The notes beneath the pieces were generated by a model that searched no databases, was not told the origin of the DNA, and worked only from the letters and a program-made list of their open reading frames with translations. Positions 1 to 64,000 of a DNA stretch of 64,000 bases are shown here, in pieces. Origin of the DNA: Terrimonas ginsenosidimutans (GTDB lineage Bacteria; Bacteroidota; Bacteroidia; Chitinophagales; Chitinophagaceae). Location of the stretch: NCBI RefSeq assembly GCF_022012415.1, contig NZ_JAKLTR010000009.1, forward strand, positions 186,001 through 250,000, read 5' to 3'. A program made the translations under genes and the position numbers. How positions within the stretch are numbered: the stretch's first letter is position 1; each line of letters opens with the position of its first letter.

Positions 1-600
1 GGAGAAGCCAACGACCTTTTCTCCCATCCGGGCAACTGGGTAGGAAAGACCGCGCTTATACTGGGCGGAGTGATCTTCATCGCCCTGCTGATCATTGCGA
101 TCGTATATCCGCTACTCAAAAAGAAATGGTCCAACGTGCAGGTGCAGTTACATCCGCAGGCAACTGTATTGCATTCGCTGGAAGCACCATCGTATGCAAC
201 AGTAGCCGTTGCACTTGATTTCAGTGAAAACGATCAGCGACTGTTATCGCACGCATTGGGACAAGGCAATTCGCAAACAAAATATGTATTGGTGCATGTC
301 GTGGAAAGCGTTCCTGCCAGGATCTATGAACACGAGAGCGATGATCTGGAAACAGAAAAAGATAAAGAGCACCTCGAATTCTATGCAAAGCAATTGCGCG
401 ACCGCGGATTCGTAGCCGAAGCAAAACTCGGCTTTGGTAGCAGGGCAAAAGAAATTGTACGACTGGTGAATGAATCAACAGCAGAAATGCTGGTGATCGG
501 AGCGCATGGCCATAGCGGGATCAAAGATCTTCTTTACGGCGAAACCATCAATACAGTGAGGCATGAGCTGAAGATACCGGTGCTGGTAGTGAACCTGTAA
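1..600 (+). CDS. C-terminal part of an Nramp-like metal transporter fused to a universal stress (Usp) domain
   Basis: The frame is open at the left edge, so only about 199 C-terminal residues are visible. They begin with one strongly hydrophobic segment (GGVIFIALLIIAIVYPLL), continue with a basic stretch (KKKW), and then a Usp domain from about YATVAVALDFSE to the end. The Usp domain shows the nucleotide-loop motif GAHGHSGIKDLLYGET and the closing strand KIPVLVVNL. Bacteroidota commonly carry Nramp (MntH-like) Mn/Fe transporters with such a C-terminal Usp domain, and the preceding membrane helix fits this. The Nramp identity is inferred, because its diagnostic DPGN and MPH motifs lie outside the window. 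Another transporter fused to Usp is the alternative. The gene ends at a strong bidirectional terminator. Confidence 0.72.
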   Translation, partial: GEANDLFSHPGNWVGKTALILGGVIFIALLIIAIVYPLLKKKWSNVQVQLHPQATVLHSLEAPSYATVAVALDFSENDQRLLSHALGQGNSQTKYVLVHVVESVPARIYEHESDDLETEKDKEHLEFYAKQLRDRGFVAEAKLGFGSRAKEIVRLVNESTAEMLVIGAHGHSGIKDLLYGETINTVRHELKIPVLVVNL

Positions 601-680
601 TGCCCGTTTGGTTGCCAATTGCGAAGAACTACAACGTCTCCGTCTCCGGGTATTTACCCCGAAAACGATCATCAATAAAA

Positions 681-713
681 AAGCAAGCCCCGGTCAGTGC
701 CGGGGCTTGCTTT
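681..713. terminator. Bidirectional intrinsic terminator
   Basis: A perfect 13-bp stem (AAGCAAGCCCCGG, 681-693, with its complement 700-712) around a TCAGTG loop is followed by a T-run on the plus strand and preceded by an A-run. It sits between the convergent Usp-fusion gene and the minus-strand gene at 747-1184, so it can serve both. Confidence 0.92.
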
Positions 714-746
714 TTACTGGTTTAATGGTATAATGGCCTTGAAATA

Positions 747-1184
747 TTATGCCATTACCGCTTTCCGGTAAACGCTCCACTGAAAGCCATCTGCTGACTG
801 CAAAACAATTTTTGAATCCGCCTGCTCCAGCGTAATATAATAGGTGGTCCCTTCTTCACTGGACATTTCAAATAATTCTGTGATCCAGCGGCCGCCATAG
901 TCCTTCCGGAGGGATGCCTGCAGGTTCATCGGCAGATCAAGCGAACTGATGTTCCTGGCAACGCTCAGCAGTTCTCCGGAATAGGTATAAAATGCAGTAA
1001 GATGCTGCGTGTTATGAACAAAACTTGCTTTGTAGAATTGCGCACCCGCAGTCCAGGTCACTTCGCTTGCCCCGGAAAATTCTTTATTGAACGCTTTCAA
1101 TACAGAAGAGTTGATATCAGTATTGTTTGCAAATACAGCGAAACTGCTGATGGCGATGGCGATTGTAAGGATGATCTTTTTCAT
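747..1184 (-). CDS. Secreted hypothetical protein of the small PepSY-like type
   Basis: This is a 145-residue protein with a clear signal peptide (MKKIILTIAIAISSFAVFA, cleavage before NN). The mature part starts with a helix (NSSVLKAFNKEFSGASEVTW). It then has alternating beta strands rich in Tyr and Phe, ending in FQWSVYRKAVMA. The pattern helix, then W-containing strand, then 'YKASF' and 'AFYTYSGELL' is seen in many small Chitinophagaceae periplasmic proteins related to PepSY/BLIP-like folds. No catalytic residues are evident. It stands alone on the minus strand between the terminator at 681-713 and a 255-bp spacer. Function is unknown; the PepSY-like label is a fold guess. Confidence 0.8.
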   Translation of the reverse strand: MKKIILTIAIAISSFAVFANNTDINSSVLKAFNKEFSGASEVTWTAGAQFYKASFVHNTQHLTAFYTYSGELLSVARNISSLDLPMNLQASLRKDYGGRWITELFEMSSEEGTTYYITLEQADSKIVLQSADGFQWSVYRKAVMA

Positions 1185-1439
1185 AATGCTTTATATTGTT
1201 GGTGTTGTTTAATGGAACCGTATTGGTTTCGATTACACAGCAAAACTAATACGCACAATCACCGGAGGCAAGCCAATTGTGAGGGATGGAGTCCGATGTT
1301 AAGTAGTGTTAATACGCGTTACGCCCGGTTAAGGCTGAAACGATCCTGCCGGCTGAAATGGAGAGATTGTTAAGAATTGTTAATAAAACTTCCTGTTGAA
1401 TAAGGCACTGCCATAAAAACTTCCGGCATGCACAAACCA
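1185..1439. other. Intergenic spacer
   Basis: This 255-bp spacer must hold the promoter of the minus-strand gene ending at 1184. I see no clear TAnnTTTG element, no strong hairpin and no credible coding frame. Confidence 0.6.
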
Positions 1440-2237
1440 TTATAACTTCGGCAACCACATGCCGCCGGCAGCACCGAAGATCCCCACGGCTGTTGCAAGT
1501 GTAATAATCAGCAACAGACAGGAGAACAAATACTTTTTGAAAGAACCGGCGGAAAATTTCGCCTTGAAGTATAATACAACGATAGCCTGCGGGAAAATAT
1601 AAACAAACACATCCAGTACATACAGGAAAGGACCGGTGAATGTTTCCGGATCAAACCCCACCGGTGCACGGAAGATCACCATCCACAACATAAAAAACAC
1701 CCGGAAGAACCATACACCGCTCATTGCTATGAGCAGATGAATGGCCCAACGGTTATGCAGCGGGATATTCCGTTGCCTCGCATACCGCACACAGAAAAAA
1801 GCACAAAGCATAATGATGGCTCCATTAATTGACACGGTAGCCGTGCTGAAAGGGCCGCCGACTGCCCCCCTCACCAATGCCAGGTATAGCCCGGCTGCAC
1901 TGATCAGAAACGCCGAATAAATGTAAATACGGCCACAAACCCTGTGCAATCGCGGCCATTTACTCCTGATACCGTTGACCAGTTGCAAGGGCCCCAGAAT
2001 CGTTACAATTGCCGCCAGCACCACATGCGATGCGAAAAAGATATTGCCGGTAAGATCGTCCTTCCTGTAGAAATGAGGATTGACCTTATTCCAGTTTTCA
2101 AACTCCCCCAAAGCGGTGGAAGTCCAGTATAACATCAGGATGTAGTAAGCAAAGATCAGTTGACCAAGATAGGTAACAGTAAACCAAAAGCGAGCGGAGT
2201 ACTGGAAGATACGTGTAGCGGCAGGTGTTTGTTTCAT
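1440..2237 (-). CDS. DUF2306-family integral membrane protein
   Basis: From the ATG at 2237 the protein has 265 residues. An upstream in-frame TTG at 2285 would add 16 acidic residues unlike the family and is less likely. About seven hydrophobic segments are visible. The signature of DUF2306 proteins is present in the middle: GPLQLVNGIRSKWPRLHRVCGRIY, that is, a P-x-L-H-R-x-x-G-R-x-Y core after a membrane helix, followed by further helices. Members are uncharacterised inner-membrane proteins. The gene lies 51 bp downstream of a Crp-type regulator on the same strand and is probably cotranscribed with it. The regulator may therefore control this membrane protein, but the sequence does not prove that. 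Confidence 0.8.
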   Translation of the reverse strand: MKQTPAATRIFQYSARFWFTVTYLGQLIFAYYILMLYWTSTALGEFENWNKVNPHFYRKDDLTGNIFFASHVVLAAIVTILGPLQLVNGIRSKWPRLHRVCGRIYIYSAFLISAAGLYLALVRGAVGGPFSTATVSINGAIIMLCAFFCVRYARQRNIPLHNRWAIHLLIAMSGVWFFRVFFMLWMVIFRAPVGFDPETFTGPFLYVLDVFVYIFPQAIVVLYFKAKFSAGSFKKYLFSCLLLIITLATAVGIFGAAGGMWLPKL

Positions 2238-2288
2238 ATGCTGATGAGCTAAGGTATCTTCCTGCTCATCATCTGCACTTAACAATTG

Positions 2289-2873
2289 TTAAGAAGTGAT
2301 CTCCCGCCTGATCCGGCTCAGACTTTCCGCCTTTATACCCAGGTACGAGGCAATATACTTCAGGGGCACATTTTGTATGATACCCGGAGCATTGCTCATC
2401 AATTTCACATACCGCTGCTCCGCAGTAAGGGTTGCAAGATCATTGATGCGCTGCTTATCCTCTTCCAGGATCTGCTGAAATAAGCGGATGGTATAATCCT
2501 TTTGAGTCAGGCTCGTTTTGGAAGTTCGCTCCGCATCGGCCCTGGTGATCCTGAGCAATTCACAATCCGTGATGCATTGAAGGTATTCATTGGAAACGGT
2601 CTGATTCACAAAATGCCAGTAAGACGTAAAGAACCGCGGCCCGTCATTTAATTCTACCGTCACTTCTTCTCCCTTGTCATTAACGTAAAACTTTCTCATA
2701 AAGCCGGAGACAATGAAATTGTGATAGTGCGGTATTTTTCCAGGAACTTCGAGCAGGGTATCCCGTGGAACGAATAGGGGCCTGAATGTTTCGCGGCAGC
2801 TAGCCCTGTCAGACTCGGGAATGTCTATGATACGCGAAATATAGGCAAAAAGCGTATCGTAATAGTGGATCAT
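2289..2873 (-). CDS. Crp/Fnr-family transcriptional regulator
   Basis: A 194-residue protein with the layout of Bacteroidota Crp-like regulators. The N-terminal half is a cyclic-nucleotide-binding-type beta-roll (LLEVPGKIPHYHNFIVSGFM, then FYVNDKGEEVTVEL), followed by a dimer helix (FQQILEEDKQRINDLATLTAEQRYVKLM). A C-terminal HTH is recognisable by the recognition segment YIASYLGIKAESLSRIRREI. There is no cysteine cluster, so an Fnr-type iron-sulfur sensor is unlikely. The cNMP-contact residues of E. coli Crp are not obviously conserved, as is usual in this subgroup. It lies upstream of, and probably in an operon with, the DUF2306 gene and is divergent from the ECF sigma gene. Confidence 0.9.
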   Translation of the reverse strand: MIHYYDTLFAYISRIIDIPESDRASCRETFRPLFVPRDTLLEVPGKIPHYHNFIVSGFMRKFYVNDKGEEVTVELNDGPRFFTSYWHFVNQTVSNEYLQCITDCELLRITRADAERTSKTSLTQKDYTIRLFQQILEEDKQRINDLATLTAEQRYVKLMSNAPGIIQNVPLKYIASYLGIKAESLSRIRREITS

Positions 2874-3142
2874 GAGTTGGTCTTTGCTATAAATATACTA
2901 CGCATTGCGGCTATCTGGCGCAGCCATCCCCCTTAACACCATAAAGCTCGTTCTCTGCAAACCTGAACCTCACTGCCATACCCTTCGCCAGGGGCAGGGA
3001 AACAGATCGTGCAACATCTTTCAGGTATAGCAGACATTGGTTCAGAAATTTCCCTGAAATGGCCTTTACAAAAAAAAGACCGGCGTCCCATGTAACCTTT
3101 CCATCTTCGCGCAGTATACATTACAAACAGGACCAGAACAAT

Positions 3143-3667
3143 TTGAAAAATCTAACAGATGAGGAGCTCATGAGCCGTGTTGCTGCCGGGGAACTGGACT
3201 GCATGCGTGTGCTTTTTGAGCGATACCAGGCCTGGATCTACAATTTCCTCCTGCAGATGGTTCAAAACCGGGACGTCAGTGAAGACCTGACGCAATCCAC
3301 CTTCTATAAGGTGATGAAGAACAGATCATCCTATAACGGAGGCAGGTTCACCCCCTGGATCTTCCAGATCGCCCGGAACCTGGCCATGGATCATTTCCGC
3401 GAAGCCAGACAGAAAATGGCGCCGATGGATGGTATTCCGGAAATAGCAGATACGGTGGACGACGGAGATCAGTTGGCGGGGCTGAAACAGGCCTTGCTGA
3501 AACTGCCGGAAGCCGATCGCGAGATCCTGATCATGAGCCGCTTTCATGGTATGAAGTATTTGCAGATCGCGGCGGTGCTGAACAGTACAGAAGCTGCCAT
3601 TAAAGTAAAGATCCATCGCGCAGTTAAAAAATTGAGAACCGTTTACTTTGAATCCGTTGAGATATGA
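3143..3667 (+). CDS. ECF-type RNA polymerase sigma factor
   Basis: Region 2 is seen in ERYQAWIYNFLLQMVQ, EDLTQSTFYKVM and FTPWIFQIARNLAMDHFRE. Region 4 is seen in LLKLPEADREILIMSRFHG and the HTH YLQIAAVLNSTEAAIKVKIH. I prefer the TTG start at 3143 (174 residues, LKNLTDEELM). The frame is open from an ATG at 3059, but that adds 28 residues unlike sigma factors. A -7-like element (CATCTTCG, 3102-3109) also lies inside that extension, which would place the transcript start downstream of 3059. Its stop overlaps the start of the next gene (ATGA), so it is translationally coupled to its anti-sigma factor. The sigma factor probably drives expression of the whole envelope cluster 3143-5993. Confidence 0.9.
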   Translation: MKNLTDEELMSRVAAGELDCMRVLFERYQAWIYNFLLQMVQNRDVSEDLTQSTFYKVMKNRSSYNGGRFTPWIFQIARNLAMDHFREARQKMAPMDGIPEIADTVDDGDQLAGLKQALLKLPEADREILIMSRFHGMKYLQIAAVLNSTEAAIKVKIHRAVKKLRTVYFESVEI

Positions 3668-4440
3668 AATGCAATGATGTAGAAACACTGATCATCGATC
3701 ACCTCGAAAATGCCTTATCAGGAGAAGAACGGGATCTGGTAGAGCGTCACCTGCGGGAATGCCCCAATTGCCAGTCAGCGCTTGAGCAAAGCCGGCAGCT
3801 GCTGGTAATGATCGGACAACTTCCCCGGGAAGTTCCTCCGGAAACACTCCGGTTATCATTTGAGACAATGCTCGAAGCGGAAAAGGCATCAACGGAAACG
3901 AAGCCCGGTAAGCTGATCAGTTTCCCGTGGAAGCCCCTGCTAAGAGTTGCTGCTGCAGCGGCACTTTTGATCGCAGGAGTACTATACGGAAGCTTTCAGG
4001 CCAACCGGAAAACAGAAGAACGGGTCAGCCACCTGGAACAGCAATACCAGGAAATGGTAAAAGAAAGAACGCTGGCAATGCTGGACAACCGTTCCGCGAG
4101 CAAACGGATCCAGGCGGTGAGCTACTCAGAAGAAATGGAACAACCGGATGAGAAAGTCCTGCAGGCGATCATCAACCGCTTACACCATGACGAGAACGCA
4201 AACGTCAGACTCGCCGCCGCCGAAGCTCTATGGAAATTCAAAGACGAAGAGCTGGTCAAGCGGGCATTGATCCATGCCCTTGATCTCGAAACCAGCCCGG
4301 ATGTCCAGATCGCTATTATCGAATTCCTGATCGGCGCACGTGAAAAGCGCGCGGTAAAACCTATGCAAAAGTTATTGAACGAACCCGCCACTCCCGGCTT
4401 TGTCAAAGAACAGGTCAGGTTTGGTCTTACACAGATCTAA
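3664..4440 (+). CDS. Anti-sigma factor: zinc-finger domain, one membrane helix, C-terminal HEAT repeats
   Basis: The N-terminus has the zf-HC2 anti-sigma motif H29-x3-C33-x2-C36 (HLRECPNC). A single transmembrane helix follows at about residues 92-111 (RVAAAAALLIAGVLYGSF). After it comes a coiled coil (VSHLEQQYQEMVKERTLAML), then two or three HEAT-like helical repeats to the end (ANVRLAAAEALWKFKDEELV, then DVQIAIIEFLIGAREKRAVK). The cytosolic finger should hold the cognate sigma factor. The HEAT part would lie in the periplasm, where it could sense binding of an envelope ligand. The ATGA overlap with the sigma gene shows coupled expression. The two following DUF4097 proteins are plausible targets or ligands, which is inference. 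Confidence 0.88.
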   Translation: MKCNDVETLIIDHLENALSGEERDLVERHLRECPNCQSALEQSRQLLVMIGQLPREVPPETLRLSFETMLEAEKASTETKPGKLISFPWKPLLRVAAAAALLIAGVLYGSFQANRKTEERVSHLEQQYQEMVKERTLAMLDNRSASKRIQAVSYSEEMEQPDEKVLQAIINRLHHDENANVRLAAAEALWKFKDEELVKRALIHALDLETSPDVQIAIIEFLIGAREKRAVKPMQKLLNEPATPGFVKEQVRFGLTQI

Positions 4441-4461
4441 TTAAACAAGAAATTTAATCGC

Positions 4462-5274
4462 ATGAAATATTTTATAATACTTCTATACCCCATTTTCCTC
4501 TCAGGCTTGCAAGCACTCGGACAGAAGGAATTCAAAAAATCCCTTAGCGGCATTTCCAGGGTGGAAATTGAAACCGAAACAAGTGTCCGCATTATCAAAG
4601 GCACCGGTAGTGAGATAAAAATCAGCTCTGGCTGCACCGACTGTGGCAATGACGGAGTAAAAATCCGTGTAAACGAAAAACAAAAAGACGAAGAAGATGA
4701 AAAGGCCAACGGTCTGAAAGCTATCTACCCCGGCGGTACCGACAATACGGGCATAGGAATGATACAGCAACAGGACGGCGGCGTTTTGAAATTAAGAGAT
4801 CTTATGTCGCATTTGAAAAGAGAGGGCCTGGTCATCACTTTACCAGCTTCTGTAGCGCTCTACATTGACGCAGGCAGCCTGGGGCATATCACTGTTGAAG
4901 ACTGGAATACGGAACTGGAGTTGAAAACAATTGTTGGAGAGATCAGACTGAAAAAAGTGACCGGACCCGTAACAGCGAATTCCTCTACTGGAAATATTGA
5001 AGCAGACTTCAGCGCGCTCAACCAGGGAGCTCCCATCTCACTGATGTCTTCCACAGGGAATATTGAAGTGAATCTTCCTGCTAACGTCAAAGCTTCCATA
5101 GAGATGAAATCAACCATGGGAGGTGTATACTCGAATTTCGATCTTGTCAAGCAACGTGAAGACGGATTGAAGCCGGTCAGCGGCCATAGAGCGATCAGCG
5201 GAGACATCAATAACGGTGGTGTTAAGATCTCGCTGAAAGCATCCACCGGCAATATTTACCTCAGAAAGAAATAA
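4462..5274 (+). CDS. Secreted DUF4097-type beta-helix protein
   Basis: A 270-residue protein with a signal peptide (MKYFIILLYPIFLSGLQALG, cleavage near GQ). The mature chain has repeating beta segments of the type STGNIEADF, SSTGNIEVNL, STMGGVYSNF and ASTGNIYLRK. These are typical of DUF4097/adhesin-head 'GIN-like' right-handed beta-solenoids. A cysteine pair (SGCTDCGND) sits near residues 58-62. It starts 21 bp after the anti-sigma gene and is followed 23 bp later by a paralog, so all four genes form one operon. This suggests a cell-envelope structural or stress role. No enzymatic motif is present. Confidence 0.85.
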   Translation: MKYFIILLYPIFLSGLQALGQKEFKKSLSGISRVEIETETSVRIIKGTGSEIKISSGCTDCGNDGVKIRVNEKQKDEEDEKANGLKAIYPGGTDNTGIGMIQQQDGGVLKLRDLMSHLKREGLVITLPASVALYIDAGSLGHITVEDWNTELELKTIVGEIRLKKVTGPVTANSSTGNIEADFSALNQGAPISLMSSTGNIEVNLPANVKASIEMKSTMGGVYSNFDLVKQREDGLKPVSGHRAISGDINNGGVKISLKASTGNIYLRKK

Positions 5275-5297
5275 CAACCCAAACCAACATCATAGCC

Positions 5298-5993
5298 ATG
5301 AAAAAAATATTATTAGCCATTCTTATCCTGTCAATAGCGTTTACAGGCATCGCGCAAAGAAAAGTTGATGAAACATTCCGGACCAATGGAGCCGCGAAAG
5401 TGAAGCTGCACCTGAAGTTTGCCCGCGAGATCAAGATAGTTCAGGGCGCCGGAAACGATATCCGGCTGACAGCCTCCGTTAATATAGATGAAGGTGCCGG
5501 CAACAGCGTTTATCAATTGAAAACAAGTGAGGCATCCGGCATCTTCCAGGTGGAAGACGATTATGGCGACTATTTTGAAAAGAAGCGTAAAGAGAACAAT
5601 GGTAAAAGCTACGGTACAAATATCGAAATCACGTATGTGATCTATGTACCCGAAAACATATCACTTATTGTTAAAAGCATTTCCGGCAACCTTGTCACTG
5701 AAAACTTTAAAGGAGACCTTGAGACAGACCTCGTATCAGGCGATGTAGGCATCAAAGCCTATACAGGAAAGCTGACCTTAAAAACAGTATCAGGAAGTCT
5801 GGATGTGGCCATGAATACTGCAAACATAGATGCAAGAACAGTAACCGGAACGATCTATTCTGATCTTGATATAGACATTCAGAACAAAAAGGAAGGAGGT
5901 TATTCATCACATATCAAAGGCACCGTAAACGGAGGTAAAGATCTGGTGAAACTTGAAACGGTTTCAGGAAATATCTACATGCGCAAGAAATAA
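5298..5993 (+). CDS. Secreted DUF4097-type beta-helix protein, paralog of the preceding gene
   Basis: This 231-residue protein has a signal peptide MKKILLAILILSIAFTGIAQ. Its repeats resemble the upstream gene's: KSISGNLVTENF, DLVSGDVGIKAY, KTVSGSLDVAMN and ETVSGNIYMRK. Both proteins end in the same GNIYxRKK motif, which supports a local duplication followed by divergence; the second lacks the cysteine pair. It is the last gene of the sigma/anti-sigma operon, after which a hairpin at 6097-6159 precedes the next gene. Function is unknown, with an envelope location inferred. Confidence 0.85.
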   Translation: MKKILLAILILSIAFTGIAQRKVDETFRTNGAAKVKLHLKFAREIKIVQGAGNDIRLTASVNIDEGAGNSVYQLKTSEASGIFQVEDDYGDYFEKKRKENNGKSYGTNIEITYVIYVPENISLIVKSISGNLVTENFKGDLETDLVSGDVGIKAYTGKLTLKTVSGSLDVAMNTANIDARTVTGTIYSDLDIDIQNKKEGGYSSHIKGTVNGGKDLVKLETVSGNIYMRKK

Positions 5994-6096
5994 ACTTTTC
6001 GCCGCGAAGAACAAATTCAACCTTCATCCATTTCACTGGAAGGGTTAATCACTTCGCCAGCAGTTCAGCCACTATAAAAGATCTTAAGATCTGAAC

Positions 6097-6159
6097 ACAT
6101 TTCCCCTCTTTCCGCCTTACCCGCCAGATAAACCGGTTAGACGGAAAGATGGGAAATGT
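6097..6159. terminator. Inverted repeat after the sigma operon, possible terminator
   Basis: The arms ACATTTCCC (6097-6105) and CTTTCCG (6108-6114) pair with CGGAAAG (6142-6148) and GGGAAATGT (6151-6159), giving 16 bp with one small internal loop. There is no T-run, so factor-independent termination is uncertain; it may be a 3' stabilising or regulatory hairpin. A smaller palindrome around AGATCTTAAGATCT lies just upstream. Confidence 0.5.
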
Positions 6160-6284
6160 AAATGTGACCCGGAAAAGCCCGACCCTGCCAGGTTTATAAG
6201 AGCCGATACCAGCGGTAAGCCCCTGTGCGCAGCCTGCTGTAACGTCACAGTGTTATGCCCTCACCAAAACAAAAACAATCGTAC

Positions 6285-7460
6285 ATGAAATACTTAGTAT
6301 TACTGACAATGCTGCTATTGGGGTATTGCAGAAGTAACGGACAGGATCTGAAAGTAATAGACCAGGATTATCACAGAGCACTCGAAGTAGCTACTGTAGA
6401 AAACAAATTGATCTTTGTTGACTTTTACACAACCTGGTGCGTTCCGTGCAAGCAACTGGACAAACTCGTGTTCCAGCATGACTCGGTCAAACAGCAACTC
6501 AGTAAGGAATTCATCTTACTTAAATATGATGCAGAGAAAGACAGTGTTTTTCATTTATCGAAAAAACACCACGTGATGAGTTATCCTACCGGTTTGATCC
6601 TCGACAGGGACGGATACGTGATAGAGAGAAAATATGGCTTCCCCGGAGATGACTTTCAATCATTAAGCAAAAGTGTTTTTGAGTTTACAAACAAAGCACT
6701 GGTGGCAGCAGGTTCAGGTAAAAAACTAAAAGGCTACTCTAACAGGATCGATGCCTCAAAATATCCCCGGTTCTATACTGACTATATAAACCGTACAAAT
6801 ACCAACCTGGATACTGCAGCGCTTATAAAATTCTGGCGCAAGCAAAAAAATCTCTACTCCGAAGAATATTTTTCCACCCTGATCTATTTCTATGGTGAAC
6901 AGCTTCCCGAGCCGATGCTCAACGAGCTGTTAAAGAACAAATCCAGGTATGAATCTCTCTTTGGGAATACAGACGTGGAAGTACTCTTTTACTTTTTGAG
7001 TTCCGGGAAATTTGAAAAGGCCGTTGCAAAAAACAATGAGACGATGTTTGATAAAGCCATTGAATTCACGCGAACCGCGCTCGGGGAGAGTTACCTCAGC
7101 ACGATGGTCCCGTACTATAAAAAAGAACTTCTTATACATCAAAACAAATGGAATGAAGTTTTTGAGATCAATGAACAGCTGAAGAACAGCGGTAAATTCA
7201 ACAATGAAGCTGTGAATTCTTTTTGCTGGAACGTTTACAGGAAATGTGAAGACCCCGGCGTAATTACAAAATGCTTGCAATGGATGAAGGAGCTGACTGA
7301 TCAAAAACCGGAATTTGCTTACCTGGACACTTATGCATTCCTGTTGTATAAATCAGGAAGCAAAGAAGAAGCGAAAAGGATAATCCCGCTTGCCATTGCG
7401 GCTGCAAAAGTGGAGAAGGAAAACGCGAAAAAGCTGGAAGAATTGTTGCTGAAACTGTAA
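6285..7460 (+). CDS. Periplasmic thioredoxin-fold protein with helical C-terminal extension
   Basis: Using the ATG at 6285 gives 391 residues and a good signal peptide (MKYLVLLTMLLLGYCRSNGQ). The ATG at 6255 would put ten polar residues in front of it and is less likely. The thioredoxin domain occupies about residues 25-150, with the active site W51-C52-V-P-C55 and the cis-proline region VMSYPTGLI. The remaining roughly 230 residues are helical and look TPR-like (SGKFEKAVAKNNETMFDKAI, KSGSKEEAKRIIPLAIAAAK). It probably acts as a thiol-disulfide oxidoreductase in the periplasm. It is a single-gene unit ending about 175 bp before a terminator. Confidence 0.85.
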   Translation: MKYLVLLTMLLLGYCRSNGQDLKVIDQDYHRALEVATVENKLIFVDFYTTWCVPCKQLDKLVFQHDSVKQQLSKEFILLKYDAEKDSVFHLSKKHHVMSYPTGLILDRDGYVIERKYGFPGDDFQSLSKSVFEFTNKALVAAGSGKKLKGYSNRIDASKYPRFYTDYINRTNTNLDTAALIKFWRKQKNLYSEEYFSTLIYFYGEQLPEPMLNELLKNKSRYESLFGNTDVEVLFYFLSSGKFEKAVAKNNETMFDKAIEFTRTALGESYLSTMVPYYKKELLIHQNKWNEVFEINEQLKNSGKFNNEAVNSFCWNVYRKCEDPGVITKCLQWMKELTDQKPEFAYLDTYAFLLYKSGSKEEAKRIIPLAIAAAKVEKENAKKLEELLLKL

Positions 7461-7635
7461 AGATCAATGTAGCAGGGAGATCTTCTTATCGGAGGAGGAA
7501 CACTATAACGCAGTTTTTTTAGTTGCAGACAACGTCATTTCAGAAGGCGTTTCCGGACCATGTTCAAACAAGCGTGACCGTTCCAGCTGAATACCATCGG
7601 GAACAGGTCAATAAAAGACTGATGCAATGCACAAA

Positions 7636-7671
7636 GATCCTGGCTGATCACGAAGCCGGGATTTTCTTTTT
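7636..7671 (+). terminator. Intrinsic terminator, plus strand
   Basis: The stem GATCCTGGCT (7636-7645) pairs with AGCCGGGATT (7654-7663), with two G-T wobbles, around an 8-nt loop. A T-rich tract follows (7662-7671). It probably ends the thioredoxin-fold gene transcript; the 175 bp between stop codon and stem holds no gene I can support. Confidence 0.75.
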
Positions 7672-7747
7672 AACAGGACAGCAATTGGCGGGAGATTGCT
7701 GAATTTTGGCTCTGGCATGCAGTAAACGGGAAGCTGCCCGGAGAAGC

Positions 7748-8350
7748 TTAGGCCGCCATATTATTCGGATTGTTCTTCAGTAAATGCTTAAACCTGCTGA
7801 AGGTTTCAGGCTTGATGTTAAGATAGGAAGCAAGATATTTTTGCGGCACCCTTCTCATCAGCTCAGGGTTCTTATTTACAAAAGCAATAAATCTTTCACG
7901 TGGTGTCATTTTGATCATCTGCATTTGCCAGGTGTCACTAACGATCATCATATGAGTGATCACGAGCCGGCCAAGGCGTTCCATCCGTTTGGACTGCGCG
8001 TAGAGTTCTTCGAGTTTATCATGCCGGATGGAGATGACTGTAGCGGGTTCAATGGCTTCGACAAAATATTCGGAAGGTTCGCGGCTGAGAAAGGATTGCT
8101 GGCCCAGAATTACCTGGCCTTCGGTTGAGATCTGTACATTCGTTTCAACCTTACTTGTTTTGTAGTATTTACGGATGATCCCCTTGGAGATGAAGTTGAA
8201 GTAGTGTTCAATCTCGCCCTGTTTTACCAGGAATTCCTTTTTCCGGAATTTCCTTACTTTAAGTACAGGCTGGATGCTTTTTTCAAACTCCTCGTCTGTT
8301 ATGGTCACAAACTTCCTCAGGAAATTCAGAAAGACCTTTACATTTTCCAT
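7748..8350 (-). CDS. Crp/Fnr-family transcriptional regulator
   Basis: A 200-residue protein with the same architecture as the regulator at 2289-2873. It has a beta-roll (FLVKQGEIEHYFNFISKGII, VNVQISTEGQVILG-like segment), a long dimer helix and a C-terminal HTH with MRRVPQKYLASYLNIKPETF then SRFKHLL. The two proteins share the pattern I-x-K-x-E-x-x-S/F-R at the recognition helix and are family paralogs, not a recent duplication. It is transcribed away from icd, with a 257-bp divergent region between the two start codons. No partner gene lies downstream, so the target is unknown. Confidence 0.88.
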   Translation of the reverse strand: MENVKVFLNFLRKFVTITDEEFEKSIQPVLKVRKFRKKEFLVKQGEIEHYFNFISKGIIRKYYKTSKVETNVQISTEGQVILGQQSFLSREPSEYFVEAIEPATVISIRHDKLEELYAQSKRMERLGRLVITHMMIVSDTWQMQMIKMTPRERFIAFVNKNPELMRRVPQKYLASYLNIKPETFSRFKHLLKNNPNNMAA

Positions 8351-8476
8351 ATGCAGCGCCCATTTGTTTGTAGAAGTTAGGTAAAAAAATAGAATCCTGA
8401 AATAGGGAATGGCCTATTTTTTTGGATTCCGGGAACGGTTGCGCAGAATCTGAGCGGATTTAGCCATGATATTTTG

Positions 8477-8484
8477 TAAATTTG
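8477..8484 (+). promoter_or_regulatory. Bacteroidota -7 element of the icd promoter
   Basis: TAAATTTG matches the TAnnTTTG consensus of the Bacteroidota housekeeping sigma factor exactly. It would place the transcript start near 8491 and give icd an untranslated leader of about 115 nt. The -33 TTTG is not well conserved. Confidence 0.6.
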
Positions 8485-8488
8485 CTCC

Positions 8489-8570
8489 GCCCGCCTGAGC
8501 TTTAGCGTAGGTGGGCTCCTGGTATGCCGAAGCATTAGCGGTGGGTCTCCCTCGCAGAAGCTTTGGTGGG
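8489..8570 (+). repeat. Three degenerate copies of a GAAGCTTTAGCG-AGGTGGG element in the icd leader
   Basis: Copy 1 is GAGCTTTAGCGTAGGTGGG (8497-8515). Copy 2 is GAAGCATTAGCGGTGGG (8529-8545). Copy 3 is GAAGCTTTGGTGGG (8557-8570). Copy 1 is also the right half of a hairpin, GCCCGCC (8489-8495) with GGTGGGC (8510-8516). The cluster lies between the predicted icd promoter and start codon, so it would be transcribed as 5' untranslated RNA. Confidence 0.6.
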
Positions 8571-8607
8571 CAGCGCAAGTATTAACCTTACAAAACCAAA
8601 CTTTATT

Positions 8608-9837
8608 ATGTCTCAAAAGATCAAAGTTGCAAATCCGGTAGTTGAGCTGGACGGAGATGAAATGACCCGTATCATCTGGAAGTTCATTAAAGACAAACTG
8701 ATCCTCCCTTATGTGGATCTTGATATAAAATACTATGACCTGGGTGTGGAATACCGCGATCAGACCAATGATCAGGTGACCGTTGATGCCGCCAATGCGA
8801 TCAGACAGTATGGCGTGGGTATCAAATGTGCTACCATCACTCCGGATGAAGACCGTGTAAAAGAATTCAACCTGAAGCAAATGTGGAAAAGCCCTAACGG
8901 GACTATCCGCAATATCCTCGACGGTACCGTATTCCGCGAGCCGATCGTGATCAAGAACATTCCACGCCTGGTGACTACCTGGGATCGTCCGATCATCGTA
9001 GGCCGTCACGCATTTGGCGACCAGTATCGCGCTACAGACTTCGTCGTGCCGGGAAAAGGTAAGCTGACCATCAAATTCGTTGGCGAAGACGGACAGGTGA
9101 TCGAGCACGAAGTATTCCAGTTCAAAGGCGGTGGCGTTTCTCTGTCTATGTACAACACAGATGAGAGCATTGCAGGCTTTGCACGCAGCTGTATGAATAT
9201 GGCGCTGTCCAAAGGCTGGCCACTCTACCTCTCTACCAAAAACACCATCCTCAAAAAATATGATGGCCGTTTCAAAGATATCTTCCAGGATATCTATGAG
9301 AACGAATTCAAAGCACAATTCGAAAAAGCAGGTATCGTTTATGAACACCGCCTGATCGATGACATGGTGGCCAGCGCTATGAAATGGAACGGTGGCTTTG
9401 TCTGGGCTTGTAAGAACTATGATGGTGACGTACAAAGCGACTCAGTTGCTCAGGGCTTCGGTTCACTCGGCCTGATGACCTCTGTACTCGTTACACCTGA
9501 TGGCAAAACCCTCGAAGCTGAAGCTGCGCACGGTACGGTAACCCGTCACTACCGCGAACATCAGAAAGGCAATCCAACCTCTACCAACCCGATCGCTTCT
9601 ATCTTCGCATGGACAAGAGGCCTTGCTTTCCGTGGCAAACTCGATGGCAACCAGCCGCTGATCGACTTCGCAAACGCTCTCGAAGCTGTTTGTATCGAAA
9701 CAGTAGAAGAGGGTAAAATGACAAAAGACCTCGCGCTGACGATCAAACCAAAGGTTGAGCATGGTAAAGACTTCCTTTATACACAGGAGTTCCTCGATGC
9801 GATCGACGCAAACCTGAAAAAGAAAATGGGATTGTAA
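8608..9837 (+). CDS. icd: NADP-dependent isocitrate dehydrogenase, eukaryote-like type
   Basis: Catalyses oxidative decarboxylation of isocitrate to 2-oxoglutarate in the TCA cycle, in the cytosol. The 409-residue length and start [20 protein letters not shown] match the eukaryote-like homodimeric class, which many Bacteroidota use. Visible motifs are the substrate loop [19 protein letters not shown], the catalytic Tyr in GDQYRATDF, the Lys/Asp regions [15 protein letters not shown] and RLIDDMVA, and the cofactor loop [12 protein letters not shown]. The frame is open from 8563, but that extension lies in repeat sequence. The ATG at 8608 is the family start. It is monocistronic, with its own promoter at 8477 and inverted repeats after the stop. 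Confidence 0.97.
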
Positions 9838-9857
9838 GCTGATCTCGCTCTCTATAG

Positions 9858-10094
9858 TTAAGGGTTTAAAAGTTTTATTGTTTAATAGTTTAAAAGTTGC
9901 AGCGTTGAAAGACCTGATAACTTTCTGACAACTGAACAATCAACTTTTAAACCTTTATTTTTTTCTGTAACAGAGCCAGGGTTTAGTAGTTTAGCTGTTA
10001 ATCGTTTAACAGTTATCTTCAAAGAATGATCAACCGTCTAAACAGACGATTACCCAAACCCTTTGAACTGCTAAACCATTAAACTTTTAAACGC
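9858..10094. repeat. Two neighbouring inverted repeats of TTTAAAAG-like words
   Basis: The first pair is AAGGGTTTAAAAGTT (from about 9860) with AACTTTTAAACCTT (about 9941-9955). The second is AGGGTTTAGTAGTTTAGC (from 9978) with GCTAAACCATTAAACTTTT (10069-10088) and related words. The arms consist of degenerate tandem TTTAAxAGT units. The block fills the 265-bp spacer between icd and the PrsW-GNAT gene, which are co-directional. No gene is seen here. Confidence 0.7.
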
Positions 10095-10102
10095 CTCTTC
10101 CG

Positions 10103-11305
10103 ATGCAACTCCTTCTACTCGCCATTGCCCCGGGCATCGCTATCTGCCTGTTCATTTTCCACAGGGATGCTTACAACCGTGAGCCGAAACGGAACCTGCT
10201 GATGAGTTTTCTGCTGGGGGTAATAACAGTAATACCGGCAGCGCTTATAGAGCGTTACCTGATCAATTATGAAACAAGTGTTTCCTCCATTGCCATAAAA
10301 GCTTTCCTTTATGTCGCACTGGTAGAAGAAGGTGTCAAATTCCTTGCCCTTCGTTTCTATGCCTATCCGAGTAAAAAATTTGATGAACCACTGGACGGCA
10401 TCGTCTATGCCGTAATGGTCAGCATGGGCTTTGCTACACTTGAGAATGTGTTGTATGTATTCCAGTCGGCCCAGACCGGGCAGGGATACCAGGTTGCTTT
10501 TCTCCGGATGTTCCTGGCAGTTCCCGCTCACGCAACTTTTGGTGTGCTTATGGGATACTACGCCGGCAATGCAAAATTTGCCCAAAAGGGAAAAGCGCTG
10601 TTGTTACTGACAGGATTATTCTGGGCAGTGCTCTTCCATGGTCTGTACGATTTCTTTTTGTTTATCCGGGACTCTCCCACGGTAAGAGACCTGATCGCAG
10701 ACGGTCTGCTGATCGCCGGAGCGATCGCATCCTTCATTATTGCAGTACGGTTGAGTTTCATCCATATCAAAAAACACCGTAAACTCTCACAACAAACATA
10801 TAACCCAATGGAAACAATGAGCCTCCGCAAGGCCTATGAACATGATCTGCCGCTGATCCGGGACCTCGCTACCAGGATCTGGCCGACGGCATACGGACAG
10901 ATCATCCCGAAGGAACAGATCGACTATATGCTGAACATGATGTACAGTGAGCGCTCATTGACAGAGCAGATGAAGGGCGGAGCTGAATTCCTGCTGGCTT
11001 ATGACAGCGTGGAAGCGGTTGGTTTTGCATCAGTCGGACTCGCGGAACCGGGCGTATACAAATTGCATAAGCTTTATGTTCTTCCTTCCCAACAGGGGCG
11101 CGGCACCGGCAAATTCCTGGTGGACGCGATTGCTAAAGCTGCAGCAAAAAAAGGCGGTACGATTCTTCGGTTGAACGTAAACCGGCAAAACCCGGCAGTT
11201 GGATTTTATGAGAAGATCGGTTTTGTAAAAGTTGCGGAAGAAGATATCGGGATTGGTGAAGGGTATTTCATGAATGATTATGTAATGGATAAAAGACTGG
11301 CGTAG
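10103..11305 (+). CDS. PrsW-type intramembrane protease fused to a GNAT acetyltransferase
   Basis: Residues 1-225 form a polytopic membrane domain with the PrsW signatures E75-E76-G-V-K79, ATLENVLYVF, H143 in PAHATFGVLMGYY and H179 in FHGLYDFF. This is the glutamate-histidine set of a membrane-embedded metalloprotease. From M236/M239 onward comes a soluble GNAT N-acetyltransferase domain (SLRKAYEHDLPLIRDLATRI), with the acetyl-CoA loop SQQGRGTGKFL and the end motif NPAVGFYEKIGFV. The reading frame is continuous. However, the linker DNA looks like an old gene junction: it has ATG codons at 10808 and 10817 and a TAA one frame over just before them. A real fusion, a fusion by stop loss, or a sequencing indel are all possible. 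Substrates are unknown. Confidence 0.85.
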   Translation: MQLLLLAIAPGIAICLFIFHRDAYNREPKRNLLMSFLLGVITVIPAALIERYLINYETSVSSIAIKAFLYVALVEEGVKFLALRFYAYPSKKFDEPLDGIVYAVMVSMGFATLENVLYVFQSAQTGQGYQVAFLRMFLAVPAHATFGVLMGYYAGNAKFAQKGKALLLLTGLFWAVLFHGLYDFFLFIRDSPTVRDLIADGLLIAGAIASFIIAVRLSFIHIKKHRKLSQQTYNPMETMSLRKAYEHDLPLIRDLATRIWPTAYGQIIPKEQIDYMLNMMYSERSLTEQMKGGAEFLLAYDSVEAVGFASVGLAEPGVYKLHKLYVLPSQQGRGTGKFLVDAIAKAAAKKGGTILRLNVNRQNPAVGFYEKIGFVKVAEEDIGIGEGYFMNDYVMDKRLA

Positions 11306-11413
11306 GAGTATTGCAAAGAATGCAGGGTAAACCGCAAAGGCCGCAGGAAGAACATTCCGGGTTACATCTCGTTGTGTTCTCCGCGGTTTACTTTGCGATC
11401 TTTGCGTTGCTCC
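11305..11413. repeat. Long imperfect inverted repeat of the CGCAAAGG family
   Basis: The left arm begins GGAGTATTGCAAAG at 11305. The right arm ends ATCTTTGCGTTGCTCC at 11413. The inner words GTAAACCGC and GCGGTTTAC pair exactly, with an 11-nt asymmetry. The left arm continues upstream as GGCGTAG, so it overlaps the last codons and stop of the PrsW-GNAT gene. It lies between convergent genes and could act as a terminator, but it belongs to the same family as copies at 14454, 18079 and 56299. Confidence 0.75.
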
Positions 11414-11430
11414 TTCACCAGCCATTCAGA

Positions 11431-11886
11431 TCACTTCCCGCACTTCAAATATTTCTTTGGATCAACCGGCGTTTCAAAATCATAGACCAGCAATTCGACC
11501 GGCTCACCGGGCTCATTGATCCCGATAGCATCCCCTGCTTTAACCTTTTGATTAGGGCGAACGGTCACTTTGGAGATCCCGCTCATCCAGAACCAGTAGT
11601 CCTGGTGATAGTAGACCACTTCCCATTTCCCTTCCTGGGTACGCTGCACTTTACTGATCACAGCATCCATGCCTGCACGGACGGTCGTGTCCGTATCGCT
11701 TGAAAGAACCAGCTTGAGCTCTTCCATTCCGTCTTCGCGTTTTTTGGGAGTAATATCTTTTGCATTGAGCAGAATGCAGGACAAAGAAAGGGAATCTTTG
11801 ACCTGTTTTCTGCCTTTCTGCGCAGAGGAGGTAAAAGGGACTGCTGTAAGGGCTGCAACCAGCAGCAACAGGGAGAATTGTTTCAT
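11431..11886 (-). CDS. Secreted M23-like (LytM-fold) protein lacking the catalytic ligands
   Basis: A 151-residue protein with a signal peptide (MKQFSLLLLVAALTAVPFTS SAQ). From about residue 70 it follows the order of an M23 peptidase fold: AGMDAVISKVQ, then WEVVYYHQDYWFWMSGISKV, then the hallmark VRPNQKVKAGDAIG, ending PVELLVYDFETPVDPKKYL. In active M23 enzymes the last segment reads HLHFE; here it is VELLVYDF. The first ligand motif (H-x4-D) is also absent. It is therefore probably a non-catalytic binding or activator protein of the periplasm, like other degenerate LytM proteins. It is convergent with the PrsW-GNAT gene and shares its strand with the gene at 11914-12213. Confidence 0.8.
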   Translation of the reverse strand: MKQFSLLLLVAALTAVPFTSSAQKGRKQVKDSLSLSCILLNAKDITPKKREDGMEELKLVLSSDTDTTVRAGMDAVISKVQRTQEGKWEVVYYHQDYWFWMSGISKVTVRPNQKVKAGDAIGINEPGEPVELLVYDFETPVDPKKYLKCGK

Positions 11887-11913
11887 ATTGACAGGATTAA
11901 AAAGTTGAAGAGC

Positions 11914-12213
11914 TCAATGTTTTTCGATGGAAAGCTTTTTAGCCATTTCCGCGCTTAAACCCTCAGCTGATGCGCCATAGCCAGTCACAAGCACGCCCTT
12001 TCTCCCCTTTGAGCCGTCTACAGCATATACAACAGCTTCATCGGCCGGATCGGAATCCCCTTCAAAGCGGTATACTTCCACTATTTCAAAATCTTCCGCA
12101 TTATACCGGGCGTCCTGGCAGACCAGGCAATTCTCCTGAAGACTGAAATCCGTCACATAACCTCTTGTTTTTAAACCATTAACAGCAGCTGAAACAGTAT
12201 CGTACACATACAT
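11914..12213 (-). CDS. Small conserved Bacteroidota protein, often labelled 'phosphoribosylpyrophosphate synthetase'
   Basis: The ATG at 12213 gives 99 residues: MYVYDTVSAAVNGLKTRGY, then a Cys motif (LVCQ), then DFEIVEVYRFEGDSDPADEA, then a strand-turn VYAVDGSKGRKGVLVTGYG. Short proteins of this pattern are widespread in Bacteroidota, and databases often carry the phosphoribosylpyrophosphate synthetase name for them. The protein is far too short for that enzyme and has no PRPP loop, so I treat its function as unknown. The frame is open up to 12282, but a -7 element (12238-12245) lies within that stretch, which supports the shorter start. It lies 27 bp upstream of the M23-like gene. Confidence 0.8.
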   Translation of the reverse strand: MYVYDTVSAAVNGLKTRGYVTDFSLQENCLVCQDARYNAEDFEIVEVYRFEGDSDPADEAVVYAVDGSKGRKGVLVTGYGASAEGLSAEMAKKLSIEKH

Positions 12214-12237
12214 ACTCAGTGGATTTTTAGATAGTTT

Positions 12238-12245
12238 CAAAGTTA
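12238..12245 (-). promoter_or_regulatory. Bacteroidota -7 element upstream of the 99-residue protein gene
   Basis: On the minus strand this reads TAACTTTG, matching TAnnTTTG. It lies 24 nt before the ATG at 12213, which would give a leader of about 17 nt. Confidence 0.5.
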
Positions 12246-12393
12246 ATGCAATGGCGGCACCATTGGCCGAAAAAAGATGCACGATCGGCGGTAAGGACTG
12301 TCAGTATCCGGCTTCCCTCCTAACCTCTTCATCGTCAGTAAACATTCTTGACAAGACCTCACCCCTGCATTAGGGTATGTTACGGGTAAACAG

Positions 12394-12401
12394 TACCTTT
12401 G
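12394..12401 (+). promoter_or_regulatory. Bacteroidota -7 element of the ahcY promoter
   Basis: TACCTTTG matches TAnnTTTG and lies 20 nt before the ahcY start codon. The leader would be too short for any S-adenosylhomocysteine or S-adenosylmethionine riboswitch. Confidence 0.6.
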
Positions 12402-12421
12402 CCCGCAAAATCAAACAAAAA

Positions 12422-13747
12422 ATGTCTACTGTATCAAAATCCATTGATTTCTCCTTACCCTATAAGGTGGCTGATATTTCCCTGGCTGAATGGGGCCGTA
12501 AGGAAATTCGTCTGGCTGAAGCAGAAATGCCCGGTCTTATGTCTATCCGTGCCGAGTATGGTCCTTCACAGCCATTGAAAGGTGCTCGTGTTGCAGGATG
12601 TCTGCACATGACGATCCAGACTGCCGTGCTGATCGAGACGCTGACGGCGCTGGGTGCTGAAGTTAAATGGAGCTCTTGCAATATATTCTCTACACAGGAC
12701 CACGCTGCTGCTGCTATCGCCGCTGCAGGTATCGGGGTGTTTGCCTGGAAAGGTCAGACTCAGGAAGAAGCTGATTGGTGTATCGAACAGACGCTGTTCT
12801 TCGGTGCACAGGACAAACCTCTGAACATGATCCTTGACGATGGTGGTGATCTGACAAACATGGTCCTGGATACATACCCTGAGCTGGTTCAGCACGTGAA
12901 AGGTATTTCTGAAGAAACTACCACAGGTGTACACCGTTTATATGAGCGCGTTGCAAAAGGAACACTGCCTATGCCAGCGATCAACGTAAACGACTCTGTA
13001 ACTAAATCTAAATTCGACAATAAATACGGTTGTAAAGAATCGCTGGTTGACTCTATCCGTCGCGCTACTGACGTAATGCTGGCTGGTAAAGTTGCTGTTG
13101 TTGGTGGTTATGGTGACGTAGGTAAAGGTTCTGCTGCTTCTCTGGCTGGTGCCGGTTGCCGCGTGATCGTTACAGAGATCGATCCTATCTGCGCCCTCCA
13201 GGCTGCAATGGACGGTTTTGAAGTGAAGAAAATGATCGACGCAGTAAAAGAAGCTGACATCATTGTTACTGCTTCAGGCTGCCGTGACCTGATCACTGGT
13301 GAGCATTTCAAAGCAATGAAAGATAAAGCGATCGTTTGTAATATCGGCCACTTTGATATCGAGATCGATATCGCATGGCTGAACACAAACTATGGCAACA
13401 CTAAAGACACTATCAAACCTCAGGTAGATCTTTACAACGTAGATGGTCATGATGTGATCATCCTGGCTGAAGGCCGCCTGGTTAACCTGGGTTGTGCTAC
13501 CGGTCACCCATCCTTCGTAATGAGTAACTCTTTCTCTAACCAGACACTGGCTCAGATCGAACTTTGGGGCAACCACAAGAACTACGAAAACAAAGTGTAT
13601 GTTCTTCCTAAGCACCTTGATGAGAAAGTTGCACGTCTTCACCTCGCTAAGATCGGCGTGGTTCTCGACGAACTGACTCCTGCTCAGTCTTCCTACCTGG
13701 GCATCACTAAAGAAGGTCCTTACAAACCTGAACACTACCGCTACTAA
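12422..13747 (+). CDS. ahcY: Adenosylhomocysteinase
   Basis: Hydrolyses S-adenosylhomocysteine to homocysteine and adenosine, recycling the product of methyltransferases. The cytosolic, NAD-containing enzyme has 441 residues from the ATG at 12422; the in-frame ATG at 12377 lies upstream of the predicted promoter element. Motifs include the substrate region [16 protein letters not shown], the Cys site [17 protein letters not shown], the NAD-binding loop [18 protein letters not shown] and the conserved C-terminus KPEHYRY. It is a single-gene unit, with its own promoter element and a strong terminator at 13770. Third-position codon choice is T-rich compared with its neighbours, as often seen in highly expressed genes. 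Confidence 0.98.
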
Positions 13748-13769
13748 GCATTGCGGTTACGTTATAGAG

Positions 13770-13800
13770 AAAGCCATTCCTGTGAGGGAGTGGCTTTTTT
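13770..13800 (+). terminator. Intrinsic terminator of ahcY
   Basis: The stem AAAGCCATTCC pairs with GGAGTGGCTTT (one G-T pair) around a 6-nt loop, followed by a T-run. It starts 23 bp after the ahcY stop codon. Confidence 0.93.
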
Positions 13801-13802
13801 CG

Positions 13803-13884
13803 TTTGGAGGGAGGGGTGGAAGTTTGGAAGGTTTCTTAAGTTCCAGACATACCAAACCTCCCAAACCTTCCCTCCCCCCAAACC
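13803..13884. repeat. Inverted repeat of the CCAAACCTCC family
   Basis: The left arm (13803-13834) is rich in GGAGGG and GGTTT. The right arm (13854-13884) reads AAACCTCCCAAACC then a C-rich tail. The arms pair imperfectly. Bases 13850-13870 are identical to 51736-51756, in the copy upstream of the S9 peptidase gene. It lies between the ahcY terminator and the SET-domain gene. Confidence 0.7.
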
Positions 13885-13903
13885 TATGAAACCTTCTTTC
13901 TCC

Positions 13904-13911
13904 TATCTTCG
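13904..13911 (+). promoter_or_regulatory. -7-like element directly before the SET-domain gene
   Basis: TATCTTCG (TAnnTTTG with one change) is followed by CAAC and then the ATG at 13916. Given the usual spacing of 5-8 nt from -7 element to transcript start, the mRNA would begin at or next to the start codon, that is, leaderless. The same arrangement precedes porQ (31137-31144). Confidence 0.5.
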
Positions 13912-13915
13912 CAAC

Positions 13916-14443
13916 ATGGCATTACTTGAAAAACAACTCCTCGTTAAAACATCCGCCCTCCCAGACTCAGGCATGGGCCTCTTTACCAACAAAGCAATTC
14001 CTAAAGGGACTTTGATCGTAGAATACAAAGGGAAAAGAACCACCTGGAAAGAAGTGCAGGGGGAAGAGAATGGCTATATCTATTTCGTGAATAACAAATA
14101 CGTGATCGACGCACGTCCGTGGAAATCCGCACTGGCACGATACGCCAACGATGCGAGCGGTCTCTCCCGTACAAAAGGCGTTTCCAACAATGCAGAGTAC
14201 GTAGAAGAGAACGACAAGGTGTATATCAAGTCAAAAAAAGATATTCCTGCAGGACAGGAGATCTTTGTTGGATATGGCAAAGATTACTGGAATACGATCC
14301 GTGAGAATATCAGGATAGAGAAAGCTAATCAGAAACTGGCCAAAGAGAAAGAACTCGCGAAAGCAAAAAAAGAAAAGCTGAAAGCGAAGGCAGAAGCGCT
14401 GAAGGCGAGGAAGAAAGCTCAGAAAGCAAAAAAGAAAAAGTAA
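13916..14443 (+). CDS. SET-domain protein with lysine-rich C-terminal tail
   Basis: The ATG at 13916 gives 175 residues starting MALLEKQLLVKTSALPD. The SET fold is recognisable: GMGLFTNKAIPKGTLIVEYKG, then ARYANDASG at the place of the usual N-H-x-C motif, then KKDIPAGQEIFVGYGKDYW. SET enzymes use S-adenosylmethionine to methylate protein lysines; here the target is unknown. After about residue 130 the chain becomes a coiled, highly basic Lys/Ala tail (KAKAEALKARKKAQKAKKKK), like histone-H1-type tails, suggesting nucleic-acid or ribosome association. The frame is open upstream to 13751, but that part lies in repeat sequence before the promoter element. It follows ahcY, which handles the methylation by-product, though in its own transcription unit. 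Confidence 0.85.
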   Translation: MALLEKQLLVKTSALPDSGMGLFTNKAIPKGTLIVEYKGKRTTWKEVQGEENGYIYFVNNKYVIDARPWKSALARYANDASGLSRTKGVSNNAEYVEENDKVYIKSKKDIPAGQEIFVGYGKDYWNTIRENIRIEKANQKLAKEKELAKAKKEKLKAKAEALKARKKAQKAKKKK

Positions 14444-14453
14444 GTTTTTCAAA

Positions 14454-14568
14454 TTGCCTGGCGTAGGAGTATCGCAGAGGACACAAAGAGTTCGCAAAGG
14501 ACGCTAAGGTTATCTTTGCGCTCTTTGCGAACTCTTTGTGTCCTCTGCGATACTCCTACGCCAGGCAA
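14454..14568. repeat. Near-perfect 46-bp inverted repeat of the CGCAAAGG family
   Basis: The left arm 14454-14499 (TTGCCTGGCGTAGGAGTATC, then CGCAGAGGACACAAAG and AGTTCGCAAAG) pairs without mismatch with 14523-14568. The stem continues inward with CGC/GCG and AAG/CTT around a GTTAT loop. It begins 10 bp after the SET gene stop. The stem is far longer than terminators need, and there is no clean T-run. Confidence 0.92.
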
Positions 14569-14658
14569 ATAAATTATCAACCCACTCATCAGGAAATATC
14601 CCCTGTTTTCACCAAGCCATACTCTTTCTCTGTATATTAGGCGACCAAAAAAAAATGC

Positions 14659-16299
14659 ATGAGAAAGATTTTTTCACTGATGCTTCTCGTGGCAGTTGGC
14701 TTAAACAGCTCCGCTCAAAGCCCTGCCGGTTACAGCAATTTCGCCCAGCAGACCAACCGGCTCAACACGCTGGCAAAAACTTACCCGCAGCTGGTAAAAC
14801 TGCGCTCCCTTACCAAAACAGCAGGTGGTAAAGAGATCTGGCAGATCACTATCGGTACGGGTAATGTCGACTTAAAGCCAGCCCTTCTTGTTGCAGGAGG
14901 CGTTGAAGGCAATAATATACTAAGCACCGAACTCGCTCTTGGCTTCGCTGAAGATCTGCTGAAGAATAACTCCGCGGACAGTATCAAAGCCCTTCTTGCA
15001 AAAACCACATTCTACGTCTTCCCCAACCTGAGCCCCGATGCAATGGAGCAATACTTTGCCGCCCTACGTTACGAACGGCAGGGAAATGCCACCAGCACAG
15101 ATGATGACCGCGATGGCAAGCTCAATGAAGATGGATTTGATGATCTTGACGGCAACGGAAAGATCACCATCATGCGCGTAGAGTCTCCTGTAGGGACTTA
15201 CAAAACCAATCCTGACGATACACGCATGCTTGTAAAAGCTGACCTCTCCAAAGGAGAAAAAGGACTGTATGATATTTACACCGAAGGTCGCGACAATGAC
15301 AACGACGGCAATTTCAACGAAGACGGAGAAGGCGGCGTTTGGTTCAACAAAAACCTTACGTTCAAACACCCTTCTTTTTCCCAGGGCTCCGGCGAGTTTC
15401 CCGTGTCTGAAAATGAAACACGTGCGCTGCTGGATTATCTTTTTGAAAGATCCAATATCTACGCCGTTGTAAGCTTTGGCTCCAATAACAACCTCAGCTC
15501 ACCGGTAACTTTCAATCAAATGGCCGCTGCCCAAACCATCACATCAGGATGGCTGGAACCGGATGCAAAGATCAACAGCTTTGTATCTGACCTGTATAAC
15601 AAAGAAACCGGCCTGAAAGACGCGCCAAAAGCATCCGCAGCTGGTGGCGATTTTTATTCATGGGCCTATTTCCACTTCGGGCGCTACAGCTTCAGCACGC
15701 CGGGATGGTGGGTTCCTAAAGCAAAGGCTGATACAACTAAGAAGGAAAAAGCATTTACCATCGAAGATCCGAACGCGAACTATCTGCGTTGGGCAGCAAG
15801 CCAGGGCATCTCCAATACATTCACTGAATGGAAAGCTATCAATCATCCTGATTTCCCCGGAAGAAAAGTTGAAGTGGGCGGCATCGATCCTTTTGTACTT
15901 ATCACCCCTCCTTACAACCTGGTGGCAGATATAACCAAAAAGCATAACCGCTTCCTGGTTAAACTGGCTTCAGCGCAACCAGAACTGGATCTGATCAATG
16001 TTAAAACGGAAAAGCTGAATGGCAATGTGACCAGGATCACGGTTGATCTGGTTAACAAAGGCGCCCTCCCTTCCCATTCCAAACTGGGTGAAAGAAACTA
16101 TTGGGTTAAACGCATCAGGGTTAAACTGAATACAGGAAACAATCAATCAGTGATCAGCGGCAGAAAACTGCAGACGCTGAATGCACTGGATGGCTATGGA
16201 ACGGAAAAACTGACCTGGCTGATCAAAGGCAGCGGGAAAGTTACGCTGGAAGCCGGAAGTCCGACTACAGGCAGCAAAACCGTTGACATCAATCTTTAA
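14659..16299 (+). CDS. M14 carboxypeptidase-like protein without zinc ligands (probable pseudoenzyme)
   Basis: A 546-residue secreted protein (signal peptide MRKIFSLMLLVAVGLNSSAQ). It aligns by eye along its length with the following M14 gene: the N-terminal helix NRLNTLAKTYPQLVKLRSLT and KEIWQITIG, then the acidic inserts DDDRDGKLNEDGFDDLDGNG and GRDNDNDGNFNEDGEGG. The H-x-x-E zinc motif is replaced by GGVEGNNILSTE, and the later His site reads AVVSFGSNNNL, so all metal ligands appear lost. The acidic inserts look like calcium-binding loops. It ends 17 bp before the active-looking paralog, so the pair is an operon. A binding or regulatory role beside the active enzyme is plausible. Confidence 0.85.
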   Translation: MRKIFSLMLLVAVGLNSSAQSPAGYSNFAQQTNRLNTLAKTYPQLVKLRSLTKTAGGKEIWQITIGTGNVDLKPALLVAGGVEGNNILSTELALGFAEDLLKNNSADSIKALLAKTTFYVFPNLSPDAMEQYFAALRYERQGNATSTDDDRDGKLNEDGFDDLDGNGKITIMRVESPVGTYKTNPDDTRMLVKADLSKGEKGLYDIYTEGRDNDNDGNFNEDGEGGVWFNKNLTFKHPSFSQGSGEFPVSENETRALLDYLFERSNIYAVVSFGSNNNLSSPVTFNQMAAAQTITSGWLEPDAKINSFVSDLYNKETGLKDAPKASAAGGDFYSWAYFHFGRYSFSTPGWWVPKAKADTTKKEKAFTIEDPNANYLRWAASQGISNTFTEWKAINHPDFPGRKVEVGGIDPFVLITPPYNLVADITKKHNRFLVKLASAQPELDLINVKTEKLNGNVTRITVDLVNKGALPSHSKLGERNYWVKRIRVKLNTGNNQSVISGRKLQTLNALDGYGTEKLTWLIKGSGKVTLEAGSPTTGSKTVDINL

Positions 16300-16316
16300 C
16301 CCGTAAACAAGACAAC

Positions 16317-18050
16317 ATGAAACGTTTCATCATAAAAAATATCGCGCTGGCAATCGGCATTACAACATTATCTGTTGCCAGGGCTCAAACTCCGGAACAA
16401 TTATTCAAAGCAGCCGGAAGCCCGGTGCATCCGAAAGTAGCGGTAAGCTGGAACCGTTATAATGATCATGCCGCCATTTCAGAGATCGTTAAAAAGATCG
16501 CTGCCGCTCATCCGGATCTCGCCAAACTCGAATCGATAGGCAAATCCTATAAAGGCCGTGATCTCTGGTGCCTTACCATCACCGATTTCAAAAAAGGTGA
16601 CCCGAATAAAAAACCAGCAATGTACATCGATGGCAACATCCACTCCAACGAAGTACAGGGAAGCGAATTTGCATTGTATACGGCGTGGTATCTTACAGAA
16701 TCATTCGGTGATACAAAATTCATCCAGGAACTGCTGGAGGATAAAACCTTCTATATCGTTCCATCCATCAACCCCGATGGCCGTGACAGCTATTTCCATG
16801 CACCCAACACTGCGAGTACACCTCGTTCCGGTGTGATCCCTGTAGATAATGACCGCGATGGCGAAGTGGACGAAGATGGCTATGATGATCTGGATGGCGA
16901 TAATGAGATCCTGATGATGCGCCGCAAAAATCCGAATGGCCGGTATAAAGCGGACCCGACAGAACCGAGGAGAATGATACAGGTTGGTCCGGATGAAAAA
17001 GGCGAATACGAACTCCTGGGTCTTGAAGGTATCGATAATGATGGCGACGGCCAGGTGAATGAAGATGGGTATACATTTGAATACGATCCTAACCGCGACT
17101 GGGGATGGGGCTGGCAGCCGAACAATATCCAGGGAGGTGCCTACAAGTATCCTTTCTCATTACCGGAAAACAGGGCTGTGATGGAATTCGTGATGAAACA
17201 TCCAAATATTGCAGCTGCCCAGTCGTACCACAATTCAGGAGGCATGATCCTTCGCGGACCGGGCGATCCTACCGACCAGGTCACCTATAATGCGCAGGAC
17301 GTAAGAGTGTACGACGTAATTGCTAAAAAAGGTGAAGAGCTCATGCCGGGCTATCGTTACCTGGTCGTATACAAAGATCTGTATGCCGCTTATGGCGGTG
17401 AGCTCGACTGGTTCTATGGCGGACGTGGCGTGTACACTTATTCCAATGAACTGTGGACGTCTTACCTGATGTTCAACAAAGAGGGACGTGACGATAATGG
17501 CTCTTACGTATTTGACCGGTATCTGCTTTTCAAAGATGCATTTGTTGACTGGCATGAATTTGATCATCCGCAGTATGGCAAGATCGAGATCGGTGGTTTC
17601 AAGAAGAACTTTGGACGGGCTCACCCTGGTTTCCTGCTGGAAAGCGATGCCCACAGAAATATGTCATTCTCTGTATACCATTGCTTCCATACACCAAAAC
17701 TGGCAGTTGATACACTGATCGAAAAAGATCTGGGAGATGGCCTGAAGCAGATCACTGCCGTGATCTCCAATAGCCGCATCATGCCAACCCATAGCAGCCA
17801 GGATCTGAAGTTCAGGATCGAAAGACCTGACTATATCTCGATCTCCGGGGCGAAAGTGATTGCAGGAATGATCGTGAACAATGCAGACCTCGACCTTAAC
17901 ACAGAACAGAAGAATAGTGCTTCAACGATCGAAGTGAATAATATCCCTGGATTGAGCACCGTTACGGTCAGATGGATCGTACAGGGAAGTTCAAAATATA
18001 CGGTTACTGTTGACAGCAGAAAAGGTGGAATAGCGAGTAAGTCAAAGTAA
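16317..18050 (+). CDS. Secreted M14 zinc carboxypeptidase
   Basis: A 577-residue exported protein (hydrophobic signal IALAIGITTLSVARAQ). It shows the complete M14 set: zinc motif H-S-N-E in DGNIHSNEVQGSEFAL, the Arg/Asn region SINPDGRDSYF, the third ligand His in AQSYHNSGGMILRGPGD, and a late Glu in TYSNELWTS. Two acidic calcium-loop-like inserts, DNDRDGEVDEDGYDDLDGDN and GIDNDGDGQVNEDG, lie between the first motif and the His. The C-terminal 130 residues form a beta domain. It should trim C-terminal residues from peptides outside the cytosol. It is paralogous to the preceding gene, which lacks these ligands. Confidence 0.93.
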   Translation: MKRFIIKNIALAIGITTLSVARAQTPEQLFKAAGSPVHPKVAVSWNRYNDHAAISEIVKKIAAAHPDLAKLESIGKSYKGRDLWCLTITDFKKGDPNKKPAMYIDGNIHSNEVQGSEFALYTAWYLTESFGDTKFIQELLEDKTFYIVPSINPDGRDSYFHAPNTASTPRSGVIPVDNDRDGEVDEDGYDDLDGDNEILMMRRKNPNGRYKADPTEPRRMIQVGPDEKGEYELLGLEGIDNDGDGQVNEDGYTFEYDPNRDWGWGWQPNNIQGGAYKYPFSLPENRAVMEFVMKHPNIAAAQSYHNSGGMILRGPGDPTDQVTYNAQDVRVYDVIAKKGEELMPGYRYLVVYKDLYAAYGGELDWFYGGRGVYTYSNELWTSYLMFNKEGRDDNGSYVFDRYLLFKDAFVDWHEFDHPQYGKIEIGGFKKNFGRAHPGFLLESDAHRNMSFSVYHCFHTPKLAVDTLIEKDLGDGLKQITAVISNSRIMPTHSSQDLKFRIERPDYISISGAKVIAGMIVNNADLDLNTEQKNSASTIEVNNIPGLSTVTVRWIVQGSSKYTVTVDSRKGGIASKSK

Positions 18051-18078
18051 GCACTCTATTTCAGCCTGAAATAATAGT

Positions 18079-18161
18079 ATCGCCATAGTACCGCAAAGAA
18101 GCCGCAAAGGGCGCTAAGATCATCTTGGCGCCCTTTGCGGCTTCTCTGCGTACTCTGCGAT
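18079..18161. repeat. Inverted repeat of the CGCAAAGG family
   Basis: The left arm 18079-18120 and right arm 18122-18161 pair almost throughout. The central part AAGCCGCAAAGGGCGC is exact except for one base, with small bulges near the open end. It lies 29 bp after the stop of the M14 gene. Confidence 0.88.
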
Positions 18162-18186
18162 AAGATCTAGACTGTCTGTATATCTT

Positions 18187-18288
18187 TTACAACAACTGAA
18201 CCCCGGAAAACAACAGGTCATTCACATCAGCCAACGAAGACGCTCCCATCATTGTCAGCATGTCCGTAACAGCCCATTCCAAAATTAT
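18187..18288 (-). pseudogene. Possible C-terminal remnant of a lost gene
   Basis: The minus strand has a short open frame ending in TAA at 18187-18189. It encodes WAVTDMLTMMGASSLADVND then LLFSGVQLL. The composition and amphipathic pattern look like a genuine protein C-terminus, but an in-frame TGA (18289-18291) and no start codon or continuation are found upstream. It sits in a 300-bp gene-free spacer. I do not recognise the family; it may also be chance. Confidence 0.25.
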
Positions 18289-18351
18289 TCAGTTCATACA
18301 CGATGCAAAAAGTGTGGTCACTAAATAACCTGACCTTTAAAAAAAATAGCT

Positions 18352-19161
18352 ATGTTCAAACCTAACCTTATCGCATTACTGACACTCACTTCTGCTATTG
18401 CATTGCAAAGCTGCAGAAAAGACGATGCACCAAAACCTCCGGCAGAAACAGGAGACAAACTTGCCTCCATTGAATGGAATAGCGGATTCAAAGAAAGTTA
18501 TGAATACAACTCCAACAATACACTGAAAAAAATAACCTATTCAAGTACACAGTCGAGTAACGCAGTGGAATTTTCATGGACCGGCAACCTGATGTCAGAA
18601 GTGAGAGAGAATTCATCCGTGTATAAGAACGTTTATCACTATAACGGTGGAAAAGTAACCCGCTCGACTAATGAAACCAGCAATGCGCCTTCTACTGTTT
18701 ACTATCATCTGGAATATGATTATCGTGGAGATGGGAAGGTGCACAAAATGAGGTATATCACTTTTGGCGCAGCCGGACCGGAACTGAAAACAGAAACAGA
18801 CTATAATTATAATACAGCCGGAGAACTAACGTCTACTGTTTCACACTCAGGATCAACCACGGTTACACAGCAGATCGAAGGATATACAGAAGTCAGCTTT
18901 AATCCCTGGGCCTTTATCGACCTTACCTTGCTGGAGAATTATATGATCTTCAATTATCCGGTGCTTAGCTCCATGAAAGGTTTTCCCAGGAAGATCACCC
19001 GTATCGTTAAACAGGGAAATGACCCGGAGTTTGTTGACATCACCACTACACATCACTGCGAGGTCAGCAAGAATCAGATCACGAAAATGGTGGTCGAATT
19101 AGCAAGCCCGACAACTCCTTCTCTCAACAGAAAAAGAACAGCTCTTTTCACCTATAAATAA
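18352..19161 (+). CDS. Hypothetical lipoprotein with YD-repeat-like beta strands
   Basis: A 269-residue protein with a lipoprotein signal (MFKPNLIALLTLTSAIALQS before C21). The mature chain is beta-rich. It has short segments resembling YD/RHS-type strands of DUF4595-like lipoproteins (KLASIEWNSGFKESYEY, TDYNYNTAGELTSTVSHSG, FPRKITRIVKQG). Such proteins are outer-membrane-anchored in Bacteroidota and uncharacterised. The gene is followed after 6 bp by another lipoprotein gene, so the two are cotranscribed. No enzymatic motif is seen. Confidence 0.82.
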   Translation: MFKPNLIALLTLTSAIALQSCRKDDAPKPPAETGDKLASIEWNSGFKESYEYNSNNTLKKITYSSTQSSNAVEFSWTGNLMSEVRENSSVYKNVYHYNGGKVTRSTNETSNAPSTVYYHLEYDYRGDGKVHKMRYITFGAAGPELKTETDYNYNTAGELTSTVSHSGSTTVTQQIEGYTEVSFNPWAFIDLTLLENYMIFNYPVLSSMKGFPRKITRIVKQGNDPEFVDITTTHHCEVSKNQITKMVVELASPTTPSLNRKRTALFTYK

Positions 19162-19167
19162 GACATC

Positions 19168-20289
19168 ATGTTAAAGAACGTATTTGCAGTATTATCTGCG
19201 TTGATCATATTCAACTCCTGTAAAAAAGATAATGATCAGGGCGCGCCACCCCCACCTGTGCAGCCGTTTGACGTAATAACCACGGCTTCGATATTTAATC
19301 CGTCCACCGGAAATTATGAAGCCGTTTACTGGCTTAACGAAAAAAGAAACGCACTTGAAAGTGGCGGGGTTGATCAGGCCTTTGCCTATGGCATCGAAAA
19401 ACAGGGAAGCGATATTTATATCGCGGGATCCTTTGCAAATACCAAAGGCTCCGACGACCGTCTGAAACCATGCTACTGGAAGAACGGAAAAAAGATCGAC
19501 CTGACTGACGGAGTGGATATTCAAGCAAGGAGCAGTGCATCGGACCTGAAATGGTTCAACAATGCGTTATATATTTCCGGCGAAACCGATCTCGACCCTA
19601 TGTTATGGAAAATAAAAAACGGCATGCTGGAATCTATCACGAGATTCGGCGTGGCAGGAAACATTCTCGCAGTGAGAAAAGCCGGCAATATGCAATTGTA
19701 TGGCGGCAAGCTGTATATCGGTGGCAGCCAGAAAAAAAACGTCAACGGTAATATTGTTTATACGATCGGATACTGGGTGGTCGACGAGAATGACCAACCT
19801 TCTTTCACCGTCCTGCATGATAACCTGCCCTATGCATTGGGCTTTAGCATGTCTGTATCTGACAAAGGAGTTTTCATAATGGGCGAAGGGGGTACTGCAC
19901 AACACCCCGTTCCTACCATCTGGACTAAAACAGGACAGCATCCGGTCAACCAATCTTTTGAAGCTAATTATCATCGGCTGCATACGGGCGTTCCGGACAG
20001 TAAAGGAAATCTTTTGTTGAATGTGCTGGATATTCGCCTGTATCAACCGGTGATCTGGAAAGTATCTGCAACAGGAACGCACCAACTGATCAAACCGGCA
20101 GTACCGGCAGGCGCGCAGGGTTTCTGTGAATCACTGGACGTAAAAGATGATAAGCTGGCATACGTATACAGCTATGATAAAGATCAGAAAAGCTATGCAG
20201 CCTATGTATTTAATGGCAAGACCGTAGAGCTTGATATTTATAAGACCCGTCTTTCGAATATTAACTCAATAAAGCTTGTTTCGAGGTGA
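19168..20289 (+). CDS. Hypothetical lipoprotein, propeller-like repeats
   Basis: A 373-residue protein with a lipobox (LIIFNSC, Cys at residue 18). It contains recurring units of the form 'W-[KL]-N/xG-K/R ... IYIAGS' (CYWKNGKKIDLTDGVDIQAR, LKWFNNALYISGETD, MQLYGGKLYIGGSQ, GVFIMGEGG). This suggests a beta-propeller of the 'xxYWKNG' class common in Bacteroidota lipoproteins. It is the second gene of a lipoprotein pair. The function is unknown; a surface binding protein is likely. Confidence 0.82.
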   Translation: MLKNVFAVLSALIIFNSCKKDNDQGAPPPPVQPFDVITTASIFNPSTGNYEAVYWLNEKRNALESGGVDQAFAYGIEKQGSDIYIAGSFANTKGSDDRLKPCYWKNGKKIDLTDGVDIQARSSASDLKWFNNALYISGETDLDPMLWKIKNGMLESITRFGVAGNILAVRKAGNMQLYGGKLYIGGSQKKNVNGNIVYTIGYWVVDENDQPSFTVLHDNLPYALGFSMSVSDKGVFIMGEGGTAQHPVPTIWTKTGQHPVNQSFEANYHRLHTGVPDSKGNLLLNVLDIRLYQPVIWKVSATGTHQLIKPAVPAGAQGFCESLDVKDDKLAYVYSYDKDQKSYAAYVFNGKTVELDIYKTRLSNINSIKLVSR

Positions 20290-20500
20290 ACGTGGATGAG
20301 GGGGGGTGGAAAGTTTGAAAGTTTAAATGTTTAATAGTTTAATGATTTGAATGTTCCATAGGTTGAAATCTTGCAAGGGTTTTGGCAGTCACGGGGGGCT
20401 ATGCCTTATCGGGGGGCGAGTTAAGATACCCGTCGCGAGCTACGACCTATTCCCCATGTGCGCGCAGATTCATTCACCGCCGCCCGCGCAGGCCGGAAAT

Positions 20501-20553
20501 GGGCATACGACAGCAACCGCATTGCTGCGTTTGACTGTCGTCGCCCACTTTTT
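20501..20553 (+). terminator. Probable terminator, plus strand
   Basis: GGGC, ACGACAG and CGCA pair with TGCG, CTGTCGT and GCCC (20501-20546) around a TTGC-type loop. ACTTTTTC follows. It could end the lipoprotein operon, 210 bp downstream of its last stop codon. Confidence 0.6.
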
Positions 20554-20613
20554 CAATTGTATCATTCCACAATTCCTATCTCATTTTTCTGTTTTTTGAT
20601 CATAGATGCAATA

Positions 20614-20672
20614 AAAAAACGCACCGCCCTTTTCAGGACTGCCCTCCTCCACCAGTCCTGAAAATGACGGTG
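20614..20672 (-). terminator. Probable terminator, minus strand
   Basis: The arms CACCG and TTTTCAGGACTG (20622-20641) pair with CAGTCCTGAAAA (20653-20664) and CGGTG (20668-20672). On the minus strand the stem is followed by GTTTTTTTATTG. It lies about 250 bp beyond the stop of the minus-strand gene at 20920. Confidence 0.7.
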
Positions 20673-20867
20673 ACTAAGAAATTTCTCTGCTGTAAATATC
20701 GCTTCAGGTAAAAGGAAATCCATGGGAAAAAGACAGGATCTAAAGGGAAAATAACGGACGTATGGCGATGAATAAACGACCTGAACATGAGTTGAAGAAC
20801 TCATCTCTAAATTTTTCCATCAGATCCGCAAACATTCTATTTTACAGGCAAGTGCACAGTAACGCAA

Positions 20868-20894
20868 CAGGCCGGAACAATACGTTCCGGCCTG
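20868..20894. terminator. Perfect 11-bp hairpin next to the 155-residue gene
   Basis: CAGGCCGGAAC (20868-20878) pairs with GTTCCGGCCTG (20884-20894) around AATAC. It lies 25 bp beyond the stop of the minus-strand gene, but its minus-strand tail (TTGCGTTAC) is a poor T-run. Confidence 0.6.
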
Positions 20895-20919
20895 CCTGTT
20901 TTATAAAAGTTACTGATCA

Positions 20920-21387
20920 CTAAGCTGAGGGAAAACTGAAGGAGATCGTTACGGTCAGTTGCTGCTGCCCCTTTGCAGATATATTACCACCGGCCATGCG
21001 GGCCAGCTCTTCAAGTGATCGAAGGCTGTAGTCAAGCGCATACCCGTTATAATTATTACAGTCCTCTATCTCCAGGATCATGATATCCCGGAAACGTTCT
21101 GCACGGACAGTAATATTTCCCCTCCGGGCATTCACCAGAACAGCATTCATCAATTCTTTGATCACGGGGAAAACTTTCGCCTCGCCTGCCAGTAGTGCAA
21201 GGGATGCGGGAATTTCGTTGCTCACTTTACTCTCACTCCGCTGCATGTTCTCTGCCAGGGAATGATACAACAATTCATCAATGTAAGCCTGCAGAGAGGC
21301 ACCTGCCGACACGGAACCGGTTAAAACCTGGATCATAAGATTTGGATTATTAGATGCAATAAAAGCCTTGCCTTTATATAACACCAA
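20920..21387 (-). CDS. Orphan histidine-kinase-like ATPase (HATPase_c) domain protein, degenerate
   Basis: Up to 155 residues. The start is unclear: TTG at 21387, GTG at 21384 or ATG at 21336. The C-terminal 90 residues follow the order of a GHKL ATPase: KELMNAVLVNARRGNITVRA (N-box position), MILEIEDCNNYNGYALDYSL (G1-like, D-x-x-x-x-G), GGNISAKGQQQLTVTISFSF (G2 and last strand). The usual N-box Asn is kept (MNAVLVN), but the G1 box is altered (DCNNYNG), so ATP binding is uncertain. There is no phosphoacceptor His or receiver gene beside it. It is flanked by hairpins and long spacers on both sides. Confidence 0.6.
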   Translation of the reverse strand: MVLYKGKAFIASNNPNLMIQVLTGSVSAGASLQAYIDELLYHSLAENMQRSESKVSNEIPASLALLAGEAKVFPVIKELMNAVLVNARRGNITVRAERFRDIMILEIEDCNNYNGYALDYSLRSLEELARMAGGNISAKGQQQLTVTISFSFPSA

Positions 21388-21910
21388 TATTAATCGTTTT
21401 TATACAATAATTATTACCCGGATCGAAAAAATAATAACCCTGATCAATGAATAAATAAGCATTTATTTGAGTGAATTAAATAATCTAGTGTTTTTACTTA
21501 TTGCATTTCTCAAAAAAAATACACCGATCATAAAACACATCGTCTGAGCTGGTTGCAATACATGCCAGAATAACACGCGATGCTGCCATAAAAACACTGC
21601 CTAATTTGCAGTCGTTTTTTTTGACGGATACGAACATGGTTATCATTGATATAGCTTGTCATCGTAGTTTTCCTAAGGTCTAAACGCTATGACATCCGGG
21701 AACTGGCTATTACTTTTGACTTCGCGACTGTAACAAGAATGATCGCGAATGCGCGATAAGCGCAAAGACCGGAAACAGAAAAACCTGATTGTCCGTCCCC
21801 CGGTTTACTTCTCTTATTTTCTCCAATATCTTTTGAAGAGTGTCTCCACTTCCTATGGTTAATCCGTTTCGTTAATCCAAAACCCTAGGGTCGGCATTGT
21901 TTTACCCAAA
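21388..21910. other. 523-bp spacer, no gene
   Basis: An AT-rich divergent region between the ATPase-like gene and the lytic transglycosylase. It contains a small perfect hairpin ATCGCGaatgCGCGAT (21742-21757) and a weak TATCTTTTG -7-like word near 21827. I see no coding frame worth supporting. Confidence 0.5.
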
Positions 21911-22810
21911 ATGAAAACGATGTTGAACAGGAACTCTATTAAAAAAGCTTTTCCCATTTATGGTTTGCTCGTGATGATAGCACTTATCATGATGTCCGCA
22001 ACCCGAACTTACTCCGGCACTTTCGTATTGTCTGCAAGTAAGGATACCAGTGTACAATTATTGAGGTTCGATTCTGTAATGCTTGAACTCAGTGGCGCAC
22101 CTGATGAAGAATTGATCGACGCGCCCGAAATACAACTGAATAACCAGGCTGAAGATTTTGTCTCCTCTTATCTGAAAGTTAATGACCGCGAGTTGCAGAA
22201 GATCAAAGACCGCAGCGAGTCATGCTTTACGGTAATGGATAAAATATTCGCTGAAAAAAATCTGCCGCTGGAACTGAAATATCTCGCAGTGATCGAGTCG
22301 CAATTAAAGCCAAAGATCGTTTCGAGAGCTGGCGCAATGGGTGCATGGCAGTTGATGCCTGTTACCGCCAGGCATTTCAAACTGAAAGTAGGCGGGCAGT
22401 ATGATGAGCGTGGCAACGTTTACAAAAGCACAATTGCAGCAGCAAAGTATCTCGAGTACCTGCATAAGATCTTTGGCGATTGGTTGCTGGTAATTGCCTC
22501 TTATAATAGCGGTCCGGGAAAAGTGCTGGCAGCAATAAAGAAATCAGGCAGCCGCGATTTCTGGAAATTACAACAATACCTGCCAAAGGAAACAAGAGCA
22601 CACGTGAAGAAGTTCATCAGTACCCATTATTTCTTCGAAGGTGAAGGCGGTATTTGCACGGTTACTCGTTCAGAAGCAGACGCCTACAGAAAAAAGATGA
22701 ATGAATATGTGGCCAGTCAGAATAAAAAATATGAAGATCTGCAAAGGGTAAGAGCAGAAGAATGGAATGTTGAGAATACTACAACCGGTACAATTGCCGG
22801 TAATGAATAA
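21911..22810 (+). CDS. Lytic transglycosylase (SLT/MltD-like)
   Basis: Cleaves peptidoglycan glycan strands, forming anhydro-muramic ends, in the periplasm. The 299-residue protein has an N-terminal membrane or signal segment (PIYGLLVMIALIMMS). The catalytic domain spans about residues 100-230. The active Glu is in YLAVIESQLKPKIVSRAGA, followed by GAWQLMPVTARHF and the conserved LVIASYNSGPGKVL. No LysM repeats follow, unlike full MltD proteins. It is the only gene of its unit and ends at a large structured element (22850-22979). Confidence 0.93.
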   Translation: MKTMLNRNSIKKAFPIYGLLVMIALIMMSATRTYSGTFVLSASKDTSVQLLRFDSVMLELSGAPDEELIDAPEIQLNNQAEDFVSSYLKVNDRELQKIKDRSESCFTVMDKIFAEKNLPLELKYLAVIESQLKPKIVSRAGAMGAWQLMPVTARHFKLKVGGQYDERGNVYKSTIAAAKYLEYLHKIFGDWLLVIASYNSGPGKVLAAIKKSGSRDFWKLQQYLPKETRAHVKKFISTHYFFEGEGGICTVTRSEADAYRKKMNEYVASQNKKYEDLQRVRAEEWNVENTTTGTIAGNE

Positions 22811-22849
22811 ATCAGCGCAGCAGCGCTTTATCTGGATGGGTTAGTTGTT

Positions 22850-22979
22850 TTTGTCCTCCGCGCCTACGGCGGATGGGTCCGCAGACAAATTCCGCTTGCT
22901 GCTTCGTGTTACGCCGGGAGTTGGTTTTATGAATAATGAACTCCCGGATGGCACGAAGCGGTGAGCGGTTTTGTTTTTT
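22850..22979 (+). repeat. Two adjacent stem-loops ending in a T-run: oversized terminator or structured RNA
   Basis: Stem-loop 1: TTTGTC (22850-22855) with GACAAA (22884-22889), enclosing TCCGC/GCGGA (22857-22873). Stem-loop 2 has three nested helices: CCGCT/AGCGG (22892-22896 with 22964-22968), GCTTCGTG/CACGAAGC (22901-22908 with 22952-22959) and CCGGGAGTT/AACTCCCGG (22914-22922 with 22939-22947). TTTTGTTTTTT follows (22969-22979). It starts 40 bp after the transglycosylase stop. The T-run supports termination; the length and layered helices are unusual. Confidence 0.8.
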
Positions 22980-23189
22980 GATGCCCGATGAGCAATAGCC
23001 ACCCTCAGGACAAACATCCGGTACACAGTTGATCTTCACTTCCGGGAGACAATTAACAACTTATTAAACGAACCTGAAATCATTAGCGCCAACGGGTTTC
23101 TCTATTACAGAGGATCATCTGTTGTCTGTGCTGCGATCAGGCTCCGGTCCATCGGTACAGAATTTGCCGCATTTCCTCCAAAATGATCT

Positions 23190-23666
23190 ATGAGCAAATT
23201 CAATAAAATACTTCCGGTACTGCTTTTAACAACCATGCTGGCTTCATTCAAATTGACGGAAGCGCAGAATATGGATAGTGCCGTGGTACGCCAGAAAGTG
23301 CAGGGGAAACAATTTACATTCATTGCGCAGACCGCCAACCCGATGCGGGGGCGGAATATACAGCTTACATCCCTGTATGATCTGCGTGTATCGGGCGATT
23401 CTGTCATAGCAGCACTCCCCTATTTCGGCCGTGCTTTTTCAGCACCGGTCAATCCATCTGATAACGGGATCAGTTTTACCTCCGTCAATGCAGAATACAG
23501 ATCGACTTACCGGAAAAAAAGATGGGAGATCTCTATAAAGCCAAAAGAGTCACAGACCGTTTCAGAAATGAACCTGACCATCTATCCAAATGGGCGGGCA
23601 TCGCTGCAGGTAAACAGCAATTACAGGCAGCCGATCTCTTTTAATGGAATTTTATCTGACAAATAG
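23190..23666 (+). CDS. Secreted DUF4251 protein
   Basis: A 158-residue protein with a signal peptide (LPVLLLTTMLASFKLTEAQ). It shows the recognised DUF4251 layout: VQGKQFTFIAQTANPMRGR, LYDLRVSGDSVIAALPYFGR, SFTSVNAEYRSTYRKKRW and NLTIYPNGRASLQVNS. These periplasmic or outer-membrane proteins are common in Bacteroidota; their role is unknown. It is followed after 68 bp by the phosphohistidine phosphatase gene in the same direction. Confidence 0.88.
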   Translation: MSKFNKILPVLLLTTMLASFKLTEAQNMDSAVVRQKVQGKQFTFIAQTANPMRGRNIQLTSLYDLRVSGDSVIAALPYFGRAFSAPVNPSDNGISFTSVNAEYRSTYRKKRWEISIKPKESQTVSEMNLTIYPNGRASLQVNSNYRQPISFNGILSDK

Positions 23667-23734
23667 AACAGTTATTTTTGTCCGTAGAAGGACTGTGTGG
23701 AAGGGCTTCACTAAATAACTGAATCATCATTCCG

Positions 23735-24238
23735 ATGCGAAATTGCCTATTGCTCGTCTCTATTGCCTGTATCATGAGCGCATGCAGCGCTCAGCGGTAT
23801 TTTGTTGTGCGTCATGCTGAAAAAGCAACCGTTGCCCGTAATACGCCGGGAATGTCCGCCACTGATCCTCCTCTTACAGACTCGGGGAAACAGCGTGCGC
23901 TGGACCTGAAAACGACCCTGACCAGCGAAAAGATCCGGTATGTGTTTTCAACGAACACCATCCGCACCAGGGAGACGGCAGAGCCGACCCGCGCACACTT
24001 CGGCCTGAGCACAGCCAACTATTCGCCAGTTCCCACTGAAGAGTTCATAAACCAGTTAAAAGCGCTGAAAGGCAACACGCTTATCGTGGGCCATAGTAAT
24101 ACGATCGATGATATTGTCAATAAGCTAATGGGCGAAAACCTGTTGACCGATCTTCCGGAAACAGAATACAACCATCTTTACCTTGTAACAAAAAAGGGAA
24201 AGAAATGGAAGTTCAAGAGTCTGACGTACGGAAAGTAA
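23735..24238 (+). CDS. Histidine phosphatase family lipoprotein (SixA-like)
   Basis: A 167-residue protein with a signal and possible lipobox (SIACIMSAC, Cys 18). The phosphatase core begins immediately after: the RHAEK motif in YFVVRHAEKATV holds the catalytic His, STNTIRTRETAEPTR contributes the Arg pocket, and LIVGHSNTIDDIV holds the second His. Members remove phosphate through a phospho-histidine intermediate; the small SixA-like subgroup acts on phosphoproteins or small esters. The export signal implies a periplasmic or outer-membrane position, so the substrate is more likely a small phosphate ester. Confidence 0.88.
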   Translation: MRNCLLLVSIACIMSACSAQRYFVVRHAEKATVARNTPGMSATDPPLTDSGKQRALDLKTTLTSEKIRYVFSTNTIRTRETAEPTRAHFGLSTANYSPVPTEEFINQLKALKGNTLIVGHSNTIDDIVNKLMGENLLTDLPETEYNHLYLVTKKGKKWKFKSLTYGK

Positions 24239-24408
24239 AACAGGGCCCGGGGCCGCAGACCAGATCGTCCCGCTGAAGTAATAGGGTTCTGTGCCATGCG
24301 TGTTTTGGTCAAACATCACGCGGTAGGTCAGGCAACCATCCGCAGCCTTGCCCTGCTCCACTTTTAAATTTTTTAGACCCCGCCAATTCCCCCAAATTTG
24401 CGCTCAAA
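24239..24408 (-). pseudogene. Possible coding remnant on the minus strand
   Basis: The minus strand reads without stop through AQIWGNWRGLKNLKVEQGKA, then ADGCLTYRVMFDQNTHGTEP, then YYFSGTIWSAAPGPVLL. This has protein-like composition and codon choice. It runs antisense over the promoter of the nuclease gene and then into the antisense of the phosphatase gene, so it is not an intact gene. No family recognised; it may be the degraded end of a former gene or chance. Confidence 0.25.
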
Positions 24409-24417
24409 TAACCTCAC

Positions 24418-25218
24418 ATGAAGTCTGTCTTCCGTTACTCCCTGCGTGCCACCCTGCTGGCAGCCGTATTAATGATCAGCCATCTTGCGTTTTGCTGGGG
24501 GCTTACCGGCCATCGCATTATTGGGGAGATCGCTGAAAGCCACCTGAGCAGTAAAGCAAAGAAAGAAATAAAGAAACTATTCGGCCGTGAGTCACTGGCC
24601 TGGTGGTCTAACTGGCCTGATTTCATCAAATCAGACTCCACCTGGAACCATGCGTCCCACTGGCATTATATTGATCTTCCCGGACATATCTCCAGGGAAG
24701 AGTTTATCACCGGATTAAAGAAATTGCCGGGTAAAAACCTTTATACGCAGATCCAGGACATGGTGGCACAGCTAAAAGATAAATCGCTGCCCTTGAAACA
24801 ACGTCAGGAGGCTTTAAGGTTCCTGGTACATATGGTCGGTGACCTGCACCAGCCGTTACACGTAGGCCGTGATGAAGATCAGGGAGGCAACAAGATCGTT
24901 GTATACTGGTTTGATAAAAAAACAAACCTGCACACATTATGGGACAGCATGTTCATCGAATTCCAGCAGTACAGCTACACCGAGTATGCAAAACTGCTGA
25001 ATATCGCCAGCAAAGAAGACGTAAAGAAATGGCAGTCCGGCACACTGGAGGATTGGTTCTATGATTCTCACGTGGTCTCTGATAAGATCTATGACGCCAC
25101 TCCTCCTGAATCAAAACTCAGCTACAAATACAATTTCCAGTTTCAGCAGACACTCGAAGAGCAATTGTTAAAAGGAGGTTTACGTCTTGCCGCGGTATTG
25201 AATGCAGCATTTGAATAA
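24418..25218 (+). CDS. S1/P1-type nuclease
   Basis: A zinc-dependent single-strand nuclease/3'-nucleotidase family protein of 266 residues, exported (LLAAVLMISHLAFC). Cleavage just before W27 would leave the Trp whose amino group is a zinc ligand in this family (W27-G-L-T-G-H32). Other ligands are visible in SNWPDFIK, ASHWHYIDLP, FLVHMVGDLHQPLHVG and the His of DSHVVS. It probably scavenges nucleic acid outside the inner membrane. It is a single-gene unit closed by a strong terminator shared with the convergent gene at 25339. Confidence 0.95.
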   Translation: MKSVFRYSLRATLLAAVLMISHLAFCWGLTGHRIIGEIAESHLSSKAKKEIKKLFGRESLAWWSNWPDFIKSDSTWNHASHWHYIDLPGHISREEFITGLKKLPGKNLYTQIQDMVAQLKDKSLPLKQRQEALRFLVHMVGDLHQPLHVGRDEDQGGNKIVVYWFDKKTNLHTLWDSMFIEFQQYSYTEYAKLLNIASKEDVKKWQSGTLEDWFYDSHVVSDKIYDATPPESKLSYKYNFQFQQTLEEQLLKGGLRLAAVLNAAFE

Positions 25219-25270
25219 TTGATCCACTCACCTCACTACGATAAAGAAGCCGGACACCGGTATAGATAAA

Positions 25271-25315
25271 AAGAGAAGGGCTCTCGTCGCAGACGAGGGC
25301 CCTTCTCTTTTTATT
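25271..25315. terminator. Bidirectional intrinsic terminator
   Basis: AGAGAAGGGC and CTCGTC pair with GACGAG and GCCCTTCTCT (one mismatch) around a 3-nt loop, followed by TTTTTATTT and preceded by an A-rich tract. It lies between the convergent nuclease and 25339-25824 genes. Confidence 0.92.
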
Positions 25316-25338
25316 TACATCTTACAGCGGCCAGAACA

Positions 25339-25824
25339 CTACTGTAACAACAACTTTGATTCTTTATTGATACAGGCCACTACTTCCTGTACGGTCTGTT
25401 GTTGTGCCGGAGTAAGCGACACGATAAACTCTTTATCATCATTTCCTTTAAAAATGAACTGTGTCACTTTTTGGGTCCCCAGTTTGGACAGTGCCGTTGG
25501 AGTAGTTGCACCGTTCCTGAACTTAAAGTGAAAGTACCCGTCACAGTTCACACTTCCCTGGTTTCGCATGGTTGTTTTCACTTTGGTATTTTCAAAAAAT
25601 ATAACAACAGTAGATGCATCATTAAAGCATTTGCCGTTTATTTCGAAAAAGAAATCGATCTCTTTTTTGTCGGCATCTACCGTAAGGACGGCCCCCTGTA
25701 CACCCAGTGCTCCTGAAGAAAGCCTGGTTTCCTTGGTGTAAGGGTCTTTGTCGTTGATCAGTTTACAATCCTGTGCGTTGATCAGCACAGGTAAAAGCAT
25801 CAGTAAGGGAAGGATCAGCTTCAT
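25339..25824 (-). CDS. Secreted hypothetical protein
   Basis: A 161-residue protein with a signal peptide (MKLILPLLMLLPVLINAQ). The mature chain is mostly beta strand with three cysteines (QDCKLIND, GKCFND, VNCDGY) and ends in a helix (QQTVQEVVACINKESKLLL) with a fourth. The pattern DADKKEIDFFFEINGKCFND then VVIFFENTKVKTTM suggests a beta-sandwich. I do not recognise the family. It is a single gene, convergent with the nuclease gene and sharing its terminator. Confidence 0.8.
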   Translation of the reverse strand: MKLILPLLMLLPVLINAQDCKLINDKDPYTKETRLSSGALGVQGAVLTVDADKKEIDFFFEINGKCFNDASTVVIFFENTKVKTTMRNQGSVNCDGYFHFKFRNGATTPTALSKLGTQKVTQFIFKGNDDKEFIVSLTPAQQQTVQEVVACINKESKLLLQ

Positions 25825-26143
25825 GAAAGGATATTATTTGTTTTTTTTAAGTGCCTGGATAATTGTACCCCGGGAGGCGGCAACTAAAATACAATAACAT
25901 CCCTTTACACCAAAATAACTGCTGTTAAAGTGTGGCCTTAACCGACCCTGTCTTTTTCACCGCTGGGATGAAAAGCATGGATCATTCTTAACGAATTACG
26001 GAGCCTGTTTTTCAGTTATTCAGGAGTTGGTGGTTCTGTAGGGCAACCTTCGCCCCCTATCCGGCGATATGATTTAATATTGGATCGACGGATTTATTAG
26101 AGAATAGTGTTATATTCATAACCCTGACCAAAATCAGCTGCCA
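25825..26143. other. Divergent spacer, nothing recognised
   Basis: 319 bp between a minus-strand secreted protein gene and the large plus-strand cargo gene. It must contain promoters for both, but no exact TAnnTTTG element, strong hairpin or coding frame was seen. Confidence 0.5.
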
Positions 26144-28729
26144 GTGGTGAAACGGGCTTTCCTAATATTGCTTCTCACTGCATCTTCCGTGCTAGCCTGG
26201 GCCGATCATATCACCGGCGGTGAAATGTTTTATACGCATGTGGGCGCCAATACTTACAATGTTACCCTGAAACTATTCATGCGTTGCAACTCCGGCAGAA
26301 ATTTCCCTGATCCCGCTGTTATGTCCATTTTTGACAAAACCACCAATCAGCGGTTTGAAGATATCAGCGTCAGGATCTCTAACAGGGAAACGATCAGCCT
26401 TACCAATAATGATCCGTGCATTACCAATCCTCCAGAGGTATGTTACGATGTCGCCTATTATAACTTCACTGTATCGCTCCCGGGTTCACCTGCCGGATAC
26501 ATTATAGCCAGTGAAGTCAATTACCGGATCCGCGGCATAAACAACCTTGCTGCCGGGAACCAGGTTGGCGCTACCTACACCTGCGATATCCCGGGCATAG
26601 CGGACGCCAGCAACAACAGTGCACGCTTCAGCGGATCCGATCTGGTCATGGTCTGTGCTGACAATTACTTCTCCTACAGTTTCGCTGCTAAAGATGCTGA
26701 TAACGACAACCTGATCTACTCGTTTTGCAGCGCTTACAACAGCACAACGGGCGGTGTAAATGGCGTGCCTGCCGGGAACCCTCCATACAGTTCAGTGCCT
26801 TATGCCTACGCTGACTTTACCGAATCCGCTCCCCTCGGTTCAAAAGTACATATAGACCCATCCACAGGCTTGATCAGCGGTGTGGCTCCTGCGGCAGGGA
26901 TCTACGTGGTAACGGTTTGTGTGTCGGAAATCCGCGATGGAGATATAATCGCTGTACAACGGAAGGACCTGCAGATCAATATCACTGATTGCAGCATTGC
27001 TGCCGCGAACCTTGAAGATGATTATATGCTGTGCGGTACCACCCGTTCGATCGTGATCGATAATCGTGCGACAAGTCCGCTGATCGTTTCTTATGAATGG
27101 CTCGTCTTTGATCCTGCGGGAACAGCCATTTTCACGGCCACCACACCTTCCCTGAGTTACACTTTTCCTGTCAATGGCACATACAATGTTCAGCTTATCG
27201 TAAATAAGGGACAACCCTGTACAGATACGGCAAGGACCAAAGTGTATGTCTATCCCGGATTGGTTCCTGATTTTAATGCGACTGGAGTTTGCATCAATAA
27301 TCCAACGGTATTCAGGGACCAAAGTACTGTTGTATCAGGGTCGATCGCTTTGTGGGCTTGGGACTTTGGAGAGCCTTCTGTCTTTAATGATGCATCCAAT
27401 CAGCGTCACCCGGTATACAAGTATCCGTTCACCGGCGATAAGTATATACGGCTGATCGTAACAACAACGGACGGTTGCCGGGATACAGTTGAGAAAAAGA
27501 TCACGATGATAGACAAGCCTCCTATCACGCTTGCATTCAAAGACACGCTGATCTGCCGGAATGATCAGCTGCCGCTTCAGGCAACCGGAACCGGAATTTT
27601 CACCTGGAGCCCCGGCAGTTTTATGTCGGCAACCAATATTTCCAACCCGGTGGTTTCTCCTCCTGTTTCCACATTGTATTATGTAGAACTGAATACAGAC
27701 GGGTGCATTAATAAAGATTCCGTACAGGTTCGCGTGGTAGATCAGGTCACATTGATCCCGATGAATGATACAACCATTTGCAGTGGTGACACGATACAGT
27801 TGCGGATCAACTCAAACGGATTAAAATACGCATGGACCCCAGCCGCGCAATTGTTTGATCCGCTGGTTCAGAATCCCAGGGCTGTTACACCCGCAACAAC
27901 CAGTTATGCCGTAACAGCAACCATCGGAGGATGCTCGGCCACTGCCGCTATAAATGTCAGAGCCGTTCCTTATCCGGTAGCAAGGGCAAGTGCAGATACA
28001 ACGGTTTGTTACAACGATGCAGCTTTTCTCACAGCAATAACCGATGGCAATTCCTGGAGCTGGTCGCCGGCCAGCTATCTTTCCAATGCAGGTGCATTGA
28101 ATCCTGTGGCAAGCCCACCCAGAACAACGGCGTTTGTTTTTTCGGCATACGAGAATACACGCGGATGTCCCAAACCAGGAAGAGATACAGTGCTTGTAAC
28201 GGTCTTGCCCAAGATCATTCCGTTTGCTGGCAATGACACTTCGGTCATTACCGGGCAGCCGCTTCAATTGCAGGCAACGGGCGGCGTAAAGTACAACTGG
28301 AGCCCTCCTTATTCGCTTTCTGCAACGAATATTTCCAACCCTGTTGCGACAATCAAAGAGCCTTCCGAGAATATCGTGTATAAGGTTGATGTTTATAACA
28401 GGATCGGCTGCTACGATTCAGCGTTCGTATCGGTAAAAGTATATTCCTCCGTGCCAACCATTTTTGTCCCGTCTGCGTTTACGCCCAATAACGATGGAAA
28501 GAACGACCTTCTTATCCCCGTACTGGCGGGGATGAAGCAAATGGTTTCCTTCAATATTTACAATCGCTGGGGCCAGCTGGTGTTCAGCACATCTGCCCAG
28601 GGCCACGGCTGGGATGGAAGGATCAACGGTCAGTTCCAAAGCACCAACACTTATGTGTGGATGGTAAACGCGATCGATTACCTGGGAAAACATTATTCAG
28701 GAAAAGGAATGGTGACCCTGGTCAGATAA
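26144..28729 (+). CDS. Large T9SS-exported adhesin-like protein with gliding-motility C-terminal domain
   Basis: An 861-residue exported protein starting at GTG (26144 or the adjacent GTG at 26147), signal peptide FLILLLTASSVLAWA. The mature start DHITGGEMFYTHVGANTY is typical of Bacteroidota surface adhesins. PKD-like domains follow, seen in SYEWLVFDPAGTAIF then NGTYNVQLIVNKG, and LWAWDFGEPSVF then HPVYKYPF. After them come several 'F-x-W-x-P-x-x-x-L/M-S' strand repeats (FTWSPGSFMSATNISNPVVS, KYNWSPPYSLSATNISNPVA). The end is a CHU_C/type-B T9SS sorting domain: VPSAFTPNNDGKNDLLIPV, FNIYNRWGQLVFST, WDGRINGQ. It should be delivered to the cell surface by the T9SS, to which porQ and the DUF5103 gene in this window belong. 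Confidence 0.95.
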   Translation: MVKRAFLILLLTASSVLAWADHITGGEMFYTHVGANTYNVTLKLFMRCNSGRNFPDPAVMSIFDKTTNQRFEDISVRISNRETISLTNNDPCITNPPEVCYDVAYYNFTVSLPGSPAGYIIASEVNYRIRGINNLAAGNQVGATYTCDIPGIADASNNSARFSGSDLVMVCADNYFSYSFAAKDADNDNLIYSFCSAYNSTTGGVNGVPAGNPPYSSVPYAYADFTESAPLGSKVHIDPSTGLISGVAPAAGIYVVTVCVSEIRDGDIIAVQRKDLQINITDCSIAAANLEDDYMLCGTTRSIVIDNRATSPLIVSYEWLVFDPAGTAIFTATTPSLSYTFPVNGTYNVQLIVNKGQPCTDTARTKVYVYPGLVPDFNATGVCINNPTVFRDQSTVVSGSIALWAWDFGEPSVFNDASNQRHPVYKYPFTGDKYIRLIVTTTDGCRDTVEKKITMIDKPPITLAFKDTLICRNDQLPLQATGTGIFTWSPGSFMSATNISNPVVSPPVSTLYYVELNTDGCINKDSVQVRVVDQVTLIPMNDTTICSGDTIQLRINSNGLKYAWTPAAQLFDPLVQNPRAVTPATTSYAVTATIGGCSATAAINVRAVPYPVARASADTTVCYNDAAFLTAITDGNSWSWSPASYLSNAGALNPVASPPRTTAFVFSAYENTRGCPKPGRDTVLVTVLPKIIPFAGNDTSVITGQPLQLQATGGVKYNWSPPYSLSATNISNPVATIKEPSENIVYKVDVYNRIGCYDSAFVSVKVYSSVPTIFVPSAFTPNNDGKNDLLIPVLAGMKQMVSFNIYNRWGQLVFSTSAQGHGWDGRINGQFQSTNTYVWMVNAIDYLGKHYSGKGMVTLVR

Positions 28730-28823
28730 AACCCTTTATTATATGCAGGCCGGTGAACGGACAACCGCCAGGGGACGATCCCGGGCCATTCACAAAAGTC
28801 CGAGAAACTCCCATCCATTTGTT

Positions 28824-28831
28824 TATTTTTG
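28824..28831 (+). promoter_or_regulatory. Bacteroidota -7 element of the M42 peptidase promoter
   Basis: TATTTTTG matches TAnnTTTG and lies 30 nt before the ATG. A purine-rich AAAAAGGA stands 7 nt before the start codon. Confidence 0.55.
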
Positions 28832-28861
28832 CCCATTATCTTATCTAAAAAGGAATAAAAT

Positions 28862-29965
28862 ATGGCAAAAGCGGCTAAAGCTAAGAAATCGATCATTACA
28901 GATAAATCTTACAGTTTCTTAAAAAATTATATCAATAATGCTTCGCCGGTAGGCTTCGAAACGTGGGGGCAGAAATTGTGGTTAGCTTATCTTAAGCCTT
29001 ATGTGGACACCACATTTGTGGATCCTTATGGAACCGCGGTGGGCGTTATAAATCCGGATCATCCGTTCAAAGTAGTCATTGAAGCGCATGCGGACGAGAT
29101 CAGCTGGTTTGTAAACTATGTGAACAATGAAGGATTGATCTATCTTAAACGCAATGGCGGTGTAGATCATCAGACCGCGCCTGCTTCACGCGTATTCATC
29201 CATGGAAAAAAAGGACCGGTTAAGGCTGTATTCGGATGGCCGGCCATCCACACCCGCATTGGCAACGATAAAGAAAACCAGCCAAAAACAGAAAATCTAT
29301 GGCTCGACTGCGGTGCGCGTAACCGTAAAGAAGTAGAAGAGCTTGGCATCCATGTGGGAGCCGTTGTCACTTACCAGGATGGGTTTGATGAGCTGGCCAA
29401 TGGCAACCTCGTTGGGCGTGCATTCGACAACCGCGTTGGTGGTTTTATGATCGCGGAAGTGGCCAGGATGATCAAAGAGAATAAGAAGAAACTTCCTTTT
29501 GGTTTATATGTGGTGAATGCAGTGCAGGAAGAGATCGGGCTGCGCGGCGCCGAAATGATCGCCAGACGTATCAAACCAAATATCGCGATCGTAACAGACG
29601 TAACACATGACACCACCACTCCGATGATCAATAAGAACATTGAGGGAGATGTCTCTACCGGTAAAGGACCATCACTTGCGTATGCACCGGCAATCCATAA
29701 CAAGCTCCTGGCTTTTGTAGAAAAAGTTGCGAAGGATAAGCAGATCCCTGTCCAATGGCGTGCACTCAGCCGCAGCACGGGTACTGACACTGATTCATTT
29801 GCTTATGCAAACGATGGCTGTCCATCGGTATTGATCTCCATCCCGCTTCGCTATATGCATACCACTGTGGAGATGATCCATAAAGATGATATCGAAAATA
29901 CGATCCAGCTGATGTATGAAACACTGATGGAACTGACACCAAAGACAAATCTGAGCTATCTCTGA
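28862..29965 (+). CDS. M42-family aminopeptidase (glutamyl aminopeptidase/endoglucanase-like)
   Basis: A 367-residue cytosolic dinuclear-metal aminopeptidase of the TET type. Metal ligands are visible in order: His in VVIEAHADEISW, Asp in GRAFDNRVGG, catalytic Glu pair in VQEEIGLRGAEM, Asp in AIVTDVTHDT, and His in IPLRYMHTTVEM. M42 proteins form large dodecamers that trim peptides released by proteases such as Lon. The N-terminus is slightly basic (MAKAAKAKKS) with no signal peptide. The gene has its own promoter element, an AAGGA ribosome site and a strong terminator at 29982. Confidence 0.95.
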   Translation: MAKAAKAKKSIITDKSYSFLKNYINNASPVGFETWGQKLWLAYLKPYVDTTFVDPYGTAVGVINPDHPFKVVIEAHADEISWFVNYVNNEGLIYLKRNGGVDHQTAPASRVFIHGKKGPVKAVFGWPAIHTRIGNDKENQPKTENLWLDCGARNRKEVEELGIHVGAVVTYQDGFDELANGNLVGRAFDNRVGGFMIAEVARMIKENKKKLPFGLYVVNAVQEEIGLRGAEMIARRIKPNIAIVTDVTHDTTTPMINKNIEGDVSTGKGPSLAYAPAIHNKLLAFVEKVAKDKQIPVQWRALSRSTGTDTDSFAYANDGCPSVLISIPLRYMHTTVEMIHKDDIENTIQLMYETLMELTPKTNLSYL

Positions 29966-29981
29966 TCAGATAAATAATCAT

Positions 29982-30020
29982 AAAGCGGGCGCACTCTATT
30001 GATGTGCGCCCGCTTTTTTT
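29982..30020 (+). terminator. Intrinsic terminator after the M42 peptidase gene
   Basis: AAAGCGGGCGCAC pairs perfectly with GTGCGCCCGCTTT around a 9-nt loop and is followed by a T-run. It can also serve the convergent porQ gene, because the other side is A-rich. Confidence 0.94.
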
Positions 30021-30072
30021 GGATAAATATGAGTAGTATCTAAAAAAGGCTCTTCACGCCCCGCTTTTAAAA

Positions 30073-31131
30073 CTACCACCCTATCTTCTCCCCCCATTTG
30101 CCCAGGCCAAAATACTGATTCAGCGAAAGGTTCAACCCAAACTGGTTATAGGCGGTATTATTCTGGTATTGTGAACGTGCATAGCGAACCTGCAGTTTAT
30201 TCAGCACAAGCGAAACGCCCATAGAGAACCCTGTCAATCCATTGCCCGCATTGCCGATATTAAGCTCTTTTCTGCGCAGATAATTATATCCGAATGCGAG
30301 CTCCACTTTATCTCCCAGGTAAATATTGCCTGCTAATACCACGTGACGGAAAATATTATCAAAACTGAATTTACTGCCACTGTTCGAATACCCATTCGCA
30401 TTATTAAAAACGGTATCGTTATAGGCAAGATCAAACTGATGAAGATGATGAAGCGTCACCGAAAAACCAAACGGAGAATTTTGTAATCTCTTTGTGATCC
30501 CCGCCTGCAGATCGAACGGAAGATCAGCCGGATCAGTTCCTTCATAACGTTTCAGTTGGGTGCCCATATTTTTGGCAAGAACGGACGCCGAAAAGGAATT
30601 AGCCGTATCGGAATAAGCCACGCCCACATCTGCGGCAAGCCCGCTGGCTTTGTACAATCCATACCCTGAATGAATGAATTTAAGCGCCATACCATACTGC
30701 CAGCGTTCGAGATACTTCCTGGAGGCTGAGAGCTGCATGGTCCAGTCAACAGGTCTGAAATTACCCAGCAGGTTTCCGGAAGGATCCGTTTGCTGAATGT
30801 CTCCGTAATTCAGGTAGTTCAGTCCCCACAAAAAGGTCGTATTCAATTGACGGTGATGATAACCCAGTGAAAGGTTGGATGAAGATATTCCATCATAGAA
30901 CGCATTGAAGGCCGCATTCATCTGTGTATGCATGGCAGGCGTCAGCAACGCCGGATTGTTTGCAGCAAGCCCTATATCGTTGGATGGAGCCGAGACATTA
31001 ATCCCCCCGAGAGCTGACAGCTGTGGAGTATTAGGAAGCCTGAGAAAGTTAAAAACAGTATTGCCTCCGAGGGTTTGGGCCTGAAGACAATTCACGAGGA
31101 GCATACAGAATATGAGCAGTCCTGGTCGCAC
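30073..31131 (-). CDS. porQ: Type IX secretion system protein PorQ
   Basis: A 352-residue outer-membrane beta-barrel protein of the FadL-like PorV/PorQ group. The mature N-terminus LGGNTVFNFLRLPNTPQLSA followed by LGGINVSAP is the PorQ signature, and the chain ends in a strand-rich barrel finishing with an aromatic residue. In Porphyromonas-type T9SS, PorQ works with PorU/V/Z in attaching cargo at the cell surface. The start is GTG at 31131, which completes the signal peptide (MRPGLLIFCMLLVNCLQAQ). The next ATG (31104) would truncate it. A -7-like element ends 5 nt before the GTG, so the mRNA may be leaderless. It lies downstream of lon, but a terminator separates them. Confidence 0.9.
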   Translation of the reverse strand: MRPGLLIFCMLLVNCLQAQTLGGNTVFNFLRLPNTPQLSALGGINVSAPSNDIGLAANNPALLTPAMHTQMNAAFNAFYDGISSSNLSLGYHHRQLNTTFLWGLNYLNYGDIQQTDPSGNLLGNFRPVDWTMQLSASRKYLERWQYGMALKFIHSGYGLYKASGLAADVGVAYSDTANSFSASVLAKNMGTQLKRYEGTDPADLPFDLQAGITKRLQNSPFGFSVTLHHLHQFDLAYNDTVFNNANGYSNSGSKFSFDNIFRHVVLAGNIYLGDKVELAFGYNYLRRKELNIGNAGNGLTGFSMGVSLVLNKLQVRYARSQYQNNTAYNQFGLNLSLNQYFGLGKWGEKIGW

Positions 31132-31136
31132 TGTTG

Positions 31137-31144
31137 CGAAGATA
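31137..31144 (-). promoter_or_regulatory. -7-like element directly before porQ
   Basis: On the minus strand TATCTTCG is followed by CAACA and the GTG start. This is the same word and spacing as before the SET-domain gene (13904-13911), suggesting leaderless transcription. Confidence 0.5.
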
Positions 31145-31182
31145 AGGCCGTTCAGGGAGATGGCAGATGAATGAAAAAGAAT

Positions 31183-31220
31183 GGCGGCTTACCCGGGATC
31201 TGATCAGGGAAAGCCGCCAT
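31183..31220 (-). terminator. Intrinsic terminator of lon
   Basis: ATGGCGGCTT (31191-31200) pairs perfectly with AAGCCGCCAT (31211-31220). On the minus strand the stem is followed by TCTTTTTC. It starts 23 bp after the lon stop codon. Confidence 0.85.
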
Positions 31221-31242
31221 ATTTACTATAATCCGGTTAGCG

Positions 31243-33645
31243 TCAGGTAAGAGCGATCTCCAGCACCTGCGACATTGTTTTTACATAATGGAATTTGATC
31301 CCTTTGATAAAGTCTGATTCAATTTCCTGTACATCTTTTTCATTCTGCCAGCAAAGAATAACTTCTTTAAGTCCGGCGCGTTTTGCAGCCAGTACTTTTT
31401 CCTTGATGCCGCCAACTGGTAAGACCTGTCCACGCAACGTGATCTCGCCGGTCATGGCAAGAAAAGGCTTCACCTTTTTATTGGTAAGTGCTGAGGCGAT
31501 CGCCGTCATCATGGTGATCCCGGCACTCGGGCCGTCCTTAGGCACCGCACCTTCCGGTACGTGAATATGAATATTCTTTTTCTCGATCAGTTTTTTATCC
31601 ATTGGAAACTTGTTGGCATTGGATAAAAGGTATGTCAGCGCTGTGCTGGCGCTTTCCTTCATCACATTTCCGAGGTTGCCGGTAAGCTTCAACTCCCCCT
31701 TGCCATCACTCAGGCTGGCCTCAATAAAAAGGATATCCCCACCAACATATGTCCAAGCAAGACCCACGGTAACACCAGCAATATTTGCCGTTTTATACAG
31801 TTCGTTGCTGTAACGAGGCTTCCCAAGGATCTTCTCAATATCATCTGTTCCGATATTCGCTTTCAGCTTGTTTTCCATGGCCAGTTGCTTGGCCTGGTAG
31901 CGCATCACGGAAGCCAGCTGACGGTCAAGTTCGCGCACACCGCTTTCACGGGTATAATCCTGGATCAGCCGCTCTAATACTTTATCACTGATCTTGAAAG
32001 AAGACTCTTTCAATCCGTGCAATTCTTTTTGCCTGGGAACAAGGTGACGTTTGGCGATCTCTACCTTTTCTTCCACCGCATACCCACTCAGATCAATGAT
32101 CTCCAGCCTGTCGCGCAAAGCCGGCTGAATGTTCTGCAGATTATTTGCAGTAGCGATGAACAGTACTTTGCTCAGGTCGTATTCCAGTTCAAGATAATTA
32201 TCGTAAAAAGTATTGTTCTGTTCGGGATCGAGAACTTCCAGCAAAGCGCTGCTTGGATCGCCCCGATGATCGTTACCCACTTTATCGATCTCATCCAGGA
32301 TCATCACAGGGTTGGAAGACTTCACCTTGCGGAGAGATTGCAGGATCCTTCCGGGCATTGCACCGATATAGGTTTTCCTGTGTCCCCTGATCTCACTTTC
32401 ATCGTGCATCCCGCCAAGGCTCAGACGCACATATTTACGTCCGATCGCATTGGCAATGCTGCGTCCAAGTGATGTTTTACCAATGCCCGGAGGGCCAACA
32501 AAACAAAGGATCGGGCTTTTCATATCTCCTTTCAATTTCAAAACAGCGAGATATTCCAGGATCCTTTCTTTGATCTTATTCATCCCGAAATGATCTGTAT
32601 CAAGCGTTTTCTTCGCTTTTTTCAGATCGTAAGAGTCTTCCGTAGTATCATCCCAGGGAAGATCAAGCATCAGGTCGACATGATTATACACAACGGAATA
32701 ATCCGGAGTGGATGGATGCATTCGCTCCAGCTTCTCGATTCCCTTTTTGAATGCTTCTTTTGCAGAGGCAGGCCATTTCTTTGTTTCGGCCTTTTTCTGC
32801 ATTTCTTTGATCTCCTGCGTATTGGTATCGCCGCCCAGCTCATCCTTAATACTTTTCAGTTGCTGCTGCAAAAAGTATTCACGCTGCTGCTTATCCAGTT
32901 CTGTGCGGGTTTTATTCGTTACTTTATTCTTCAGTTCGGCAAACTGCAATTCTTTCTGCAGCAGCTGCATCAGGATATCCGCGCGCTCACGGAGATTATT
33001 TATCTCCAGCAGTTTTTGCTTTTCCTTGATATCTGTATTCAGATTGCTGGATACAAAATGGATCAGGAATGAAGGGTTCTCAATATTTTTAAGAATGATG
33101 GACGCTTCCGTTGGAATATTGGGTGAAAGTTGAATTATCTCTGTTGCAAGATCTTTTATAGTGGCAACATATGCATCGAAGTCGCCATCTTTTGGAGATT
33201 CCTCTTCTTCCAGTTTGTTGATCTTCGCACGGAAATAAGGCGTTTCAGAGGTGATGGCCTCAATAGTAAAGCGGCTTTTACCCTGGATAATGATCGTAGT
33301 GCCGCCGTCGGGCATCTTGATCTGTTTAACGATCTTGGCAACTGTACCAACATTTTCAAGGTCTTTTACGGTTGGATCCTCAACGGTGCTGTCTTTCTGA
33401 GCAACAACACCAATCAGTTTGTCGGCTTTATATGCGTCATTGACAGCATTTATGCTTTTATCACGTCCAACGGTAATAGGTAACACCACACCGGGGAAAA
33501 GGACGGTGTTTCTTAAGGGTAATAGGGCTATCTCATCAGGTATTTCTATTGCGCTGGAGTCATCCTGTTCGCTTTCGTTCAGAGGTATGATCGGCAAAAA
33601 ATCCATTTCGTCTTCCGGCTGTAGCAAAAAATTTTCAAAGCTCAT
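31243..33645 (-). CDS. lon: ATP-dependent Lon protease
   Basis: Degrades misfolded and regulatory proteins in the cytosol. From the ATG at 33645 there are 800 residues. A TTG at 33666, with GGAGGA 8 nt upstream, would add seven and is also possible. The substrate-binding N-domain starts at IALLPLRNTVLFPGVVLPI. A coiled middle part follows, then the AAA+ module with Walker A GPPGIGKTSLG and Walker B VMILDEIDKVG. The Lon serine protease domain has the catalytic Ser in PKDGPSAGITM and the Lys in GGIKEKVLAA. It is transcribed alone from a well-formed promoter (33692-33721) and ends at a terminator before porQ. Confidence 0.97.
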   Translation of the reverse strand: MSFENFLLQPEDEMDFLPIIPLNESEQDDSSAIEIPDEIALLPLRNTVLFPGVVLPITVGRDKSINAVNDAYKADKLIGVVAQKDSTVEDPTVKDLENVGTVAKIVKQIKMPDGGTTIIIQGKSRFTIEAITSETPYFRAKINKLEEEESPKDGDFDAYVATIKDLATEIIQLSPNIPTEASIILKNIENPSFLIHFVSSNLNTDIKEKQKLLEINNLRERADILMQLLQKELQFAELKNKVTNKTRTELDKQQREYFLQQQLKSIKDELGGDTNTQEIKEMQKKAETKKWPASAKEAFKKGIEKLERMHPSTPDYSVVYNHVDLMLDLPWDDTTEDSYDLKKAKKTLDTDHFGMNKIKERILEYLAVLKLKGDMKSPILCFVGPPGIGKTSLGRSIANAIGRKYVRLSLGGMHDESEIRGHRKTYIGAMPGRILQSLRKVKSSNPVMILDEIDKVGNDHRGDPSSALLEVLDPEQNNTFYDNYLELEYDLSKVLFIATANNLQNIQPALRDRLEIIDLSGYAVEEKVEIAKRHLVPRQKELHGLKESSFKISDKVLERLIQDYTRESGVRELDRQLASVMRYQAKQLAMENKLKANIGTDDIEKILGKPRYSNELYKTANIAGVTVGLAWTYVGGDILFIEASLSDGKGELKLTGNLGNVMKESASTALTYLLSNANKFPMDKKLIEKKNIHIHVPEGAVPKDGPSAGITMMTAIASALTNKKVKPFLAMTGEITLRGQVLPVGGIKEKVLAAKRAGLKEVILCWQNEKDVQEIESDFIKGIKFHYVKTMSQVLEIALT

Positions 33646-33691
33646 AATCAGATCTTCTTTAGACAATGTGTCATCCTCCCGGGTCGGATGT

Positions 33692-33721
33692 CAAAAATTA
33701 ACCGGGACTGTAGCTTGTCAA
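33692..33721 (-). promoter_or_regulatory. Bacteroidota promoter of lon
   Basis: On the minus strand TTG (33719-33721) is followed after 18 nt by TAATTTTTG (33692-33700), close to the TTG-N17-19-TAnnTTTG consensus. No heat-shock-type inverted repeat (CIRCE) was seen. Confidence 0.6.
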
Positions 33722-33869
33722 GTATCATGCCGCTGGAAAAAGACTGCCAAACGGTGCAAAAAACAACCGTTTCAGTGTATTCTTCCCGCCAAAACCGGAG
33801 ATCCGGCCATAACATGAGGCCGAAAAATACAGCAATTCTCCCCGGATTTCCAAGTGCAGTACAGCAAAT

Positions 33870-33982
33870 GTTTAAAAGTTTAAAGGTTTAAGAGTTTAAA
33901 AGTCTATGCATTCCAACGGAAGGAACATTTTCCAGCCGTTAATGATTAACTTTTAAACCCTTAAACCTTTAAACTTTTAAAC
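33870..33982. repeat. 34-bp inverted repeat of TTTAAAAG words with a nested hairpin
   Basis: The left arm 33870-33903 and right arm 33949-33982 pair with one mismatch. Each is built of degenerate TTTAAAAG/GGTTTAAG units. The spacer itself folds (AACGG/CCGTT and GGAA/TTCC). It lies in the 330-bp spacer between the beta-barrel gene and lon, both on the minus strand, whose remaining sequence holds only the lon promoter. Confidence 0.9.
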
Positions 33983-33996
33983 TCTTCTGAAGCCCG

Positions 33997-34587
33997 TCAA
34001 AGGGCGAAGCCTACCCCCACCTGGAAGCCCTGGTTCTTCCATTTATCCTGGTTATCGATATCATTGATATCATTTAAGCCAACCACGTACCGGCCGCTTA
34101 TCCGGATGGAACTAAGCTTGAGCTGCACACCACCCACCATTGCAAAGTCTCCTTTACTAAACGCATTCCCGCCATTCTGCAAAAGATTCTTGCTTTGATC
34201 CATGAGAATGCTGAACTGCGGACCAGCCTGCAGGCTCAGGAAATTTCCAAGTAGCTTATAATTAAGCAGGATCGGAATTGAGAGATAATTCAGCTTGACC
34301 TTGCTTTGATTGGAACTAAAAATGTTCTGATAAACGTGCCTGTAATTACTGTCAACCGTAGAACTGTACTGGTTAAACAAAACTTCTGGTTGCAGATGGA
34401 ATTTCTCTCCGAGCCCGATCTCCGCAAACACCCCTAACGAATAGCCATAAGAAAATTTGTCCTTGAAAGACTCTCCATCCACTTTAGTAATATTTGCTCC
34501 GCCTTTAAAACCGATATGGAACTGAGCCATCGTTACGGTGGATACAAACATGCACGCCAGTAGCGGCAACAGGAATTTCACTTTCAT
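33997..34587 (-). CDS. Outer-membrane beta-barrel protein (PorT-like/OmpW-size family)
   Basis: From the ATG at 34587 there are 196 residues with a signal peptide (MKVKFLLPLLACMFVSTVTM, cleavage at AQ). Features of the outer-membrane beta-barrel_2 family are visible: the start FHIGFKGGANITKVDG, repeated amphipathic strands (YGYSLGVFAEIGLGEKFHLQ, PEVLFNQYSS), LNYLSIPILLNYKLL, LSLQAGPQFSILMDQ, and the closing strand NQGFQVGVGFAL. An upstream in-frame start at 34632 adds non-signal residues and is rejected. The precise role is unknown; the family includes PorT-like proteins, but I see nothing specific to PorT. Confidence 0.87.
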   Translation of the reverse strand: MKVKFLLPLLACMFVSTVTMAQFHIGFKGGANITKVDGESFKDKFSYGYSLGVFAEIGLGEKFHLQPEVLFNQYSSTVDSNYRHVYQNIFSSNQSKVKLNYLSIPILLNYKLLGNFLSLQAGPQFSILMDQSKNLLQNGGNAFSKGDFAMVGGVQLKLSSIRISGRYVVGLNDINDIDNQDKWKNQGFQVGVGFAL

Positions 34588-34799
34588 ACTTTTTTTATTT
34601 TTTGTTTTCAAAAAAGTCAAGGATGATGCCATCCAGGAACGTCCGTTGTTAAATAAGCGATAATCATCAACAAAACAGTTTTTACAAACTGATTATTGCT
34701 TCATCATTGTGAAGGTTATTATAAAACGGATGCTGATAGAAAACAACACTGTGAAGAAGAACCCCTATACAGAAATGGTTAAAGTGCGTTAACAAAGTA

Positions 34800-34874
34800 A
34801 GTCAAAAGTAAAAACAGAGACTGCGGTGTGTTATAGTCGTTACCTTACCGCAGTCTCTGTTTTTACTTTTGACT
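34800..34874. repeat. Perfect 28-bp inverted repeat
   Basis: The left arm 34800-34827 (AGTCAAAAGTAAAAACAGAG then ACTGCGGT) pairs perfectly with 34847-34874 around a 19-nt spacer. The outer part belongs to the AGTCAAAAGTAAAA word family. It lies 22 bp beyond the stop of the minus-strand phosphoesterase gene and could end its transcript. Confidence 0.92.
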
Positions 34875-34896
34875 TTTTGCTTTGACTTTTATCTTA

Positions 34897-36147
34897 TCAA
34901 ATCAATTCGAACACCGTGATCTCCGGCATGATCCCTACTCTTCCGGGATAACCGATAAAACCGAATCCACGATTCACGTACAATTTTTGTTTTCCTTCTT
35001 CATACAAGCCAGCCCATTGTTTGTATACATACTGAACAGGGCTCCATTTGAAACCGGGAAGTTCCACACCGAATTGCATGCCGTGTGTGTGACCGGAAAG
35101 TGTAAGATCTATATCGCTGAAAGAAGGTCTGACCTGTGCATCCCAATGCGAAGGATCATGACTCATTAATATTTTAAATGGATACGCTTCTGCGCCGGTA
35201 TACGCTTTCTTCAGATCACCGTATTTGGGAAAGTTTGCTTTAGCGCTCCAGTTTTCAATACCGATCAACGCGATGGCTTCTTCACCACGCTTGAACTCGA
35301 TATGCTCATTCATCAGCAACCTCCATCCAAGATCAGCATGAACCTGTTTGAGACGTTCGAGATTGGCAGCCTTCTCTTCCTGCTTATCCCATTTCACATA
35401 ATCGGCGTAGTCATGGTTTCCCAACGTTGAATAAACGCCCATCGGAGCACTCAGTTTGCTGAATACATCCTTGTAGTTGTCCATTTCATCTGCCGTATTA
35501 TTCACAAGATCGCCGGTAAACAGGATCAGGTCAGGCTTTTCCTTCATGATCTTCTCGATTCCTTTTTCAACAGCTTTCTTATCGGCAAAGCTTCCTGAAT
35601 GGATATCCGAGATCTGCACCACTTTCAATCCTTTGAAAGATCCGGGAAGATTATCAAAAGCCAGTGACAGCCTGTTAATATGATATTTATACTTATTGCC
35701 GAACCCGTAGATCAGCGTCCCGAACAGACTTCCACCCACAAGCATTCCGATCCATGAAAGAAATACTGAACGGGAGATCTTCTCGCCTTGCTGCAGGGTT
35801 TCGCCTTCGGTATTGGAGAAAAACAATTTGCCGGCGGCCCATTGAATGCCGCGGCGAAGGTCGTCGACCAGGAAAAAAACTGCGGCGATCACTTTTGCGA
35901 AAAATATCCCCGCAATAATGGCGAAGATCGTGCTGCTGGTCAGTTTTGCCTGGTTACCAAGGTGCAAATAAGGCAGGATCAGGAGCAGGAGAATGGCGCC
36001 CGCAGACAGGATCCAGTAGCCGTAATAGATGAAAATCCGGGCTTTAGCGCCGGCTGGGGCTGTTACCACCTTCACGGCCTGGAAGACATAAAAGTCCAGC
36101 AGCACCATAAAACAGATCAATATCCACCAAAAAGGAGTGTTACGCAT
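34897..36147 (-). CDS. Membrane-anchored metallophosphoesterase (YkuE-like)
   Basis: A 416-residue protein with four or five N-terminal membrane helices (about residues 5-145), followed by a calcineurin-like phosphoesterase domain. The metal motifs are complete and in order: VVQISDIHSGSF, LILFTGDLVNN, YSTLGNHDYADY, ILMSHDPSHWD and LTLSGHTHGMQFG. YkuE-like enzymes with membrane anchors cleave phosphoesters of lipids or envelope polymers (UDP-diacylglucosamine pyrophosphatase-like or teichoic-acid related). Which one applies here is not clear. It is divergent from parA; the spacer contains a long inverted repeat at 36312-36420. Confidence 0.92.
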   Translation of the reverse strand: MRNTPFWWILICFMVLLDFYVFQAVKVVTAPAGAKARIFIYYGYWILSAGAILLLLILPYLHLGNQAKLTSSTIFAIIAGIFFAKVIAAVFFLVDDLRRGIQWAAGKLFFSNTEGETLQQGEKISRSVFLSWIGMLVGGSLFGTLIYGFGNKYKYHINRLSLAFDNLPGSFKGLKVVQISDIHSGSFADKKAVEKGIEKIMKEKPDLILFTGDLVNNTADEMDNYKDVFSKLSAPMGVYSTLGNHDYADYVKWDKQEEKAANLERLKQVHADLGWRLLMNEHIEFKRGEEAIALIGIENWSAKANFPKYGDLKKAYTGAEAYPFKILMSHDPSHWDAQVRPSFSDIDLTLSGHTHGMQFGVELPGFKWSPVQYVYKQWAGLYEEGKQKLYVNRGFGFIGYPGRVGIMPEITVFELI

Positions 36148-36311
36148 ATCAAAGCTTCAAAATTAAAGATCAGGACTTTACGGATAATTTTTTACTGAAC
36201 ACTTATTTTTGCCGGATAGTTCACCGAATGGGCAAAACTAAATTTTGCGGTCTACCCTTCAGACGGCAATTTTACCAGGAACTATGTCGTGTGAGGTGTG
36301 TTGTTTGGAGG

Positions 36312-36420
36312 AGTTTGAGTTTAATAGTTTAAATGTTTAAAAGTTTTAAAGTTTAGGTGTAAGCGTAAGCTGCAGAACTTTTAAACTTTTCAACTTTCAA
36401 ACATTTAAACTTTTAAACTT
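36312..36420. repeat. Long imperfect inverted repeat of TTTAAAAG words between divergent genes
   Basis: The left arm (about 36312-36356: GAGTTTAATAGTTTAAATG then TTTAAAAGTTTTAAAG) pairs with the right arm (about 36377-36420: AACTTTTAAACTTTTCAAC then TTTCAAACATTTAAAC). It stands between the divergent phosphoesterase and parA genes, 54 bp before the parA start, so it cannot be a terminator for either. Confidence 0.85.
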
Positions 36421-36474
36421 CGCTGCCGGTCACTATTTTGTGAACGACTTATAAATAAATCTGTTATATCCTTT

Positions 36475-37278
36475 ATGGCAAGAATCATTGGCGTGGCGAA
36501 TCAAAAAGGGGGCGTGGGCAAAACTACAACTGCTATTAATCTGGCGGCCAGTTTTGCTGTCCTCGAATATAAGACCCTGCTGGTAGATGGGGACCCGCAG
36601 GCAAATAGCACCACGGGTGTGGGGTTTGACCTGCATAATATCACCCAAAGTCTGTATGACTGCATGGTAAACCAGGCGCAGGCGAAGGACGTGATCCTGA
36701 AATCGGAAATTCCGAACCTGGATCTGATCCCTTCGCATATTGACCTGGTTGGTGCGGAAATCGAAATGATCAACTATCCCAACCGCGAAACAGTGATGAA
36801 AAGCCTGTTGGAAGCAGTAAAGGATGAATACGATTTCATCATCATCGATTGCTCTCCTTCACTTGGCCTGATCACGGTAAATGCCCTCACAGCGGCAGAT
36901 TCGGTTGTTGTGCCTGTACAGTGTGAATTTTTCGCATTGGAAGGTTTGGGCAAATTGCTTAACACGATCAAGATCGTACAAAGCCGCCTGAACCCGGCCC
37001 TCGTGATCGAAGGCATCCTGATGACAATGTATGACGGCCGTCTCCGCCTTTGCAACCAGGTGGTGAGTGAAGTACGCCGGCACTTTGAAGAGATGGTGTT
37101 CAATACGATCATTCACCGGAATGCACGCCTCGCAGAAGCGCCAAGCGTTGGCAAACCAGTGATCCTCTACGATGCGCCGAGCAAAGGCTCTATGAACTAC
37201 CTGAACCTCGCCAAAGAGATCCTGCAGAAGAATGATATGACGAAGATCAAGAATGACGAAAAAGTTTTAGAACTGTAA
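36475..37278 (+). CDS. parA: Chromosome partitioning ATPase ParA (Soj)
   Basis: A 267-residue cytosolic ParA-type ATPase. It has the deviant Walker A motif [14 protein letters not shown] at residues 7-20, followed by [17 protein letters not shown] (Walker A') and [18 protein letters not shown] (Walker B). With ParB and parS it moves newly replicated origins apart and influences replication initiation. It is followed after 137 bp by parB, then DUF5683 and dapB, an arrangement typical of Bacteroidota chromosomes. This indicates a chromosomal rather than plasmid system. No parS-like palindrome was seen in the window. The gap to parB contains an inverted repeat (37312-37402). Confidence 0.96.
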
Positions 37279-37311
37279 GGTGGGTTTGTATTAAAAAAGG
37301 ACCGCCCGCAG

Positions 37312-37402
37312 AATTAAAAAGTCAAAATTAAAAAATAGCGGCTCCGGCAATAAAAGGCTGATTTGACCGAGGCGGGTATTTTTTAATTTTTACTTTTTAA
37401 TT
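37312..37402. repeat. 26-bp A/T inverted repeat between parA and parB
   Basis: The left arm 37312-37337 (AATTAAAAAGTCAAAATTAA then AAAATA) pairs with 37377-37402 with one mismatch. The words AATTAAAAAGT and AAAATTAAAAA are shared with the element at 47479-47587 in the trp operon. It lies inside what should be a parA-parB operon. Confidence 0.88.
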
Positions 37403-37415
37403 TTGAATTATTATA

Positions 37416-38333
37416 ATGACAACTCCCAAATCGAATAAAGACGCCCTTGGAAAGGGAATACGTTCCCTGCTTCAGGGAATAGACAGTGACCTGAAAACAG
37501 GTGCCGGTAATCTTAAACCTGCGGTAGTGGAAACAGCCACTGCGATGAACCGCATTCCGGTTGACCAGGTAGAGCCGAATCCCAAACAGCCACGACGTGA
37601 TTTCGACGAGCAGGCATTGAAAGAACTGTCTGATTCGATCAAAATGCATGATATCATCCAGCCGATCACGGTTTCGAAACTTCCTTCGGGCAAGTATCGC
37701 CTGATCTCGGGTGAACGCCGCTGGCGAGCATCCAAAATGGCTGGCCTTAAAGACATCCCGGCTTATATCCGCCAGGCGAATGACCAGGAACTGCTCGAGC
37801 TCGCCCTGCTGGAAAACCTCCAGCGTGAAGATCTCAACGCAATGGAAGTTGCCCTCAGCTACAAGCGGATGATGGAAGAGCTGACCTACACACAGGAAAT
37901 GGTGGCGGAAAGAATGGGAAAAGACCGCAGCACCGTGGCTAACTTTATCCGCCTGCTCAAACTCCCTCCGGATATCCAGCTTGCCGTACGCAGCGGCGAA
38001 CTGAGCATGGGCCATGCCCGTGCACTGATCAATGTTGATACTGTCGACAAACAACTTTATATCTACAAAGAAATAAAGGCAAAGGCGTTGTCTGTAAGAC
38101 AAACAGAAGCTCTTGTCCGTACTATGTACAAGCAGGGCGGTGCTGTTAAAAAAACTTCAAAAAACGCGCTGCCGGTAGCCTACCAGAAAATTGAAGATAA
38201 CTTAGCCTCGCATTTCAGCACCCGTGTAAAACTCAAGCACAGCAGAAATGGAAGCGGCCAGATCACGTTTGACTACTACTCTCAGGAAGAGCTGAACAAA
38301 CTTCTCAGGCAGATGGATGTGAAAATCGGGTGA
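37416..38333 (+). CDS. parB: Chromosome partitioning protein ParB (Spo0J)
   Basis: A 305-residue DNA-binding CTPase clamp. The N-terminal domain has IPVDQVEPNPKQPRRDFDEQ, the CTP-site motif SGERRWRASKMAGL and the hallmark ALLENLQREDLNAMEVALSY. The central HTH is in YTQEMVAERMGKDRSTVANF, followed by SMGHARALI. The C-terminal 90 residues carry the dimerisation part (RVKLKHSRNGSGQITFDYYS). It loads on parS and slides, forming the partition complex moved by ParA. The stop codon overlaps the start of the DUF5683 gene. Confidence 0.96.
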   Translation: MTTPKSNKDALGKGIRSLLQGIDSDLKTGAGNLKPAVVETATAMNRIPVDQVEPNPKQPRRDFDEQALKELSDSIKMHDIIQPITVSKLPSGKYRLISGERRWRASKMAGLKDIPAYIRQANDQELLELALLENLQREDLNAMEVALSYKRMMEELTYTQEMVAERMGKDRSTVANFIRLLKLPPDIQLAVRSGELSMGHARALINVDTVDKQLYIYKEIKAKALSVRQTEALVRTMYKQGGAVKKTSKNALPVAYQKIEDNLASHFSTRVKLKHSRNGSGQITFDYYSQEELNKLLRQMDVKIG

Positions 38334-39034
38334 TGAGGGAGAAAAGAAATCAGTTTAAAATGAGGCATAAGCTACTCAAGGCGTTTTGTTGCGTGTTAAC
38401 GTTCCTCCTGGTCTGTACAGGCAGATCTTTATATGCACAGGTGATCGATTCAACACCAACGACCAATCCGCTTATACTCATCCAGGATAGCGCAAAGCTC
38501 GCGCAGGCTGCAAAACCTGCTAAAAAGATCAGGTTTTATGATCCGGGTAAAGCCGCCCTGCGCTCCGCCATTCTTCCCGGCCTGGGACAGATCTACAACC
38601 GCAAATACTGGAAAGTACCGATCGTGTATGGCGCTCTCGGCACCACAGCCGGCATTTTCATATTCAATCTTCAGTGGTACAGACGCACCCGTTATGCTTT
38701 TAATGCCGTATCTGATACAAACGGCCAGTATCCGAACGTGCACCCCGATCTGCAATACTTCGTGGATAATAAAGATGGGCAAACACTGTCCTATCTCCGC
38801 GATCAGTATCGCCGCGATATAGACTACTCCGCAGTATTCTTCCTGATCTTCTGGGGGCTGAATGTGGTAGATGCCGCCGTTGACGCCCACCTTAAGGGCT
38901 TCGATGTAAGCCCGGACCTCACCATGCATGTCCGCCCGACCTTAAGCCAGATGGCATTCACCAACGGCCCGGCGCTCAGTTTGGTGTTTGATGTTGGAAA
39001 AAAGAAGCGGGATCTCGTGAGGGCACGGTTCTGA
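38333..39034 (+). CDS. DUF5683 membrane-associated protein
   Basis: ATG 38333 (or the adjacent GTG 38330) overlaps the parB stop; ATG 38360 is also possible and gives a cleaner signal segment (MRHKLLKAFCCVLTFLLVCT). The 233-residue protein has the DUF5683 core DPGKAALRSAILPGLGQIYN followed by RKYWKVPIVYG, then two hydrophobic segments (LGTTAGIFIFNL; AVFFLIFWGLNVVDAAVDAH). DUF5683 genes stand directly after parB in many Bacteroidota, which supports the call. The role is unknown; an envelope-associated protein cotranscribed with the segregation genes. Confidence 0.9.
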   Translation: MREKRNQFKMRHKLLKAFCCVLTFLLVCTGRSLYAQVIDSTPTTNPLILIQDSAKLAQAAKPAKKIRFYDPGKAALRSAILPGLGQIYNRKYWKVPIVYGALGTTAGIFIFNLQWYRRTRYAFNAVSDTNGQYPNVHPDLQYFVDNKDGQTLSYLRDQYRRDIDYSAVFFLIFWGLNVVDAAVDAHLKGFDVSPDLTMHVRPTLSQMAFTNGPALSLVFDVGKKKRDLVRARF

Positions 39035-39169
39035 GAAAGCGGACGAACCGTAGATCATGCTGCATAACTGGCCTCTCCTTTTCTTACCGGGCCACTTCGT
39101 TTATTCCTTTCGATTATCCCTGATCTCTACCGCCAGCGATCCGTGGTCCTTCGTCTCTCTCCCATTCCC

Positions 39170-39177
39170 TATCTTTG
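39170..39177 (+). promoter_or_regulatory. Bacteroidota -7 element of the dapB promoter
   Basis: TATCTTTG is an exact TAnnTTTG match, 21 nt before the dapB start codon. It indicates that dapB can be transcribed separately from the par genes. Confidence 0.6.
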
Positions 39178-39198
39178 CCCACTCAAAACAAAAACGTC

Positions 39199-39915
39199 AT
39201 GCGCATCGCTCTACTAGGTTATGGGAAAATGGGAAAAGCTATTGAAGAAATTGCCCTGCAAAGAGGACACGAGATCGTATTAAAGGTGAATGAAGAAAAT
39301 CTTGCGGATTTTACAAAGGACAATGTTTCGAAAGCAGATGTTGCAATAGAATTCACCAACCCTCACAGCGCGTTTGATAATGTAAAACAGACTCTTGGAT
39401 TCGGCGTTCCGGTAGTCAGCGGCTCAACCGGCTGGATAGAAAGGCTCGGAGAAATTGAATCGTTCTGCCAGCAGCATAATGGCAGCTTTCTTTATGCCAG
39501 CAATTTCAGTGTTGGCGTGAATATCTTCTTTGAATTAAATAAAAGACTGGCTTCCCTGATGGCGCCGCATACCGAATACGAGGTGAGTATGGAAGAGATC
39601 CATCATACACAGAAAAAAGATGCCCCAAGCGGAACAGCTATTACCCTCGCAGAGCATGCGCTGGAATTGCTCCCCCGCAAAAATAAATGGGTGAACGATA
39701 CCATTCCGGCTGACAATGAACTGGCGATCATCAGCAAGCGCATCGATCCCGCCCCGGGAACACATATCGTAAAATATACATCAGCGATAGATGATATCGA
39801 GATCATCCATACAGCTCACAACCGGAAAGGCTTCGCGACAGGCGCCGTTCTGGCCGCAGAATTTATCAAAGACAAAAAGGGTATCTTTAGTATGAAGGAA
39901 GTGCTCGGACTTTGA
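39199..39915 (+). CDS. dapB: 4-hydroxy-tetrahydrodipicolinate reductase
   Basis: Second dedicated step of lysine and diaminopimelate synthesis: NAD(P)H reduction of hydroxy-tetrahydrodipicolinate, in the cytosol. From the ATG at 39199 there are 238 residues, short as usual for Bacteroidota DapB. The nucleotide loop LLGYGKMGKAIEEIA is at the N-terminus. The substrate/catalytic motif SMEEIHHTQKKDAPSGTAI holds the His pair, the Lys and the SGT loop. The start at 39175 is rejected because the promoter element overlaps it. It follows DUF5683, as in related genomes, but has its own -7 element. Confidence 0.95.
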   Translation: MRIALLGYGKMGKAIEEIALQRGHEIVLKVNEENLADFTKDNVSKADVAIEFTNPHSAFDNVKQTLGFGVPVVSGSTGWIERLGEIESFCQQHNGSFLYASNFSVGVNIFFELNKRLASLMAPHTEYEVSMEEIHHTQKKDAPSGTAITLAEHALELLPRKNKWVNDTIPADNELAIISKRIDPAPGTHIVKYTSAIDDIEIIHTAHNRKGFATGAVLAAEFIKDKKGIFSMKEVLGL

Positions 39916-39935
39916 TCCGCTAATCTCTTTTTACT

Positions 39936-41864
39936 ATGAAGGTATCCCTGGCCCTACTGGTGATGGTTTGTCCACTGCTGTTGAACGCACAGCAGACAAC
40001 GCCTGCTATTGACAGCCTGGAAAAACTGATCCCCACTCAGACAGGCGCACAACTATCCGCCACCTACACCAATCTCACCTGGGAGTATCGTACAATTGAC
40101 CGGGAGAAAGCGATACTCTATGGCAATAAAGCCATTCAGGAGGCCAGGTCAATCAACTCCCCGGCAAGCGAAGCCCAGGCCTACAATGATCTTGGCATCA
40201 TTTACTTCGACAAAGAACAGTATGATACCGCCGTCGATCTCTATACAAAAGCCATGAATATCCGGCGGCAACTCAAGGATGAACTTGGGATTGCCAAACT
40301 GCACAATAAGATCGGAATAGTATACCAGAACCAGGGATTGCTCGAACAGGGACTCGGTCATCAGTTAAAAGCGCTGGAGCTTTTCGAAAAGCATAAAGAT
40401 GATAAAGGAACTGCCTACTCCCTCAATAATATCGGAACAATAAATCAAAGCCTTGGCCGGTACGCGGAAGCAATCAAATACCATGAGCAATCAATTGCGA
40501 TCAAGCAGAAGATGGGTGATTCTTATGGTCTCGCCGGCTCCTTTGTAAATGTTGGCAGCATTTACCAACTGTCCAAAAACTACACGAAGGCAGAAGCTTA
40601 TTACCTGGATGCCATCCGGCTCACCCGGGGATCAGGCGACAAAGAGTCTCTGGCCACAGCGCTCAACAACCTCGGGCAACTCTTTTCAATAAAGGGAGAC
40701 TATGAAAAAGCGAAACCCCTCATACGGGAATCCCTCTCACTGCAAACACAGCTCAGCGATACAAAGGGCAGGGTCAGCTGCCTGATCAGCATGGGAGATA
40801 TCTATACAGGGCAACGCCATTTTGATAGCGCAGGCATTGTATTGAACCAGGCGCTCAAAATGGCAAGGAGTGCTGTAAACTGTCAGGCAGAGGAAACACA
40901 GGCAATGCTTTCCCTTTCCCTCCTGTATGAAAAAACAGGAAATAACCAGGCCGCGCTGGACATGTATAAACTTTATTCAGGAGCACGGGATTCGCTGTTT
41001 ACAGAAAGACTGGGCCAAAAAGTGGCTGAGATGGAAACACGTTTCAAAACCGTGGAGCATGAAAAAACCATCCAGCAGCAGCAGTTTGAATTGCAGCAGA
41101 AGAATTACTGGCTGGCGGCCGTGATCAGCATTCTGATGTTAAGCAAATTGCTGATCTATTGGTACTACCGGAGGTATAAACACAGTCAGAAGATCAGATT
41201 ACAGGAAGAGATCAGCAGGCAACAGGCAATCTCAGCCAAAGCAGTGATCATCGCCGCAGAAGAAGAACGCCAGCGAATCGCCCGCGATCTGCATGACGGC
41301 GTAGGACAAATGATGAGCGCCGCAAAGATGAACCTCTCCGCATTTGAATCAAATTTACCCGGCACGTCGAAAGAACATCAATCATCCCTCGAAAAGATCA
41401 TGACCCTTGTTGATGAAAGCTGCCGCGAGATAAGGCAGGTTTCACACAACATGATGCTAAGCACGTCGTTTAAGAAAACACTTGGTGAAGCCCTCAAAGA
41501 CTTTATCAATAAGATCGACCACAACACATTGAACATACACCTGTACACCGAAGGACTGGATCAATCGCTTGACCCCAGCACCGAAGTGATGCTTTACCGT
41601 ATCATACAGGAATGCGTGAACAATGTGATCAAACATGCCCATGCAACCATCCTCGATATATCCATTATAAGAGACACCGACGGTATCAGCGCCACCATTG
41701 AAGACAATGGCCGGGGTTTCGATGCCAGGGAAAAAGTAAAATCCGGCGGAATGGGACTGAAGAATATCCATACACGAATTGAATACCTGAAAGGAAATAT
41801 CGATATCGACTCCTCCCCAGGTAGAGGTACGGTCATCAGTTTGCAAATTCCCGCTGTAGCTTAA
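39936..41864 (+). CDS. TPR-containing sensor histidine kinase (HisKA_3/NarX type)
   Basis: A 642-residue sensor with a signal peptide (VSLALLVMVCPLLLNAQ). About eight TPR repeats follow in the periplasm (AQAYNDLGIIYFDKEQYDTA, AYSLNNIGTINQSLGRYAEA, ATALNNLGQLFSIKGDYEKA), then a coiled coil and one membrane helix near residue 390-410 (WLAAVISILMLSKLLIYWYY). The cytosolic kinase has the phospho-accepting H453 in ARDLHDGVGQMMSA and an HATPase domain with N-box ECVNNVIKHAHA and G-boxes DNGRGFDA and GGMGLKNIHTR. It is followed by its response regulator after 61 bp. The TPR ectodomain suggests sensing by protein or peptide contact; the signal is unknown. Confidence 0.95.
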   Translation: MKVSLALLVMVCPLLLNAQQTTPAIDSLEKLIPTQTGAQLSATYTNLTWEYRTIDREKAILYGNKAIQEARSINSPASEAQAYNDLGIIYFDKEQYDTAVDLYTKAMNIRRQLKDELGIAKLHNKIGIVYQNQGLLEQGLGHQLKALELFEKHKDDKGTAYSLNNIGTINQSLGRYAEAIKYHEQSIAIKQKMGDSYGLAGSFVNVGSIYQLSKNYTKAEAYYLDAIRLTRGSGDKESLATALNNLGQLFSIKGDYEKAKPLIRESLSLQTQLSDTKGRVSCLISMGDIYTGQRHFDSAGIVLNQALKMARSAVNCQAEETQAMLSLSLLYEKTGNNQAALDMYKLYSGARDSLFTERLGQKVAEMETRFKTVEHEKTIQQQQFELQQKNYWLAAVISILMLSKLLIYWYYRRYKHSQKIRLQEEISRQQAISAKAVIIAAEEERQRIARDLHDGVGQMMSAAKMNLSAFESNLPGTSKEHQSSLEKIMTLVDESCREIRQVSHNMMLSTSFKKTLGEALKDFINKIDHNTLNIHLYTEGLDQSLDPSTEVMLYRIIQECVNNVIKHAHATILDISIIRDTDGISATIEDNGRGFDAREKVKSGGMGLKNIHTRIEYLKGNIDIDSSPGRGTVISLQIPAVA

Positions 41865-41925
41865 AAAAAGTTCTGCTTTTTCTTGTTTGTCACTTAAACA
41901 TAGTACATTACTCCATCACTCTCAG

Positions 41926-42570
41926 ATGCTCAAAAAAGACCAAATCAGTGTTATTATCGTGGATGATCACCAGGTTGTTATAGATGGCCTGCTCTCCATG
42001 CTCAAATATAATGAGCAGATCAAATTCATTCTTACCACCACAGACCCTACCCAGGTGATCCCGATGCTGGAAGAAACTCCTGTAGACATGCTTATCACCG
42101 ACGTGATGATGCCTGCGCTTCCGGGTAATGAACTTGCTAAAAAAGTAAAAGAAAGATTCCCCCAGATCAAGATCCTTGCACTTTCTATGAGTGGCGAAGG
42201 TCAGCTGGTCAGCCAGATGATCGATGAGGCAAATATTTCAGGCTATATGCTGAAGAACATCAGCAAGACGGAGCTCGCAAAAGCACTTGAAAAGATTGCA
42301 GAAGGCGGCATTTACTTCAGTAAGGATGTGATCGAAGAACTTCAACGCGCCAACCAACGGAAAAAGCACAGCCAGGAAGCTCATCTCACTGACAGGGAGA
42401 TCGAGATAATACGCCTGATTGAAAAAGAATATAACAATAAACAGATCGCAGAGGTATTGTTCATCAGTGAACGCACAGTGGAAACACATCGAAAAAATAT
42501 CCTGCGGAAGACACATACAAGTACAGTCATAGGTCTTGTAAAATATGCTTACGAATACAAACTTATCTGA
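41926..42570 (+). CDS. NarL/LuxR-family response regulator
   Basis: From the ATG at 41926 there are 214 residues. The receiver domain has the acidic pocket VIIVDDHQVV, phospho-acceptor D59 in MLITDVMMPALPG, the Ser in LALSMSGEG and the Lys in YMLKNISKTEL. A LuxR-type HTH closes the protein: LTDREIEIIRLIEKEYNNKQ, then IAEVLFISERTVETHRKNI. It is surely the partner of the kinase just upstream and activates or represses genes on phosphorylation. The secreted protein 64 bp downstream may be a target, by position only. Confidence 0.96.
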   Translation: MLKKDQISVIIVDDHQVVIDGLLSMLKYNEQIKFILTTTDPTQVIPMLEETPVDMLITDVMMPALPGNELAKKVKERFPQIKILALSMSGEGQLVSQMIDEANISGYMLKNISKTELAKALEKIAEGGIYFSKDVIEELQRANQRKKHSQEAHLTDREIEIIRLIEKEYNNKQIAEVLFISERTVETHRKNILRKTHTSTVIGLVKYAYEYKLI

Positions 42571-42634
42571 CATCAGTTCGTATTAAAGATCCGAAGATCT
42601 TCCACCATCATCAAACCATACAATCTACTCTACC

Positions 42635-43126
42635 ATGAAAAAGACCGCCATTCTTTTGCTGGCATGCACACTGGCTTTCCAATCATATTCGCAGCAGAAC
42701 GAAACATCTGCTCAATCTAAAAAAGATAATGTTCACGAACAAACACAAGCTTTCCTCAGTGTGATCGGAGGCATTTCCGCCGCATATGTGCTGACCGCCC
42801 AGGATCAGATCGAAGCACAGATCATTGCTTTTGACAGGAACAGGGCAGACTCGAATGTCGCCTACCAGAAGATGATGATGCAGAAGAATATCATAGCCCT
42901 TCTGCTGGATCATATCACCAAGTTGCAAACAACCAATGCCATTGGCCCGGATAGTCCCGATCACACGTTTATCGTTGATCTGAAAACAACATTAAATCTG
43001 ATGGTAAAGGAAATTGACCACGGCATTGCATACCTGTCGGAGAAATCTGCAAGTAAGAAAACCCAGTTTGAGACGAGCAGCAGTGAAGCCACCAAAAAAA
43101 TAAGAACACTTCTTGGCATGGAATAA
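42635..43126 (+). CDS. Secreted helical hypothetical protein
   Basis: A 163-residue protein with a signal peptide (MKKTAILLLACTLAFQSYSQ) and a largely helical mature chain (HEQTQAFLSVIGGISAAYVL, AYQKMMMQKNIIALLLDHIT, DLKTTLNLMVKEIDHGIAYL). There are no cysteines in the mature part and no motif I recognise. It follows the two-component system on the same strand and may be regulated by it or belong to its signal input. The 3' end is 9 bp from the convergent thiol-protein gene. Confidence 0.8.
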   Translation: MKKTAILLLACTLAFQSYSQQNETSAQSKKDNVHEQTQAFLSVIGGISAAYVLTAQDQIEAQIIAFDRNRADSNVAYQKMMMQKNIIALLLDHITKLQTTNAIGPDSPDHTFIVDLKTTLNLMVKEIDHGIAYLSEKSASKKTQFETSSSEATKKIRTLLGME

Positions 43127-43135
43127 CCGGCCGGA

Positions 43136-44215
43136 TCACTGACATCCCAGTATCTCACAAAGCTTCGCTTCCAGTGCCGGACCACGAAGGTTTTTCGCGA
43201 TGATCTTTCCATCCGGTCCGATCAGAAAGTTCTGCGGGATGCTTTGTACGCGATATTGCTGGGCAACAACATTGTTCCAGAACTGGAGATCGCTTACATG
43301 CGTCCAGGTAAGATTATCAGCATGGATCGCCTGGATCCATTTATCCTTCTGTCCGGGACGATCCAGCGAAATACCCAGCACTGTAAAATTCTTTGATACG
43401 AATTTATGATAGGTTGCCACTACATTCGGATTCTCCTGTCTGCACGGACCACACCAGCTTGCCCAGAAATCAAGCAATACATACTTGCCACGGAAAGAGG
43501 AAAGTGAAACAGGATTTCCCGAAGTATCAGCCTGCGTAAATTCAGCAGCAACACTTCCGATAGCGGTTACTTTCGCTTCATCAATCGTTTCCTTCAGGAA
43601 CTTGCCGTACATATTGGAAGTAGCCACAGGCTTCAGCGTATTGAATCTTTTTTCAGCCAGCAATACATCTTCACTAAGCTGATAGGTGGCCGCAAGAAGG
43701 AATGCACTCACCGGTGAGGAGGAGTGTTTTACCACGAACCGGTCGATCGCATCCTGTATACTGTCTCTCTTTTTCTCCGCAACTGTGATCAGGCTGTCAG
43801 AACGCATACCCATCTGCAGTTGCTGATTGATCCCCATCAGCCGCTTGAATAAAGGGTCAAATACTTTCTGGAATTCAGCGAAAGTCTTATAAGAAGATGA
43901 TCCGGTAACCCTGATCTGATCTGTAGCCCCTGCTTTACCTGTAATACGCATATTGGAGCCTGTCAGGAATGTCATCAATGGTTTATCGGCCCCCAGCGCG
44001 ATATTTACCAGCATTGGCTCATTCAATTGCCCTTTCAGGTAGAACCGGCCATTCTGCGCGGTATCTATTGCAATAGTATCTGTAGGATTATTTACATCCG
44101 TGATATAGATAACGGTGCTATCCTTCAGCCCTTTCAGTTTTCCTTTGATCGTTAACTTTTCCTGCGCAGCAATTACCAGAGGAAATAAACACAGCAACAA
44201 TAAACCTGACTTCAT
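43136..44215 (-). CDS. TlpA/ResA-like thiol-disulfide protein with DUF4369 N-terminus
   Basis: A 359-residue exported protein (MKSGLLLLCLFPLVIAAQ). Residues 20-125 are a beta-rich DUF4369-type domain (KLTIKGKLKGLKDSTVIYIT, NGRFYLKGQLNEP). A helical linker follows. From about residue 215 there is an AhpC/TlpA thioredoxin fold with DFWASWCGPCRQENPNVV (the CGPC active site) and the cis-proline segment VQSIPQNFLIGPDGKII. It probably reduces disulfides in the periplasm, for example for cytochrome maturation or stress protection. This architecture is abundant in Bacteroidota. It is downstream of no operon partner and convergent with the preceding gene. Confidence 0.93.
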   Translation of the reverse strand: MKSGLLLLCLFPLVIAAQEKLTIKGKLKGLKDSTVIYITDVNNPTDTIAIDTAQNGRFYLKGQLNEPMLVNIALGADKPLMTFLTGSNMRITGKAGATDQIRVTGSSSYKTFAEFQKVFDPLFKRLMGINQQLQMGMRSDSLITVAEKKRDSIQDAIDRFVVKHSSSPVSAFLLAATYQLSEDVLLAEKRFNTLKPVATSNMYGKFLKETIDEAKVTAIGSVAAEFTQADTSGNPVSLSSFRGKYVLLDFWASWCGPCRQENPNVVATYHKFVSKNFTVLGISLDRPGQKDKWIQAIHADNLTWTHVSDLQFWNNVVAQQYRVQSIPQNFLIGPDGKIIAKNLRGPALEAKLCEILGCQ

Positions 44216-44404
44216 TGGATCTTCAATTAGAACAGCAAAGATAACGAATGTACGCCTACCGGGCCCGGAAGCTGAAGCGGCTATTCGCCCAGCGGGAGAT
44301 CAGCACATTTGACACCGCCGTCGCTTGCGGAATTTTCAAAACTGTCTCTCCCTGACGCCCCCGCCACAAACCCCTCCCGGCGCTGTATACCACGAACATT
44401 GGAA

Positions 44405-45172
44405 TTAGAGGACGCCAGCCAGAAACTCCCGGACAGAACGCTCTTCATCATCACTGTTTTGCAAAGCTTTAACAAAAGCAGTCCCGATAATAGCGCCGTT
44501 TGCATGTGTACCCGCCTGCTGAAAGCTTGCGCGGTCACGGATGCCAAACCCTACCAGCACAGGATTGCGCAGCCGCATCTTCTCCAGCCGTTCGAGGTAA
44601 GCGCCTGCGTCAGCCATATTCTTATCACTGCCGGTGGTGGAAGAGGAGGAAACTGCATACAGGAAACCGGTGCTTAAGCTATCGAGCCTGTGTACCCGGT
44701 CATCACTTGTTTCCGGAGTGACAAGGAATATAAAATCCAGCCCGTGTTTCCTGATAATGGCGCCATATTCTGTCTCAAATTCATATTCAGGCAGATCGGG
44801 AAGAATCAATCCATCCACGCCAACAGCCGCAGCATCTGCACAGAATTTTTCAAACCCATACTGGATCACGGGATTCATATATCCCATCAGTATGAGTGGG
44901 ATATTGCTTTGAGTTCTCAGGTCTTTCAGTTGCTCAAACAGCTTTTTGATCGTCATACCCTGCCCCAGGGAAACAGTGCTGCTTTGTTGTATTACCGGCC
45001 CGTCTGCAAGCGGATCACTGTACGGCATTCCCAGCTCCACAATGTCCGCTCCATGTTTTTCCAATGCTCGGATAACACGAACAGTACTATCCGCCTTCGG
45101 ATACCCCGCCGTGCAGTAAATATTCAATACATTTTTATTCTTGCGTTCAAACAAGCTTTTGATCCTGCTCAT
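44405..45172 (-). CDS. trpA: Tryptophan synthase alpha subunit
   Basis: Cleaves indole-3-glycerol phosphate to indole, which channels to TrpB. The 255-residue TIM barrel shows the catalytic Glu in DIVELGMPYSDPLADGPVIQ, the loop GYMNPVIQYGFEKFC, the Asp-containing DGLILPDLPEYEF and the phosphate-binding GFGIRDRASF. It is the last gene of the minus-strand trp operon. It is separated from trpB by an inserted lipoprotein gene, whereas trpB and trpA are directly adjacent in most bacteria. Spacing to the lipoprotein gene is only 6 bp, so it stays in the operon. Confidence 0.97.
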   Translation of the reverse strand: MSRIKSLFERKNKNVLNIYCTAGYPKADSTVRVIRALEKHGADIVELGMPYSDPLADGPVIQQSSTVSLGQGMTIKKLFEQLKDLRTQSNIPLILMGYMNPVIQYGFEKFCADAAAVGVDGLILPDLPEYEFETEYGAIIRKHGLDFIFLVTPETSDDRVHRLDSLSTGFLYAVSSSSTTGSDKNMADAGAYLERLEKMRLRNPVLVGFGIRDRASFQQAGTHANGAIIGTAFVKALQNSDDEERSVREFLAGVL

Positions 45173-45178
45173 GTATAT

Positions 45179-45553
45179 TTATTTTTCTGAGGTCCTGATA
45201 GGATAGGTCTCATCATCAATAGTTATGTAATCATACCGGGGATAGCTGTCTATATCAAGCGCTACCGTATATCGCGCGGACTCATAAGGCTTTCCAGGCA
45301 AACCAAATTTCACCACTACGGTATCTCCACGGCGTTCGGAAATGATCAGCGATTTATCATACGTTGCCGGCAAACACTTTTCGAATTCATACCGTTCACC
45401 ACCGAAGTTGGAGTTCAGGCGGAACGCCAGTTGAACACCGGCACAATCATCCGCTTTCTTTTCAAGCGATACCTTGTGTTCAACATAGGGCTGCCTGTCA
45501 CAGGCAGTTAAAAGGACAGATGCGGAAAGCACTGCAGCAAGCAAATTCTTCAT
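45179..45553 (-). CDS. Small lipoprotein of unknown function inside the trp operon
   Basis: A 124-residue protein with a lipoprotein signal (MKNLLAAVLSASVLLTA before C18). The mature domain is short and beta-rich, with a cysteine pair (DDCAGVQLAF and FEKCLPATYD) and an end YPRYDYITIDDETYPIRTSE. I do not recognise the family. It sits exactly between trpB (4 bp) and trpA (6 bp) without its own promoter space, so it is expressed with tryptophan genes. An exported lipoprotein has no known place in tryptophan synthesis. Confidence 0.85.
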   Translation of the reverse strand: MKNLLAAVLSASVLLTACDRQPYVEHKVSLEKKADDCAGVQLAFRLNSNFGGERYEFEKCLPATYDKSLIISERRGDTVVVKFGLPGKPYESARYTVALDIDSYPRYDYITIDDETYPIRTSEK

Positions 45554-45557
45554 AGCG

Positions 45558-46748
45558 TTATTTTATGTATTTCATGTAAGTAGCAAGATCCTTGTCTCCC
45601 CTTCCGCTAAGACATACGACCACATGATCATTTTTGCTGAAAGATAATCGTGTTAATGCAGACAACGCATGAGAGCTTTCCAATGCGGGAATGATCCCCT
45701 CCATTTTTGCGAGGTTAAAAGCCGCCTCTACCGCCTCCTGGTCTGTTGCACTAAGAAACTTTGCACGCCCCGTTTCAAAAAGATGCGCATGCAGTGGTCC
45801 GATACCGGGATAGTCCAGTCCTGCAGAAATGCTATGAGGCTCTACGACCTGTCCATCTTCTGTCTGCATCAACAGGCTTTTACTGCCATGCAGGATCCCC
45901 GGGCGGCCCAGTTGTGATGTAGCCGCACTTTGCCCGCTGTTCACGCCAAGACCAGCGGCCTCCACAGCTACCAGTTCCACCTCTTTTTCATCCAGGAAAT
46001 GATAGAATGCCCCGGCGGCATTGCTTCCTCCTCCCACACATGCGACCACTGATGAAGGTAACTCAGTTCCGGTTTTTTCCTTTAACTGCGCGCGGATCTC
46101 TTTGCTGATCACGCTTTGAAAAAGTGTAACCATATCAGGGTATGGATGCGGGCCAACAACACTTCCGATGATATAATGCGTATCATCCGGATGATTGATC
46201 CAGTCGCGGATCGCTTCGTTAGTAGCATCTTTCAATGTTTTACTGCCGGAAAGAGCCGGCACCACGGTAGCACCCAGCATTTTCATCCGTGCAACATTGG
46301 GGGCCTGACGCTCGATATCCTTCTCTCCCATGTACACAATGCACTGAATGCCCTTGAGCGCACAGACGGTGGCAGTGGCCACTCCATGCTGCCCCGCACC
46401 GGTTTCGGCAATGATCCTTTTCTTGCCAAGTTTTTCTGCAAGCAGGATCTGGCCAATGGTGTTATTGATCTTGTGTGCGCCCGTGTGGCAAAGGTCCTCC
46501 CGCTTCAGGTATATATTGGTGCCGAACTGAGCGCTCAATCGTTTTGCAAGATAAAGCGGTGTGGGGCGGCCCGCATAGTCAGCCAGCAACTCATCGAGCT
46601 CCTTTTTAAAAGAAGGATCATTGATGATATCAAGATAACGCGTCTTCAATTCTTCCACGTTCCGGTGCAGCATCTCCGGAATATAGGCCCCTCCGAACGA
46701 TCCGTAATAGCCGTACTCATTAGGCGTTGTATAAGTCTGTTTTTTCAT
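45558..46748 (-). CDS. trpB: Tryptophan synthase beta subunit
   Basis: PLP enzyme joining indole and serine to tryptophan. The 396-residue protein has the PLP lysine in [20 protein letters not shown], the helix [19 protein letters not shown], the phosphate loop [15 protein letters not shown] and the substrate region [14 protein letters not shown]. It starts [20 protein letters not shown], typical for the TrpB1 class that pairs with TrpA. It lies 56 bp downstream of trpF. The alpha subunit gene follows after the intervening lipoprotein gene. Confidence 0.98.
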
Positions 46749-46804
46749 TTCAATAGGTCAGGAAGATCTTCCTGTTTATTTTATTTACGCAAGCAATGTC
46801 TTCA

Positions 46805-47440
46805 TCAGCCTTTCAGGCTTTTTACAAATGCTTCCACTTTATTCATATCCTTGACGCCGGCGGTGATCTCGAAACGGCTATTGATATCTATGGAGAACAA
46901 TTTACGGGCTGCTTCCTCTTTTTGAAATGTCATCAGGGCTGCTTCATCCCCGGGTTCGATCCCCCCACTTAAAAAATAAAGCTTATCAGGGTTCGCCTTA
47001 TTCAACACATTCCAGTCAAATTTCTTTCCCGTTCCCCCATACCCTGCCCCCATTGTATCAAACATGAACATGTCACAGCTTTCCTGGAAAGGCTTTACCA
47101 TCCAGTCAAGCGGATCGTCGTCCGACAAGCGAAACGCTTTTATTACCGTCACGTAATTGGCGACTTTCTCACAAAAGAAAGCCGACTCGTCACCATGCAA
47201 TTGCACCATGTCAAGCCTGTAGTCTTCCACCGTGCGCATCAGTTCTTCATACGGTGTATTGACAAACACACCTACTTTTGCAATCCGGCCCTTGATCTGC
47301 TTCATTTTCTCGGGCGATATTTTATTACCGACATATCTTGGCGATTTCGGATAAAAAATAAACCCGGCGAAATCAACCCCCATTTCATCGAGGGCATTAA
47401 CCTGTTCGGGCAATGTCATCCCGCATACTTTAATTCGCAT
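46805..47440 (-). CDS. trpF: Phosphoribosylanthranilate isomerase
   Basis: Amadori rearrangement of phosphoribosylanthranilate, third step of the pathway. The 211-residue TIM barrel shows the catalytic Cys in MRIKVCGMTLPEQVNALDEM, the strand FAGFIFYPKSPRYVG, LDMVQLHGDESAFFCEKV, the Asp in FMFDTMGAGYGGTGKKFDW, and FSIDINSRFEITAGVKDMNK near the end. It stands as a separate gene rather than a trpCF fusion. A 124-bp gap to trpC carries a repeat (47479-47587), the largest break in the operon besides trpG-trpD. Confidence 0.95.
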   Translation of the reverse strand: MRIKVCGMTLPEQVNALDEMGVDFAGFIFYPKSPRYVGNKISPEKMKQIKGRIAKVGVFVNTPYEELMRTVEDYRLDMVQLHGDESAFFCEKVANYVTVIKAFRLSDDDPLDWMVKPFQESCDMFMFDTMGAGYGGTGKKFDWNVLNKANPDKLYFLSGGIEPGDEAALMTFQKEEAARKLFSIDINSRFEITAGVKDMNKVEAFVKSLKG

Positions 47441-47478
47441 AAGCTCGCTTTGATGATGTTAGATAGCAAGCAATCGTG

Positions 47479-47587
47479 GGGAGGAAAAGTAAAAAGTCAA
47501 AATTAAAAATTAAAAAAAGCCCGTATTTAAGGATGTTCTTTCAAAATAATTAATAAAAAACTTTTTACTTTTTACTTTTTAATTCCC
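47479..47587. repeat. A/T-rich inverted repeat between trpC and trpF, reaching into trpC
   Basis: The left arm (from 47479: GGGGAGGAAAAGTAAAAAGT then CAAAATTAAAAATTAAA) pairs imperfectly with the right arm ending GTACTTTTT-like words and AATTCCCC at about 47587. The right arm supplies the last codons and stop of trpC (E-L-K-S-K-K-stop), so the TrpC C-terminus is repeat-encoded. It shares its words with 37312-37402. Confidence 0.8.
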
Positions 47588-48365
47588 CTACAAATTCTTC
47601 AAATGCCTTTCCGGGATTTTCTTCCTTCATAAATGTTTCGCCGATGAGAAAACCTTTAAATCCTGCCTGTCTTAAAGTTACGATCGTTTCAACATTACTG
47701 ATGCCGCTTTCTGCCACAGCAGGTTTGTTTGTTGGGATCTTGTTGATAAGCCCGAGGGAAATATTGATATCCACTTCAAATGTCTTAAGGTTACGGTTAT
47801 TTACACCAACCATATCCACTTCATCACAGATATGTTCCAGCTCTTCATCATTATGGATCTCAAGCAGCACTTCAAGACCGATGCTTTTTGCGTAGCCTGC
47901 CATGCTTTTCACTTCTGCCGGAGTGAGGCACGCTGCGATCAGGAGGATCACGTCTGCTCCAAAAGCCCGTGCTTCGGCGATCTGCCAGGGATCGATCATA
48001 AAATCCTTGCGGAGAATGGGAACATCGGAGATCACTTTCGCCTGGATCAGGTCATCCAGATCTCCGCCGAAGAATTCCTCATCTGTTAACACAGAAACAC
48101 CGGCTGCGCCGAGATCATTGTATGAACGGACGACGGGTTCCACTTCCAGCTCTTTTGTTTTGAACCAGCCCTTACTCGGACTCTTGCGTTTGAATTCAGC
48201 AATGATCCCGGTGCTGTCTTCAGCCTGCAGGCTTTTCGCGAGGGATCGCGTCGCGATCTCCCAGAAAAATCCATCCCGCTGAAAGCGTTCGATACTGCTG
48301 AGTGCTTTGAATTTTTCGATATGTTTCCGCTTTTCAGCAACGATGGTATCCAGTATTGTACTCAT
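47565..48365 (-). CDS. trpC: Indole-3-glycerol phosphate synthase
   Basis: Ring closure and decarboxylation giving indole-3-glycerol phosphate. The ATG at 48365 gives 266 residues; it overlaps the trpD stop (ATGA), implying coupled translation. Motifs are IIAEFKRKSPSKGW (catalytic Lys), LTDEEFFGGDLDDL, ILRKDFMIDPWQIAEARAFG, VGVNNRNLKTFEVD and AVAESGISNVETI. The end of the protein (ELKSKK) is encoded inside the repeat at 47479-47587. A longer frame to 48392 is rejected because it would overlap trpD more deeply. Confidence 0.97.
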   Translation of the reverse strand: MSTILDTIVAEKRKHIEKFKALSSIERFQRDGFFWEIATRSLAKSLQAEDSTGIIAEFKRKSPSKGWFKTKELEVEPVVRSYNDLGAAGVSVLTDEEFFGGDLDDLIQAKVISDVPILRKDFMIDPWQIAEARAFGADVILLIAACLTPAEVKSMAGYAKSIGLEVLLEIHNDEELEHICDEVDMVGVNNRNLKTFEVDINISLGLINKIPTNKPAVAESGISNVETIVTLRQAGFKGFLIGETFMKEENPGKAFEEFVGELKSKK

Positions 48366-49354
48366 TGTAAAGAAATTAATTTTAGTAAACATTGATATGC
48401 TTTGCCGCTTTCGAGGCTTTCCACAGCAGCGTGATAAGCATCATCATAGTTTGCATATTTACCTGTGCAATGCAGGGCCATCGCTGCATTGGCCAGCACC
48501 ACGGCATTCTGAGCCCATGTGCCCTCCCCTTTTATGATGGACGCAAAGATCTTCGCTGCTTCCTCCGGTGTTTTTCCTCCCTGGAGATCCGAAGCAGACA
48601 CCATGCGTTTTCCTAATTGCTCCGGCGTCATGATCCTCTCACCGTGCTGGGTGATCACTTTTGTATCGTTGGTCAGTGAGATCTCATCATATCCATCCAA
48701 CCCGTGAATGATCGTAAATGGCCGCCCGTTATGCTGCAAGAAATAATTGTATACACGGGCCATTTCCAGGCTGAATACTCCCACCAGCTGATAAGCAGGA
48801 TCAGCGGGATTTACCATCGGCCCAAGCATGTTAAAAAAAGTACGCATGCCCAGGTTGCGGCGGATAGGACCGACTGTTTTCAAAGCAGGATGAAATAAGG
48901 GTGCGTGAAGAAAACAAATTCCCGCCTGTTCAACTTCGTTTTGCAACTGTGCATTATCCTGTTTGAATTTATAGCCAAGCTGCTCCATCACATTGGATGC
49001 ACCGCTCACAGACGAAGCGCCATAGTTACCATGCTTGGCTACCGGCTGACCGGCGCCTGCCACGATAAAGCAACTGAGCGTTGAAATATTGAACGTGTCT
49101 TTACCGTCACCGCCCGTGCCCACGATATCAACCGTCTGAAACCCATCCAGCTTCACCGGCACACACAGCTCCAGCAGCGCATCCCTGAACCCCTGAAGCT
49201 CTTCTATCGTGATGCTGCGCATCAGATAGACCGTCATGAATGCAGTAACCTCATGTTCGTTATAAATGCCTTTCCCTATGTTCACAAGTGCTTCCTTCGC
49301 AAGAGTGCGGGGGAGCGTCTTGTGCTCGAAAAGGTAGGTTAGGATCTTTTTCAT
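48362..49354 (-). CDS. trpD: Anthranilate phosphoribosyltransferase
   Basis: Transfers phosphoribose from PRPP to anthranilate. The 330-residue enzyme shows the PRPP loop VDIVGTGGDGKDTFNIST, the KHGNYGASSVSGASNVMEQL segment, the metal pair region MARVYNYFLQ and HGLDGYDEISLTNDTKV. The stop overlaps trpC by four bases. Upstream lies a 130-bp gap to trpG, and a short perfect hairpin (49361-49375) ends only 6 nt before the start codon. It might affect trpD translation. Confidence 0.97.
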   Translation of the reverse strand: MKKILTYLFEHKTLPRTLAKEALVNIGKGIYNEHEVTAFMTVYLMRSITIEELQGFRDALLELCVPVKLDGFQTVDIVGTGGDGKDTFNISTLSCFIVAGAGQPVAKHGNYGASSVSGASNVMEQLGYKFKQDNAQLQNEVEQAGICFLHAPLFHPALKTVGPIRRNLGMRTFFNMLGPMVNPADPAYQLVGVFSLEMARVYNYFLQHNGRPFTIIHGLDGYDEISLTNDTKVITQHGERIMTPEQLGKRMVSASDLQGGKTPEEAAKIFASIIKGEGTWAQNAVVLANAAMALHCTGKYANYDDAYHAAVESLESGKAYQCLLKLISLQ

Positions 49355-49360
49355 ATTGCG

Positions 49361-49375
49361 ATCCCGGAACGGGAT
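49361..49375 (-). promoter_or_regulatory. Small hairpin just before the trpD start codon
   Basis: ATCCCG-GAA-CGGGAT forms a 6-bp stem with a 3-nt loop, located 6 nt upstream of the trpD ATG on the minus strand. It occupies the place of a ribosome-binding region, so a translational effect is possible but unproven. Confidence 0.4.
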
Positions 49376-49484
49376 TTGTTTAGTTTTAAATTATACTATT
49401 TCAATATTGTATGCCGTGAGATAGTTCCATGTTCTGTCAAGCCGCCAGTCCCATTGATCCAGCAGATCGAAATTCCAGGATTTG

Positions 49485-50051
49485 TTATTTCAGCCAATTC
49501 CGCAATATAGTCTCTCCCTGCGGCGTCAACACACTCTCCGGATGAAACTGCACTCCTTTCACATCAAATTTTTTATGTTGCATCGCCATGATCATTCCGT
49601 TTGCATCCCTGGCAGTGATCTCAAGCTCGGCAGGCAATCCTTTCTCTGCTACGATCCAGCTATGATATCTTCCCACTTCGAACTCTTCCGGCAATCCGTC
49701 AAAGAGATCGGCCTTAATGGCGGTCTTTTGTACGGGTGTTGCCACTCCGTGATACACCGTACTAAGGTTCTCCAATGTTCCTCCAAAGGATTCTCCGATC
49801 GCCTGGTGCCCAAGGCATACACCAAGTATGGATTTGCTGGAAGCGTATTCTTTGATCAGCGGCAAAAGTAAACCTGCCTCCGACGGAACTCCAGGACCTG
49901 GAGAAAGAATGATCTTATCATACTCTTTTACTTTTTCCAGCGGCAACTGATCATTCCGGTGTACATCCACACGCTGATGCAGGATCTTTTCAACGAGATG
50001 CACAAGGTTATAGGTAAATGAATCATAGTTATCGAAAACAAGCACTTTCAT
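49485..50051 (-). CDS. trpG: Anthranilate synthase component II (glutamine amidotransferase)
   Basis: Supplies ammonia from glutamine to TrpE. From the ATG at 50051 there are 188 residues (a GTG at 50057 would add two). The class I amidotransferase triad is visible: Cys in SILGVCLGHQAIGESFGG and His-x-Glu in VKGVQFHPESVLTPQG. The oxyanion loop is in IILSPGPGVPSEAG and the N-terminal strand in MKVLVFDNYDSFTYNLVHLV. It follows trpE after 52 bp. Proteins of this type may also serve PabB; its operon position argues for tryptophan synthesis. Confidence 0.97.
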   Translation of the reverse strand: MKVLVFDNYDSFTYNLVHLVEKILHQRVDVHRNDQLPLEKVKEYDKIILSPGPGVPSEAGLLLPLIKEYASSKSILGVCLGHQAIGESFGGTLENLSTVYHGVATPVQKTAIKADLFDGLPEEFEVGRYHSWIVAEKGLPAELEITARDANGMIMAMQHKKFDVKGVQFHPESVLTPQGETILRNWLK

Positions 50052-50103
50052 ATTCACACAAGTTGGGGTTACGCGCTTTGATTATTCTGTATTAATTCGT
50101 TTC

Positions 50104-51519
50104 TCAATTGATCGCCTCAGCAAAACTGATGGCCTTTTTTAATGCCCCGAGTTTATTATTAACTTCCTGCAGTTCGCTTTCGGGTTGTGATGCAGCAACA
50201 ACGCCTGCGCCAGCCTGATAATATAAGGTATTGTCACGGCTGAGAAAAGTCCGGATCATGATCGCATGATTGCAGCTTCCGTTGAAGCCCATGAATCCGA
50301 TCGCACCACCATAATATCCCCGTTGGGTCGGCTCATACTGATCGATCAATTCCATCGCTTTGAATTTAGGTGCGCCACTGAGCGTACCAGCGGGAAATGT
50401 TTTCGCCACGAGCTCAAACGGATTGCTGTCCTTCCTGACAGTACCCGTAACCTCGCTTACAAGATGGATCACATGCGAGAAGAACTGCACCTGTCTGAAT
50501 TGAGCCACAGTGACATTATCGCACAAACGGCTGAGATCATTTCGCGCAAGATCGACCAGCATCACATGCTCGGCATTTTCTTTTGAATCCTGCAGCAATC
50601 TTGCCGCAGCCTGTTCATCCAGTACATCATCGCCGGTTCTTTTGAACGTACCTGCAATCGGATGAACGATCGCTTTACCATTGCTGATCACCAATTGGGA
50701 TTCAGGCGAAGAACCCATCAGCTTATAATCACCATAGTCGAAAAAGAAAAGATAGGGAGAAGGATTGATGCTGCGTAAAGCCCGGTATACATTGAATTCA
50801 TCACCAGTAAAGGATTGTTTGAATCTACGGCTCAGCACGATCTGAAATACATCGCCGCGAAGACAACTCGCAATTCCTTTTTTCACCATCTGGCGATATG
50901 TTTCGTCTTCCATATTGGACGATTCGTCACCGGAAACAGCAAACGGGTATACCGGCACATCCTTGCTGCGGATCAGCGATTCCAATAATGGCAGCTCGCT
51001 TTCCACACCCGTTACCTTATTCTCGCAAATGAACAACTCATCTTTAAAATGATTGATGGCGATCACGTACTGATAAAGCCGGTAGCGCATCAGTGGAATG
51101 GCATTAGCTCCATTTTTATCCGCAAACTGAATGGTATCGAAGAACTGAACCGCATCATAGGTTGTGTAACCATACAGCCCCTGGGCAAATGCCGTTTCTT
51201 TCTCTTTTCCGGGTTCGATAGAGAAGCGTTGCATGAATTCCCACAGGATCCCCGGTACAGCTTCCGTCTTGCTGATAGCAGCCTTCTCCGGCGCCTGTCC
51301 CGGCAGCTTGAATTCGATGCTGCTTGTATTACTGATCTCAATACCTGCGATCGCATTGATGCAGATGAACGAATAGCTGTTCTCCGTCGCATGAAAGTCT
51401 GTGCTTTCGAGCAGGATAGTATCCCTGAACCGGTCACGCAGCCGCAGATAGATCCCAACAGGCGTGAACACGTCTGCGAGCATTCTTTTACAAGTAGTAT
51501 TGATCGTAATTTTTTTCAT
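50104..51519 (-). CDS. trpE: Anthranilate synthase component I
   Basis: Converts chorismate to anthranilate with TrpG, first committed step. The 471-residue chorismate-binding enzyme has DVFQIVLSRRFKQSFTGDEF, SPSPYLFFFDYG-like NPSPYLFFFDYGDYKLMGSS, VHPIAGTFKRTGDD, the metal Glu region AEHVMLVDLARNDLSRLCDN, and TLSGAPKFKAMELIDQYEPT followed by QRGYYGGAIGFM. The N-terminal feedback site with LLES (TILLESTDFHA) is the Ser-containing tryptophan-binding element, so end-product inhibition is likely. The ATG at 51519 lies only 5 nt after the T-run of the leader terminator. Confidence 0.97.
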   Translation of the reverse strand: MKKITINTTCKRMLADVFTPVGIYLRLRDRFRDTILLESTDFHATENSYSFICINAIAGIEISNTSSIEFKLPGQAPEKAAISKTEAVPGILWEFMQRFSIEPGKEKETAFAQGLYGYTTYDAVQFFDTIQFADKNGANAIPLMRYRLYQYVIAINHFKDELFICENKVTGVESELPLLESLIRSKDVPVYPFAVSGDESSNMEDETYRQMVKKGIASCLRGDVFQIVLSRRFKQSFTGDEFNVYRALRSINPSPYLFFFDYGDYKLMGSSPESQLVISNGKAIVHPIAGTFKRTGDDVLDEQAAARLLQDSKENAEHVMLVDLARNDLSRLCDNVTVAQFRQVQFFSHVIHLVSEVTGTVRKDSNPFELVAKTFPAGTLSGAPKFKAMELIDQYEPTQRGYYGGAIGFMGFNGSCNHAIMIRTFLSRDNTLYYQAGAGVVAASQPESELQEVNNKLGALKKAISFAEAIN

Positions 51520-51524
51520 ATAAA

Positions 51525-51606
51525 TAAAAAAGCCCCGAACACTGTCGGGGCTGAATATGTTGAAATAAACATAGCGATGACATTACAAACCCCGTTGAAC
51601 GTTTGT
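51525..51606 (-). promoter_or_regulatory. trp attenuator: competing leader, anti-terminator and terminator helices
   Basis: Terminator: minus-strand AGCCCCG (51546-51552) with CGGGGCT (51531-51537), then six T (51525-51530). Anti-terminator: the same AGCCCCG can pair instead with CGGGGTT (51588-51594), one G-T pair. Leader helix: ACAAAC (51601-51606) with GTTTGT (51585-51590) would block the anti-terminator strand. A ribosome stalled at the Trp codons (51610-51618) would cover 51601-51606, freeing 51588-51594. All segments of classical Trp-codon attenuation are therefore present. Pairing read by eye; no energies calculated. Confidence 0.88.
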
Positions 51607-51645
51607 TTGCCACCACCACTGAATATTTACCTGTTGTTTAATCAT
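51583..51645 (-). CDS. trpL: trp operon leader peptide with three consecutive Trp codons
   Basis: ATG 51645 to TAA 51583 encodes a 20-residue peptide, MIKQQVNIQWWWQTNVQRGL. Three adjacent TGG codons (51610-51618) in a 20-codon frame, just before the operon's terminator, are the mark of a leader peptide read as a tryptophan sensor. When charged tRNA-Trp is scarce the ribosome should pause here and allow the anti-terminator to form. The start codon lies 8 nt beyond the -7-like promoter element CATATTTG, so the message may be leaderless or nearly so. No Shine-Dalgarno sequence is present. Probably no function for the peptide itself. Confidence 0.9.
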   Translation of the reverse strand: MIKQQVNIQWWWQTNVQRGL

Positions 51646-51653
51646 TATACCTG

Positions 51654-51685
51654 CAAATATGTAGAAGCAAATTGATTTGAGCAAA
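51654..51685 (-). promoter_or_regulatory. Predicted trp operon promoter
   Basis: On the minus strand a -33 TTTG (51682-51685) is followed after 20 nt by CATATTTG (51654-51661), one base off TAnnTTTG. The start of transcription should fall around 51646-51650, immediately before the trpL ATG. Confidence 0.6.
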
Positions 51686-51697
51686 AAAAGTTTTAAG

Positions 51698-51771
51698 GGA
51701 TTGGGGGAGAGAGAAGGTTTTGGAGGTTTCACAGGTACCAAACCTCCCAAACCTTCTCTCTCCCCCAATCC
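51698..51771. repeat. 32-bp inverted repeat of the CCAAACCTCC family between divergent promoters
   Basis: The left arm 51698-51729 (GGATTGGGGGAGAGAGAAGG then TTTTGGAGGTTT) pairs with 51740-51771 with one mismatch around a 10-nt loop. Bases 51736-51756 are identical to 13850-13870. It separates the trp promoter from the S9 peptidase gene, which are divergent, so it does not terminate either. Confidence 0.92.
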
Positions 51772-51821
51772 GTGCAAGTTCTCTATATTTATATCGTCCA
51801 ATTAATTTAACCAATACTGCT

Positions 51822-54272
51822 ATGCACACAAGAAAAATTCCGTTGTTATTTGCAGCTCTGTTATTAGCCGGTTACTCGTTCGCACAGGACGATGTAGCAT
51901 ACAAACTTCCCCCGAAAGACATTGCCGATATGGTACTGGCGAAACCAACGCCGGGTGTCAACATCGATGATAAAGGAGAATGGATGCTTTTTACCGAAAG
52001 CAGCAGCTATCCTTCTGTGGAGGAACTGGCGCGACCTGAGTTGAAGATCGCTGGCCTGCGTATCAACCCCGCAAACTATGCTCCCAGCCGTCAGAATTAT
52101 GTAAACAACCTTTACCTGAAGAATATCGCTTCGGGCAAAGAATTAAAAATAACAGGCCTGCCTTCGCCACTTTACGCCAGCAGTGTTAGCTGGAGCCCGA
52201 ATAACAAAAAGATCGCTTTCACCAACATCACGTCTAACCGTGTCGACCTTTATGTGATCGATGTAGCGACCCAAAAGGCTACACAGATCAATAAGACCGC
52301 GCTGAACGTGATCAGTGGCGGTTACCAGTGGTATGATGACAACACCGTGATCTACCGCACTACACTCAAGCCGCCGACAGCAGCTCCTCCCAAACCACTG
52401 GCTCCGAAAGGGCCTACCACACAGGAGAACTATGGCAAGGCATCTCCCCGCCCAACCTACCAGGATCTGATCAAAAGTCCTTATGATGAGCAACTGTATG
52501 AGTTCTTCGCTACAGCTCAGCTGGTAAAAAACGTGAATGGTGTTGAAACAAAGATCGGCGCACCCGCGATCTACAGCAGCATCCAGGTTTCTCCGGATAA
52601 AAAATACCTGCTCTCCCGCACACTGAATAAACCGTTTTCTTACATCGTTCCCGCAAACGGATTTCCTTCAACAGTTTCCGTTACTGATCTGCAGGGCAAA
52701 CTGATCAAAAAGCTGGCTGATCTGCCTTCTTCTGAAACAGCGCCCGGCGGAAACGATAACGTACAGAATGTTGCCCGCGGGTTCGAATGGAAAGATGATG
52801 AAGCCGCGACGATCGTCTGGTGCATGCCACTTGACAGCGGATTGATCAAAAAACAGGTGGAATACAGAGACGTTGTTTATTCACAGGCAGTACCATTTAC
52901 TGCAGAACCCAAAGAGCTGTTCAAAACTCAAATGCGTTTCCGCGGTGTTACCTGGGGCGATAAGAATCTTGCACTCGTAACAGAAGGACTTACCAGCAAA
53001 CAGGTTACACAAATGGACCGTTACAACTCTGTGACCGGCGACCTGGAAAAACTGATCACACGCAATACAACTGATGCCTATAGCAATCCCGGCTTCCCCG
53101 TAACCTCGCCTAACAGCTTCGGCAAGAATGTGATCGTTACCATCGACAATGGAAACAAGATCCTGCTGAACAACACGACCGGCAGCTCACCTAAAGGCGA
53201 TCTTCCCTTCCTGCTTTCGTATGATATACATACCAAAAAAGCAGATACATTATGGCGTTGCCAGGAAGGATATTACGAAACAATTGTTCGTGTCCTGGAT
53301 CCGAATAAACTGAACCTGATCACGAGAAGGGAAAGTGAGAAGGAAATGCCGAATTACTGGCTGAAAAACCTGAAGTTGAGAATTGCAGACCGCCAGCTTA
53401 CTGCTTTTAAAAACCCTTACCCTCAAATGGAAGGCGTAACAAAAGAGAAGATCCGTTACAAAAGAGCTGACGGCGTTGACCTGACCGGCGATCTGTATCT
53501 GCCAAAAGGTTATGATCCTAAAAAAGACGGACCATTGCCTGTATTTATCTGGGCTTATCCGGCAGAATACAATTCAGCAGCAGATGCGGCACAGGTGCGC
53601 GGCAGCGAACACCGCTATACATTAGTGAACTATGGATCACCGGTGTTCTATGTTACTCAGGGCTACGCCGTTCTGAACAATGCTGAAATGCCGATCGTAG
53701 CAACTGACAAGGATAAAAAGCCGAACGACAATTTCATTGATCAGTTGAAGTATAACGCTGAGGCTGCGATCAACAAGCTTGCGGATATGGGAGTGGGCGA
53801 CAGGAACCGTGTTGCTGTAGGCGGCCATAGCTATGGCGCATTCATGACGGCGAACCTGCTGGCACATACCAATCTGTTCAAAGCCGGTATCGCGCGCAGT
53901 GGTGCTTACAACAGGACCCTTACTCCGTTTGGCTTCCAGAATGAAGATCGCACTTACTGGCAGGCTCCCGATCTCTATAACCAGATGAGCCCGTTCAGCT
54001 ATGCTGACAAGATCAAAACGCCCATTCTCCTGATCCATGGAGATGCCGACAACAATACAGGTACCTTCCCTATCCAAAGTGAACGTATGTTCAATGCGAT
54101 CAAAGGGCATGGCGGTACTGTTAAATTTGTAAGCCTCCCTTACGAAAGCCATGGATATGCAGGAAGAGAAAACATCCTCCATATGCTGAACGAACAGTTT
54201 GCATGGCTGGAGAAATACGTGAAGAATCCGCCGAAGAATGAGCAAAAACCAAAGGAAACTAAAGCGTTTTAA
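51822..54272 (+). CDS. Secreted S9-family (prolyl-oligopeptidase-like) serine peptidase
   Basis: From the ATG at 51822 there are 816 residues with signal peptide KIPLLFAALLLAGYSFAQ. The N-terminal 600 residues form a beta-propeller (SSVSWSPNNKKIAFTNITSN-like strands, ISGGYQWYDDNTVIYRTTLK). The alpha/beta-hydrolase domain carries the catalytic Ser670 in VGGHSYGAFMTANLL, the Asp in LLIHGDADNNTGTFP and the His in LPYESHGYAG. The spacing HSYG and the large propeller match glutamyl-endopeptidase-like S9 members of Bacteroidota. It is exported and probably digests peptides outside the cytoplasm. It is divergent from the trp operon and followed by a 42-bp-stem hairpin. Confidence 0.93.
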   Translation: MHTRKIPLLFAALLLAGYSFAQDDVAYKLPPKDIADMVLAKPTPGVNIDDKGEWMLFTESSSYPSVEELARPELKIAGLRINPANYAPSRQNYVNNLYLKNIASGKELKITGLPSPLYASSVSWSPNNKKIAFTNITSNRVDLYVIDVATQKATQINKTALNVISGGYQWYDDNTVIYRTTLKPPTAAPPKPLAPKGPTTQENYGKASPRPTYQDLIKSPYDEQLYEFFATAQLVKNVNGVETKIGAPAIYSSIQVSPDKKYLLSRTLNKPFSYIVPANGFPSTVSVTDLQGKLIKKLADLPSSETAPGGNDNVQNVARGFEWKDDEAATIVWCMPLDSGLIKKQVEYRDVVYSQAVPFTAEPKELFKTQMRFRGVTWGDKNLALVTEGLTSKQVTQMDRYNSVTGDLEKLITRNTTDAYSNPGFPVTSPNSFGKNVIVTIDNGNKILLNNTTGSSPKGDLPFLLSYDIHTKKADTLWRCQEGYYETIVRVLDPNKLNLITRRESEKEMPNYWLKNLKLRIADRQLTAFKNPYPQMEGVTKEKIRYKRADGVDLTGDLYLPKGYDPKKDGPLPVFIWAYPAEYNSAADAAQVRGSEHRYTLVNYGSPVFYVTQGYAVLNNAEMPIVATDKDKKPNDNFIDQLKYNAEAAINKLADMGVGDRNRVAVGGHSYGAFMTANLLAHTNLFKAGIARSGAYNRTLTPFGFQNEDRTYWQAPDLYNQMSPFSYADKIKTPILLIHGDADNNTGTFPIQSERMFNAIKGHGGTVKFVSLPYESHGYAGRENILHMLNEQFAWLEKYVKNPPKNEQKPKETKAF

Positions 54273-54342
54273 GGTAATGGGCGATCATGACCGGCGTTAA
54301 GTGGCAACGGTGGTTAGCCGACTGTAGCCGATAATAAGGCGA

Positions 54343-54429
54343 AAGCTGATCGTCTGTAAAACATAAAATGGAAAGGGGCTTTTCTGAGAAAGGCCCCTTT
54401 CCATTTTATGTTTTACAGACGATCAGCTT
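54343..54429. repeat. Nearly perfect 42-bp hairpin after the S9 peptidase gene
   Basis: Bases 54343-54384 pair with 54388-54429 around a TGA loop with a single G-T pair. The core AAAGGGGC/GCCCCTTT followed by T-rich sequence looks like an ordinary intrinsic terminator, extended outward by 25 further base pairs. It begins 70 bp after the stop codon. Confidence 0.93.
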
Positions 54430-54768
54430 AGAATTAAGCCGGTTTGCCATCCGGATCAGCTGATGTCATTAATCGAAATTTATGGCATATCCTGTTGCGA
54501 GGGAAACCGTAAATCGCTTCAAAAGACTCGAAAAACCTGGGTGAAGGGCGCAAAACGCCCGGTGAAGAGCACTAAAATGCAGGGAGTTCGGTTATTTCTC
54601 CCCGGCTCCTCCTCATTGCCTCCTCTTTGCTTCCCCGAAACCTCCTCAGTTCGTCCCCGGAAGCCGTGGAAGCAAGGCGAAGGATCCGGGAACCCGGACC
54701 GGACACCGATCGACGGATATCGCTCCCATCCGGTCTCCTTAAAATTTAGTTAACCCCTGATCCTGCCG
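54430..54768. other. GC-rich spacer with degenerate CCTCCTC-TTGCTTCCCCG repeats
   Basis: Within 54605-54665 the unit CCTCCTC-xTTGCxTCCCCG recurs in two or three degenerate copies (CCTCCTCTTTGCTTCCCCG, then CCTCCTCAGTTCGTCCCCGG). The stretch is richer in G+C than its surroundings. An open frame at 54463-54753 has no protein-like features and is not called. The region ends at the promoter element for the next gene. Confidence 0.5.
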
Positions 54769-54776
54769 TACCTTTG
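54769..54776 (+). promoter_or_regulatory. Bacteroidota -7 element
   Basis: TACCTTTG matches TAnnTTTG, 37 nt before the start of the 131-residue protein gene. A TTTAG in the -33 area is a partial match. Confidence 0.55.
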
Positions 54777-54813
54777 ACCTTTCCGGCTCGTCATTCACCC
54801 ATAAAACAGGACC

Positions 54814-55209
54814 ATGATAAGATTTTTACTTACACTGTTCGTCCTCACCATGGCTACGTCGCTGAAAGCGCAGACGGTGGACAGCATTTATTTTCATCTT
54901 TATACAGACAGCCTGAAAAAGGGCACTCATAACTATATAAATGTTGATGGGAAGCTATCCAATGGGCAATGGCAGCCATTAAGCGCAAAAGAGATCAGCT
55001 TTTCTTCGTCTGACTACAGTTTTTCGGGTAATGAGTTGATCCTGCCGATGGAATGCAGTGTGGAAAAAGTGACGGTGAAAGCTGTATTGAAGTCGAATCC
55101 CGCCATATGGAAGGAAACCACGATCTGGATCAAGCGGGCGCCAGACCCTATGCTGCCTTCCAGGGATGAGATCCTCCGGAATACGAATCAGAAGAGACGA
55201 AAGAACTGA
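54814..55209 (+). CDS. Small secreted hypothetical protein
   Basis: A 131-residue protein with a signal peptide (MIRFLLTLFVLTMATSLKAQ). The mature part is beta-rich: TVDSIYFHLYTDSLKKGTHN, then YINVDGKLSNGQWQPLSAKE, ISFSSSDYSFSGNELILP and VEKVTVKAVLKSNPAIWKET. It ends in a basic tail (NTNQKRRKN). It resembles an Ig-like single-domain protein seen in several Chitinophagaceae. No known function. It has its own promoter element and a strong terminator. Confidence 0.82.
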   Translation: MIRFLLTLFVLTMATSLKAQTVDSIYFHLYTDSLKKGTHNYINVDGKLSNGQWQPLSAKEISFSSSDYSFSGNELILPMECSVEKVTVKAVLKSNPAIWKETTIWIKRAPDPMLPSRDEILRNTNQKRRKN

Positions 55210-55215
55210 TAGAAT

Positions 55216-55251
55216 AAAAAAGACCGCTCCATTGATGGGGCGGTCTTTTTT
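55216..55251. terminator. Bidirectional intrinsic terminator
   Basis: AAAAAAGACCGCTCC (55216-55230) pairs with GGGGCGGTCTTTTTT (55237-55251), one G-T pair, around ATTGAT. It serves the convergent small secreted protein and aldolase genes. Confidence 0.95.
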
Positions 55252-55271
55252 AGTAATATGATCTGAATATC

Positions 55272-55925
55272 TTATGCAAATTTCTTCGCGTCTTCCAGGA
55301 ATTTGGCAAGACCGATATCTGTCAACGGGTGTTTGAGCAAACCCAGGATCGAGTCCAGCGGACATGTACAAACATCAGCGCCAGCCTCAGCACATTTCAC
55401 GATATGCAGGGCATTACGGATAGAAGCCGCCAGGATCTCTGTTTTGAAGCCCTGGATAGAGTAAATATTTGCGATCTGAGCGATGAGTTCAATACCATCC
55501 CAGCTGCTGTCATCAATACGTCCGATAAAAGGAGATACATAACTTGCACCCGCTTTAGCGGCAAGGATCGCCTGACCGGCAGAGAAGATCAGCGTACAGT
55601 TTGTACGGATGCCATTGTCTGTAAACCATTTGATCGCTCTGACACCTTCTTTGATCATCGGAACTTTCACTACGATATTCGGGTGGATAGCCGCAAGCTT
55701 CTTTCCTTCTTCGATGATACCATCGAAATCGGTAGAAACAACTTCCGCGCTGATATCACCATCTACTAATTCACAGATGGTTTTATAATGATTGAACACC
55801 GCTTCCTGTCCTTTGATGCCTTCTTTAGCCATCAGTGAAGGGTTAGTAGTAACGCCATCGAGAATACCGAGTTCGTTAGCTTCTTTGATCTGAGCCAGAT
55901 TGCCCGTATCTATAAAAAACTTCAT
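55272..55925 (-). CDS. Fructose-6-phosphate aldolase/small transaldolase
   Basis: A 217-residue single-domain TIM barrel of the TalC/FSA (transaldolase subfamily 3B) type. The Schiff-base lysine is K87 in PNIVVKVPMIKEG. The N-terminus MKFFIDTGNLAQIKEANELG, the segment LDGVTTNPSLMAKEG and the Ser/Asp barrel motifs (NCTLIFSAGQAILAAKAGA, SPFIGRIDD) match the family. The family contains both fructose-6-phosphate aldolases and true transaldolases of the pentose phosphate pathway. In the latter role it would move dihydroxyacetone units between sugar phosphates. Sequence alone does not decide, so no symbol is given. Confidence 0.93.
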   Translation of the reverse strand: MKFFIDTGNLAQIKEANELGILDGVTTNPSLMAKEGIKGQEAVFNHYKTICELVDGDISAEVVSTDFDGIIEEGKKLAAIHPNIVVKVPMIKEGVRAIKWFTDNGIRTNCTLIFSAGQAILAAKAGASYVSPFIGRIDDSSWDGIELIAQIANIYSIQGFKTEILAASIRNALHIVKCAEAGADVCTCPLDSILGLLKHPLTDIGLAKFLEDAKKFA

Positions 55926-56080
55926 TTGTATGTTGTTTTATGGTTATCGTTGATTGTGGACCCGTTATTAACATCCCGGATGCTGGAGTTGTTCGCGGGT
56001 TGATTATGTTGTGAAAACCAGAAAATTACTGAAAAATATACGGGGACAACAGGATCGGAGTAATTATTCCGGCTAAAAAA
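55926..56080. other. Spacer upstream of the aldolase gene
   Basis: 155 bp holding the aldolase promoter region on the minus strand and the A-rich tract that ends the SRP RNA. No gene seen. Confidence 0.5.
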
Positions 56081-56089
56081 AGAAAAAAA

Positions 56090-56183
56090 GGCAGGCTACT
56101 CACATCGCACCGCTCAACCACCTATCCTTGCTGCCTTCCGGCCCTGGGGAGTTTCAGCAGGAGCTGGTCGTGTAAGACCTGCC
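56090..56183 (-). ncRNA. ffs: Signal recognition particle RNA (small bacterial type)
   Basis: The minus strand contains the highly conserved SRP tip: GCTCCTGCTGAAACTCCCCA, then GGGCCGGAAGGCAGCAAGG. The ends pair (GGCAGG at the 5' end with CCTGCC at the 3' end; CTTACAC with GTGAG), giving the long rod typical of 4.5S-type RNA of about 95 nt. A T-run follows the 3' end (56081-56089), and an exact TAnnTTTG element lies 5 nt before the 5' end. It binds Ffh to target membrane proteins co-translationally. No protein partner gene is nearby. Confidence 0.95.
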
Positions 56184-56188
56184 GGCCG

Positions 56189-56196
56189 CAAAGATA
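56189..56196 (-). promoter_or_regulatory. Bacteroidota -7 element of the SRP RNA gene
   Basis: On the minus strand TATCTTTG is an exact TAnnTTTG match placed 5 nt before the predicted RNA 5' end, which independently supports both calls. Confidence 0.8.
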
Positions 56197-56298
56197 CGGG
56201 TGCGCAACTAAAATAAAAACATAACGGAAGAATAATTAGCTGGTATTCTACAGATTTTTATTTCAGGCAGCGCGCGGTATTCATCTGAAGGCCCTGTT

Positions 56299-56385
56299 AG
56301 TATCGCAAAGGACGCAAAGCCTGCGCAAAGAGCGCTAAGTGTTTCTTTGCGTTCTTCGCGATTTCTTTGCGTCCTTTGCGATACT
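56299..56385. repeat. Inverted repeat of the CGCAAAGG family
   Basis: AGTATCGCAAAGGACGCAAA (from 56299) pairs perfectly over 21 bp with the right end (to 56385). The inner halves pair imperfectly through further CGCAAAG/CTTTGCG words. It lies 16 bp after the stop of the minus-strand DUF5103 gene. Confidence 0.9.
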
Positions 56386-56401
56386 CCTGCGCCCGTTTGA
56401 T

Positions 56402-57679
56402 CTATCTGCCCAGGAAACTGTTCAACTGAGCAATACCCAGCAATTCATCAGCCCGTCCCCCAAACTGTCTGAAATAAACAAGTACGGTGTAGTTATTCTC
56501 CGTATTATTAAAATTGCCTTCTGTATTATCCAACGGAAAACGATTGGTATTTCTCTTTCCCGCATCAAGGGTGATATAAGAATAGTTGTAGTACCCCTGC
56601 TTCAGATACAATGTCTTCTCATAGATCCCGTAAGTTTCGTTGAAGTCCATCTTTGAATCATCGTCAGGGAGATAATTTGTCAGTTCCCCAAAAACATACA
56701 CTTCTTTGCCGGGATAAGGTTTCCTGTCCGGAGGGATGAAGGAGAAATGAACATATGCATAGTCACTCTGCCAGTAGGGATTATAACCATCACGGTTATC
56801 CATGATCCATTGTCCGTTGATGTCTTTGTAGTAAATATAAACCTGCTGTCTTCTCTCAACATCTGGTTTAATGTAAACGTCGGAGCGATTTTTAATACTG
56901 TCATCATTCAGCCTTTGCATCCGGTCCGTCATCAGCCGAAGGCTGCTGAGGTCGATCCAGCGCCATTCCCGTCCGGCCTGAAAGCTGGTTGCGTCATCAT
57001 TATACTCAAAGAAATTACCCCGGTAGATAGTAGGACGTTCGAGCAACGCAGCGGTGGGCCAGGCATTATTCTGCATCACCACCACTTTCAGGTCCTGTGG
57101 AGATGATGTATTGATCCGTGCATTGGCCGTACTTATGCTTACCATCACACGCTGGTCTGTCAGAAAATAAGCCGAATTGAAAGGCTGCTTTATCTGTGCA
57201 GAGATGGCAACGCGATTATCCACCACCAGAAATCGTTTCGTGAGATACAGGTCTGAGGTGTCATTATTCCGGAATACTTTCAGAAGATAATTACCAGACC
57301 TGCTGGGCACCGAGCTTCTGTCCGGAACCGTTGCCTGGTAATGTGTATAGCGGTTCAATGCAATGGAAGAGTTACGATAAGTGGTGATACGTGTCGACTG
57401 AAAGCCCCTGATATAATCAAAGGGCTGCAATTGTGCCGGAGTCCAGTCGGCATTGCAAAGCTGAAAAGAATAATAGAGACTTTTAACATCTGCATCGAGG
57501 TCGTCAAAATGCAGTTCCAGCTGGTCTGCGCTGTTAAGATTCAGGATCGGGTAACTTAACTGATCCCCGGCTTTGAACAGCTTCACCGAATGAATAGAAG
57601 GTTTATAAATTTTATCAGGCATCTGTGCGTTTACTGAGAAACTGAGCAACATCAATAAAGCAACGGAGATTCTTTGCAT
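56402..57679 (-). CDS. DUF5103 protein, type IX secretion plug-like
   Basis: A 425-residue exported protein (signal MQRISVALLMLLSFSVNA, cleavage at AQ). It has the DUF5103 pattern: IYKPSIHSVKLFKAGDQLSY, YYSFQLCNADWTPAQLQPFD then YIRGF, GNYLLKVFRNNDTSDLYLTK, and YVFGELTNYLPDDDSKMDFN towards the C-terminus. DUF5103 proteins include the plug that closes the SprA translocon of the type IX secretion system between substrates. Together with porQ and the CHU_C-domain cargo this supports an active T9SS. It is a single-gene unit followed by a repeat hairpin. Confidence 0.9.
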   Translation of the reverse strand: MQRISVALLMLLSFSVNAQMPDKIYKPSIHSVKLFKAGDQLSYPILNLNSADQLELHFDDLDADVKSLYYSFQLCNADWTPAQLQPFDYIRGFQSTRITTYRNSSIALNRYTHYQATVPDRSSVPSRSGNYLLKVFRNNDTSDLYLTKRFLVVDNRVAISAQIKQPFNSAYFLTDQRVMVSISTANARINTSSPQDLKVVVMQNNAWPTAALLERPTIYRGNFFEYNDDATSFQAGREWRWIDLSSLRLMTDRMQRLNDDSIKNRSDVYIKPDVERRQQVYIYYKDINGQWIMDNRDGYNPYWQSDYAYVHFSFIPPDRKPYPGKEVYVFGELTNYLPDDDSKMDFNETYGIYEKTLYLKQGYYNYSYITLDAGKRNTNRFPLDNTEGNFNNTENNYTVLVYFRQFGGRADELLGIAQLNSFLGR

Positions 57680-57926
57680 GGATATGTTTTTACACTGGTT
57701 AGACAGTACGGTTTGCGGATCAGCTACATGTTTTCCGGAAGAAGGAAGCTTAAGCAGGCATTGAGATCATTTCTCTCATTCCCTTGCTCACCTGGCCCTA
57801 AAGATATTCCCTAAATCCGGTAAAATTCCTTCAAAACAGGCCGTAAACTGTTTTTCGGCTTATTTTTGTTTCAATGCCTGACAGGCAGATCTTGAATATT
57901 CACGGCACTAAGACAAACAAAACAAT

Positions 57927-59162
57927 TTGAAGGTTGCAGGCTTTATAGCAAACCGCATCGCATTTAACCACCAGCGTTCCTTTTCCAGGTTCATTATCAG
58001 GCTGTCTGTAGCAGCCACGATTATCAGCGTTGCGGTCATGATCATTACACTGGCTTTTGTAAATGGATTCCAGGAACAGGTGAGTCAAAAGGTCTTCAGT
58101 TTCTGGGGGCACCTGCGCATCCAGGAAAAGCAGCCTTTCAAAGCCCTGATCGCGGAAGAGATCCCGATCGAAAAAAATGATACACTCATTGATGCTATCC
58201 GGCAAAAACCCGGCATAGAAAGCATTCATCCGTTTGCAACAAAATACGCGACACTTAAAACCCGGGATGATATCGAAGGGGTTTTATTAAAAGGAGTTGA
58301 CAGCAGCTACGACTTTGTCCATTTCGCTTCCTTTATCCGCGAAGGCCGCGCGATCCATTTTAACGACAGCACTTATAGCCGCGAGATCATGATCTCCGCC
58401 TATACCGCAAAACAACTGCAGCTTGCAGTAAATGACCGTGTACTGATCTACTTCATCCGGCCAGACGGCACTTACCGGCCTGACCGGCTAACCGTAGCGG
58501 GTATTTTCAAAACAGGTATAGAAGAATATGACAAGACTTTCGCCATCGGTGATCTGAAACTTTTGCAAAGACTGAACGACTGGAGCGCCACGGAAGTAGG
58601 CGGCTATGAGATCTTCCTGAAAGATTACCGGATGATGGATTCTGTTGCGGAAGACCTTTACAATATGGACCTCTTCCCTCTTACCTGGGATACACGCACG
58701 GTGCGGGATATTTCACCAAATATTTTCGACTGGTTATATATCCAGAATAAGAACAGGAACGTATTACTTGGATTAATGATCATCGTGGCACTGATCAACC
58801 TGATCACCTGCCTGATCATTCTCGTACTTGAGCGTGTTCGCATGATCGGGATCCTGAAGGCGCTGGGTGCTACCAACTGGACCATTCAACAGATCTTTCT
58901 CCGCCATTCATTGTTCATCACTCTTGCAGGTATTGCTGTGGGAACCGGCGTTGCGCTTGGCATACTTTACCTGCAACAGGCTACAGGGTTCATCAAACTC
59001 CAGGAAGATGCCTATTACCTTAGCGAAGCGGCGGTAAGCATTGTTTGGTGGGAAGTAGGCGCGGTATGCGGTGGTACATTACTGATCTGCTTTCTTGTAT
59101 TGATGATCCCGACGATCCTGGTCAGAAAGATCCAACCGGTTAAAGCGATCCGCTTCAGTTAG
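57927..59162 (+). CDS. FtsX/LolC-E-like ABC transporter permease
   Basis: A 411-residue inner-membrane protein with the MacB/LolC topology. One N-terminal helix (VAATIISVAVMIITLAFVNG) is followed by a large periplasmic domain of about 220 residues, then three C-terminal helices (VLLGLMIIVALINLITCLII, HSLFITLAGIAVGTGVALG, VCGGTLLICFLVLMIPTILV). The conserved cytosolic loop between the last helices reads RVRMIGILKALGATNWTIQQ. The start is TTG at 57927; no ATG precedes the first membrane helix. LolC/E proteins extract lipoproteins for outer-membrane delivery. No ATPase gene is adjacent, so its partner must be elsewhere, as is common in Bacteroidota. Confidence 0.9.
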   Translation: MKVAGFIANRIAFNHQRSFSRFIIRLSVAATIISVAVMIITLAFVNGFQEQVSQKVFSFWGHLRIQEKQPFKALIAEEIPIEKNDTLIDAIRQKPGIESIHPFATKYATLKTRDDIEGVLLKGVDSSYDFVHFASFIREGRAIHFNDSTYSREIMISAYTAKQLQLAVNDRVLIYFIRPDGTYRPDRLTVAGIFKTGIEEYDKTFAIGDLKLLQRLNDWSATEVGGYEIFLKDYRMMDSVAEDLYNMDLFPLTWDTRTVRDISPNIFDWLYIQNKNRNVLLGLMIIVALINLITCLIILVLERVRMIGILKALGATNWTIQQIFLRHSLFITLAGIAVGTGVALGILYLQQATGFIKLQEDAYYLSEAAVSIVWWEVGAVCGGTLLICFLVLMIPTILVRKIQPVKAIRFS

Positions 59163-59208
59163 TTTATATTTCTCCCGCTATCATTTATGTATTGATCCGC
59201 GTTGAAAC

Positions 59209-59252
59209 AACGCAAGGGACGCTTTTTACCGCAAAGAGTACGCGGGGATCGG
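59209..59252 (+). repeat. One-sided remnant of the CGCAAAGG repeat family
   Basis: CGCAAGGGACGC and CCGCAAAGAGTACGCGGGG resemble one arm of the elements at 11305, 14454, 18079 and 56299, but no complementary arm follows. It lies between the permease and the convergent methyltransferase gene. Confidence 0.5.
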
Positions 59253-59272
59253 GTTTGCCAGCTGTTTCGCCT

Positions 59273-60007
59273 TTAAACAAGATGAGAAACAATAATGCCG
59301 GTCGCGACCGCCGCATTCAACGACTCCGCTTTCCCTTTTTGAGGAATTGTCAATCGCACATTCACTTTTTCCATTACAGCGGGACTGATGCCTTTCGATT
59401 CATTACCGATCACGATCACCCCTTCTGTCAACCGCTTCATCTGTAAAATATCCTGGCCCTGTAATGCCGCCGCATAAACCGGGACATCTGTCAGGGAACC
59501 GAGCCAGGCTTCCAGGTCGGTATAATGTACCTGCACCCTTCCGATACTTCCCATGGTCGACTGCACCACTTTGGGATTATACTGGTCCGCACAATTATGA
59601 CTGCAGATGATGCGGGGGATACCAAACCAGTCAGCGATCCGGATGATGGTTCCCAGGTTGCCCGGATCCTGGATCGTATCCAGTGCAAGTGCAATACTGC
59701 CTTTCAACGGGGGAACCGGAGATTCGGGAAACTGCTTCATTACTGCCAGCACCTGGTTAGGCGTGTGAAGTTGTGAGATCCTGGCCAGTTCCTCTACAGA
59801 CACCTCTGTGATCAGCGAAGAAGACAGGTCTATGCGCCGCTCTTCCACCCATGACGGCAATGCATACACGTGACTGATACCGTCCGGATTATCCTGCAGC
59901 AATTCTGCCACGATTTTCGGACCTTCGGCGATGAAAAGCCGTTCGTCATCCCTTTGTTTTTTCTGGCCTAAACTTTGAATATATTTGACCTTCGATTTAC
60001 TCAGCAT
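59273..60007 (-). CDS. TrmH/SpoU-family RNA methyltransferase
   Basis: A 244-residue SPOUT enzyme that 2'-O-methylates ribose in tRNA or rRNA using S-adenosylmethionine. An N-terminal L30e-like substrate-binding part (KQRDDERLFIAEGPKIVAEL) is followed by the three SPOUT motifs: LDTIQDPGNLGTIIRIADWF, VIVIGNESKGISP and LTIPQKGKAESLNAAVATGI. The trefoil-knot Asn-Glu residues are present. Which RNA is modified cannot be told; the length is nearer the RlmB/TsnR-type subgroup. Its start codon is only 17 bp from the divergent tamL start. Confidence 0.94.
   Translation of the reverse strand: MLSKSKVKYIQSLGQKKQRDDERLFIAEGPKIVAELLQDNPDGISHVYALPSWVEERRIDLSSSLITEVSVEELARISQLHTPNQVLAVMKQFPESPVPPLKGSIALALDTIQDPGNLGTIIRIADWFGIPRIICSHNCADQYNPKVVQSTMGSIGRVQVHYTDLEAWLGSLTDVPVYAAALQGQDILQMKRLTEGVIVIGNESKGISPAVMEKVNVRLTIPQKGKAESLNAAVATGIIVSHLV
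59980..59987 (+). promoter_or_regulatory. Bacteroidota -7 element of tamL inside the TrmH-type gene
   Basis: TATATTTG matches TAnnTTTG, 37 nt before the tamL start codon. It lies within the 5' coding part of the divergent methyltransferase gene, because only 17 bp separate the two start codons. Confidence 0.55.
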
Positions 60008-60024
60008 TTCGCTTGATTTTAATT

Positions 60025-62370
60025 ATGTTATCCGGTAAGCCAACCACTCATATCAATCTCGTAAAAGTAATTCTTACCGGATGCTTGCTCGCATTTTTTG
60101 CCTCCTGTACGGTCGTAAAACATTACCCGACTGACAAACCGTTCGTTTATAAAACAAATATCAACCTAATAGGCAATTTTTCAAAGATAGAAAAGCAGGC
60201 ACTCACTGCAAGCCTGGCAGACCAGCTTGATGACAGCATGCAGGCACGCCGGCTTGATAAATTACTCTGGAGCACGCTAAAAAACCCTCCGGTGTATGAC
60301 AGCATCAATGCAGACAACTCGATCATATTCATGCGCGCCCTGCTGAATTCACAGGGATACTTCAGCGATTCGATCTACTATACGCATAAGATCGACCTTG
60401 CAAAAGATGGTCAGCAAAGAACAACTGTCGACTTTTATGTCCGTCCGGGCAAACTCGTCAAGCTGGATTCGATCAGCTATAACATGCGTCATACAGATCT
60501 GCAATACCTGTCAGACAGTACCCGCGGACAAGCCTATATCAAAAAAGGAGATGCTTTTGCCAAGGCTCCGATCTCAGCCGAATTTGACCGGCTTACTGAT
60601 CTCTACAGGAATATGGGTTATTTCCGGTTCAGCCGGGACGAGATGGTCGGGATCTGGGATACACTCGATGTCGCACTGCTCACCCCTACCCTGGACCCCT
60701 TTGAGCAACTGGAAATTCTGCAGAAATTACAAGCCCGCCGCAATAACCCTACTGCAAATCTTGAGATCCGTCTTAAAAGCCTGGACAGTGCGAAGCTGGT
60801 GAAATATTATATCGGCAACGTTACTCTTTATCCCGATTATACACCAGACACCGTTGGAATAACTCCGACGATCGAAGAAGTAGGGGGAGGTCCCGGGAAA
60901 GCACCGATACGCGTTATCCAGCATCATGGAAGGTTCAAAGCGAAGATCTTTCCGCCGAATGTGTATCTCCCAACGGACAGTTTGTATCGGTTGAGAAGGT
61001 ACGCACGGACGATCAACCGTTTCAATTCCCTGGGAACATGGAGAATGGTGAGTATAGATCAGCTGCCGCGAAAAGGAACAGATACGATTGATTTTGTGAT
61101 ACGACTGTCTCCCGCAAAGAAGTATTCATTCAATACAAACCTTGAAGGGAGTATCAATCAGAATGCTTTTTCCGGGAACATATTTGGGATAGGTGTCAAC
61201 GTCGGTCTTCAAAACAGGAATTTCGCGAAAGCCGCAAATTTAGCGAGCAGCAACCTTCGCTACGGGATTGAGCTCGGCAATGCCAGCAGTCTCGGGCAAT
61301 TTATCCAGACACAGCAGATCGCGTTCAGCCATAGCATACGGATGCCCCGGGCGATCCCGAACTTCGGGTTCATCCCTGAAAACCTGCGGGACAATTTCAG
61401 CACTGTCTTCAACTTTAATGCAGCAAACACTGAAAGACGCTTTCTCTATAATCTTACCACACTAAACGGATCCTGGGGTTATGAGTTCCAGCGTAGAAAA
61501 ATGCTGATCTCGTTAAAACTCCCCAATATTGAATACTCTTCGCTCATAAGAAGAGACAGCCTTGATACGCTGATCAAATACAATCCATCCCTCAGAAATA
61601 TCTTTACGGATGGATTTATTTCTTCCGTTATCGGAAGCTTTACGATGAGCGGAGGAACAACCAACCGGTTAAGTGTATTCAGAGCCAATGTTGAAGAATC
61701 CGGCCTGTTGACCGGTATGATCCGCAATTCATTCCTCGACAAACAACTTTACCGTTTCCTGAAGCTGGATGCAGAGTTTGCATACCTGATGAGATTCCCA
61801 AAAACATCACTGGCCTTCCGCTTGTTTGCCGGTGCAGGGCATGAATTCAACTCGACAAGAAATCCGGATAAACGATACAACCTTCCCTTCTTCAAACAAT
61901 ACTTTGCAGGGGGGCCGAACAGTATGCGCGCCTGGTCGCTCAGAAGACTTGGCCCCGGATCAAATATCAAATCATTCCAGGGGGTGGGCAGCACGCCCGA
62001 CCGATATGGCGATATACAGCTTGAAGGCAATGTCGAATTCCGGTTCCCTCTTGGCACTCCATTCAATATTAAACTGAATGGCGCCGTATTTACAGACATC
62101 GGAAACGTCTGGTATATGAAATCCGCGCCCGACAGAGAAGCGAATGAGGTATTCAAGCTGGGCCGGTTATGGACAGATCTTGCCGTTGGCTCTGGCGCAG
62201 GTTTGCGGGTCGACTTTAATTTTCTCGTGATCCGGCTGGATTATGCCTACAAAGTAAAAGACCCAAGCCCCGCGCCTGCGGATGCTGCTGTGCAAAACAA
62301 ATGGTTTGGGTATAAATTCTCGCGTGGCGATCAGTTCCAGCTTGGCATCAACTATCCATTTATATTCTGA
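60025..62370 (+). CDS. tamL: Translocation and assembly module lipoprotein TamL (BamA/TamA family)
   Basis: From the ATG at 60025 there are 781 residues. A lipoprotein signal (VILTGCLLAFFAS before Cys) is followed by CTVVKHYPTDKPFVYKTNI, then POTRA-like domains (QALTASLADQLDDSMQARRL, LLNSQGYFSDSIYYTHKI) and a C-terminal 16-strand barrel of the Omp85 type. The barrel has the conserved FAGGPNSMRAWSLRRLGPGS segment (the R-x-W/F-G-like motif, residues F-A-G-G). TamL replaces TamA in Bacteroidota and works with TamB in envelope assembly. The lipid anchor distinguishes it from BamA. The last 19 bp overlap the convergent truB gene. Confidence 0.92.
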   Translation: MLSGKPTTHINLVKVILTGCLLAFFASCTVVKHYPTDKPFVYKTNINLIGNFSKIEKQALTASLADQLDDSMQARRLDKLLWSTLKNPPVYDSINADNSIIFMRALLNSQGYFSDSIYYTHKIDLAKDGQQRTTVDFYVRPGKLVKLDSISYNMRHTDLQYLSDSTRGQAYIKKGDAFAKAPISAEFDRLTDLYRNMGYFRFSRDEMVGIWDTLDVALLTPTLDPFEQLEILQKLQARRNNPTANLEIRLKSLDSAKLVKYYIGNVTLYPDYTPDTVGITPTIEEVGGGPGKAPIRVIQHHGRFKAKIFPPNVYLPTDSLYRLRRYARTINRFNSLGTWRMVSIDQLPRKGTDTIDFVIRLSPAKKYSFNTNLEGSINQNAFSGNIFGIGVNVGLQNRNFAKAANLASSNLRYGIELGNASSLGQFIQTQQIAFSHSIRMPRAIPNFGFIPENLRDNFSTVFNFNAANTERRFLYNLTTLNGSWGYEFQRRKMLISLKLPNIEYSSLIRRDSLDTLIKYNPSLRNIFTDGFISSVIGSFTMSGGTTNRLSVFRANVEESGLLTGMIRNSFLDKQLYRFLKLDAEFAYLMRFPKTSLAFRLFAGAGHEFNSTRNPDKRYNLPFFKQYFAGGPNSMRAWSLRRLGPGSNIKSFQGVGSTPDRYGDIQLEGNVEFRFPLGTPFNIKLNGAVFTDIGNVWYMKSAPDREANEVFKLGRLWTDLAVGSGAGLRVDFNFLVIRLDYAYKVKDPSPAPADAAVQNKWFGYKFSRGDQFQLGINYPFIF

Positions 62371-63047
62371 TCCGTCGATTCCGACGCTTTCAGTTGTTCT
62401 TCAAACACTGCAGGAGTGATCGCGTTTTCGATCGTGAATTCACCGATCCTTGTACGGCAAAGACTGCTCAGGTATCCGCCACAACCCAGTGCTGCGCCAA
62501 AATCATTTGCCAGGCTACGGATATAGGTTCCGGTGGAACATACCACGCGGAACTGTACAACAGGAAGGTCTATTGACGTGATCTCAAATTCTGTGATAGT
62601 CACTTTTCTTGGATCGATCTTCACCTCTACTCCTTTTCGCGCCAGTTCATACACCCGTTTGCCATCGATCTTTATTGCAGAGTGAGCAGGTGGCACCTGC
62701 ATTATTTCTCCGGTGAAAGGCACGGTGGCCGCTCTGATCTTTGCTTCATCTATCCCGTCCAGCGGCAGAAAATTCTCCGGCTCACTTTCAAGGTCATACG
62801 TTGGAGTGGTCGCCCCCAGCGTAAATGAGCCGGTGTACTCTTTCTCCTTCGCCATATATTCATTGATCTTCTTCGTAAACTTTCCGGTACAAACGATCAG
62901 CAAACCCGTGGCCAATGGATCCAGGGTACCTGCATGCCCCACCTTCTTGATCCTGACCAGGTTCCGGATTTTCCTCACTGCATCAAAAGATGTCCATCGC
63001 AAAGGTTTGTTGATAAGAAGGACCCGACCTTCTGCAAAATTGTTCAT
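62352..63047 (-). CDS. truB: tRNA pseudouridine(55) synthase
   Basis: Isomerises U55 in the T-loop of all tRNAs. The 231-residue protein has the catalytic Asp in KKVGHAGTLDPLATGLLIVC, the N-terminal VLLINKPLRWTSFDAVRKI, the KEKEYTGSFTLGATTPTYD strand, PPAHSAIKIDGKRVYELAR and the closing CSTGTYIRSLANDFGAALG. It lacks the C-terminal PUA extension, as in short Bacteroidota TruB. The 3' end overlaps tamL by 19 bp, tail to tail. Upstream, an elaborate repeat element (63062-63280) separates it from the DUF58 gene. Confidence 0.97.
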   Translation of the reverse strand: MNNFAEGRVLLINKPLRWTSFDAVRKIRNLVRIKKVGHAGTLDPLATGLLIVCTGKFTKKINEYMAKEKEYTGSFTLGATTPTYDLESEPENFLPLDGIDEAKIRAATVPFTGEIMQVPPAHSAIKIDGKRVYELARKGVEVKIDPRKVTITEFEITSIDLPVVQFRVVCSTGTYIRSLANDFGAALGCGGYLSSLCRTRIGEFTIENAITPAVFEEQLKASESTDQNING

Positions 63048-63061
63048 GGCGCAAAGATAGG

Positions 63062-63280
63062 GATCGTTGACCGTTGTCCGTTGTCCGTTGTCCGTTGTCC
63101 GTTGTCCGTTGTCCGTTGTCCGTTGTCCGTTGTCCGTTGTCCGTCACAAATTAAGAGAGAGAGGTTATCGTTTAAAACGATAACCTCTCTCTCTTAATTT
63201 GAACACGAAGATCCAATTCTATTCCACCTCCCATGAATTCCGGACAACGGACAACGGTCAACGGACAACGGTCAACGATC
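63062..63280. repeat. Nested element: ten tandem CCGTTGT units, a 27-bp palindrome, and inverted GGACAAC units
   Basis: Ten exact 7-bp copies of CCGTTGT (63071-63140) are followed by a perfect palindrome (63147-63173 with 63175-63201: CAAATTAAGAGAGAGAGGTT, then ATCGTTT). After about 40 bp come inverted units GGACAAC/GGTCAAC (63241-63280). The outer ends GATCGTTGACCGTTGTCCG and its complement pair exactly. It fills the spacer between the DUF58 gene and truB completely, from the stop codon to 14 bp before the truB start. Confidence 0.93.
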
Positions 63281-64000
63281 TCAGATCGACATTCGCGTCT
63301 TCAACTCCAGGTACTTATTGATCGTATTGACGGTAAGATTTTCGGGGGAAGACAGGACGGAGAGAATGCCATTCTTCTGAAGTTCTTTTACCATCAGACG
63401 TTTTTCGAAAGCGAATTTTTCGGCGATGGTCTTGATGTAGATATCTTCCAGTGAATGTGCTTTTTGTTCTGTAACAGCTTTGAGTTCGGTATTTTCAAAG
63501 AAGACCACGAGAAGCAGGTGGTAACGGGCGATCTTTTTAAGTGCCGGCATTTCACGCTGCAGCGACTCGAGAGATTCGAAATTGGTGAACATGACCAAAA
63601 GGCTTCGCGTGCTGATACGCGTACGTATCACCGAAAACAACTTTTCAAAATCGGGCTCCAGATAGCGCGTTTGCTGTTTGTACAATGTTTCCAGCACGAG
63701 ATTCATCTGCGTTGGCTTCTTATCTGCCGGTACAAATGCATCAAGGTTTTCCGCGAAGGTGATCAGACCTGCTTTGTCCTGCCGGACCAGGGCTACGTTT
63801 GCCAAAACAAGTGATGAATTGATCGCATAATCCAGCAGCGTCATTCCACCGAACGGCATTTTCATCACCCGTCCTTTGTTAACGATGCAATACACCTGCT
63901 GGCTCCTTTCATCGGTATAATTATTCACCATCAACGCGTCCTTCCTTGCCGTAGCTTTCCAGTTGATCGTACGGTAATCATCCCCGCGCACGTACTCTTT
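63281..64000 (-). CDS. DUF58 domain protein, C-terminal part
   Basis: The frame is open at the right edge; 239 residues are visible. They start KEYVRGDDYRTINWKATARK followed by DALMVNN, the signature of DUF58 proteins. A von Willebrand-like alpha/beta part follows (LLDYAINSSLVLANVALVRQ, KAGLITFAENLDAFVP, RSLLVMFTNFESLESLQREM). DUF58 proteins usually stand beside a MoxR ATPase and membrane vWA proteins. Their role is thought to be in protein-complex maturation or stress; the neighbours lie outside the window. The stop codon directly abuts the repeat element before truB. Confidence 0.9.
   Translation of the reverse strand, partial: KEYVRGDDYRTINWKATARKDALMVNNYTDERSQQVYCIVNKGRVMKMPFGGMTLLDYAINSSLVLANVALVRQDKAGLITFAENLDAFVPADKKPTQMNLVLETLYKQQTRYLEPDFEKLFSVIRTRISTRSLLVMFTNFESLESLQREMPALKKIARYHLLLVVFFENTELKAVTEQKAHSLEDIYIKTIAEKFAFEKRLMVKELQKNGILSVLSSPENLTVNTINKYLELKTRMSI

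Follow-up and report, generated by a model that had tools for sequence, protein, structure and literature searches.

The attenuator of the enterobacterial trp operon is represented in Rfam by Trp_leader (RF00513) and follows a four-segment logic, which is shared by the locus described here. For Bacteroidota, the Bacteroidete tryptophan peptide leader RNA (RF01692, Bacteroid-trp) goes back to a motif survey of 2010, where it is listed in Table 1 (PMC2864571). In F. psychrophilum RF01692 is reported upstream of trp (PMC6414381), and clues for leader-peptide attenuation are mentioned upstream of amino-acid operons of this organism (PMC9723704). A first-pass annotation of the present locus recognized the architecture of ribosome-mediated attenuation, known best from Gammaproteobacteria, and inferred that it works here too. 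This is no unexpected extension, as such leaders are already catalogued for the phylum (RF01692; PMC2864571, PMC6414381).

The DNA analyzed here, called the window, is a stretch of 64,000 nucleotides from Terrimonas ginsenosidimutans, and coordinates refer to it unless stated otherwise. On its minus strand it carries a seemingly complete trp operon in the order trpE, trpG, trpD, trpC, trpF, trpB, a 124-aa ORF and trpA, where the trp gene names downstream of trpE were taken from Pfam domains and gene order. The leader of about 125 nt is bordered by trpE on one side and, on the other, by a divergent gene whose product has an S9 peptidase domain. The individual features are:

51654 to 51684, minus strand: predicted promoter of the Bacteroidota type, from the sequence (−33 element TTG at 51684–51682, 24 nt, −7 box TTTG at 51657–51654)
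51648 to 51650, minus strand: predicted transcript start, G51650 or A51648, by analogy with the F. psychrophilum promoters (PMC9723704)
51583 to 51645, minus strand: trp leader ORF of 20 codons, from the sequence (ATG at 51645, TAA at 51585–51583; MIKQQVNIQWWWQTNVQRGL)
51610 to 51618, minus strand: three consecutive Trp codons (TGG), the putative sensor, from the sequence
51601 to 51618, minus strand: segment 1, the 5′ arm of the protector hairpin including the Trp codons, from fold and pair counts
51588 to 51594, minus strand: segment 2, the anti-terminator strand CGGGGTT, from fold, per-locus duplexes and pair counts
51572 to 51590, minus strand: 3′ arm of the protector hairpin, holding the leader stop codon, from fold and pair counts
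51545 to 51552, minus strand: segment 3, AGCCCCGA, partner of segment 2 or segment 4, from fold, per-locus duplexes and pair counts
51526 to 51538, minus strand: segment 4 with the T-run, the 3′ half of the terminator, −14.6 kcal/mol, with pair counts
50104 to 51519, minus strand: trpE, heading the operon that is presumably regulated (Pfam PF00425 and PF04715; ATG at 51519)
44405 to 50057, minus strand: trpG, trpD, trpC, trpF, trpB, the 124-aa ORF and trpA, from Pfam

The 20-codon frame with its three adjacent TGG codons, the terminator with T-run just before trpE and the distance of 8 nt from the −7 element to the leader ATG had been noted in the first-pass annotation and are all found in the sequence. 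The terminator pairs 51552–51545 with 51538–51531, its T-run covers 51531–51526, and 6 nt separate the T-run from the trpE ATG. Two side observations concern the surroundings. The 124-aa ORF between trpB and trpA (45179–45553, minus strand), for which Pfam gave no match at 1e-5, has a lipoprotein-like start, MKNLLAAVLSASVLLTAC. An inverted repeat (51698–51771) with 32-nt arms of 97% complementarity is situated between the trp promoter and the gene for the divergent peptidase, and a partial second copy of it, with 81% identity, is located at contig position 199827–199884 (window 13827–13884); matches to micro-RNA families at this repeat were taken as artefacts.

The RNA of the leader (51649–51527) folds at −41.2 kcal/mol, compared to −23.2 ± 3.3 kcal/mol for 200 dinucleotide shuffles (z −5.5, 0/200), and two hairpins dominate, the protector and the terminator. 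The protector (51618–51601 with 51590–51572) amounts to −18.8 kcal/mol (z −4.5). Its inner part of 6 bp (51606–51601 with 51590–51585) had been recognized before, while 11 more pairs of an outer part (51618–51608 with 51582–51572) had been missed. These draw on the Trp codons: UGGUGGUGGCA represents the Trp codons themselves, and its partner UGUCAUCGCUA lies downstream of the leader stop codon. The anti-terminator, which had likewise been proposed, pairs 51594–51588 with 51552–51546 over 7 bp and competes with the terminator.

To imitate a stalled ribosome the RNA before 51600 was masked, i.e. the fold was started at 51600. Once segment 3 has been completed, the minimum-energy fold is then the anti-terminator (−10.7 to −11.3 kcal/mol). 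It gives way to the terminator, favored with −17.5 to −17.8 kcal/mol, when segment 4 is complete as well. The first-pass annotation had suggested folding both states; the predicted folds are protector plus terminator in the whole leader and the anti-terminator in the masked RNA. As the terminator (−17.8 kcal/mol) outweighs helix 2:3 (−11.3 kcal/mol) at equilibrium, anti-termination must rest on timing, that is on the order of synthesis. In classical attenuators anti-termination is likewise set by the order of synthesis. Sequence and fold together provide the features by which a leader-peptide attenuator is recognized: a Trp-rich leader ORF (3 of 20 codons are TGG, and adjacent), an anti-terminator and an intrinsic terminator that exclude each other, and a protector (51618–51572) which, in the predicted fold, a stalled ribosome could open.

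By sequence and comparison we show a leader ORF, the mutually exclusive predicted helices 1:2, 2:3 and 3:4, a terminator and a promoter-like element. Very probably, the locus attenuates transcription of the trp operon in a ribosome-mediated manner. RNA polymerase would start approximately 3–5 nt before the leader AUG, and a ribosome would load at the 5′ end without Shine-Dalgarno pairing. With ample Trp-tRNA it would pass the UGG codons and run on to the leader stop codon, which lies within the protector's 3′ arm; segment 2 would become unavailable and the terminator 3:4 could form. In the absence of translation hairpin 1:2 would hold segment 2 in and near its loop, so that the terminator may form as well. 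If Trp-tRNA is scarce, the ribosome would stall on UGG and open the protector that includes these codons; segment 2 could then pair with segment 3 while segment 4 is still to be synthesized, and RNA polymerase would continue into trpE. That a T-box or a Trp-binding protein acts in place of the ribosome is very improbable. No T-box or other Rfam family reached its cut-off at the trp leader, the one match listed for the whole window being an SRP RNA elsewhere, and the Trp codons are part of the protector, as control by a ribosome needs.

We compared the regions upstream of trpE within the family Chitinophagaceae. The set consists of the best 80 of 582 loci from a scan of public genomes, with TrpE relatives of 63–87% identity, and of the window, giving 81 loci. 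The strict rule was to possess an ORF with adjacent Trp codons at most 420 nt upstream of trpE. It is satisfied in 71 of the 81 loci and, as a control, in 5 of 328 ordinary ORFs of the window's own genome (trpE of the window is a sixth match and was excluded). By this comparison the proposal that ribosome-mediated attenuation works here is well supported. Relatives that conserve trpE with neither TGG codons nor helices had been named beforehand as the case that would speak against it; the 80 family loci and 49 other loci examined left the proposal standing.

Six of the other ten family loci, read by eye, have a like arrangement with a single Trp codon (L044, L057, L067, L068, L069, L072). Promoter, near-5′ ATG and terminator are kept in these (e.g. 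...NNGWH...), which would make them one-codon sensors. L078 has Trp-Arg-Trp (WRW) in place of adjacent Trp codons. In L002 (1835–1948) WWW is kept and there is no ATG at the usual place; GTG and ATA follow the −7 box at 4 nt and 7 nt, respectively. A covariance model built from 61 leaders (see below) matches nine of the ten, L026 among them at approximately 340–460 nt upstream of trpE with 78 bits; L077, where the stretch begins inside trpE, was left out of the model search. In per-locus searches, performed without shuffle control, 69 of the 71 leaders showed a terminator at or below −9.8 kcal/mol, and 67 a 2:3 duplex at or below −7 kcal/mol.

The residues after WWW look conserved, HTNS.RGL occurring in many relatives, which would suit a nascent-peptide sensor like TnaC. 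In such a sensor the ribosome is arrested, in response to free tryptophan, by the leader peptide that it is making, and the sequence of this peptide is important. The conserved stretch, however, behaves as RNA. Many leaders read segment 2 as RGL and others as GVL, and in L036, L042 and L047 it starts within the stop codon; its RNA, GGGG..UGUAAUG, persists despite these changes of frame, which argues against an arrest peptide. The leaders of another family carry other residues (NNLRQSS). We therefore consider a TnaC-like sensor very improbable and hold to the stalling of a ribosome on the Trp codons.

For the analysis of covariation ten divergent leaders were dropped before the alignment (L039, L046, L048, L061, L073–L076, L079 and L080). 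The remaining 61, trimmed from the start codon to the T-run, are 109–133 nt long; trimming was manual for L011 and L050, in the latter case without an ATG. In the terminator 3:4, 96.9% of the cells are paired compared to 36–66% in slid versions, and 33 double-changed cells stand against 10.7 in shuffles (0/500). Together with the TGG runs in 71 of 81 loci, this answers the suggestion of the first-pass annotation to look for conserved codons and compensatory changes in relatives. The protector 1:2 is paired in 81.5% of the cells (slid versions 33–58%) and has 12 double-changed cells, compared to 5.9 in shuffles and 6–20 in slid versions. Since the UGG codons hold one arm constant, its covariation is weak, and most changes affect a single side (C to U opposite G, A to G opposite U). 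For the anti-terminator 2:3 the values are 73.5% paired, the best of all slides, and 7 double-changed cells vs 2.7 in shuffles (4/500). A slide by −3 columns yields 13 double-changed cells, but with only 31% paired, so that the support for 2:3 rests more on joint changes in individual loci, such as GAGG/CCTC in segments 2 and 3 of L040, L043 and L045 and GTTAGGG/CCCTAAC in L055.

TrpE was present at the threshold in 170 out of 198 genomes of a sample of the phylum. From these, 49 loci besides the window were considered (L082–L110 and L127–L146), 5 from the same family, 39 from the same order or class and 5 picked from other classes. A short ORF with W-W or W.W was found in 5 of 5, 37 of 39 (by the automatic rule) and 4 of 5 of these loci, respectively, and the two failures of the automatic rule, L098 and L108, contain WLW. 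A protector fold with z ≤ −2 occurs in 52 of 70 leaders of the family set and in 3 of 5 sampled genomes of the same family, compared to 12 of 37 in the same order or class and 1 of 4 in other classes. Beyond the family, folding gives little support to the protector.

The 61-leader model found 50 of 68 trp loci outside its training set at a printed E ≤ 0.01, some of which are close relatives of training loci. On the his and phe loci of the window's own genome (L115 and L196) it gave nothing up to E 0.1. With 150 of 2063 first-look candidates scored, the own genome contains one match to this model and no second copy of the attenuator. Five other pattern matches (L234–L238) were noted in this genome; L234 and L238 were rejected, as no in-frame ATG precedes their TGG run.

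A further aspect is the start of the message. In the window the leader ATG follows the −7 box TTTG (G at 51654) by 8 nt. In mapped promoters of F. psychrophilum the −7 box TAnnTTTG occupies positions −12 to −5 (PMC9723704), which places +1 at the fifth base after TTTG. The base at this exact position is T51649, so that G51650 or A51648 is likelier and a 5′ untranslated region (UTR) of 3–5 nt is predicted. The peptide, which the first-pass annotation described as leaderless-looking, is thereby predicted to be near-leaderless, not strictly leaderless.

Among the 71 family loci the gap between TTTG and ATG is 4–9 nt in 65 with the in-frame ATG that suits the box best. Several in-frame ATGs exist in 8 of the 71 loci, and the count was redone with neutral rules, giving 61 of 71 when the ATG closest to the Trp codons is used and 63 of 71 for the 5′-most ATG. 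Such gaps would correspond to a predicted 5′ UTR of 0–5 nt. The gap is exactly 7 nt in 42 of the 71 loci (39 by the neutral rules). Of these 42, 35 have a purine at the predicted +1, with 31 times G and 4 times A, suggesting 5′ ends such as GCA-AUG. In 61 of 65 loci a TTG stands at the spacing of a −33 element, 14–27 nt ahead of the −7 TTTG, and in 46 of them at 23–24 nt.

As a baseline for the own genome the −7 box alone was counted in 340 ORFs from the window and 20 further stretches (L210–L229), since strict −33/−7 promoters upstream of ordinary ORFs are too few (11 of 296). At a gap of 4–9 nt, 31 of the 340 ordinary ORFs have plain TTTG and 18 have TAnnTTTG. TAnnTTTG exactly 4 nt before the ATG occurs in 10 of the 340, no other gap between 0 and 40 nt is seen more than 6 times, and this peak suggests a set of truly leaderless genes. 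Otherwise leaderless genes or very short UTRs are rare where measured, with 5.5% in F. psychrophilum (PMC9723704) and 3.7% of UTRs under 10 nt in B. thetaiotaomicron (PMC7366714).

Alternatively, transcription could start further upstream and the ribosome load on a normal 5′ UTR, with attenuation otherwise the same. The T at the exact predicted +1 of the window would fit this, and so do the trp leaders of another family of the same class (f5), where the gap is 16–30 nt in 12 of 18 (16–20 nt in 11, 30 nt in one) and 4–7 nt in 6, showing that a longer UTR works elsewhere in the phylum. Across the wider order or class the gap is bimodal, with 17 of 37 loci at 4–10 nt, 13 at 16–21 nt, one at 30 nt and 6 without TTTG in range. 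While one must keep in mind that the ATG choice outside the neutral recount (the best fit to the box in the family, an ATG with TTTG 3–10 nt before it in the wider order or class, the smallest gap for his and phe) always favors short gaps, the conservation of 4–9 nt in the family under each choice of ATG, the purine at the predicted +1 and the separate leaderless-like peak of the own genome all speak against a longer UTR. For the window it is therefore unlikely, and a near-leaderless leader peptide is the reading we prefer.

The same design was looked for in other amino-acid operons. A His-rich ORF (lax rule) lies upstream of hisG in all 16 loci, hisG being present in 16 of 29 genomes, and 10 of the 16 have TTTG 4–10 nt before the ATG; the locus of the own genome (L115) belongs to these only with the upstream of two ATGs. 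The gene for prephenate dehydratase was present in 12 of 24 genomes. A Phe-rich ORF precedes it in 10 of these 12 loci, with a gap of 3–9 nt in 8 of the 10. A hairpin of −12 kcal/mol or better before a T-rich stretch, 47–71 nt past the stop codon, was found in 24 out of 24 his and phe leaders (no shuffle control), L111 and L113 having been excluded from the 26 as doubtful. Near-leaderless spacing like that of the trp leader is seen among relatives in the majority of phe leaders and in many his leaders. The own genome provides one example of each. On contig C64, at about 130 kb, a Phe/Tyr-rich leader, MALVKAYTRFYFYFFFTMKPGTLCLSLS, with a terminator and near-leaderless spacing lies upstream of the prephenate dehydratase gene (L196), and on contig C13 a His leader, ...LHIHHHHLAKR, with a terminator lies upstream of hisG (L115).

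For ilv no leader was found in 21 ilvD loci if TTTG was required within 16 nt. Without the box the rule flags an Ile/Leu/Val-rich ORF in 6 of the 21 (L148, L150, L153, L154, L156 and L165), none with TTTG at most 10 nt from the ATG. The match in L165 looks like chance, and L149 could not be oriented. Where ilv leaders are present their spacing is longer or atypical. No Thr/Ile-rich ORF was obtained from 25 homoserine-dehydrogenase loci, several of which have the gene start near the edge of the stretch, and LeuA is present in 4 of 24 genomes.

From the promoter position we infer where the sensors of the family are placed relative to the 5′ end. We lean slightly towards the view that in Chitinophagaceae the AUGs of trp, phe and many his leaders lie approximately 0–6 nt from the transcript start, with the ribosome loaded from the 5′ end as a rule, and that family f5 would use the same trp sensor mostly with a UTR of about 12–16 nt. 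If this is true, the near-5′ AUG would represent a standing way of keeping RNA polymerase and the first ribosome in step, in a phylum where Shine-Dalgarno pairing is hardly used.

A comparison with the known families places the locus near RF01692, with which it shares the phylum, the gene and the place of the Trp-codon leader ORF. RF01692 has a cut-off of 49 bits and reaches 21.5 bits at the window, with E 3 for 201 bases. This sub-threshold alignment is located at the trp leader and puts AUG on AUG and UGG on UGG; it differs in that it ends at segment 3, without the second half of the terminator. Three of eight trp loci scanned are over the cut-off with 75–76 bits (L090, L095, L101), and L110 misses it narrowly (42.7 bits). 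The −7 TTTG of the three positive loci lies 18, 5 and 17 nt from the ATG, respectively, and the 61-leader model matches L090 and L101 at overlapping places. RF00513 reaches 21.0 bits at the window, below its cut-off of 41. In view of RF01692 and the F. psychrophilum reports, as far as these sources describe them, this kind of attenuator is already known in the phylum, and the window represents a divergent branch missed by RF01692. The present description fills this gap in annotation, which also concerns the close relatives L001 and L003 (33–34 bits).

In the open-licence literature we found no description of near-leaderless attenuators in Bacteroidota, nor of sensors placed at the 5′ end throughout a family. 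If the near-leaderless start is confirmed, the leader would provide a natural system to study how, in bacteria without Shine-Dalgarno pairing, initiation at the 5′ end links RNA polymerase and the first ribosome, with relatives that combine the same sensor and a longer UTR as controls. As to the idea of the first-pass annotation that a leaderless sensor peptide would be a distinct variant, a leaderless Trp leader peptide is known in Sinorhizobium meliloti. The transcript of the trp attenuator there (trpL, peptide peTrpL) is reported to start at the leader ATG (PMC7298713). S. meliloti is an Alphaproteobacterium and its leader is exactly leaderless, whereas 3–5 nt are predicted for the window. 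The leaderless polycysteine short ORFs of mycobacteria, summarized in a review (PMC9031893), are a leaderless sensor used as an amino-acid attenuator as well; they differ in the amino acid, cysteine, and belong to another phylum. As far as these sources describe the two cases, both halves of our observation have precedents.
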